A program made the translations under genes and the position numbers. From a virus: 32,874 bases of DNA. This document shows, piece after piece, positions 1 through 32,874 of the stretch. The first letter of the stretch is position 1, and every line of letters begins with the position of its first letter. The stretch is taken from positions 1 through 32,874 of the IMG/VR virus record IMGVR_UViG_3300048879_000009. One strand, given 5' to 3'. The notes under the pieces were generated by a model. The model was not told the DNA's origin and ran no database searches. It saw only the letters and a list, made by a program, of their open reading frames with translations.

Positions 1-3000
1 GTTCAATATCTTCCGGCTCTTCACCACCAGAGAATAATGAGAACGCGCCGGCTACAGCGCCAATGAAAGGAAGGCCTCTAACACCACCGAACATACCGGC
101 GTGCATAAGCATGTAACCCAAAGTCTTGTAACCTACTGCTTTTTCTTCTTTAGTAGAACCTGCCCAAGCGGCTTTCGCTGCGTTGGCGTAAACCCAACCC
201 ATCATAAACTGATACTTACGGTACTGCACCATCAACTTAGGAAGTCGTTTAAGTATTCTAGGGGCATCCGTGTTAGAGAAGTCACCTTGAGTATCTTGAA
301 CAATCTTCAGCGCAAACTGAACCGGGGTCATACCCATGTGTTTAATCTTACCTGGCTTCTTAGTAGCCATGTCGTGCGCTGCGATAGCAGTAGACACACG
401 GTTGTACATTTCCACAACTCTCGCCGCTTGGTACAATCTGTGCGTTACATCACTTGCTGCTCCACTTGCCTTGTTAAGAACCGCAGAGCCAGTATTCAAT
501 CGGGTGAACTCAGCGAGGTCTTGCTCCATACCAACGTCTAATAGTTTCCTATCTTGTAAGGCCTTGAATAGCTCTAAGTACTTAGGGTCTAACTTAGAAA
601 AGTCAACTTCTGCTTGTCTATGGAAGAACTTATCGTTTTGTTTTTTGAACGTAACTACGTCCCTAGCTACTTGGTACCCAGTACCGAACATAGGTAGCAA
701 CGCTTTCATTGTCCCCTTATAGTCTCCGAACACCGCAGCTAACACCGGTACAGTAACCATAAGCGGTTGAGTGGCGTTAGTAAAGTGGTAGCCAATACTA
801 GATGTAAGCATCCACACAGTGTTAAACGCGGCTACAGCATTTTGTATAGGCGTCTCCTTACCGTCTAGCATCGAGGTGTAGTGCGACACAAGCATGTTGT
901 ATACAGGCACTAGCTTCTCTGGGTCTGTCTTAGCTTCTTGCTCGGCGTTTACTAACGCAGCGGCTATATCAGAGCCATGTTCCATTTGCGAAATTAAATT
1001 AGCCTCAGCACGCGAGTGGGATAAAAACGATCGAATCATATTAGACTCGAATCCAGCTACGCCTTCTCGTTTAGCTTGGGACTCTCGAGCGTTGTTCTCA
1101 TCTAAAGAACTCATGTACATTTCCTGTACCAACGCCTCCATAGATTTGTATGCTGCGGGGTCTAAGTTAGCAGACTTCATAGTACCTAGGACTTTACCAA
1201 GAACCTTATGGTTTGATATGTTACCTTCGCTGACAGTTTTAATCTTTTCTGTCGTAGTGGCACTCTTGTATAAAGCTTTCTTTTCGTTCTTGAACCTATT
1301 AGCCTCACCTATAGTGTCGAAGAACTTAACCACGAAGTGAGACTCCTTATCTCTCAAGTTGTTCAAACGAAGCCTGTTTATTTTATTAGCTCTTAACGCG
1401 TACGCTTTCTCAGCTTTTATTAGCGACTCAGACTTAAGTGTCGTAACGAAGTTACCAAAGCGTTTCAGTGGAGCATACGGCCCGTCTAAAACACCTGTTT
1501 GGAAGAACTTGTCACTCACCCCTTTAGCTTTAGCAATATCACGCTTACGCTGAATCATAGTCTCGCCGTGGGCGAATATCTCTTTAACTAGTTTCTGCTC
1601 ACTTGGTTGTAAAGCGTTGAAACGCTTACTCATAGCCTTGTCGACTTTTACTTTTCTACTTTTAAACTTAGGGTCGTAACCCCAGGCTCTATTCAATGTA
1701 GAGTCCGCTAAGAATTTGTTAACGACAGTAAGTCGTTCCTCTGACATCTCTCTAGCTTGGACTGCGACGCCCTCTACGTGTCTCTTAATTTTGTTTACGG
1801 TTTCCTCAGCCTTCAGTATTAGGTCAAACCAGACAGAGGCTCCAGGCATTTTAATTTTGTTTTCTTCAATGAAACTATGTAAGAACTTAGTTTCATTAGA
1901 CGATCTTTTCATAGCATGTGAGAACGTTTCCCAATGCTGAATACCAGTATCTCCAAACAAACCGTGGATAACTTTTCTAGTATTGCTAAGGTCTTCTTTA
2001 TTCTTTTTTGGGTTGATTGACGCTTGAGAACGAGCGGCTTCCTTCGCGTCTTTTCGTAGCATCCTAAGCTCGCGCTCAGAGGAACCAAACTCAAATAGTG
2101 CCTGCTGCGCTGCGCCTAGTGATAAATCCACCAAGTCAAGGGCAGTCAACTCGTCAACTCCAGCTTTAAGCATTCCTAGTTTTACTAGCGCTTTCTTGTA
2201 AGCCTTTAGAACTAGGGATGCTACATTTTCTATACTACCTTTCTCCGCAACGGCGGAAGGTTTTACTCCGGCTTCTACTGCGAACTGTATGAAGTAAGCG
2301 ATAATTTCGGAGTCTACATCTCTGTTGGTTTTTAAAGAACCACGGGAGACAGCCACGCCCACTCTATCCATTGCTCTTCTAGCAATAGCTACTGGGTCTT
2401 TAGGGTTTAGTCTACCACCCTTCATCAACGGCATAGTAGGTTCGCTTCTGAACCAATCTTCAATCTTATCTACTACATATCTAGTGTCCAAGTTGGAGAA
2501 CAAACTGTCTAGCCCCAAGTGAGAACCCACTTCGTGTAAGAATAAAGCCATCTCTGTGCCTTCTTTGATGTTATCCATAACGAATACTACATCTTCCGCA
2601 GTACCGTCAATACTAACATTTCTTCTGTAAAGCCCCCCAGTGTCAGCAGATGCTTTGTCTTTGTCCTCTGGGAACAAAGCGTTAAGTTCATCCGCGTTGT
2701 TTACGAAGTGGAAGTGGTCACGTATGTGTTTTGGTACCGCTCCCTTAAACAACATACCTAAGATACTATCAAACTTCTTACCCTTCTTAGAGTTCTCGGC
2801 AGTAGACTTTTTATTAGGCTCTTTGTTTTTGTTAAGCATAGCCAAAAGCCCGGGGTGCTTAGAAGCGAAGCTTTCTTTACGCTCAGTTTTTGACTCAGCG
2901 GCTAGTTTGGCTACCTCTTTTTCAAAGGCTCCGAACTTCTTCTGCTTAAGCATCTCCATCAATTTAGGATGTTCCATCATCCAGTCATCACCCAACGCTT

Positions 3001-6000
3001 TGTCCGCGTTATCCATTTGTTTCTGTGCGGCTTTATTTGTGTCGGCGTCGCTTCGTTTAGGAGTTTCTGATTGTTTTTTAGCGACTACCTTCTTTTTAGG
3101 CGTAGCTTTCTTAACTGTTACTTTTGTTTTCCGTACCTTTTTAGCACCTTCTTTTCTACTTCCATCAGAGGTTGTCCCATCTCGTTCAGTTCCTTTAGTA
3201 TCTTGGCGCTGTCCTGTAACCACTTTTTCATTTTTAGCTTTTGACCCACTGTTGCTTTTAACATTTGATGTACCTTCTTTTTGTTTACTAAATTTCTTAG
3301 AAATCTCAGCCGCGTCCATTTGAAGGGACGTAGAGTCGCCACTTTCCATCGCGGCACCTACAGCGTTAATCCAAACGAACTTAGCTGTTATAGGTAGACC
3401 GTCGAAAGAACTCGCGTCCTCTGGTTTGCTTTCGTTCCAAGAGTCGCTCACCTTCTTAGCTATTGCTTTGTCGCCCATAACTCGGTTAACTAAAGACTCT
3501 TGTTCTTTTCGTGCTTTGTTTAATCTAGTCTTATCTTCCGCTCCTCTAGAAGCTTCTGCTCGCTCGTCAACCCACTCTTTACCTGCAGTATCCGGGGCCG
3601 CAATGTTAGTCTGGGCTCCGCCAGCTCCGATAGTACCCATGCCCGTATCGTACCGAGCTTGTTCTGTAGCGACTTCGCCCGCGTCCTCATCCACGGCGGT
3701 TTCTCCACGTTCGTAGTCACCTTCTGTATTTTCATCGGTGGTAGTTTCGTCAGAGTCTTGAAGTACAGTTACAGTAGGGTCGTAATCTTTGTCTTCGGTA
3801 TCGTCAGGAACATACCCCTCATCTTGTAACGCTTGGTTAAAGTCTTCCGTAGAGGCTGACGGCTCTTTTCTAAGTTTAGATGCTTCTTTAAGCGTCTTAC
3901 CGTCTGCGGTTCTGTTCTTAGTAGCTTTCAGTTGTTCTTTAGTACCTTCGCCTGCAAATTCAGTGAAGTACCCCATAATACTTTTAACGGCAGCGTCTGC
4001 TGTCGAGCGGCCTTTAAGACCTGCTGCTTTAGCAATAGCGGCGGAGCCAGTCTTACTGTCTCCATAGAAGTACTCACCTAGCGTATCAGTTTCGATAGCG
4101 TCAAGGATTACATCCAGTACCTTCACTTGTGTGTTGGTTAGTTCAATCTCCCCGCTTGCAACAGCGGCTGCTACTTTAACGCCTACGTTCTTAGTGGCTG
4201 CTGAAGATTTATCTGTAGATAAACCACCTTCAGTTGTAGAACCTAATTCAGAAAGACGTTTCTGTACTTTAGCCTTAGCCAACGCTCTAGAAAAAGGAGT
4301 ATCCCCAGTGCCATACACACCTTTCTTACTTTCAATAGTTTTGGTAATTTCTGGGTAAGCTTCCAAGTCACCTAGCGCTTCAGTTGCTTCCTTATGAGCT
4401 AAGTCTTTTTTAGAGTTCTCTTTGTACGGAGACGCAACAACTATAGGCGCCTCTGTGTCTAGTGTCTTGTTTTCTACTGGAGCAACAACGGGTTTAGCAG
4501 CTGCTTTAGCTTTACCCTTCTTAGGGCCTGCGTTGTTACGTTTAGCTATGCTCCACTCTGCAGGGTCTAGTACTTCTGCAGCTCTCTGCTCTACGGCAGC
4601 TATACCACCTAAGTCTTTGTTGGATACTGCCTCATTACGAACGGTTAGTAGTTCAGCTACTACTGCTTCAGCTTGCTGTTGTTCTTCTTCTGTTCTAGTG
4701 GCTTCTTGTTCTTTAAAGTTCGCATGGGCATCCAAGGCGGCAAAGTACGGTTCTCTGCTGTCATCTAGTTCCGGAAGTAAGTCCTGTATTGCAGGGTCAC
4801 TCAAGAAGTCCTCTATAACCTCATCGTTACTGTCGTACACATCGTTGTCTTTTTGCCATGTAGCAAACGCGGAACCAAGTTCAGTCTGCTCATTGGCTAT
4901 GTCCATACGTTGACGTTCTATTTTTTCAGCGTCGTTCTCTTTGTACCAAACTTTTTCGTCGGGGAATGTAGGGGCGTGTATACGACGTTTTTCTTTAGTA
5001 GCGTCTTCTTGGGCTTGTAACTCTCGCTCTTCTTGTACTACACCAAAACGTGGGTCTTGGAATACCTCATCGGTACTAACACCTAGTATCTTAGACCATT
5101 TCACAGCAAAGGCTCTGCTATCTTGAGTAGAGGCTATAGCACCTGCGTCCGCGATGAACTCTTCATCTTCCATCTCTTGTGCTTGCTCAGCAGCTATCTT
5201 AGATTCTTCTTCTTTCTGTGCTTGTGTAAGTTGTACGTCTGAACCAGACATTGACTTAATAACGTTAATACCCGCACCTTGTCCAGCACCAGCGAACGCG
5301 CCCATAACGGCATCACCACCAACATCTGTCAGTGGGTGTTCTCCAGTACCAATGTTCTCGAATATTTTCTCTTGTCCACCCTGGAATAATTCTTCTGTGG
5401 CTTCAGTTGCACTACCTGTTAGCGTACTACGCACGAGTCCCTTCTTGGATGCTTGCGCTACTAAATCTGTAGACGTTCCTGCTATCTTGTTGGTAACCGC
5501 CACATCGATGTCTGCAACGCCTGCTTTACTAGCCACACGACCACTAATTAAAGATATTCCTGCTGTGCCTAAACCAGCGGGTACAGCTGCTAGTCTACCG
5601 GCGGTGTAGTCTCCCGAAGTTCCTGTCTTTTCAATAATGTTTTTAGTTACTTCACCGGAAGTAATAGCACCTTCACCAACTGCGGCACCAGTGATACCGC
5701 CCATCTCAGATACTTTCTTAAGCCCTGCTAACTCCGCAGCGCCTTTAACACCTTTAGTTATAGCACCGCCGCCGAAAATATACGGAATAGATGTAGCGAT
5801 TAGATTAGCTACTTGTCCTGGATGGTCAGCTACAAAAGAGCCAGCTTCTCCACCTTGAGACACAATAGCGTCGAAGTAGTCACTATACGATGCGTCCGGG
5901 CCTAATTCCCCTGCAGCCGCTTGCAATCTAGTTGATAACTCTTGGTTAATTTCTTGTTGACGGTCAGATAGTAGTGCTTCATCAATAGCCTCTCCACCTT

Positions 6001-6364
6001 TCTGTAGCCAAGCAGACAGCGGGTCAGCGATGTAGTGTAACCCTGGAACAAGGGAACCAAGTCCAACTATTGCACCTGCTGCTTTTGCAGTACCGGATAA
6101 TAACCCCGTACCTACGTCGCCGACATCACGCCACCCAGTAGTATCTTCGGATTCGTACTGTGAGTTATCTCCTAACCCTGAGCTACTATCAAGAGCAGCG
6201 TAAGGGTCGTACTCATACGCTTCCTCGGCTGGGGCTAAGTAGGCGGATACCTCTTGGGGGGTTTCCCCTGTTTGGTTTGCTACCCACTGAATTACGTCTT
6301 CATCGCTGAAGTTATTTTCGTCTAGTACAGAGTAGTTGTTCCGCAATTCCTGGATACTTGGCAT
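1..6364 (-). CDS. Giant PLxRFG-type phage protein, probable ejected polyvalent protein (3' end cut off)
   Basis: This reading frame is open from an ATG at 6364 to the window edge, giving at least 2121 residues with no stop; the C-terminus is missing. AAGGA lies about 6 bases before the ATG. The N-terminal 350 residues hold Gly/Ala-rich hydrophobic stretches such as GGGAITKGVKGAAELAG. Residues about 300-1150 are highly charged and Glu/Lys-rich. A metallopeptidase-like HEVGSH (H1277, E1278, H1282) is followed by LGL. PLKRFG sits at 1632-1637 and matches the PLxRFG signature after which a family of very large phage proteins is named. After about residue 1850 hydrophobic helices reappear. Such multidomain proteins are thought to be packed in the virion and injected with DNA. 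Its place after two other ejection-type genes fits that. The exact function is unknown, and metal binding is inferred; the two His are one residue further apart than in HExxH. Confidence 0.85.
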   Translation of the reverse strand, partial: MPSIQELRNNYSVLDENNFSDEDVIQWVANQTGETPQEVSAYLAPAEEAYEYDPYAALDSSSGLGDNSQYESEDTTGWRDVGDVGTGLLSGTAKAAGAIVGLGSLVPGLHYIADPLSAWLQKGGEAIDEALLSDRQQEINQELSTRLQAAAGELGPDASYSDYFDAIVSQGGEAGSFVADHPGQVANLIATSIPYIFGGGAITKGVKGAAELAGLKKVSEMGGITGAAVGEGAITSGEVTKNIIEKTGTSGDYTAGRLAAVPAGLGTAGISLISGRVASKAGVADIDVAVTNKIAGTSTDLVAQASKKGLVRSTLTGSATEATEELFQGGQEKIFENIGTGEHPLTDVGGDAVMGAFAGAGQGAGINVIKSMSGSDVQLTQAQKEEESKIAAEQAQEMEDEEFIADAGAIASTQDSRAFAVKWSKILGVSTDEVFQDPRFGVVQEERELQAQEDATKEKRRIHAPTFPDEKVWYKENDAEKIERQRMDIANEQTELGSAFATWQKDNDVYDSNDEVIEDFLSDPAIQDLLPELDDSREPYFAALDAHANFKEQEATRTEEEQQQAEAVVAELLTVRNEAVSNKDLGGIAAVEQRAAEVLDPAEWSIAKRNNAGPKKGKAKAAAKPVVAPVENKTLDTEAPIVVASPYKENSKKDLAHKEATEALGDLEAYPEITKTIESKKGVYGTGDTPFSRALAKAKVQKRLSELGSTTEGGLSTDKSSAATKNVGVKVAAAVASGEIELTNTQVKVLDVILDAIETDTLGEYFYGDSKTGSAAIAKAAGLKGRSTADAAVKSIMGYFTEFAGEGTKEQLKATKNRTADGKTLKEASKLRKEPSASTEDFNQALQDEGYVPDDTEDKDYDPTVTVLQDSDETTTDENTEGDYERGETAVDEDAGEVATEQARYDTGMGTIGAGGAQTNIAAPDTAGKEWVDERAEASRGAEDKTRLNKARKEQESLVNRVMGDKAIAKKVSDSWNESKPEDASSFDGLPITAKFVWINAVGAAMESGDSTSLQMDAAEISKKFSKQKEGTSNVKSNSGSKAKNEKVVTGQRQDTKGTERDGTTSDGSRKEGAKKVRKTKVTVKKATPKKKVVAKKQSETPKRSDADTNKAAQKQMDNADKALGDDWMMEHPKLMEMLKQKKFGAFEKEVAKLAAESKTERKESFASKHPGLLAMLNKNKEPNKKSTAENSKKGKKFDSILGMLFKGAVPKHIRDHFHFVNNADELNALFPEDKDKASADTGGLYRRNVSIDGTAEDVVFVMDNIKEGTEMALFLHEVGSHLGLDSLFSNLDTRYVVDKIEDWFRSEPTMPLMKGGRLNPKDPVAIARRAMDRVGVAVSRGSLKTNRDVDSEIIAYFIQFAVEAGVKPSAVAEKGSIENVASLVLKAYKKALVKLGMLKAGVDELTALDLVDLSLGAAQQALFEFGSSERELRMLRKDAKEAARSQASINPKKNKEDLSNTRKVIHGLFGDTGIQHWETFSHAMKRSSNETKFLHSFIEENKIKMPGASVWFDLILKAEETVNKIKRHVEGVAVQAREMSEERLTVVNKFLADSTLNRAWGYDPKFKSRKVKVDKAMSKRFNALQPSEQKLVKEIFAHGETMIQRKRDIAKAKGVSDKFFQTGVLDGPYAPLKRFGNFVTTLKSESLIKAEKAYALRANKINRLRLNNLRDKESHFVVKFFDTIGEANRFKNEKKALYKSATTTEKIKTVSEGNISNHKVLGKVLGTMKSANLDPAAYKSMEALVQEMYMSSLDENNARESQAKREGVAGFESNMIRSFLSHSRAEANLISQMEHGSDIAAALVNAEQEAKTDPEKLVPVYNMLVSHYTSMLDGKETPIQNAVAAFNTVWMLTSSIGYHFTNATQPLMVTVPVLAAVFGDYKGTMKALLPMFGTGYQVARDVVTFKKQNDKFFHRQAEVDFSKLDPKYLELFKALQDRKLLDVGMEQDLAEFTRLNTGSAVLNKASGAASDVTHRLYQAARVVEMYNRVSTAIAAHDMATKKPGKIKHMGMTPVQFALKIVQDTQGDFSNTDAPRILKRLPKLMVQYRKYQFMMGWVYANAAKAAWAGSTKEEKAVGYKTLGYMLMHAGMFGGVRGLPFIGAVAGAFSLFSGGEEPEDIE

Positions 6365-6373
6365 AGGAGTTCC

Positions 6374-8029
6374 TTATTTTTTTAGGCCTTTTTTGTCCGC
6401 ATCCTTTATGTTCTTAAGGTACCAACTTACAGGGTCTTTCTCGAAAGCTTTTAGCTTGGTGGGAGCATTCCTGAAGTACCCGTCTCCGCCATTCAGAGAC
6501 CCTAGGTTATCCTGCAGCCACTTTACAACTTCATCGCGTGTCTTTTGTTTCTCGTAGTCCTTAGCAGACAGGTTGTTATCTAAGGTCCAAGGGACAATGT
6601 CCTTACTAAGCGTAGTTAACACCTTTGCGGTTCTGTTGAATAGTTCGTTGCTAGCCTTACTCGCCTGATTACTTTGTGTATTTTTAGAAGCAGATTTATC
6701 TATTTGGGTCTTGGTAACTCCGCTTATACCTGCATTGTTTTTATGTTTTGTAGGCTTAGGCTTAGGCTTAGGTGTAGGTGTAGGTGTAGGTGTAGGTGTA
6801 GGTGTACCTCCTCCAACGGGTGTCCCATCAACTGTGTTGTTAAGGTTATTAAGTCCATCACCTCCTGCACCAGGAGCAGGTTTCTGTTGGTTGTAACTGC
6901 CTCCAAGAGCTCTCTGCATCTCTTGTTTAAATACCCCTAATAAAGATTTTGCTTTTGTAGTGTTGCCTTTACGTAGCGCCTGCTGGTAAAGACCAGCTTC
7001 GTTATTCATAAAGTCAGTTACGGCTTTCTGCTTTATCTTATTTAGTCCTTCAGCATCACCACTACCGCTAGCTTTCTGTAAAGCCTCTAGTGTCTGTGCG
7101 TTTAGTAGCCCTACCTTAGCAGTGCTTTCTACTACACCTAGTTGCTTAGACGTAATACTAATAGCGTTTACTGGGTCAAGGCGTTTAATTACGTTCTGCG
7201 AGAAGTCTTCCCAGTTTTTACCTGCCCAAGGAGCAGCATTTGTTGGGTTACCTTCTTGGTCTAGTTCCACAATAGAAACGGCTCCAGACTCATCGGTATC
7301 GAATCTTATGTTTCCTGTGATGCCGTCTTGTGCATCTATTAATGCCATAAGTTCTTCTTGTCCGCCTGCCTGTCCTTTACCCAAGGCAACCTGGACACTA
7401 GCCATAAGTTGGGCTCCTACGTTCGCTTTTTGGTGAAGCTCAAATGCGTCTGTGGCCTTGATTGTGTCACAGAAGACACTATTACCAGCTGTTGATTTGC
7501 ATTTTTCCTCTAAGAACGTTTTGCCTTCCTCCGGTTTCATAGCACTGTACTCGGTTAGCCACTTATTGTGTTGCGTGTCTATGTCTGCTTGGGATATTGT
7601 TACCTTTCCCACGGCATCGTCAACGACGTTTTTGTTATCTTGCCCTTTAATTAGCCCCTGAAGTCTTAATAGTTCAGCATCTTTGGTGGCTAGTGCTGTT
7701 TTGTATGTATCTTCAAACATTCTGTTCTGGTTTCTACGCTCTTGCAAGCCAGCCAGCTTATCTTGGATATCCATAGCGCCTTTTATGTCGCCGTATCTAG
7801 CTGCGTTGTCACTTAGACCTTGGTACTTAGCTTGTCTAGTATCTTCTAGCGTACCGTAGTTCTTACCGCCCATAGAGAAACCAGTAGAAGCGCCAGCGTC
7901 GTCGAACTGCTCCACAGCTTTTTGGTCCATGATGTCGCGGTCAGCGCCTTCTCTACCGAATTTATTTACCTCACCATATACAGAAGTGAAGTTATCGGCA
8001 AACTGCTGCCATCCTGATTTACGTGCCAT
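6374..8029 (-). CDS. Probable internal virion (ejection) protein, 551 aa
   Basis: I do not recognise a named family. The protein is mostly helical, polar and rich in Gln, Lys, Ala and Asp, with no signal peptide or membrane span. The start MARKSGWQQFADNF is followed by long predicted helices to about residue 375. A low-complexity linker at about 400-430 carries alternating Thr-Pro then Lys-Pro pairs, and a charged tail of about 120 residues follows. The ATG at 8029 overlaps the stop of the upstream S74 gene (TAATG), and the giant gene begins nine bases after this stop. Size, composition and position between an S74 protein and the giant polyvalent protein suggest one of the ejectosome proteins, in the position of T7 gp15/gp16. 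That role is inferred from context only. Confidence 0.8.
   Translation of the reverse strand: MARKSGWQQFADNFTSVYGEVNKFGREGADRDIMDQKAVEQFDDAGASTGFSMGGKNYGTLEDTRQAKYQGLSDNAARYGDIKGAMDIQDKLAGLQERRNQNRMFEDTYKTALATKDAELLRLQGLIKGQDNKNVVDDAVGKVTISQADIDTQHNKWLTEYSAMKPEEGKTFLEEKCKSTAGNSVFCDTIKATDAFELHQKANVGAQLMASVQVALGKGQAGGQEELMALIDAQDGITGNIRFDTDESGAVSIVELDQEGNPTNAAPWAGKNWEDFSQNVIKRLDPVNAISITSKQLGVVESTAKVGLLNAQTLEALQKASGSGDAEGLNKIKQKAVTDFMNNEAGLYQQALRKGNTTKAKSLLGVFKQEMQRALGGSYNQQKPAPGAGGDGLNNLNNTVDGTPVGGGTPTPTPTPTPTPKPKPKPTKHKNNAGISGVTKTQIDKSASKNTQSNQASKASNELFNRTAKVLTTLSKDIVPWTLDNNLSAKDYEKQKTRDEVVKWLQDNLGSLNGGDGYFRNAPTKLKAFEKDPVSWYLKNIKDADKKGLKK
6751..6804 (-). repeat. Hexanucleotide tandem repeat coding for Pro-Thr/Pro-Lys linker
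   Basis: Nine in-frame hexamers lie head to tail: read on the plus strand, three copies of TAGGCT followed by six copies of TAGGTG. On the coding strand they give alternating Thr-Pro and Lys-Pro. Because the unit is six bases, gain or loss changes linker length without a frameshift. Confidence 0.9.
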
Positions 8030-9147
8030 TAGTGGACCTCCTTCATTTCTAAACCAAGCATAGCATAGTCAACCCATAAGTAGCCTTCGGCTTCCCCTAC
8101 TGCAGCTGGGAACTTCGATTGAACCTCTTGTGCCATCACACCTTGGTACGTCTTACCGTCCCAGTTATAGTTGAACTCGTATAGGTTTAGTCCAGTGCGT
8201 TCGTCCTTACCTACCTGTTTAATATTGTCTTTAAGTCTCTCATCTGAAAAACCAAATTGAAAACCAGTTTTCTTACCGTCATAGTTAGAGCCGCCGTAGC
8301 CCCATTTGTCGTAGCCGAAGCCGCGGTCGCCGTCATTAAACATACCAGTCTTATACACACCAGCTGCAGCACCGAATGCTCCACCGATGTCGCCCATTAG
8401 GCTGCCTCGGTTTTCGCTTTCTTGCATTGCCATCTTGGTCTTGTTGTTCATAACATTACCAAGAGTATTTAAGTTCATGTTAAGTCCTTGCCCTACAAAG
8501 GAGCCGCCAACGTTGGCACCTTGCATGTAGTTTTTACCAGCTGCTTGGTATGTGTTAGCCGCGTTACTTCCAGCATTAACTGCGTTGCCGTACGCCGAAG
8601 TAGAAGCGCCAGATAAGTAGTTACCGAGTCCCGCTGCTTGTACCTTACGATTAAACCCGGCGTCGACTGCACGCTCTCTAGTACGCGTCATATTTCCTGC
8701 TCTATTAGCAGAGTGCATTAGCGCAGATTGACCGCCTAGTCCTTGGAATCTACCCGAATTTGGGTTAACCCCCATACCGGCCATAGCCCTTTCGTTTGCT
8801 TTAGTTGTTCTGTTGAATGCTAAACCAGAGTCAGCTGCTGCTTGAGTAGCAAGTCTGTTACGGTACGCGTCTGTGTCGAAGTTCTGGGCATCAGAAACGA
8901 TGCTCTTTTCTAGGGGTCTGAATGTGTCTTTGTAGTAATCGAAGTAGTCTTTACCTTGAGCAGCTTGTTCAGTCATAAGACCTTTCTGAGCGTCTCCGAT
9001 TTCGTCTAAGCGAGGAGCATTTCTGTCATATTCATCCTGTGCGAAGTCTATTACTCCCTGACCTATGGTATCCATCCTATCAGCTGACTTATTTCCCAGG
9101 TCTGTTAGGGGGGTGTAGTCTGGTGCTTCTACGTCTTTTTTACTCAT
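8029..9147 (-). CDS. Virion protein with C-terminal S74 intramolecular chaperone/protease domain
   Basis: The last 72 residues form a peptidase S74 domain, the self-cleaving chaperone best known from phage tailspikes and fibres. It opens with SDERLKDNI; Ser301 and Lys306 match the Ser-Lys dyad of that family. The expected later parts are also visible (NLYEFNYNWDG, YQGVMAQEVQSKFP, WVDYAML). Autocleavage just at Ser301 would release the domain. The first 300 residues are unlike a beta-helix: they are Gln/Asn/Ala/Gly-rich and look helical, with a Gly/Ala stretch near 250-265 (DIGGAFGAAAGVY) that could interact with membranes. That body and the position before the 551-residue and giant genes suggest an ejection protein that carries an S74 tail, not a receptor-binding spike. 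The ATG overlaps the end of the acetyltransferase gene by eight bases. Confidence 0.85.
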   Translation of the reverse strand: MSKKDVEAPDYTPLTDLGNKSADRMDTIGQGVIDFAQDEYDRNAPRLDEIGDAQKGLMTEQAAQGKDYFDYYKDTFRPLEKSIVSDAQNFDTDAYRNRLATQAAADSGLAFNRTTKANERAMAGMGVNPNSGRFQGLGGQSALMHSANRAGNMTRTRERAVDAGFNRKVQAAGLGNYLSGASTSAYGNAVNAGSNAANTYQAAGKNYMQGANVGGSFVGQGLNMNLNTLGNVMNNKTKMAMQESENRGSLMGDIGGAFGAAAGVYKTGMFNDGDRGFGYDKWGYGGSNYDGKKTGFQFGFSDERLKDNIKQVGKDERTGLNLYEFNYNWDGKTYQGVMAQEVQSKFPAAVGEAEGYLWVDYAMLGLEMKEVH

Positions 9148-9571
9148 TCGTTTTTCCTCTAAAGTAATTCTGAGGCCATAGCACCAAAAGGATTGTATCT
9201 TGTCCTTCCGACCCTGCCTGCTTCATAACGCCTTCTTCTTCGAAGCCGATATGTTTATCTAGTCTCAATGCTTTGGAGTTGTCTTCAGCGACCAACCCCG
9301 TAAGTCTTTTTAGTCCGCAAGAGCCAAACGCGTATTCTATTACAGCATGGTCTAACAATTCTAAAAACAGCTTACTGGGTTTGCTGACAGCGATGTGTGC
9401 AGTAGCGTTGCATTCATTAAAATTGTTGAACACTATACCACTTACAAGTTTACCGTTTACTTCAGCGCCCATAGCGTAGAACGAACCCCAGGAGGTTCTT
9501 TGTCCTACTTCTTCAGCAACCCATGAGCCAACACGTTCTTTGTCGTCAAAGACTAAACGAGTTTCCCTCAT
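9140..9571 (-). CDS. GNAT-family N-acetyltransferase
   Basis: A small protein with the GNAT fold pattern: MGAEVNGKLVSGIVFNNF as the central strands, HIAVSKPSKLFLELLDHAV at the expected strand and helix, then RLTGLVAEDNSKALRLDKHIGF and EEEGVMKQA, the usual final segment of acyl-CoA-dependent acetyltransferases. The substrate is unknown. I chose the ATG at 9571; an in-frame TTG at 9583 would add four residues. Neither has a clear Shine-Dalgarno sequence. The gene lies between tail and ejection genes, overlapping the S74 gene by eight bases, so it is expressed late and may modify a virion or host protein; that is inference. The 69-base gap upstream is A+T-rich. Confidence 0.8.
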   Translation of the reverse strand: MRETRLVFDDKERVGSWVAEEVGQRTSWGSFYAMGAEVNGKLVSGIVFNNFNECNATAHIAVSKPSKLFLELLDHAVIEYAFGSCGLKRLTGLVAEDNSKALRLDKHIGFEEEGVMKQAGSEGQDTILLVLWPQNYFRGKTNE

Positions 9572-9652
9572 GGGGTACTGCAAATACTTATTAGCACAAG
9601 TTTATTATATATCATACTTATCGCTAGTGTGTGATTGTTTTTACTCACCGAA

Positions 9653-10507
9653 TTACGTGTAGCGGTCGGCGTCTATAATCATGTACGTAATTTTCTCCGC
9701 GGAGGACACAGTGCCCAGTAGGTTCGCATCGTCGTTATCTTGGCACGAATCTGCGTATAGATAAGCATCACCTTCCTCAGAGTTGTGCCCTACCCAGCCA
9801 TAAAAAGAAACCACACCTTCAGAATACAACCCGTGCAACATGTTGTGGTATCTAAAGCAGTAAATAGGCACTCCGTCTAAGTACATCAAGAACTTTTTAG
9901 CGTACCCCATAAGCCCTCCCGATATCATAAAAGCAGGTCTGGTTATACTTAGGGCGGCCAGTATGGTACTATAGTTAGTTACTTTCTGGTAGTTGATGGA
10001 GTGATTGTAATACGTACCCCCGTAGCTACCAAACACCCTAGGCATCAGCATTTTTCTGGTGGAATCATATACTGGCTGAGTGCCTGTTGAGTTGTATACT
10101 ACAACTCCGTACCCCGAAGGGTTGTAAGAGGGTAACTTTGTAAAAAACAAAAAGGTTATCGGGTAGCTAGAACTCGACGCTTTATCCTGCCCTCTTCGTA
10201 TAACCACGTCCCACTTCCCAGTACCAGCTGGTTTAACCGCGTTTACTATTATCATCTTTCCGGTATCGCTAAGAGCTACAGAGTCTCCAGGCTCAACGGA
10301 CAGTCCCAGGTCGGTTACGAATACTAGAGGTGGGTTAGTCGAGTCCCCTGTATTAACGCGGTATGTCTCCCACTTACCCGTTAGCTCAGTAACCACAGAG
10401 TACCTGTCGTCTTGGTCTTGTGAACTGTGGAACTCGTACCCTAAACCCTCAGAACTTATAATAGCCTTGTCGTTATCGTTTATGAACTCAATGCCCTGTT
10501 CAGCCAT
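9653..10507 (-). CDS. Tail-associated protein, unrecognised, 284 aa
   Basis: I do not recognise the family. The protein looks beta-rich and aromatic, with many Tyr, Ser and Gly (for example SYGGTYYNHSINYQKV), three Cys and an acidic patch near the end (DSCQDNDDANLLG). No signal peptide or coiled coil is seen. The ATG overlaps the stop of the 120-residue gene by one base (TAATG), and that gene overlaps the tail-tip gene in the same way, so these three are probably translated together. A role as an accessory tail-tip or receptor-contacting protein is plausible from this position. Confidence 0.75.
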   Translation of the reverse strand: MAEQGIEFINDNDKAIISSEGLGYEFHSSQDQDDRYSVVTELTGKWETYRVNTGDSTNPPLVFVTDLGLSVEPGDSVALSDTGKMIIVNAVKPAGTGKWDVVIRRGQDKASSSSYPITFLFFTKLPSYNPSGYGVVVYNSTGTQPVYDSTRKMLMPRVFGSYGGTYYNHSINYQKVTNYSTILAALSITRPAFMISGGLMGYAKKFLMYLDGVPIYCFRYHNMLHGLYSEGVVSFYGWVGHNSEEGDAYLYADSCQDNDDANLLGTVSSAEKITYMIIDADRYT

Positions 10508-10869
10508 TAGTACCCTCCGGCGTCTCCGCCTGTGCTATCAGAACCATCTGACGCCACCGTGTACGCGTCACCGCCCATAATTACTAGGCGTACGTCACCT
10601 CTAGTCTTGCCATAGTTGACTGTAAAATTATACGTGTGGGAGTTAGTAGGGGCTCCTGCTGGAGTGATATCTGACCACGATAGGGTTTGCATGTGCCCAC
10701 TTGCGTGCATAGAAAAGTATACAAAATAGAAGGGGCTGTGGGCGCTAACCCAAGTAACGTCAGTCGAAGCGGCAGTTAAGGTCTTCTCATAGACCGCTTG
10801 TATCCCGATGTTTGTAGTGTCTACCTCTAAATCCCCCAGCGAGTCTCTCAGCTCGAAACCGAAACCCAT
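10507..10869 (-). CDS. Small tail-tip companion protein, 120 aa
   Basis: The opening MGFGFELRDSLGDLEVDT resembles short minor-tail proteins (DUF6453-like) that follow the J-type tip protein in many phages and begin with a Gly-rich strand and a residue pattern like G-(V/L)-x-(D/N)-x-x-G. The rest is beta-rich and ends in a Gly/Asp/Ser-rich tail (DSTGGDAGGY). Start and stop overlap its neighbours by one base on both sides, indicating translational coupling. The family match is from memory and tentative. Confidence 0.75.
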   Translation of the reverse strand: MGFGFELRDSLGDLEVDTTNIGIQAVYEKTLTAASTDVTWVSAHSPFYFVYFSMHASGHMQTLSWSDITPAGAPTNSHTYNFTVNYGKTRGDVRLVIMGGDAYTVASDGSDSTGGDAGGY

Positions 10870-12512
10870 TAGGATACCACTACTGACGCCACAGACTTAT
10901 TGGATATGGTCCCCGTTGCGTCAATTACGTATATGTAGTATGTTCCGGCCAACGTAGGAGCTATAATAACCGTAGACACTCCGTTAGTAGCTTTAGTTTG
11001 GTTATTGTACGGGCTAAATACGGTAGTACCTGTAGGGGCTAACCAAACTTGACTAGCAGTAGTGCCTGTGGAAACTATAGTAACGTTACCTCCCGGAGCC
11101 GCAGTCGTACTAGTCGCCAACACCACATCGGACATAGCGGTGGTGCTAACTGAGGCTGTAGACTTGACGGAAACGTTACCAGCTTGATCCATAAGGTACA
11201 CGTAATATGTTCCCTCTGTAGCAGGGGCTTTTATGCTGGTAGATATTCCGCTAGCAGCGGTGGTCATTGTGCTGTTAAGCGCGAAGTTAACAGTACCAGT
11301 AGGAGCTAACCACACTTCGTTGGTAGAGTCACCAGTAGATACAATAGTAATAGTACTACCGACAACAACTGTTACAGAGGAAGCGAATGTAGTATTTACT
11401 ACAGTACTAGTAGGGGCTACAACATCTAAGTTACCCATCACGACCCGTAGAGCCCCCGTACCGTCGAACACTCTAATTCTAGTATTGTTAATTTCCAGTC
11501 GTGCACCAGAAGTAGCCTTTCCTATCTCTAGTTTCCCTCTAAATACACCATTGTTGTTTACTTCTAGCCCGTAAGCCTTTGACATCCTCCAGCCTGCGAC
11601 TCCAGCGTTAAAGCTTGAACTCTGAATACTATCATGGATTTTAGCATTAGTAATAGAAGCGTCTAGTATGTGGGCGTTATTAATAGCAGCGTTCTGTATC
11701 TTAGCACCATCGATGGTAGCGTCTTTAATCTTAGCGCCTTCGATAGTAGCGTTTTTAATACTACCGTTCTCAATAGTAGCGGTACCAATCTTGGCGTTAG
11801 TAATAGCACCGTCTTTAATCTTAGCAGTTTCTATAGCCGCGGTACCTATCTTAGCCGCAACAATAGAGCCGTTGAAAATCAGAGCTGAGTGCATGTACGT
11901 GCCTGTTGGGATAGTTACTCCACCGATTACTGTTGGAGGTGCAGGTGGTGCAGGCACGAAGAAGTATGGCTCAGTAGTACCAAGGCCGTACGTTTCTGTT
12001 AACTGGGCGAACACGTATGCTAAATCAGGAGCAGTGTCCCCAGCACTTCCTAAAATAGCGTTATAGGAACCCTTAACGCTGTTTACGTTTACCATACGAA
12101 CCCAATAGAAGAACTTGCCATCTGAACCAACAGCGTCAGCAAACATACCGGATATCGCGGTTCCTATTAATACTGCACCGCTTATAGCATTTGTACTGGC
12201 TCTCCATATTTCAGTATGGGAATAACAGTCCCCGTAGGTTGTGCCATCCCACTCTAATATAACGGAAGTCATAGAACCAGTAGCAGTCAGCGCTGTAGGT
12301 GCTGGCGGAGCTATACAACTCGCGTCAGAGTCGACAGAACCATCGTATACTAAAGAACCCCCCGACCCTGATGAAAACCCTGAGGTGTCGAACAGTTCTT
12401 TTTTAGTAACGAAACCATCTGGGGACTCGAAAGACTCGCGTACTCGGTCTAGAAATCTCCTTAAATCAGGGGATAACCTAGATACTAGAGCGGGTAAAGA
12501 GGGTTTCTTCAT
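10869..12512 (-). CDS. Tail-tip protein with lambda J-like central and C-terminal parts, decapeptide and Ig-like repeats
   Basis: Parts in order: a short helical N-terminus (1-45); a fibronectin-III-like domain (about 68-150, starting PPAPTALTATGS); a segment with FFVPAPPAPPTV and GTYMHSALIFNGSI, as in the DUF1983 region of J-type host-specificity proteins; a run of decapeptides of the form AKIxxAxIxx (about 211-294); a J-like segment with GLEVNNNGVFRGKLEIG and TRIRVFDGTGALRV (about 312-360); and two similar C-terminal Ig-like units of about 85 residues, each containing VWLAPTG and ending near GTYYxYxxDxxG. In siphophages this architecture lies at the tail tip. Here it follows a nozzle-like protein and is probably attached to a short tail. 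The ATG overlaps the preceding stop in an ATGA. Confidence 0.8.
   Translation of the reverse strand: MKKPSLPALVSRLSPDLRRFLDRVRESFESPDGFVTKKELFDTSGFSSGSGGSLVYDGSVDSDASCIAPPAPTALTATGSMTSVILEWDGTTYGDCYSHTEIWRASTNAISGAVLIGTAISGMFADAVGSDGKFFYWVRMVNVNSVKGSYNAILGSAGDTAPDLAYVFAQLTETYGLGTTEPYFFVPAPPAPPTVIGGVTIPTGTYMHSALIFNGSIVAAKIGTAAIETAKIKDGAITNAKIGTATIENGSIKNATIEGAKIKDATIDGAKIQNAAINNAHILDASITNAKIHDSIQSSSFNAGVAGWRMSKAYGLEVNNNGVFRGKLEIGKATSGARLEINNTRIRVFDGTGALRVVMGNLDVVAPTSTVVNTTFASSVTVVVGSTITIVSTGDSTNEVWLAPTGTVNFALNSTMTTAASGISTSIKAPATEGTYYVYLMDQAGNVSVKSTASVSTTAMSDVVLATSTTAAPGGNVTIVSTGTTASQVWLAPTGTTVFSPYNNQTKATNGVSTVIIAPTLAGTYYIYVIDATGTISNKSVASVVVS
11631..11882 (-). repeat. 30-base coding repeats (decapeptide AKIxxAxIxx)
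   Basis: About eight consecutive decapeptides with Ile every five residues and a recurring AKI. At DNA level the plus strand shows repeated TTAGC and GTAGC blocks every 30 bases. Such Ile/Ala ladders are common in J-type tail proteins and probably form a regular beta or trimeric rod. Confidence 0.75.
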
Positions 12513-14146
12513 CCCTGGTTAAGTTCCATAGGGGACTGCGCCAGCTGAACGTTGTATACTTCTTTATCTCCATCAACTTGAAACTCCCAGTCAGTACCTA
12601 AACCCGGAGGTAAACGCCTAAGGGCGCCATCAGTTATTGAAAGGTTTACTATCTGAGTGCCATCTCTCCAAACTTTAAAAGTTACAGGGTACGCCTCAGC
12701 TTGTACTCGGTAACACGAGAACGACTTAGGTTCTGGAAAAGTAAACTTCTTAGACTTCCATGTGTATGACAAGTTGGTACCTGTATTCCACTTAGAAAGT
12801 TCGTTTCCTATAATAAGGTAAAGGGTGTCATGTCGAAGGTCATTATATCCACCGGTAGCAACTACGCTATGGAAGTTCCACGTTTTAGCCTTCATGTCAT
12901 ACACGAAGCCTTTGTTGCTTCCTGGAGCAGAAGGTAAGAACCCGACGTACTGGTCTTCATGCCGCTGCCCTATTAATCCTGAAGGGCCCATGTCTTGCCA
13001 TGCTTCTTTGTCGAACATACTTTCTGTTACAACTGAAGAACCTCCTGCAGATAGCCCCACTAGGCCGTCAGGGGACGCATAGAATACGTGCTTATTCATT
13101 ACTACAATACTTTTCTTAGAAATACAAGACTGGCTAACGTCAGCCTCAATCATAACCATAGCATCTGGATGTGAACCTTGGATGAAGTACGGTCTTCCTT
13201 TAGTCATTACAACCAAAGTAGTATCTACAACAGCTAGTCCTACAACTGGGTACCCCACAGTTTGCATATATTGCACAGGCCAAGCGAAAGGTCTATAAGG
13301 CTCTGATAGATAAATATCGTTTCCTTTAAACCCTGCCATAACTCCGTTAGGCATTCCTACTAGTCCCTGCATACCTGCATCTGGGTGCACCCAAGTTAAA
13401 GAAGGTATTACTTCGTTCAGCGCATCACCTGCGATGTTATCTACATAAGTCGTTATGGCTACAGCTACCTCTGCTACGAAGAAGAACGATGTGTCCGACG
13501 TACCAGCAGCAGAGCGATAAATTCTTTTCTTAGTTACGTTGTAGCTACCTGTTGGAGCAGTAGGTAGCGTGACTGTTATAGTCTCACCGGTGTATATAGT
13601 TTCAGTAGAACCTGCCATACTAGTAGCCGAATAAGGCTCTGACTCTTCGTCCCAAGAGTTAACATAAGTGAACGTATATACTCTAGTCTCAGCAGGAGTA
13701 CTAGTGTCTGGAGTACCTGCCTTGGCCGTAGTTAGTGCAACAGTAGGTTTCGGAACACCTAACGTGTAAGAAGCAATAGGGTATAAGGTACCACCGCCCG
13801 TTAACGCTAAAGTACTATTTGTAACTTTTGGAACTCCATCACCAGTGTAGTAAGTTCTTTCTGAGGTGTCTCCAGCTATAAAGCCTTGTACTACATCTAC
13901 GTCAGTTGTCCAGTGGAACCAGTATTTCTTTTCATCCGTTTCATTCTGATCGAAACGGTATATTGATTTTATAGTACCCGTTTTAGTTAGCGGGTCAGGA
14001 GTGATTGCTGTAGTACCTTTGATAGACTGCAGAGAGCCTAACCAAACAGGACAATTTAGTGCCGTTTGTGCGGCTTCGTTACCTAGGTAACGTGGGGGTG
14101 TCATAGGTGACACGCCTGAAAATTTATTAACTGTTATAACTGCCAC
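12509..14146 (-). CDS. Tail nozzle / tail hub-like protein
   Basis: The opening MAVITVNKFSGVSPMTPPRY, followed by AAQTALNCPVWLGSLQSIKG, is typical of the beta-propeller-rich tail nozzle or hub proteins of short-tailed phages, which close the distal end of the tail (role equivalent to T7 gp12). Further along come an FN3-like insert (about 150-255, FTYVNSWDEESEP) and propeller-like strands (GNDIYLSEPYRPFAWP, HVFYASPDGLVGLSAGG). I use the GTG at 14146 because AGAGGT lies seven bases before it and the conserved N-terminus begins there. The 545 residues are shorter than T7 gp12. The stop overlaps the next ATG by four bases, coupling it to the tail-tip gene. Confidence 0.8.
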   Translation of the reverse strand: MAVITVNKFSGVSPMTPPRYLGNEAAQTALNCPVWLGSLQSIKGTTAITPDPLTKTGTIKSIYRFDQNETDEKKYWFHWTTDVDVVQGFIAGDTSERTYYTGDGVPKVTNSTLALTGGGTLYPIASYTLGVPKPTVALTTAKAGTPDTSTPAETRVYTFTYVNSWDEESEPYSATSMAGSTETIYTGETITVTLPTAPTGSYNVTKKRIYRSAAGTSDTSFFFVAEVAVAITTYVDNIAGDALNEVIPSLTWVHPDAGMQGLVGMPNGVMAGFKGNDIYLSEPYRPFAWPVQYMQTVGYPVVGLAVVDTTLVVMTKGRPYFIQGSHPDAMVMIEADVSQSCISKKSIVVMNKHVFYASPDGLVGLSAGGSSVVTESMFDKEAWQDMGPSGLIGQRHEDQYVGFLPSAPGSNKGFVYDMKAKTWNFHSVVATGGYNDLRHDTLYLIIGNELSKWNTGTNLSYTWKSKKFTFPEPKSFSCYRVQAEAYPVTFKVWRDGTQIVNLSITDGALRRLPPGLGTDWEFQVDGDKEVYNVQLAQSPMELNQG

Positions 14147-14172
14147 TATGTACCTCTGGTGTTTAGTAGGGG

Positions 14173-14319
14173 CTATTCCTCAGCGTCGTCCCCTCTATTT
14201 TCATTTATTATAGCACTTAGTTCGTCTGCTATATCCCAATAAGAGGCGTCCTCGTCTCGGGCCTCTTCGTATAATACTAGTATTACACTTCGTAATATTT
14301 CTTCTAATTCTTCGCTCAT
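14173..14319 (-). CDS. Small acidic protein, 48 aa
   Basis: An ATG at 14319 opens a 48-residue frame ending in TAG. The product is strongly acidic (MSEELEEILRSVILVLYEEA, and GDDAEE at the end) and probably helical. I do not recognise it. No Shine-Dalgarno sequence is seen; the start follows an A+T-rich stretch and an inverted repeat. It ends 26 bases before the nozzle gene, so it is placed correctly for an operon member. Confidence 0.55.
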   Translation of the reverse strand: MSEELEEILRSVILVLYEEARDEDASYWDIADELSAIINENRGDDAEE

Positions 14320-14330
14320 TATAATTTGGT

Positions 14331-14375
14331 GCCCGCTAGGTTGTACAAAGGTGAGGAGAGTAGTAACTAGCAGGC
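14331..14375 (-). repeat. Inverted repeat just upstream of the 48-aa gene
   Basis: Arms GCCTGCTAG (14375-14367) and CTAGCGGGC (14339-14331) can form nine pairs, one of them G-U, around a 27-base loop. The loop contains pyrimidine-rich CTCTCCTCACC and the palindrome TTGTACAA. It lies 11 bases before a start codon that lacks a ribosome binding site, so a translational control or RNA-processing role is possible; this is conjecture. Confidence 0.35.
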
Positions 14376-14394
14376 CATTCGTATTATAATGATT

Positions 14395-14571
14395 TTATTC
14401 AGTTATGCACCTACATTCGCAAGGTTGAGCTGAAGGAACCACGCTTTGTTGTGGTGCCATCATTTGACTACCCATCTGAAGCATCTGTTGCGGTATATTA
14501 AAGAAAGCATAGCCTACTGTTGCTATTGCCATACCTGTTAAAAACACCAATACGCACTTGTTCGTTTTCAC
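14395..14571 (-). CDS. Small membrane-anchored protein with C-terminal CECRC, 58 aa
   Basis: The frame starts with GTG at 14571, which overlaps the TAG of the upstream 37-residue gene (TAGTG), so translation is probably coupled. Residues 5-25 form a membrane span or uncleaved signal (CVLVFLTGMAIATVGYAFF). A Gln/Met-rich middle follows (PQQMLQMGSQMMAPQQ), and the end PCECRCITE has three Cys in five residues. I do not recognise it. A small periplasm-facing lysis or superinfection factor is possible from its position, but there is no family evidence. Confidence 0.6.
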   Translation of the reverse strand: MKTNKCVLVFLTGMAIATVGYAFFNIPQQMLQMGSQMMAPQQSVVPSAQPCECRCITE

Positions 14572-14684
14572 TAGTACTTAGATTTAAGCTTAGTAACCTT
14601 TTTACCTTTTTTCTTTGCGTATGTTTTAGCCTTAGCTTTACCTTTACTAGTGTACGCAAACTTCTTATTACCTACTTTTGGCAT
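14571..14684 (-). CDS. Small highly basic protein, 37 aa
   Basis: An ATG at 14684 follows a strong AAGGAG with good spacing. The 37-residue product has about 15 Lys and no acidic residue (MPKVGNKKFAYTSKGKAKAK at the start, KKKGKKVTKLKSKY at the end). Tiny Lys-rich proteins starting MPKVG-K-FAYT occur in many phage genomes, usually near structural genes, with unknown roles; nucleic-acid binding is the obvious guess. Its stop overlaps the GTG of the next gene. Confidence 0.7.
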   Translation of the reverse strand: MPKVGNKKFAYTSKGKAKAKTYAKKKGKKVTKLKSKY

Positions 14685-14718
14685 ATTAACTCCTTTTATT
14701 AATCTAATAAATCTTTAT

Positions 14719-14817
14719 CTACTGAGGACTATATCTCCAACCTTGGTCGTAGTGCTTCATCGTATGAAGGACGTACCGCCATATAGGGGTTTCTTTAGTA
14801 CCTACGTTAACCACCAT
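14719..14817 (-). CDS. Possible micro-ORF, 32 aa
   Basis: An ATG at 14817 lies inside the end of the upstream 35-residue gene in another frame and opens 32 codons (MVVNVGTKETPIWRYVLHTM, then KHYDQGWRYSPQ). Its Trp, Tyr and His content looks protein-like, and the frame fills an otherwise empty gap in a dense operon. There is no Shine-Dalgarno sequence, so it would depend on coupling. Uncertain. Confidence 0.3.
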   Translation of the reverse strand: MVVNVGTKETPIWRYVLHTMKHYDQGWRYSPQ

Positions 14818-14914
14818 AGCCGAGTAAATTAGCAATTACTACTACAACAAAGAAAGCAATAATCACTTTGGTAGCTGTCTTTAATCCTTTAATCTTTTCA
14901 ATTAAATCAGTCAT
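14807..14914 (-). CDS. Single-span membrane peptide, 35 aa (holin-like candidate)
   Basis: An ATG at 14914, with AGGAG about nine bases upstream, opens 35 codons. The N-terminus is amphipathic and basic (MTDLIEKIKGLKTATK) and is followed by one strong membrane helix (VIIAFFVVVVIANLLGYGG). It overlaps the end of the spanin-like gene by eight bases. Its size and place in a cluster of membrane proteins are compatible with a small holin or holin-related peptide, but no family is recognised. Confidence 0.6.
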   Translation of the reverse strand: MTDLIEKIKGLKTATKVIIAFFVVVVIANLLGYGG

Positions 14915-15293
14915 CTTTTCGTCTCCTATATTTATTCTTAGCTTCATTATAACCCCACTTTTTAGTTAGCAGTGGGGTTAGTATATTTGTTATTAACAAA
15001 AAGGCTATGAATGCGTATAGAGCGTTCATACCCCAAGACGTGGCAACGTGAACTACGCCTTGTGTTTTAGTCTTAATATCTTTTATTTTTGGTTCTTCAG
15101 GTAAGATTTCATCTACAGCTACACTAGTAGCTAAGTTTGCTATTGCTGGTAATGGCCCAGCTATCGCATAAGTAACCGCAGTAGTAGCACCTGTCTTAGC
15201 TACGTTCTTAAACTTTAGTGAGCTACAACCCGTTGTCATCATAAAGGCAATAGCCAACGAGATTAACAGCAGTATTCTAATAAAGAAACTCAT
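14907..15293 (-). CDS. Lipoprotein with C-terminal membrane helix: candidate unimolecular spanin
   Basis: Residues 1-22 form a lipoprotein signal (FFIRILLLISLAIAFMM) followed by a lipobox-like TTGC; Cys23 would be lipidated and sent to the outer membrane. Residues 24-87 form the periplasmic part. Residues 88-109 form a membrane helix (MNALYAFIAFLLITNILTPL), and the tail KKWGYNEAKNKYRRRKDD is strongly basic, so it should be cytoplasmic. This is the layout of u-spanins such as phage T1 gp11 (131 residues), which join inner and outer membranes in the last step of lysis. The residue before TGC (Thr, preceded by Met) is a weak lipobox. A second hydrophobic stretch at 34-60 (VTYAIAGPLPAIANLATSV) is unusual. 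The ATG lies directly after the stop of the 40-residue gene, indicating coupling. Confidence 0.65.
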   Translation of the reverse strand: MSFFIRILLLISLAIAFMMTTGCSSLKFKNVAKTGATTAVTYAIAGPLPAIANLATSVAVDEILPEEPKIKDIKTKTQGVVHVATSWGMNALYAFIAFLLITNILTPLLTKKWGYNEAKNKYRRRKDD

Positions 15294-15416
15294 TCACTTT
15301 AACCACTTCTCGATCTTGATAACCATAAAGCTACAAAAGTACTTAACTTTATTTAGAATAGTCTCTTTAATATACTGACCGTTCTTACCTCTAAGTAATG
15401 TTCCGCTTCTAGCCAT
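15294..15416 (-). CDS. Small basic protein, 40 aa
   Basis: An ATG at 15416 is preceded by an excellent AAGGAGGT at ideal spacing. The product (MARSGTLLRGKNGQYIKETI, then LNKVKYFCSFMVIKIEKWLK) is basic and amphipathic, with a moderately hydrophobic stretch near the end. I do not recognise it. Its stop TGA abuts the ATG of the spanin-like gene, so it may set the translation of that gene. Confidence 0.65.
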   Translation of the reverse strand: MARSGTLLRGKNGQYIKETILNKVKYFCSFMVIKIEKWLK

Positions 15417-15425
15417 AGTACCTCC

Positions 15426-15488
15426 TTACGCGCATTGTAAATATGGGAAAAGAATCCAACAGTCGCCTATACATAATGGCATTGTCAT
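15426..15488 (-). CDS. Possible micro-ORF, 20 aa, Cys-rich and hydrophobic
   Basis: The ATG at 15488 overlaps the TGA of the 77-residue gene as ATGA, the classic coupling arrangement. It encodes MTMPLCIGDCWILFPYLQCA with three Cys. The stop falls nine bases before the next ATG. It may be a real hydrophobic micropeptide or a chance frame. Confidence 0.3.
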   Translation of the reverse strand: MTMPLCIGDCWILFPYLQCA

Positions 15489-15718
15489 TTCTTCTGCCCT
15501 TCTCTCAATATTGAGTAAATTTCGCCTAACATCTTTTCTATCTTATCAATCTGGTGTGAATACTCATCTCGATGTACAAAATCCTTATGTAAATTAATCT
15601 GGCACATTGTTATCCTAGCTTCCATATCCTTAATAGTTTTACTATTAGCTTTCATTACTGCCATTAAGCCAGTAGAAATGATACTGACTAGAGCTAGTAC
15701 AACATCGCTTAATTCCAT
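15485..15718 (-). CDS. Small membrane protein with coiled-coil tail, 77 aa (holin or lysis-accessory candidate)
   Basis: Residues 3-22 are a membrane span (LSDVVLALVSIISTGLMAVM), followed by a charged helical region (KTIKDMEARITMCQINLHKD) and a probable coiled coil (IDKIEKMLGEIYSILREG). The motif around HKDFVHRDEYSHQIDKIEKM resembles small phage membrane proteins annotated as holins or XhlA-like haemolysins. It opens the cluster of small membrane proteins. The ATG at 15718 has AAGGGC upstream, a weak ribosome site that also occurs, duplicated, about 65 bases earlier. Confidence 0.65.
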   Translation of the reverse strand: MELSDVVLALVSIISTGLMAVMKANSKTIKDMEARITMCQINLHKDFVHRDEYSHQIDKIEKMLGEIYSILREGQKK

Positions 15719-15798
15719 CTAAAGCCCTTATGCCACTCGAAATTAGGTTGGTAAGTTTTTTCAACAACATCTGACAATTCCATTCATAATCCCTTATA
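15698..15798 (-). repeat. Imperfect duplication of a translation start region
   Basis: Two copies (15763-15798 and 15698-15732) share, on the plus strand, ACAACATC, AATTCCAT and CCCTTAT in the same order. On the coding strand each copy holds an AAGGG ribosome site, an ATG and codons for MELSDVV. One copy starts the 77-residue membrane protein, the other a 24-codon frame. Confidence 0.6.
15709..15783 (-). CDS. Possible 24-aa leader ORF sharing its start with the 77-aa gene
   Basis: An ATG at 15783 begins MELSDVVEKTYQPNFEWHKG and ends four residues later, overlapping the start of the 77-residue gene, which also begins MELSDVV. AAGGGATT precedes the start. It could be a leader peptide, a decaying duplicate, or not translated. 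Confidence 0.35.
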   Translation of the reverse strand: MELSDVVEKTYQPNFEWHKGFRWN

Positions 15799-16393
15799 CA
15801 GCAGTCAAGCTCACAAACGAAGGGTCAATCTCATCCTTAGGATTAGTAGTCCATTGCATCGTCATATTAATTTCTCTTGTAGCTTCGTCTGTCTCTGGTC
15901 CATAAGTCTCAACACCATCTTCAGAAGTATGCTTAATCTTTCTAACCTCTGTGTAAGGCGTAGCTTCATAAAGCATAACATCTTCTAGTGTAGTTAGAGC
16001 AGTAACCTCGGCTTCCTTAGTTTTTTGTTCAGCGTAGATAGTTGCTGCATACTTTTTAATTGCAGCAGGTACAGCCTTGCCACCTTTAGAGGCTCTAGCC
16101 CAGTACCAATCAATACCACCTTGGATACTAGCTACTTGAGAGTTAATCGTACCTAGCATACCTTCTTTGAGTTGTTCTACATCTCTTGGGATAGCCTCAT
16201 AAGTACCTACTCCATCTACTATTGTTACATTACCTGTCCAGTAGTATCTGTTGTCAACTCTAATTTCAGAATAAGGTGTGACACCTAATGACTCTAATAA
16301 CTCAGCATCTCGAAATATCGCACTAGGATAAGTTATGTCACCTACCGTTATTGACTTTGGGTTTTTTATTACTGTTGAATTGTATAACCACAT
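15794..16393 (-). CDS. Probable tail-fibre assembly/accessory protein, 199 aa
   Basis: The N-terminus MWLYNSTVIKNPKSITVGDI, continuing TYPSAIFRDAELLESLGVTPY, has the pattern of phage proteins that follow large fibre genes and resemble fibre-assembly proteins with a DUF4376-like C-terminal helical domain. Here the helical part is about residues 70-145 (DVEQLKEGMLGTINSQVASI). The gene starts 15 bases after the 1130-residue adhesin, with AGGAG before its ATG, as expected for a dedicated chaperone or cap. Function is inferred from position and similarity recalled from memory. Confidence 0.65.
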   Translation of the reverse strand: MWLYNSTVIKNPKSITVGDITYPSAIFRDAELLESLGVTPYSEIRVDNRYYWTGNVTIVDGVGTYEAIPRDVEQLKEGMLGTINSQVASIQGGIDWYWARASKGGKAVPAAIKKYAATIYAEQKTKEAEVTALTTLEDVMLYEATPYTEVRKIKHTSEDGVETYGPETDEATREINMTMQWTTNPKDEIDPSFVSLTAV

Positions 16394-16407
16394 ATTATGT
16401 TCTCCTG

Positions 16408-19400
16408 TTATCTGGCTGTTGTATATTTTGTGGGGTACTCGGCAAATGCCATATAGATATAAGTAACGTTATTACCGTTTAAGCCTACATCACTCCATCT
16501 TATTTTAAAACCGTTTGAGTTAAAATCACAGTAATCAGTTGATGAAATTTCTGCATTAGAAATATTTGCAATCAATCGGTGTTTTAAAGCATTATAAGAA
16601 GAACGCTCACTATCTAAAATGTACCAACTTTCACCAGCAGTTGATGACGCTTTAATTAGAACATAAGCAGGTCTGAAACCCGTATAAACAAACGTACCGT
16701 CTGAACTAGCGTTACCGATATAGCTACCCATCTTAGAATACCCTTCTTTCGATGCAAAACAATAAGCTATATGTGTGTCACCACTACCGTTAAGACCACT
16801 CCAGTGTTTGAGATTGAATACTGTACTTGTAGGTGCTATGTTATTCCAATAACCATCTGATGACCTTGCAACAGTCTGGTCTAACTTCATTTCATAATTC
16901 TGTGGACTTGTGGCATCCATACCTACGTGATAAGTACTCCAACTTTCACCAGCAGCACTAGATTCTTTAATGATAACTACTTCAGCAGGTACACCTAGAT
17001 GATGTGGAATTTTATGATTAGCTGTGGCGTTTCCAACGTACTTTACTATTGAAAATCCTGCATCGGCATTATAACTAGCTGTATAAGATTGAAGTGTACC
17101 AGAACCACTCGTTGTGCCACTAGCAGAAGTACCAGCTTTCCAGTTCCAAGCAACAAAAGTATGACCGCTTTGGTTTACATAACTACTACTACCAATTTGA
17201 AAGCCATTACTCTCAAATGCTTGATGATTATTTGCATTAGTTTCTTCTTCCCCTGTAGAATTAGAGCGTAAACGCACAGAAGCACCCCTAACAGAATCAT
17301 ATAATTCGTTTGATATATCAGCACTTCTCTTTTTCAACCAAACAAAATCAGGTTGAAACCCAACAGAAATACTCCTATCATCTGACCCATCACCAGCATA
17401 AGCAACAACATTAAAGTTCTCTTGTGGCTTAACCGCAGGTTCTGGAAGATTGTTTGTGCATAATGCTAAGAATCCAGTAGGTGGTTCGTAAAAGAAGTCA
17501 CCGTATGTTCCATCAGTATAGTTACCTGAGCCTGTCTTGTTACCAGCGAATGATGAATCTTGTCCGAAGTTCAGAACCCAGTCGTTAGCAGTACCAGAAG
17601 CACCCACACAAGGCACATAAGTATCCGCAACTATTGAACTATATGTATAGATTAATGAGTTGTTCTTGTACCACTTAATAACATTAGTATCCATATCAGC
17701 AGCAACAGCAATAATATCACCTGCTGAGAAACTAGCCGTGCCACTTGAAATCAGAGTATGGCTTGTAGCGTTCCAAGCACAGTTGTAAACATTACCGTTA
17801 TCACATCTTATGGAGTAGGTAAAAGCACCGTTAGGGTCGCCCCTAGTTGCTCTAACACCTACATAACTAGGTTGTGGACTTCCAACACGAGATTCCCAAT
17901 ACCACTTGCCAGAGTCAAAACCTAACGTACAGTCTCGAATACCGCCTGATGCTGGTGCGTCATACTCTAAGTTACCATTAGAAAGTGTAGGAAATGCGTT
18001 AGTACCTAGCCACTTAACTCTACCTAAAGGACTAATAGTACAGAAGTTATTAGTAGGCGAGTCTAGCATCTCATCACTAGCATCTATATTGTTAACTGTC
18101 CAATCATTACCTTTACCAGATTTATCAGCCCATAAAAGTGCCTCTCTAGTATCAGCGAAAGCCATATAGATGTATGTGTCACCACTAGCATTAATACCTA
18201 CATTCGTAGTCGTAGGTTGAAAACCAGTAGAAGATGTTGAAACACCCCTTCCGCCATTCTCTTCACTAGAAGCATTAGCATATATATAAATGTCCATATC
18301 CCCAGTAGGGTCTCTATCAGAGTCCAACATATGCCAACCACTTGCAGTAGTAGCGTTTTTTATCATTACGAATCTGGGCTTGAAGCCACACGTTACTGTA
18401 GGTCCAGTTGTAGAACCATTTCCACTGTAGCTTCCAATAGATGAATATCCTGTTACCGAATGGAAACAATAAGCCATCATAGAACCACTATTATGATTTG
18501 CTGATGAGCCTAGACTAAAAGTAGATGCTGTCGGTGCTGTATCATTCCACCAAGTAACGTGGTCATCAGCAGCATCAGTAAGATTCAAAGCAATAGCATC
18601 TGTTTCAGCATCGCTTGCTATACCACTATGGTAAACTTTCCAAGGATAACCGCTTGCATCTTTTCTTTTAACAATCACCATCTCTGGTGCTGAAGATAAT
18701 CCGTGACCTACAGTAGCATTAGCAGAAGTTCCAGTGAAAGTCACGATACTCTGACCTTTAGCGGTATTCGCTTTACAAGTAGAAGCAATAGTTCCTTGTG
18801 TGAAATCACCTGTTCCTAAAAGAGTGCCGCCCATATTCCAACACCAAGCTACATAATTACCACCACTACCATTAATTCCATTATCACCACCAGCTGAGAA
18901 CCCGTCTGAATCAAACGAAGATAAAGCACCTGTGTATGCCCCATTCTCTATTCCGTCAGTATTTGTAAATAATACTTTTAACGTACCCCTTACTGAATCG
19001 TAAAAGTGATGACCCTCACCAGCGTTTCTCTTTTTTGTCCATACAATATCAGGTTGAAAACCAACCCCTGTAATATTTTGAGTAGTGCCAGTACCAGAAT
19101 AAGTAACAATACCAAAACCAGCAGCAGTAGTATCGTGTTTGAACGGTAGGTAGAAACCATTATTACCATAGGTTAATCCACTTACTTCTTTAGGCTTCCA
19201 GTGTTTGTAGTCTGCATCAAATTCACCAAAGTCATACTGGTTTTTTGCAGCACCATCTACGAAGTGTACCTCTGCTAAATAAGCGTCTAGGTAGTCTGCA
19301 CTATACTTACCAAATCTGTGTTCAGCCGATGTTGTGTTTACCCAAAATTCGTGGTTGAGTGGTGGATATGTTTCTGTACTGAAGTCTGTTATCTTTTCTC

Positions 19401-19800
19401 CATTAACATACAAATTCATTCTATCGGATGGAGTTACTTTTGTCGTATCTAAAGCACAAACGAAGTGCATCCAAGCACCTGTATCACGATATTTAGCAGT
19501 AGTAGTTAATCTATAATCTGAAGTCTTATCAACATAAAAGTCAAATCTCTCTGATGAGTCAAATCTTATATAGGTTGGTCCGACACTTTCAGTAAATATA
19601 ATCTGCCTTACCCCTTTGATATTACATCGTTTAACCCAAAAACTAAGTGTCCAAGTTCTAGCATCACCAGCAACGCTAGGGGTTCTACTTAGATAAGGAC
19701 TATCATCGTCATTAAACCTTAACGAGTTGTCAATAGAGAAGCTAGTAGCAGCACCTTGTCCAGCTGCACCTTGCCTAGATTTATCAGAATAAAATGCCAT
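16408..19800 (-). CDS. Large adhesin: LamG domain, six fibre repeats and a SPRY domain
   Basis: Parts in order: a LamG/concanavalin-like domain (about 20-200; SLRFNDDDSPYLSRTPS, WTLSFWVKR, YLAEVHFVDG); three linked repeats (229-322, 351-446, 456-549); a SPRY-like domain (about 605-750; GKWYWESRV, YVGVRATRG, KWYKNNSLIYTY); and three more repeats (797-886, 917-1014, 1026-1121). Repeats carry GFQPDxVWxKKR-type cores (DUF7483-like) and end in AWCWN, AYCF or YIYMAFA. The order A-B-C is the same on both sides of SPRY. LamG and SPRY domains usually bind glycans or proteins, so this is a probable receptor-binding fibre. AGGAG precedes the ATG at 19800. Confidence 0.85.
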   Translation of the reverse strand: MAFYSDKSRQGAAGQGAATSFSIDNSLRFNDDDSPYLSRTPSVAGDARTWTLSFWVKRCNIKGVRQIIFTESVGPTYIRFDSSERFDFYVDKTSDYRLTTTAKYRDTGAWMHFVCALDTTKVTPSDRMNLYVNGEKITDFSTETYPPLNHEFWVNTTSAEHRFGKYSADYLDAYLAEVHFVDGAAKNQYDFGEFDADYKHWKPKEVSGLTYGNNGFYLPFKHDTTAAGFGIVTYSGTGTTQNITGVGFQPDIVWTKKRNAGEGHHFYDSVRGTLKVLFTNTDGIENGAYTGALSSFDSDGFSAGGDNGINGSGGNYVAWCWNMGGTLLGTGDFTQGTIASTCKANTAKGQSIVTFTGTSANATVGHGLSSAPEMVIVKRKDASGYPWKVYHSGIASDAETDAIALNLTDAADDHVTWWNDTAPTASTFSLGSSANHNSGSMMAYCFHSVTGYSSIGSYSGNGSTTGPTVTCGFKPRFVMIKNATTASGWHMLDSDRDPTGDMDIYIYANASSEENGGRGVSTSSTGFQPTTTNVGINASGDTYIYMAFADTREALLWADKSGKGNDWTVNNIDASDEMLDSPTNNFCTISPLGRVKWLGTNAFPTLSNGNLEYDAPASGGIRDCTLGFDSGKWYWESRVGSPQPSYVGVRATRGDPNGAFTYSIRCDNGNVYNCAWNATSHTLISSGTASFSAGDIIAVAADMDTNVIKWYKNNSLIYTYSSIVADTYVPCVGASGTANDWVLNFGQDSSFAGNKTGSGNYTDGTYGDFFYEPPTGFLALCTNNLPEPAVKPQENFNVVAYAGDGSDDRSISVGFQPDFVWLKKRSADISNELYDSVRGASVRLRSNSTGEEETNANNHQAFESNGFQIGSSSYVNQSGHTFVAWNWKAGTSASGTTSGSGTLQSYTASYNADAGFSIVKYVGNATANHKIPHHLGVPAEVVIIKESSAAGESWSTYHVGMDATSPQNYEMKLDQTVARSSDGYWNNIAPTSTVFNLKHWSGLNGSGDTHIAYCFASKEGYSKMGSYIGNASSDGTFVYTGFRPAYVLIKASSTAGESWYILDSERSSYNALKHRLIANISNAEISSTDYCDFNSNGFKIRWSDVGLNGNNVTYIYMAFAEYPTKYTTAR

Positions 19801-19812
19801 TAATTATGTCTC

Positions 19813-20340
19813 CTAAGGGGCGGCCACAAATCCGTTACCTGCTTCCATACCGTACCAAGTTGTACCGTCACAGAGGAAAGAGTAAATTGAAATAGTTGTA
19901 GCACTAGGCACCGTACCTGATGCCCATAAGATTGCAGGTGTACTAGTCCAACTAGCTGGTGCAGTCTTAACAATTATAGTAAATGCTTTACCAGCTACTT
20001 CAGCAGGCATAGTAATAGCCACTGCTGATGCTGAAGTTAAATCAAATATAGTACCGTTAGCTAGGTTAACTGTGTATGTTGTTGCTGAAGATGTAGCTTC
20101 TGTTTCTGTGATTCCTTTGAATGTCTGGGTAGCTGTATAAGTACTAGTTTCATCTGTCTTAACAATAGCAGAATCTGCTGCCTCATACGCTGAGTGAGTA
20201 TGATTACCTACTGCAACATCAGTAGAACTTGTGCCTGTGTTTAAGTAAGTGGACGCTATTTTGTCAGTACTAATATACTCACCTAATGAGGTTACGTCAG
20301 AACCTGTATATATTGCCTTAACTGGTATTCTATCTGCCAT
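19813..20340 (-). CDS. Short tail-fibre protein, 175 aa
   Basis: The N-terminus (MADRIPVKAIYTGSDVTSLG, then EYISTDKIASTYL) and the middle VGNHTHSAYEAAD are typical of phage short fibres: an attachment part, a His-containing strand as in NHTH fibre motifs, and a small beta-rich tip (about 95-175, LANGTIFDLTSASAVAITMP). TAGGAG precedes the ATG, ten bases after the upstream gene. It probably forms a trimer at the tail. Partner and receptor are unknown. Confidence 0.7.
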   Translation of the reverse strand: MADRIPVKAIYTGSDVTSLGEYISTDKIASTYLNTGTSSTDVAVGNHTHSAYEAADSAIVKTDETSTYTATQTFKGITETEATSSATTYTVNLANGTIFDLTSASAVAITMPAEVAGKAFTIIVKTAPASWTSTPAILWASGTVPSATTISIYSFLCDGTTWYGMEAGNGFVAAP

Positions 20341-20349
20341 TTCTTACTC

Positions 20350-20937
20350 CTAAGTTACTGGTATTGTGTCTGATGTACCATCCGCTTTAAAGAAGGGGAA
20401 TGTACTATTAGTTATTGCTATTGTGTCTGATGTACCATCTGCTTTAAAGAATGGGAATATTGTAGCTATTGTACTCCAAGAAGCATCACTTGCATCTGTA
20501 GTTAGGTACTTACCTGCATTACCTGTCTGAGAAGGTAAACCAGCAGGTACTGATTCCCACTTATTGTCACCTCTTAAAAATGTAGATGAGCTAGCTGTTC
20601 CTGTTGCAGATAGTTGGTCTACGCCTACAGTATCGTCACTAGGCGTACCTATATCTACATTCTGACCTTGATACATTATCCAAGAGGCAGCTCCTGTTGC
20701 AGGAGCAGTCTTAAATATAATATTACTACTTGACACTTTAAATCCTTTAGTACCTGAATCGTCTGGTTCTTGCATTACGCCACCGATACTAACCAGTAAT
20801 AGCCCAGACTTAGCAGGACTAACAGCTGAACCACCTACTTTTAACGCAAATGTTTTTAGAGCCCCGTCAAAGGTTGCCAAGGGATCTATTTTTTGGTAGT
20901 TACCTACATGAGCAGGACTATTTCCTATGTATGCCAT
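20350..20937 (-). CDS. Tail-fibre/structural protein of marine phage type, 195 aa
   Basis: MAYIGNSPAHVGNYQKIDPL and the following segment FALKVGGSAVSPAKSGLLLV, SIGGVMQEPDD and YQGQNVDIGTPSDDTVG match a domain found very often at the start of marine phage fibres. It is followed by a fibre-like stretch (STFLRGDNKWESVPAG). The C-terminus holds a 19-residue unit present twice, with FPFFKADGTSDTI in both. The ATG overlaps the halogenase stop (TAATG). The protein may be a truncated fibre or an adaptor for the following fibre genes. Confidence 0.75.
   Translation of the reverse strand: MAYIGNSPAHVGNYQKIDPLATFDGALKTFALKVGGSAVSPAKSGLLLVSIGGVMQEPDDSGTKGFKVSSSNIIFKTAPATGAASWIMYQGQNVDIGTPSDDTVGVDQLSATGTASSSTFLRGDNKWESVPAGLPSQTGNAGKYLTTDASDASWSTIATIFPFFKADGTSDTIAITNSTFPFFKADGTSDTIPVT
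20363..20459 (-). repeat. 57-base tandem repeat at the 3' end of the 195-aa fibre gene
   Basis: Two nearly identical 40-base blocks (20363-20402 and 20420-20459) are spaced 57 bases apart, keeping the frame. Both encode FPFFKADGTSDTI. They are separated by AITNST. Confidence 0.85.
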
Positions 20938-22532
20938 TAGATAATCTCCTTATAAATATGTTTCTTTAGAAAAGCATAGTGTGATAATGTGTGTTTTATA
21001 GCTTTTTGGTTTGATTTTAACTCTACATCAAGTTCAGCATCTATACCATTTAAGTATTTCTTTAGCTCAGGTAAATCTTTACTATAGCGTAATTCTACAT
21101 CATATTTTGACATTGGGTTATACCCAAACCCATCCATGATATAAGGTAAGCCATCTAATTGTCCAATAGAAGACCAATTATATTCAATCCCTGATACTGT
21201 CCTTGGTATGTAGTTAGTCAGTGTAAGCCACTCGTTAGATTCGTTATCTGTATAGTCTAAGTCTTCTGTTACATATTTCCAATAAGGTGTGTCATCTCTT
21301 TCAGCTAAAGCAAAATGAGCTGCGATAAACCCTGAAAACTTGTTCATGGTGTCTCTGATAGCAATATTAAATATACTCTTATCATAACCATTTACTCTAC
21401 CATTTCGTCTTTGTAGTGTTTTCACCAATTCAAATATTGTCAAGTGAGTCAACATTAATCCTGTACTCTCTAAAGGCTCAATGAATCCATTAGATAAACC
21501 GATAGCAACTACATTTTTAACCCAATTCCTTTCATGCAAACCAGGCTTTATGTCAACATGGAACGCTTTGATTGAATCTATTTCTTCTTGTGAATGTTTT
21601 ACATCTCTGTCGTTTACTAGATAATCTTTAAATTCTTTTTCAGCGTCTTCGGGGGTCATAAACTGTGAACTATACACATAACCTGTTCCAATCCTATCCC
21701 ATAGAGGGATATTCCAAACCCACCCTGAACTTAACGTGGTGGCGTTGGTAGAGTGTTCCATTTCAATTTCTTTATCAACATAAGGTATTCTAATAGCAAC
21801 AGCCTTGTCGTTTATAAGCTTGTCTTTAAATGAAACAAACGGCTCTCCTAGAGTTTCTGTAAGTAGTAATGATTTAAAACCAGTACAGTCAATGAAAATG
21901 TCTGACACAAGGGTTTTACCACCCTTGGTTTTGATATTAGATACATTTCCTGAGTCATCCTGACTGACACTAATTACATCATCAACAATGTGTGTCATAC
22001 CTCTAGGAAGGCAGTAGTTCTTTTTTAGATAGTCTCCAAAAAGAGAAGCATCCATGTGATAGGCTGTATCTAAGTCAAAGTTCCAACCCCTAAATGAATC
22101 AGAGTCTTTAGTTAGTTTATTGTTGCGTAATAATTCAGAAGAGCCTAGAGCGAAATCTATATATTCGTACTTACTTTCATTAGAATTTAGCGCTTTTTTA
22201 ATAAACCAATCTAATGAACTATACTTATTAAGCCAAGTAGCGTTCCCGAAAGGGTATTTAACTCTACTACCATCACCTCTAAAGTTAGTAAAATCTATAG
22301 ATGTTTTATATGTAGCATTACAGTATTCCATCCAATCTTCATCTTTAAGACCTAAGTCTATAAGATAATCATTTATAGAACCTATTGTGGACTCTCCTAC
22401 ACCTATAGTTGGAATATCACTAGACTCAATTAAAGTTAAATCCATACTTGGGAAGTTCTTTAATAGACTAGCAGCAGTCATCCAACCTGATGAGCCACCG
22501 CCAACGATAATTATTTTACCTATCTTAGCCAT
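20937..22532 (-). CDS. Flavin-dependent (tryptophan-type) halogenase
   Basis: At 531 residues the gene is full length (PrnA and RebH are about 530-538). It shows the FAD-binding GGGSSG near 11-16, GVGES (44-48), the NATYKTSIDF segment whose Lys76 aligns with the catalytic Lys79 of PrnA/RebH, DCTGF (215-219), WVWNIP (271-276; the WxWxIP halogenase signature), GTGYVYSS (282-289), and EPLESTG (352-358), where Glu355 matches Glu346 and STG helps bind halide. All key residues are present, so the enzyme is probably active. It needs reduced flavin from a reductase, which is not seen here. Halogenases of this family occur in marine phages; VirX1 of cyanophage Syn10 has been shown to iodinate diverse substrates. 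The gene overlaps its neighbour by eight bases upstream and one downstream. The substrate is unknown. Confidence 0.93.
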   Translation of the reverse strand: MAKIGKIIIVGGGSSGWMTAASLLKNFPSMDLTLIESSDIPTIGVGESTIGSINDYLIDLGLKDEDWMEYCNATYKTSIDFTNFRGDGSRVKYPFGNATWLNKYSSLDWFIKKALNSNESKYEYIDFALGSSELLRNNKLTKDSDSFRGWNFDLDTAYHMDASLFGDYLKKNYCLPRGMTHIVDDVISVSQDDSGNVSNIKTKGGKTLVSDIFIDCTGFKSLLLTETLGEPFVSFKDKLINDKAVAIRIPYVDKEIEMEHSTNATTLSSGWVWNIPLWDRIGTGYVYSSQFMTPEDAEKEFKDYLVNDRDVKHSQEEIDSIKAFHVDIKPGLHERNWVKNVVAIGLSNGFIEPLESTGLMLTHLTIFELVKTLQRRNGRVNGYDKSIFNIAIRDTMNKFSGFIAAHFALAERDDTPYWKYVTEDLDYTDNESNEWLTLTNYIPRTVSGIEYNWSSIGQLDGLPYIMDGFGYNPMSKYDVELRYSKDLPELKKYLNGIDAELDVELKSNQKAIKHTLSHYAFLKKHIYKEII

Positions 22533-22848
22533 TAAAAGTTATCCAAGTTAAATTATCCTCATCCCAAGAGTGGTCTATACCCTCTGTTGGGCGAGTTACT
22601 GGGGAGTCCCATTGACAAGTATCTTCGTTAAGAGTCCACGAGCTGAACGGTTGAGGTGCAATGAAAGCATCTCTAGCTCTATCGTAGGTAAACCCTATAC
22701 CTGCGTAATTCTTACGGAAGTTACTATTATACGAGGTTTGAACCCATCTAAAAGCATCTCCAAAATTACCTGAGTTAACTTCCATTTGTGATATTCTTAT
22801 AACTTTAGTTACGATGTTATCATTATCTATTTTTGCAAAATGTGACAT
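22525..22848 (-). CDS. Conserved small phage protein upstream of the halogenase, 107 aa
   Basis: MSHFAKIDNDNIVTKVIRIS, then WVQTSYNSNFRKNYAGIGFTY, FIAPQPFSSWTLNEDTCQWD and HSWDEDNLTW form a pattern found widely in T4-like cyanophages and other marine phages, near fibre genes and of unknown function. The small domain is rich in aromatic residues, with five Trp, and looks beta-rich. AAGGAT precedes its ATG. Its 3' end overlaps the halogenase start by eight bases, so the two are made together. A virion role is likely; partnership with the halogenase is inference. Confidence 0.75.
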   Translation of the reverse strand: MSHFAKIDNDNIVTKVIRISQMEVNSGNFGDAFRWVQTSYNSNFRKNYAGIGFTYDRARDAFIAPQPFSSWTLNEDTCQWDSPVTRPTEGIDHSWDEDNLTWITFNG

Positions 22849-22860
22849 AACTTATATCCT

Positions 22861-25020
22861 TTAATATCTAATAATAACAACGCCTGAACCACCAGTACCA
22901 GCATAAGTAGCAGTTGCACCACCACCTCCACCACCAGTGTTTTGTGTACCATTATTAGGACTACCTTGAGTACCTGCGCCACCGCCGCCTGAACCACCTG
23001 CACCATTACCACTGCCACTGTAACCTGCACCACCGCCACCACCTGCGTAATAGCCACTAACACCTGTTGAAGTTGCTGTTGCCCAATCTGACCAAGTATT
23101 TTTACCTGCACCGCCAGCACCACCAGTGAATGTTCCAGGTGCGTTAGAACCGCTAGAACCTGCACCCCCGCCACCGCCGCCAGCAGCACCGTTGTTGTAC
23201 TGAGAAGAGTTACCACCGCTATTACCATATCCTGTGGCACCACCTGTATCACCTTGGTTTGATGCTGCTGCGCCTCTAGGACTACAGTAATTACAAGAAC
23301 CACCACCACCACCTGAGCCTCCAGTGTTTGCTTGGTAATAACTACCATAAGCACCACCACCACCACCACCATTAGATGTTGTGGAGTGGAATGAAGAATC
23401 ATCTCCATTACCACCTTTGTTATCAGTACTTACTGGTCCACCACCACCTACAGTCACTCCGTATGATGTTACAGATACAGCTTTACCTGAGTGATAACTA
23501 ACACCACCTGCACCACCACCACCACCATAATGACCACTACCACCACCACCACCACCAGCAACTACAAGGTAGGCTACTGATGTTAATGAAGCACTAGTAA
23601 CTTGAAAAGTTCCTGAACTTGTGAATGTGTGATATGTATATGAACCTGAAGTTGATACTGTGCCACCTGTTGCCGCGCTAGAAGCACTAATAACAATACT
23701 ATCAGTTGAACTGTAAGCAGAATCTGTGTAAGTTGCATCAGCCGAATTAGTTACCTTAGCTCTATTAGAGTAGGTTGCGACTGTGGTATAAGTTAAAGTA
23801 ACTGTGACGGAAGTACCTGACCAACCAGTAATTTCAACAGTGTTACCTTCCTTTGAACCTGAACCTGAGCCTACCGAACCATAAGTAAAGTTAGAGCTTT
23901 GAGCATCGAAGATAACCTTAGTAGCGTTAGCGTTAATGCTTGATATAGTATAAGTCACTGCTGTTGCATCATCAGTATCAGCAGGTGCATTTAAACTAGG
24001 TGCTGATAGTTGTTCGTAAATTATAATACTATCTGATGCACTATAAGCAGAATCACCGTAAGTACCATCAATCTTAACGGACTTAGCTTTAACTGCAGCA
24101 TAAGTACCTAACGCAGTAAACTGAAAAGTTATCGTAGGATTATTAGTACCAAAACCAGTACATATAATAGTATTACCGTCAGTAGTTACTGACGCACCTA
24201 CAACATCAACACTTATAGTACCAAAGCTGGTAGTACCTAAATCTAAGATAAGCTTATCATCGTTAGAATCAGTTGAAGTTATTATATATGAAAGGCTAGT
24301 ATTTATGGTAGTGTTAGCAGGACTATTTATAGTTGGTGCTGATAGGTTTGTAGTTAAGTTCTTAGTCACTAAAGCACTATCATCTAATCCAAGAGAATCA
24401 GTGGTAGCTTTAATAGTATAAGATGGTACACCTGATGTATGTGTTACTACAAATATACCTGAAGTATTGATTGAACCTACAGTACAGTTAGTTGGAGTGA
24501 TAACATAAGTAATATCATCTGACCAGTTAGAAATAGTATGTGATACATTACCACCATTATCTAACGATAGAGTTCCTGTGATACTAGGTGAATCTAAACT
24601 AACAGAACTAACACCTACAACTGCTTCACCACTTGCCTTAGAATAGTTAGTACATCTATAATCACCAGCAGCATATTCAATAAACTCTGCCTCATCACCA
24701 GCAGCAGTAGTAATACTTGCACCACTTGGTAGAATTAAATCAGTAGCGTGGTGAGTTAAAGTCAAAATAGCATCGAAGTGTAATTTGATTAAAGTACCTG
24801 CTCCGCCAGTTGCATTAATACTGGTAACAGTCACAGTACCAGTAACATCAAAATAGTTACCATCTGTTAGGACAGGTAGAGCAGTAGCAGAGGCTACATC
24901 AGCACCTTTAGACCATTGTATTTGTGCCCCATTAGCATCTAAGTCACCACCTAGTTGAGGTGTTGTGTCATCAATTACATCCCCTATTCTGGGTACTGGT
25001 GTTCTTCCTATGTAAGGCAT
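22861..25020 (-). CDS. Tail fibre with Ig-like repeats and Gly-rich tip domain
   Basis: The N-terminus MPYIGRTPVPRIGDVIDDTT, continuing TPQLGGDLDANG, is a common marine phage fibre attachment motif. Residues about 145-222 form an Ig-like or cadherin-like unit. Two related units of about 108 residues follow (227-335 and 338-446), each starting LSAP and ending DSAYSxxDSIxI. A short strand block (YTYHTFTSSGTFQ) then leads into a very Gly-rich region (about 488-712) of GGGGG and GAGG runs with interspersed Ser, Asn and Tyr, ending GTGGSGVVIIRY. Such Gly-rich tips resemble the polyglycine-helix domains of receptor-binding adhesins, for example gp38 of phage S16. AGGAG precedes the ATG. It is probably a host-range determinant. 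Confidence 0.85.
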   Translation of the reverse strand: MPYIGRTPVPRIGDVIDDTTPQLGGDLDANGAQIQWSKGADVASATALPVLTDGNYFDVTGTVTVTSINATGGAGTLIKLHFDAILTLTHHATDLILPSGASITTAAGDEAEFIEYAAGDYRCTNYSKASGEAVVGVSSVSLDSPSITGTLSLDNGGNVSHTISNWSDDITYVITPTNCTVGSINTSGIFVVTHTSGVPSYTIKATTDSLGLDDSALVTKNLTTNLSAPTINSPANTTINTSLSYIITSTDSNDDKLILDLGTTSFGTISVDVVGASVTTDGNTIICTGFGTNNPTITFQFTALGTYAAVKAKSVKIDGTYGDSAYSASDSIIIYEQLSAPSLNAPADTDDATAVTYTISSINANATKVIFDAQSSNFTYGSVGSGSGSKEGNTVEITGWSGTSVTVTLTYTTVATYSNRAKVTNSADATYTDSAYSSTDSIVISASSAATGGTVSTSGSYTYHTFTSSGTFQVTSASLTSVAYLVVAGGGGGGSGHYGGGGGAGGVSYHSGKAVSVTSYGVTVGGGGPVSTDNKGGNGDDSSFHSTTSNGGGGGGAYGSYYQANTGGSGGGGGSCNYCSPRGAAASNQGDTGGATGYGNSGGNSSQYNNGAAGGGGGGAGSSGSNAPGTFTGGAGGAGKNTWSDWATATSTGVSGYYAGGGGGAGYSGSGNGAGGSGGGGAGTQGSPNNGTQNTGGGGGGATATYAGTGGSGVVIIRY

Positions 25021-25032
25021 ATTATTCTCCTA

Positions 25033-25368
25033 CTAACTAATTTCCATAATTGAAAGTGCTACATCTAATGAAGTAGCTGTATTGCTTTTAACCTCAATGG
25101 CATCTTCATATTCTAGGTTAATTTTATTACCTGCCATAATCTCAACTGATGACCCTGCCGGAATAGGTATATCTTTAATAATGCGTACAGTATCCCCAGA
25201 ACGTGGGACGATCTTAGCACTAGCATTAACTGAGCCTGATGCAATATTAGCTATTGTTAACCCGATAACTACCGTAGTACGGGTTGTAGGGGTAGATGCT
25301 ACTTTATAGACCTCTAGATATGAAGTACTTATATCTTTTTTTGTCTTTAGTTTAAAATCATTTGCCAT
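25033..25368 (-). CDS. Small conserved tail-fibre-associated protein, 111 aa
   Basis: The protein is beta-rich, with MANDFKLKTKKDISTSYLEV at the start and IIKDIPIPAGSSVEIMAGNK in the middle. These match short structural proteins that accompany fibre genes in many marine phages. AGGAG precedes the ATG and only 12 bases separate it from the next gene. The exact role is unknown; a small fibre decoration or adaptor fits the fold and context. Confidence 0.7.
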   Translation of the reverse strand: MANDFKLKTKKDISTSYLEVYKVASTPTTRTTVVIGLTIANIASGSVNASAKIVPRSGDTVRIIKDIPIPAGSSVEIMAGNKINLEYEDAIEVKSNTATSLDVALSIMEIS

Positions 25369-25377
25369 TTATTTCTC

Positions 25378-25707
25378 CTATCCGAGGGCGATTGCCATTG
25401 CTACTGCTTCACCAGCAGGGTCGGCTTCAGTATCTTCTGCGAAATCATTTAGTAATTCAGCTGTCATTCGCAATTCAACAGTAACACCACTTAAATGTGC
25501 ACCAGCTGTAGCAGCACAAGTAAATACTTTTGTACCTGTATTAATAGCAGTAACCTTGACTACTTCAGTAGTTAGAGATACATAAGTCCAATCACCTGCA
25601 CCAAGTGTAGGGAAGTTAGCTACCGAAGCAACAGTAAAAGATGTAGCACCTGACGATATACCTGATGCCAGAGTAGTCGCAGCATTATTACTGAATTTCA
25701 CAGCCAT
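25378..25707 (-). CDS. Small structural protein, 109 aa
   Basis: A beta-rich sequence (MAVKFSNNAATTLASGISSG, SFTVASVANFPTLGAGDW, VVKVTAINTGTKVFTCA) with a short helical tail (LLNDFAEDTEADPAGEAVAM). The pattern NNAATTLASGIS-G-TSFTV occurs in phage tail proteins, often as a domain of longer fibres. A strong AGGAGG precedes the ATG. It lies between the 220- and 111-residue tail proteins with short gaps. Confidence 0.7.
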   Translation of the reverse strand: MAVKFSNNAATTLASGISSGATSFTVASVANFPTLGAGDWTYVSLTTEVVKVTAINTGTKVFTCAATAGAHLSGVTVELRMTAELLNDFAEDTEADPAGEAVAMAIALG

Positions 25708-25732
25708 ACTAACCTCCTATAAACTCTCTAAA

Positions 25733-26395
25733 TTAAGATACTGTGATAGTCCAAGTAATAGTCATAGAGTCAGCCGCTGCTTTGTTCACTACTGAAAAAT
25801 CAGTACGAGCAAGCATATCACCACCTTCTTTCATAGTACATGTTGCGGTAGCTGAACCTACAATAGCAATAGCAGGAGCTGCCGTGTAACCAGCACCTGC
25901 ATTTGTTATAGTTATTGACGCTACTTTATCAGAATCAGCGCCAGTACCTAAAACAGCAGTACCTGTAGCGGTTGTTCCGCCAGCTGGAGCTGGATCAAAT
26001 GTTACTGCTGGAGCAGTACTATAGCCTGAACCTGCTGCAGTAATAGTAACATCGTCTACTTTAGCACCTAGAGTATCAAAAATACCTGCTTCTTTAATAG
26101 CACCAGTACCATCACCAGCTCCGAAAGTACAAACATAAGCAACAGCAGCACCTGTTACTGTTGTACTGCTTAATAAGTTTCTTTCTAATTCTGCAGTAAG
26201 ACCAGTATCACCTAGTGCTGCTGTAGTACCATCTGTGCCGATAGCCATGTGTGTCATAACAGTATTGGCGTTATTCATCCTATCTGCAACCCATTCTTTA
26301 CCGGACGTTACTACTAAGTTATCAGTCTCTTGAACTACTTCATCATTAATAGCAATTGTTAATGCACCTGTTAGTGCGAAATTATCTTTTATCAT
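25733..26395 (-). CDS. Tail protein with an inserted Gly-Tyr repeat domain, 220 aa
   Basis: The frame around residues 1-108 (VVTSGKEWVADRMNNANTVM, MTHMAIGTDGTTAALGDT, LTAELERNLLSS, AIKEAGIFDTLGA) and 187-220 (GGDMLARTDFSVVNKAAADS) matches a compact phage tail protein in which EAGIF is normally followed closely by MLARTDF. Here about 75 extra residues lie between, holding two copies of a strand motif (TITAAGSGYSTAPAVTF and TITNAGAGYTAAPAIAI). This looks like a domain insertion into a surface loop. The ATG at 26395 has AGGAG upstream. It is probably a structural or fibre-attachment protein. Confidence 0.7.
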   Translation of the reverse strand: MIKDNFALTGALTIAINDEVVQETDNLVVTSGKEWVADRMNNANTVMTHMAIGTDGTTAALGDTGLTAELERNLLSSTTVTGAAVAYVCTFGAGDGTGAIKEAGIFDTLGAKVDDVTITAAGSGYSTAPAVTFDPAPAGGTTATGTAVLGTGADSDKVASITITNAGAGYTAAPAIAIVGSATATCTMKEGGDMLARTDFSVVNKAAADSMTITWTITVS

Positions 26396-26405
26396 TTTTA
26401 AACTC

Positions 26406-27833
26406 CTAGTTTAATGTTATTCTATTAAGTTGTGCTCCGTTGAGCACCTTTCCTGAGATTGTAGTAAGAGTTACTAAATCACCAATGCTGACTACTTCAC
26501 CAGCTCCTTGAACATTTTTACCTAACAGGTAAGAATCTTCATCACTAAAAGAGAATGAATGTGCGAAAGTCCTATTCCAGATGAAAGCGAAACTTATTAC
26601 ATCTGAAACTGTACACACATTCCCTTTACTACCAAAGTAGTCTTTGTTTACTAAAGCGCTGTCATCTAATGCAAACGCATCGGTAACTACTTTAGTTATT
26701 TCTGAAACTGTACTATCATTAAATGATACAGTTTCAGAAATACCTTTTCCTACCAAACTAGATAAATTATCAGATAATGTTGCTTGGTCTGATAATACTT
26801 TATCTACAGTGCTAGCCATTAATTCTACAAATCCTAATACATCTGTAGCTTCCTTACCTCGGTCCATTACTGAAAGGGTTGAATCAGTCATGGTAACTAC
26901 ATCATTAATTACTTTAGATAATTCTGTAATTGTAGTATCATTAAAGGAGAACGAATCTGTATACGATCGACTATATACTAAAGTAAAGGCTATTAAGTCT
27001 GAAATTGTACATACATTGCCTTTATTACCGTAGTAGTTTTTATTTATTAAAGCACTATCATCTAACGTAAAGGCATCAGCAATTATTTTAGTTAATGCTC
27101 TATAGTGAGAGTCGGCAAGAGATACAGAGTCACTAGTTTCTTTGCTAGCAGAAAAATAAGAACTATCAGCGAAAGAAAAAGAGTCTGTTTTAGCTAAACC
27201 TGAGCTCTTATCTGCAGCATCTGCAACAGTAAAACTATCTGTTTTTTGTGTAGTAAACCCTTTTAACTGAGAATCTGAAAGTGTAAGAGGGTCTGATGTA
27301 CTTTTTGCAAGAGAATAATACTCAGAGTCACTTAATGTTGTTGAATCAGTAAAACTTCTACTATAAGTTAATACTTTAGTAAACACATCACTTACAGTAT
27401 ATGAATCAGTTAAGTTTTTATTATTAGTTAAGCCGATAATATCAGTAAAGGCAAAAATATTTCCTTTGTTACCGTAGAAATCTTTATCGATTTGAGCAAG
27501 GTCATCTAAAGTGAAAGAATCACTAAAGGTTCTATTGTATGTAACAACTTTAGCAAAAGTATCAGCTACACTGACTGATTCAGCTATTGTTCCTTTATTG
27601 AAATGTGAAGCATACAAGTCGGTAACTGCAGTACTATCAGCTAAACCTTTTGTAATTACCTTAAATACTACTTCGCTTAGTGGAACGCTATCAAATAGCA
27701 TTAAATTTTTAGAATCAGGATTTACCGATATCTCAGATGCTACAACTGATTGGTAAACTGTTTGTGCCTGTACGAGTTCATTAGCAGTCTGAGCTTGTAT
27801 TCTCTGTACGCTAATTGTGGCACGTATAGCCAT
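26406..27833 (-). CDS. Repeat-rich fibre protein (DSxxLxDS repeats), 475 aa
   Basis: After a 60-residue N-terminus (MAIRATISVQRIQAQTANEL), the protein is a chain of 20-24-residue units of the type DSFTLxDSxxxxxxK (for example SDSFTLDD, TDSTTLSDS, SDPLTLSDS). Three larger blocks of about 50 residues (101-149, 249-299, 381-431) contain (G)NKGN followed by a T/V-S-D segment and frame the smaller repeats. Such repeats occur in long marine phage fibres. The protein is Ser/Thr/Asp-rich and has only two Cys. It probably forms an extended rod. It starts two bases after the BppU-like gene and is the first gene of the A+T-rich fibre block. Confidence 0.75.
   Translation of the reverse strand: MAIRATISVQRIQAQTANELVQAQTVYQSVVASEISVNPDSKNLMLFDSVPLSEVVFKVITKGLADSTAVTDLYASHFNKGTIAESVSVADTFAKVVTYNRTFSDSFTLDDLAQIDKDFYGNKGNIFAFTDIIGLTNNKNLTDSYTVSDVFTKVLTYSRSFTDSTTLSDSEYYSLAKSTSDPLTLSDSQLKGFTTQKTDSFTVADAADKSSGLAKTDSFSFADSSYFSASKETSDSVSLADSHYRALTKIIADAFTLDDSALINKNYYGNKGNVCTISDLIAFTLVYSRSYTDSFSFNDTTITELSKVINDVVTMTDSTLSVMDRGKEATDVLGFVELMASTVDKVLSDQATLSDNLSSLVGKGISETVSFNDSTVSEITKVVTDAFALDDSALVNKDYFGSKGNVCTVSDVISFAFIWNRTFAHSFSFSDEDSYLLGKNVQGAGEVVSIGDLVTLTTISGKVLNGAQLNRITLN
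26541..27533 (-). repeat. Three 50-aa block repeats in the fibre gene
   Basis: Blocks at 27387-27533, 26937-27089 and 26541-26693 share (F/A)xLDDxAxxxKxxYGNKGN-type sequence and similar DNA. The last two are the closest, with ALxNKxY and KGNVCT in common. They look like internal duplications that lengthened the rod. Confidence 0.8.
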
Positions 27834-27835
27834 TA

Positions 27836-28210
27836 CTAGAAGTCCGCTCTTATCTTAAACTTTAGTTTGTCAAATACGGTTAGAACCTTTCCGGAAGAGT
27901 CCGTCATTTCAATCTCACCTTCGTAAGTACCGGCATCGACGTCTAAAGTCGTGGCATTCCACGCCATATAACATGTACCATCGGCAGCAACTATGATGCC
28001 GCATGTCATAGTATCTAAGACTGTGTCTCCGCCTAAAGAACGAAATTTAATCCGTACTGTCTGCCCTGATAGATCGATGGGGTCCCATGTAGTAGGGTCA
28101 TCCTCGTCAAGAATTTTACCCGCCGCTGCTTTAGTCGAATCACGAAGCGTGAAGTCCAGTTGTGGTTTATCATCCCCGGATACGAGGTTGATTGTATCGT
28201 AATATGCCAT
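27836..28210 (-). CDS. BppU-like baseplate/fibre-base protein, 124 aa
   Basis: The protein reads as the BppU N-terminal beta domain found at the base of many phage fibres: an opening strand pair (DTINLVSGDDKPQLDFTLRD), PIDLSGQTVRIKFRSLGGDT, a hairpin with DGTCYMAWNATTLDVDAGTY, and EGEIEMTDSSGKVLTVFDKL. GGAGG precedes the ATG at 28210. It lies between connector genes and the repeat fibre, so it may anchor the fibres to the tail. Its base composition resembles the head genes, not the fibre genes that follow. Confidence 0.7.
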   Translation of the reverse strand: MAYYDTINLVSGDDKPQLDFTLRDSTKAAAGKILDEDDPTTWDPIDLSGQTVRIKFRSLGGDTVLDTMTCGIIVAADGTCYMAWNATTLDVDAGTYEGEIEMTDSSGKVLTVFDKLKFKIRADF

Positions 28211-28271
28211 TCAGGCCTCCAATATTTAACCGACTAGTCGGGTTGTTCTCAGCATTTGGTATGCAATTAAA

Positions 28272-28293
28272 GTTAGGATAACTTTACCCTAAC
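28272..28293 (-). terminator. Hairpin between connector and BppU-like genes
   Basis: Arms GTTAGG and CCTAAC flank a middle that can pair further (TAA with TTA), giving eight or more pairs. A short TTTAATT follows in the direction of transcription, so it is a weak terminator or an mRNA-processing hairpin. The 99-base gap also holds the 12-base palindrome CCGACTAGTCGG (28230-28241). Confidence 0.4.
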
Positions 28294-28309
28294 GGTGTCT
28301 CGTTGTCAA
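28281..28309 (-). promoter_or_regulatory. Possible sigma-70-type promoter for the fibre block
   Basis: A perfect TTGACA (28309-28304) is followed after 17 bases by TAAAGT (28286-28281), a 4/6 match to TATAAT. It lies in the longest gap of this half of the window and points toward the BppU and fibre genes. The -10 overlaps the hairpin, so only one of the two readings may be right. Confidence 0.35.
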
Positions 28310-28933
28310 CTAAAAGTTAACTGATGCTACGCGCATGTTAACGCGTCTGGTATCTCTACCTTTAGCTGCGCACATTGCGCGTTCAAATTCAATCTGGCTT
28401 CTCATAGAAACATCAGGGTCGCTCCACTCTTTATTAGGTATACCGGCAATTCGAGCAATAGCTCCTGCTGCTATACTACGACCGTGTGATTCAAAGATAA
28501 AGTCCTCTATCCCTTTAGCCGATAAGCTAGGTTTAACTACTAAAACGCCAGTAAATGTATGCTTGGAAAGCGGTGTAGGGTACATACGGATGCTAGCATC
28601 CTGGAATACACTGTATTGCGTAGGAGTGCCTGTTACAGCAGAACCATCGGAGTCAGTACGAGGGAAAGAATGTCTTTCTGATACGTGCGTCATAGGTACG
28701 CCATCTAGCATAAGTACCATAATATTCTCTAAAACGGCCCTATTAGGCACATCTAACTCGTAATCTGAGGTGTTTTTGCTAGTAAAACTAGGTTCTAAAT
28801 TGTAGCGCCATACTTCGCTATTAGCACAGTATTCCGCTGCTGCTTCTTGTAGATGCGTTTTTATAACGACTTCTGGGCATCCTGGTACATACGGTTGAAC
28901 GTATGGATATAACTTATCCCATGTTGTTGCCAT
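28310..28933 (-). CDS. Head-tail connector / tail adaptor candidate, 207 aa
   Basis: The N-terminus (MATTWDKLYPYVQPYVPGCP, then KTHLQEAAAEYCANSEVWRY) is helical and resembles the adaptor-ring proteins of short-tailed phages. A beta-rich centre follows (YELDVPNRAVLENIMVLMLD, TQYSVFQDASIRMYPTPLSK) and then a helical C-terminus. The ATG overlaps the stop of the 226-residue adaptor candidate. Coming after capsid and first adaptor and before tail genes, it fits a second ring protein. The family is not certain. Confidence 0.65.
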   Translation of the reverse strand: MATTWDKLYPYVQPYVPGCPEVVIKTHLQEAAAEYCANSEVWRYNLEPSFTSKNTSDYELDVPNRAVLENIMVLMLDGVPMTHVSERHSFPRTDSDGSAVTGTPTQYSVFQDASIRMYPTPLSKHTFTGVLVVKPSLSAKGIEDFIFESHGRSIAAGAIARIAGIPNKEWSDPDVSMRSQIEFERAMCAAKGRDTRRVNMRVASVNF

Positions 28934-29613
28934 TAGACAGCCTCCGTAGGTGCAGATGCTACATCACTCTGCGTTTTATCACTTATTCCTGAAATGAATG
29001 CTTGGTGGTGTGCACCAGCGCGAGCTGCATTAGCCGCATGTTCAGCATCCTTAGAAAAAGCGCGATACAACACCCAGTCGATAATAGCACTGAGATAAAT
29101 ATCATCTAGTTTGATAACTTCCGTATTACTACCCGCTGGATTCAAATCCGACTCAGATAGCGCGTGAGCTCCTGGCGTGTCAGCATACACAACTTCTATT
29201 TGTGCAGCTGTTGTAGCTGGTGGGTATACGAAAAATTCTTTAGGTTGTCTTGGGTCAAACGTAAAGTTCTGGACATCAACCGTACCGGTTTCACCATGCC
29301 AAGAAGGACGTTGGTCATCCAAGACGCTCCTATTAATAAGTCTAACTACTTTCTTTTTAGAGGAAGTAGCTAGGTTTCGAACTATGTCTATTAGACGTAG
29401 TGCGGTAGAGAAACCTGTGGTTAGAACCTGTCTGGTTCCTACAGCACAAGTAAAGGTACCCGTTTTAGAATTAGCGTCAGGGCGCAATAGAACAATTTGT
29501 AGATAGGATTCATTAATCCAGTTCTGCAATTCTAGTCGCGGCCAGCGAATGTTACTATCTTGAATAACATCCTCGACACGTTTTATAACGTCAATAGCTT
29601 TAATTATTGCCAC
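28933..29613 (-). CDS. Phage adaptor protein (DUF6682-like), 226 aa
   Basis: The helical start (IDVIKRVEDVIQDSNIRWPR, LELQNWINESYLQIVLLRPD), the middle GTRQVLTTGFSTALRLIDIV and VRLINRSVLDDQRPSWH, and FDPRQPKEFFVYPP followed by EVVYADTP are characteristic of the DUF6682 phage adaptor family, placed between portal and tail (T7 gp11-like position). The C-terminal helices (LSAIIDWVLYRAFSKDAEHA) complete the pattern. The start is GTG at 29613, with GGAGAG four bases before it. The capsid hairpin lies directly upstream. Confidence 0.75.
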   Translation of the reverse strand: MAIIKAIDVIKRVEDVIQDSNIRWPRLELQNWINESYLQIVLLRPDANSKTGTFTCAVGTRQVLTTGFSTALRLIDIVRNLATSSKKKVVRLINRSVLDDQRPSWHGETGTVDVQNFTFDPRQPKEFFVYPPATTAAQIEVVYADTPGAHALSESDLNPAGSNTEVIKLDDIYLSAIIDWVLYRAFSKDAEHAANAARAGAHHQAFISGISDKTQSDVASAPTEAV

Positions 29614-29638
29614 AAGTCTCTCCGTTGTAAGTACGTAA

Positions 29639-29657
29639 AGAGGGGGTCTCCCCCTCT
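29639..29657 (-). terminator. GC-rich hairpin after the major capsid gene
   Basis: A perfect eight-pair stem, AGAGGGGG and CCCCCTCT, closes a three-base loop 18 bases after the capsid stop and is followed by TTTACG. The T run is short, so it may act as a partial terminator or as protection of the capsid mRNA end. Downstream genes have no obvious promoter, which favours partial read-through. Confidence 0.6.
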
Positions 29658-29674
29658 CAAGTTAGTGTTGCTTA

Positions 29675-30673
29675 TTAAGCAGTACCAACTAACGCTGTTA
29701 CTAGAGCTTCGCTCTTAACAACTTTACGGCCGTAAACAGATAGACCACGAACGATATCGCCGAAGTCTGTTTGGTTACGTAGAGGCTCAGTCTTAGTGAT
29801 TTGCGCGGCAAAAGCACATGCGTGCTTAGTACCCGCAACCATCATACGACGCTTCTTAGCACCTGATACAGCTGCACCTGTTGAAGTAGCTGTTAAACCA
29901 GCGACTAACGCTTTACCTGCAGCACCGTGAGGTAGTAAGTTAGATACGTATACAGTCATACGGTCTAGCATACCAATCTTACCAGTACGAATTGTGCTTG
30001 ACTGGTCACCAGTGAAGTACGCTTGCGCAATGCTAGATTGCATTAAGATATTACGGTCTTTAGGTGAGATGATTAACCAACGACCATCTTCAGGAACGTT
30101 TTGCTCATCCATAGTAGCAGACATCTCTAGAATACCGTTAAGTACGCCAGCAGCAACAGTCTCTACGATTGGAGCAGCATCAGTACCTAAGTTGTAACTA
30201 GCTGAAATTGCACCAGCAGCAGCACCTTTGTTAAGCGCAGCAGCACCTTCAGTTACGAACCAGTTGAAGAAAGTTTCATTTTCAATAGAAATCTTCAATT
30301 GCTTAGCAGCATCATCAGTGAATGTGTTCATTAAGTCGATATCAGCTTGATGCGCTAATACGTCGTTTGTTTGAACAGAGAAGTATTTACCTTTGTTAAT
30401 CTGCATATCTTGGTAGATAGGCACAGGAACTTCGCTTGTTAGTGTTGAACCAGCTGTGTAGTCATTAATAGTAATTGACGGTGCAGTACGGATACGAATA
30501 GTATCACCTTGGTTTTTGATTTCGCCTTCCCAGTCAGTGTTAGACACTTCTGAAAGCATTGTGTTTGCATAAAATTTAGCATTCAGCTTGTTAGACCACA
30601 ATTGTGGAATGAAACCACCTGAATACGTTGGGCTGGTGGTGAAACTACCAGTTGTAGGAAATACAGTAGCCAT
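29675..30673 (-). CDS. Major capsid protein, P22-type coat family
   Basis: The pattern FYANTMLSEVSNTDWEGEIK, GDTIRIRTAPSITINDYTAG, VPIYQDMQINKGKYFSVQTN, DVLAHQADIDLMNTFTDDAA and KQLKISIENETF is that of P22-type coat proteins with the HK97 fold. At 332 residues it is shorter than P22 coat (430), so it probably lacks the P22 insertion domain. AAGGAG precedes the ATG at 30673. It follows the scaffold gene, as expected, and is followed by a strong hairpin. Confidence 0.88.
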   Translation of the reverse strand: MATVFPTTGSFTTSPTYSGGFIPQLWSNKLNAKFYANTMLSEVSNTDWEGEIKNQGDTIRIRTAPSITINDYTAGSTLTSEVPVPIYQDMQINKGKYFSVQTNDVLAHQADIDLMNTFTDDAAKQLKISIENETFFNWFVTEGAAALNKGAAAGAISASYNLGTDAAPIVETVAAGVLNGILEMSATMDEQNVPEDGRWLIISPKDRNILMQSSIAQAYFTGDQSSTIRTGKIGMLDRMTVYVSNLLPHGAAGKALVAGLTATSTGAAVSGAKKRRMMVAGTKHACAFAAQITKTEPLRNQTDFGDIVRGLSVYGRKVVKSEALVTALVGTA

Positions 30674-30730
30674 TTTTATTACTCCTTATAAAGTTTAACA
30701 GTGTTGGCTAACTTATTCCCATAATCGTGA

Positions 30731-31699
30731 CTAGTTTTGTACTCGTCCTTCCATATAGGCGGCTGTTAGCTCAGCTTCAAGTTTTGCCGCTTCGTCATAC
30801 TTACCCTTCGTGTTCAAAGCCTTATTTTTAGCCCAAGCTTTATCCATCTGTTTAGCTGAATAAATCTTAGAACCAACTAGACTCTTACTTGCACTAGTGC
30901 TCGCAGAACGATTTGGCGTTACCTGCTTCTCGAGTTCAGCTTGGCGATTACTCTTAGTTTGGTCAACAGGGTCAACACTTTCTCTAAATAACTTCACATA
31001 GTGAGCTACTGAGTCTGCATCGCCTCTATCAAACGCACCTTGAGCTTGGTCTCTGCGTGGTCCCCTAGACATAGGGTCATACTCATTCAACCATGAAACC
31101 CAACGCTCGTCGTTGTCAAGTTGGTCAAACCCCGGAACTAAAACATTTAGTTTCTGAGTAAAACCCATCTCGCCAACTTGGCTACCGGTACTTGAGACCT
31201 GCTCGCGCAACTCTGCAATTACTTTCTCCTGTTGTTCAAAACGTCCATCATATTCTTGAGAGACTTCTTTCGCAACACGTCGTTGGAAATCAATTAAATC
31301 ATCACCGTACTCTTCTCGATCAGCATCGGTTATATAACTAACTTTCTCTTTCGGTTTCTCAGTTTCAGCTTTCTTCGCGTCTTCCATACCCTTCTGGATA
31401 CTTCCTAACTGCTCCGTTAGCTCCCTAACCTGCTGGTGCAGTCTAGGTACTTCAGCATCATACTTACCTTTTAGGGTACTGTACTTCTGCTTAAATTCAT
31501 CTGGTACTCCGTCCGAAGTGTCAGTCGGCTTTACTTCTTCAATTACTGGTTCTTCCGTCGGTTGTTCTTCAGTTACTTCAACTTTGGTATCCTCAACGAT
31601 TGCCAACCCTTCTTTCTTGGGGTTCTCGTCTTGGGCTAATTGTTTCTCTATTTCTTCAACTTCAGCAAGCTGTGCCTGCACTTGTTTTGGCAATGCCAT
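30731..31699 (-). CDS. Capsid scaffolding protein
   Basis: A highly charged, mainly helical protein of 322 residues just upstream of the major capsid gene. The N-terminal 60 residues are Glu-rich (VEDTKVEVTEEQPTEEPVIE). Coiled coils are likely at about 65-110 (TLKGKYDAEVPRLHQQVREL) and 145-175 (EYDGRFEQQEKVIAELREQV). The C-terminus is basic and helical (SKIYSAKQMDKAWAKNKALN), as expected for the capsid-binding end of scaffolds. AAGGAG precedes the ATG. Confidence 0.8.
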   Translation of the reverse strand: MALPKQVQAQLAEVEEIEKQLAQDENPKKEGLAIVEDTKVEVTEEQPTEEPVIEEVKPTDTSDGVPDEFKQKYSTLKGKYDAEVPRLHQQVRELTEQLGSIQKGMEDAKKAETEKPKEKVSYITDADREEYGDDLIDFQRRVAKEVSQEYDGRFEQQEKVIAELREQVSSTGSQVGEMGFTQKLNVLVPGFDQLDNDERWVSWLNEYDPMSRGPRRDQAQGAFDRGDADSVAHYVKLFRESVDPVDQTKSNRQAELEKQVTPNRSASTSASKSLVGSKIYSAKQMDKAWAKNKALNTKGKYDEAAKLEAELTAAYMEGRVQN

Positions 31700-31779
31700 T
31701 TTCTTTCTCCTTAAAGCACCAACTCTGTTTTGCAGCGTCCTATTGGTATGCTGCTCCCGTTATGGTGTGCTTAACAAAC

Positions 31780-31797
31780 GCGGTAATTCCTTACCGC
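31780..31797 (-). terminator. Hairpin overlapping the stop of the 77-aa gene
   Basis: Arms GCGGTAA and TTACCGC form seven pairs around a GGAA loop and are followed by GTTTGTT. The TAA of the upstream gene lies inside the first arm. It is a terminator-like or processing hairpin between the portal group and the scaffold-capsid group. Confidence 0.5.
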
Positions 31798-32024
31798 TCC
31801 TTAATCACCTTCTGCGATTCATCAATCGCTTTCAGTAAGTCTTCAAAAGCTTCTGCTCGTCCCTGCAAACGGTGGAGTATTCCCGTTTCGTTTGCGTACA
31901 CTAGCTTCTGCTTTGCTCCTTCAAGTTCATTCTTAAGGAGTGCTAATAAGGCTTCGTTTCCTGGCTCTCGTAACCCATTTAGGGCTCTAACGGCCTGTGT
32001 TTCTAACTTATTAACGTAAATCAT
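31791..32024 (-). CDS. Small helical protein between portal and scaffold, 77 aa
   Basis: The product (MIYVNKLETQAVRALNGLRE, ALLALLKNELEGAKQKLVYA, GILHRLQGRAEAFEDLLKAI) is all helical and charged. Proteins of this size with an RLQGRAxA-L-LL pattern occur after portal genes in many podoviruses, with unknown roles. The ATG at 32024 has no clear Shine-Dalgarno sequence. It may be a head-assembly factor. Confidence 0.7.
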   Translation of the reverse strand: MIYVNKLETQAVRALNGLREPGNEALLALLKNELEGAKQKLVYANETGILHRLQGRAEAFEDLLKAIDESQKVIKER

Positions 32025-32068
32025 TTAACTGTATCATACCAAATAAAATATTAGTGTGGTACTTATTT

Positions 32069-32874
32069 TTATCTACCATTAGGTTTAGGGCTAAAATTGT
32101 TGTCTTGGCGACCACCCATCTCTGTACCGTCTTCCTGTAAATTCGCTGCTTGCTCCTGAGCCATCTGCTGTTGCTGCATCTGCATCTGCATCTCTGCTTG
32201 CTGCTGTTGCTGCATCGCTGCTAGCTCCTGTTGTTTTTGGATGTCCTCACGAGACGGCACAAGCCTGTCAATATTGGTATTGAGATTTCCAGCGAGGTCG
32301 CGTAATAGTTCAGCCGTTCCCGGTAAGCCAACAATTTGCTGTGCAACAGGGCTTTCCAGTACCAGACGTAAGAACTCAGTTTTACGAACAGCTTCAGCTT
32401 CTTTAACGACAAGAGACGTTGCGCCTCGTGCGATAATTTGTACATCTCCAATTAGCTCCGGGTCTTGTGAGTAACGTAAGTTTCTCTGGTACTGTCGCTC
32501 AAGCATCGGGTTAAGCACATCGTGGTCGATGTTACCGATTACCTGCTTAATACTCTTACCTGCGTTAGAAATTAACATAGACAGACCGGACGACGTACGA
32601 CCTGCACCTGGGACATGCTGTCCCGTCATATATTTAGGAATACCTGTGATATCATCGGCGATATCCATAAAGCGGTCAAACACTGCCAAAAGCTCGGAAG
32701 CATTTGACTGTGGTTGGAAAAAGTTTATCGGTTGAGACGCATCTCCATACTCAGACTGCTGGAACTGCCAAATCTTCCAAGGGTACATCTGTGTGATGTC
32801 TTCCCCTGCTGGTAGGCGACTTACATTAATTCCTACTTGAGGACCAGAAGAAATACCCATGTTGTTAGATAGCG
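32069..32874 (-). CDS. Portal protein, C-terminal part (5' end outside the window)
   Basis: The frame is open to the right edge; 268 complete C-terminal residues are visible. WKIWQFQQSEYGDASQPINF, FDRFMDIADDITGIPKYMTG, SGLSMLISNAGKSIKQVIGN and NPMLERQYQRNLRYSQDPEL match the stem and crown parts of podovirus portal proteins. The C-terminus is low-complexity and Gln/Met-rich (QQQQQAEMQMQMQQQQMAQE) and probably flexible. The portal forms the dodecameric ring through which DNA is packaged and ejected. The scaffold and capsid genes follow it, in the usual order. Confidence 0.85.
   Translation of the reverse strand, partial: LSNNMGISSGPQVGINVSRLPAGEDITQMYPWKIWQFQQSEYGDASQPINFFQPQSNASELLAVFDRFMDIADDITGIPKYMTGQHVPGAGRTSSGLSMLISNAGKSIKQVIGNIDHDVLNPMLERQYQRNLRYSQDPELIGDVQIIARGATSLVVKEAEAVRKTEFLRLVLESPVAQQIVGLPGTAELLRDLAGNLNTNIDRLVPSREDIQKQQELAAMQQQQQAEMQMQMQQQQMAQEQAANLQEDGTEMGGRQDNNFSPKPNGR

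Follow-up and report, generated by a model that had tools for sequence, protein, structure and literature searches.

A recurrent adhesin–halogenase gene arrangement in marine phages suggests that phages may halogenate their host-gripping tips

In many marine phages a gene for a glycine-rich adhesin lies upstream of a halogenase gene. The bacterial loci analysed did not show this arrangement, which suggests that phages may halogenate the tail tips that attach them to their hosts. In the marine phage locus described here the best candidate for the substrate of the halogenase is a glycine-rich adhesin, encoded one gene upstream of a gene for a 107-aa protein. We propose, with a probability of about one half, that the halogenase post-translationally halogenates ring residues in the loops by which this adhesin binds its receptor. 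Slightly less probable is the wider form of the proposal, in which marine phages would halogenate, and with 2OG-Fe(II) oxygenases hydroxylate, their glycine-rich adhesins, the tips would carry iodo- or bromo-Tyr or -His, and the natural substrate of VirX1 would be a tail-fibre adhesin.

Earlier views of these genes are metabolic or speculative: phage halogenases were considered to protect against antibiotics (PMC2984593) or to act on host metabolites (PMC10452541), and cyanophage oxygenases were connected to 2-oxoglutarate levels or DNA repair (PMC3037559). For VirX1 the scope in vitro has been reported, but no natural substrate (PMC8407142), and a search of an open-access library gave no paper linking a halogenase to post-translational modification of a tail fibre or virion. 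A module of adhesin, chaperone and halogenase provides a concrete candidate natural substrate for phage halogenases. If the proposal holds, a virion protein would be halogenated enzymatically, which would add a post-translational layer to phage host recognition and extend the host-recognition chemistry of the virion tip beyond the genetic code; the arrays of 2OG-Fe(II) oxygenase genes beside cyanophage fibre genes would be explained as well.

The halogenase and its late operon

The stretch of DNA analysed here (the window) is a virus record of 32.9 kb and represents a fragment. Its capsid protein is nearest to those of Rhizobium phages (43% to RHph_TM3_14A), with Roseobacter CRP phages and Pelagibacter phage HTVC103P as more distant kin (about 28-34%). 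Judged from sequence similarity, the virus resembles podovirus-like phages of heterotrophs and is not a T4-like cyanophage. The minus strand carries one late operon, which leads from head-tail adaptor and capsid genes to fibre genes and in which transcription passes through the 719-aa glycine-rich fibre (22861..25020), the 107-aa gene (22525..22848), the halogenase (20937..22532), two small genes of the fibre block and the gene of a 1130-aa fibre (16408..19800), all on this strand. The first of the small genes, directly 3' of the halogenase, encodes a 195-aa fibre-like protein (20350..20937, minus strand; PHROG 18673 tail fiber protein, E = 2.1e-44), and the second, taken from the ORF list, a 175-aa protein (19813..20340, minus strand) that gave no PHROG or Pfam match. 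The initial annotation placed the halogenase between fibre genes of a late block, and this is borne out by its neighbours, the glycine-rich adhesin and the fibre genes, together with the capsid and head-tail genes. It is likewise correct that no flavin reductase is visible, since none was recognised among the scanned ORFs of the 32.9-kb fragment. The window also encodes a GNAT-like acyltransferase within the structural block (9140-9583; PHROG 4470) and a 372-aa protein whose C-terminal domain is an intramolecular chaperone of the endosialidase S74 type (8029-9147; PF13884).

The halogenase is a flavin-dependent enzyme of 531 aa, which matches PF04820 (E = 5.5e-103; 345.7 bits, with the curated cut-off at 21) and PHROG 2928 (E = 2.5e-137). 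Its closest PDB entry is VirX1 of cyanophage Syn10 (6QGM, E = 5.6e-120), to which it is homologous over its full length (residues 1-527 aligned, ~42-43% identity, catalytic residues intact). The motifs GGGSSG, GVGEST and WVWNIP are present together with Lys76 and Glu355, the latter within EPLEST, and the earlier claim that the catalytic residues and FAD motifs are retained was thereby confirmed in sequence and alignment. Conservation of these two residues among phage halogenases is far above chance, with Lys76 retained by 290 and Glu355 by 277 of 291 distinct sequences. A relative at 48% identity (L007:6411-7970) has an Ala in place of the catalytic Glu (EPLAST), and its function may be altered.

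PrnA, RebH, PyrH and their kin share with the window halogenase the PF04820 fold, the FAD motifs and the catalytic Lys and Glu. However, the alignments of these tryptophan halogenases end at about residue 420-430 of the 531, and the unaligned C-terminal part of the window enzyme is therefore VirX1-like; unlike the enzymes for free tryptophan, it is also not accompanied by a biosynthetic cluster. The window halogenase is thus very probably active and VirX1-like. MibH, SrpI and ChlH, which belong to the same enzyme class, act on peptides, and ChlH acts in addition on a residue in a 1054-aa protein, a precedent for halogenation within polypeptides (PMC12518702). What sets these enzymes apart is that they work in the making of peptide natural products, with Trp as the target residue, and MibH (5UAO, E = 1.5e-46) is less similar to the window halogenase than VirX1.

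Gene neighbourhood of phage halogenases

Phage halogenases were collected by three scans and from annotated phage genomes, yielding 200 clusters (90% identity) and 161 gene blocks. The searches started from the window and Syn9 enzymes, and the sample therefore leans to VirX1-like forms; genes were called by a simple ORF caller, a gene counted as glycine-rich by a 33%-glycine rule, and 2OG genes were recognised by 22 annotated seeds. Glycine-rich genes were found at positions -2 to -4 relative to the halogenase in 35-41% of the blocks and at -5 in 20%, but at -1 in only 1% and downstream in 0-5%. Within four genes, a glycine-rich gene was present upstream in 67 and downstream in 4 of 119 blocks. 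When the distance was set to six genes, 73 of 134 phage halogenases (<70% identity) had one upstream, and almost half of them did not. Mapping this label on the halogenase tree needed 12-15 changes.

In the same analysis of 57 bacterial halogenase loci both counts were 0, and none of these loci had a glycine-rich gene within six genes upstream. A single-protein scan gave no bacterial kin of the window halogenase, and the bacterial relatives found by an alignment scan had at most 42% identity and lay in other neighbourhoods. As one hypothesis the initial annotation had linked the enzyme to a late or virion protein. This part is supported over a link to a metabolic operon, as a glycine-rich adhesin gene precedes more than half of the sampled phage halogenases but no bacterial one, whereas the 107-aa protein was not supported as the constant partner or likely substrate.

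In 104 of the 119 blocks a 2OG-Fe(II) oxygenase gene is found no more than four genes away from the halogenase. In the VirX1 locus of Syn10/Syn9 the order is the same as in the window, the halogenase position following glycine-rich adhesin genes and a small gene, and two tandem halogenases, of which VirX1 is the second, are followed by an oxygenase array. The window differs from it in having one halogenase and, with the 22 annotated seeds, no recognised oxygenase gene, and its 107-aa chaperone-like gene takes the place of a gene of the gp40 family. The phages differ too, since that of VirX1 is a T4-like cyanophage and the window virus resembles podovirus-like phages of heterotrophs. A close relative of the window halogenase (locus L005) follows a glycine-rich gene and a PF16778 tail assembly chaperone. 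Several T4-like loci (L038, L039, L013, L008 and others) carry up to nine 2OG-Fe(II)/JmjC/cupin oxygenase genes after the adhesin and halogenase genes.

The alternative that survives best, although we regard it as unlikely, is that the halogenase is an auxiliary metabolic gene in a plastic hot-spot within the fibre region and acts on a small aromatic compound of the host or environment, such as tryptophan, indole, a pigment or a signal. Genes for a carbamoyltransferase, an epimerase and a ferrochelatase-like protein occur in the fibre region too, and some phage halogenases sit in replication contexts or metabolic islands. The published views, metabolic or antibiotic (PMC10452541; PMC2984593), and the many small substrates that VirX1 takes (PMC8407142) are in line with such a role. 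A mere hot-spot, however, would account for proximity, and the glycine-rich gene has beyond this a fixed order and orientation relative to the halogenase, a link that recurs over distant halogenase lineages. In addition, no metabolic operon partner is present, and the linked adhesins show a residue bias (see below). Other contexts were noted among the blocks: in L025 (350-2648), where there is no glycine-rich gene, a 95-aa ferredoxin-like gene two genes behind the halogenase may encode an electron donor dedicated to it. In Actinomycetia phage DSL-LC01 (L133:3049-8518) the context is again of the fibre type, with two collagen-like genes just ahead of a distant halogenase and a glycosyltransferase gene behind it.

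The glycine-rich adhesin and its loops

The proposed substrate is the 719-aa tail-fibre adhesin, which was identified by a match to PF21722 (E = 1.5e-14) and by the fold of its C-terminal domain. This glycine-rich receptor-binding domain (residues 455-719; 22864..23658, minus strand) was modelled by AF2 with a pLDDT of 94.5 and a pTM of 0.92. Foldseek matched it to the fibre protein gp24 of phage Pam3 (7YPX_A, probability 1.0, E = 2.8e-5), and a further fold match was the Bxb1 tail tip (9D93, E = 4e-6); S16 gp38 was absent among the matches listed for this domain. For Pam3, receptor sites have been proposed at the tips of the loops of this domain, and the chaperone wraps around the fibre at its glycine-rich part but was undetected in virions (PMC9608196). 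Both Pam3 and the window thus combine a glycine-rich domain with a chaperone-like neighbour gene (gp24/gp25 in Pam3, 7YPX). They differ in that no halogenase is mentioned in the passages on Pam3 considered here (PMC9608196).

The glycine-rich cores of adhesins near halogenases are rich in His, with cluster means of 2.6-3.0% compared to 0.43% for those without halogenase or oxygenase, an about 7-fold enrichment at cluster level (p = 3e-13 and 1e-5; these and the following p-values come from several comparisons and are uncorrected for multiplicity). Tyr, Trp and Cys are partly raised in these cores as well. In the adhesin type associated with the 107-aa family, His amounts to 1.9% versus 0.5% (p = 0.001), and Tyr and Trp are not raised. 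The window adhesin itself exceeds all 81 controls in Tyr and ranks in the top 4% for His. Adhesins with an oxygenase and no halogenase nearby contain 4.5% Pro versus 2.4% (p = 0.002, six clusters only), and higher Pro contents of adhesins near oxygenases may be a mark of prolyl hydroxylation of the fibre.

A His residue in the first glycine-rich loop, which in the window reads GGGGGGSGHYGGGGG, was found in 129 of 221 distinct loops near a halogenase and in 10 of 101 without one. After clustering these values changed to 19 of 68 and 5 of 49 (p = 0.02), and for the 107-aa type to 5 of 9 and 4 of 36 (p = 0.009). The bias is confounded with the adhesin subfamily and becomes weaker at loop 1 after clustering; it fits ring residues as targets.

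The bias could also have another origin, for instance if His-rich loops bind metal or a receptor, halogenase phages merely coincide with such adhesins and the substrate has nothing to do with the bias. The HxH-type runs of cyanophage adhesins (NFSHNHQSHS) and the weakening after clustering speak for this explanation. Against it, the bias persists in the adhesins of the 107-aa type, whose halogenases are spread over different parts of the tree, and we therefore give it little credence.

Modification of the adhesin could proceed as follows. A module of glycine-rich adhesin, adhesin chaperone and VirX1-like halogenase would be expressed late, and the enzyme would be made along with the adhesin. 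From reduced flavin, O2 and halide of the seawater it would form a hypohalous species, guided by Lys76, which in turn would halogenate exposed ring residues (His, Tyr and possibly Trp) on the glycine-rich receptor-binding loops. Hypoiodous species label Tyr and His of proteins. The most plausible sites would be loop tips such as His497-Tyr498, candidate residues that an alignment places in the first glycine-rich loop, at its tip (codons 23527..23532, minus strand). Halogenation would change the chemistry or the stability of the host-binding tip, and in many phages these adhesins would also be modified by the adjoining 2OG-Fe(II) oxygenases. VirX1 forms a trimer whose active site is large and open, and its preferred halide is iodide, followed by bromide (PMC8407142).

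Other proteins of the fibre operon

Instead of the adhesin, another virion or host protein could be modified, such as a different fibre or a host receptor, which would make the link to the adhesin indirect. A Tyr/Trp-rich fibre was among the substrates considered initially, and the 1130-aa fibre of the same operon, with SPRY and DUF7483 domains (PF24299, PF00622, PHROG 19943), contains 28 Trp and 61 Tyr. However, a DUF7483-like fibre was found in no other halogenase locus, which rules it out as a general partner, and the neighbour that does recur is the glycine-rich adhesin. We consider this possibility slightly less probable still than an independent origin of the residue bias.

The 107-aa protein is a member of PHROG 7759 (E = 1.1e-35). 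As described in the initial annotation, it contains five Trp, and the end of its gene overlaps the halogenase start by exactly 8 nt (22525-22532, with the stop codon at 22525-22527 and the start codon at 22530-22532). The designation as virion-type was an assumption, and the protein looks more like a tail-fibre chaperone. Its AF2 model (pLDDT 89.5) has as best PDB fold match the Pam3 chaperone gp25 (7YPX_a), with a probability of 0.95 and an E of 0.19, which is not significant; weaker viral fold matches include annotated tail assembly chaperones. The adhesin and the 107-aa protein consequently match two chains of one complex, 7YPX, the chaperone match being weak. The protein has 107 residues as against 162 in gp25, whose C-terminal helical domain is probably missing from it. 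Sequence searches of the family against PDB and Pfam gave no useful match. From its location and the weak fold match to gp25, it is probably the chaperone of the adhesin and not a virion protein.

A search of IMG/VR gave 488 relatives for this family, and the best 80 were examined. In 74 loci a glycine-rich gene was directly upstream of the family gene in 81%, whereas the halogenase was the next gene in ~3% of the 107-aa loci among these best 80 of 488. Conversely, only 4 of 119 halogenase blocks had a family member at a distance of up to four genes, and none was seen beside the nearest halogenase relatives (those at 60-64% identity, and loci L002-L007), some of whose contigs are short. An obligate pair is thereby rejected, and the constant co-occurrence across phages that the initial annotation proposed to test fails. 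The proposal that this Trp-rich neighbour is the substrate draws on the overlap, the five Trp and a second locus (L203) with the order glycine-rich gene, 107-type gene and halogenase, but it is very improbable, since the family is common without a halogenase, is absent from the nearest relatives and keeps its Trp regardless (W71, W80 and W95 invariant and W102 nearly so in a 40-member alignment of proteins almost all without an adjoining halogenase).

Homology of the family to that of Syn9 gp40, encoded before the halogenase in T4-like cyanophages, was rejected with an hhalign probability of 0.15%, and the slot before the halogenase is therefore filled by genes without detectable relation. Four T4-like cyanophage loci without a halogenase here (L294, L295, L361 and L362) keep the glycine-rich adhesin, 2OG oxygenases and a gene of the 107-aa family, with a carbamoyltransferase gene in between on the opposite strand.
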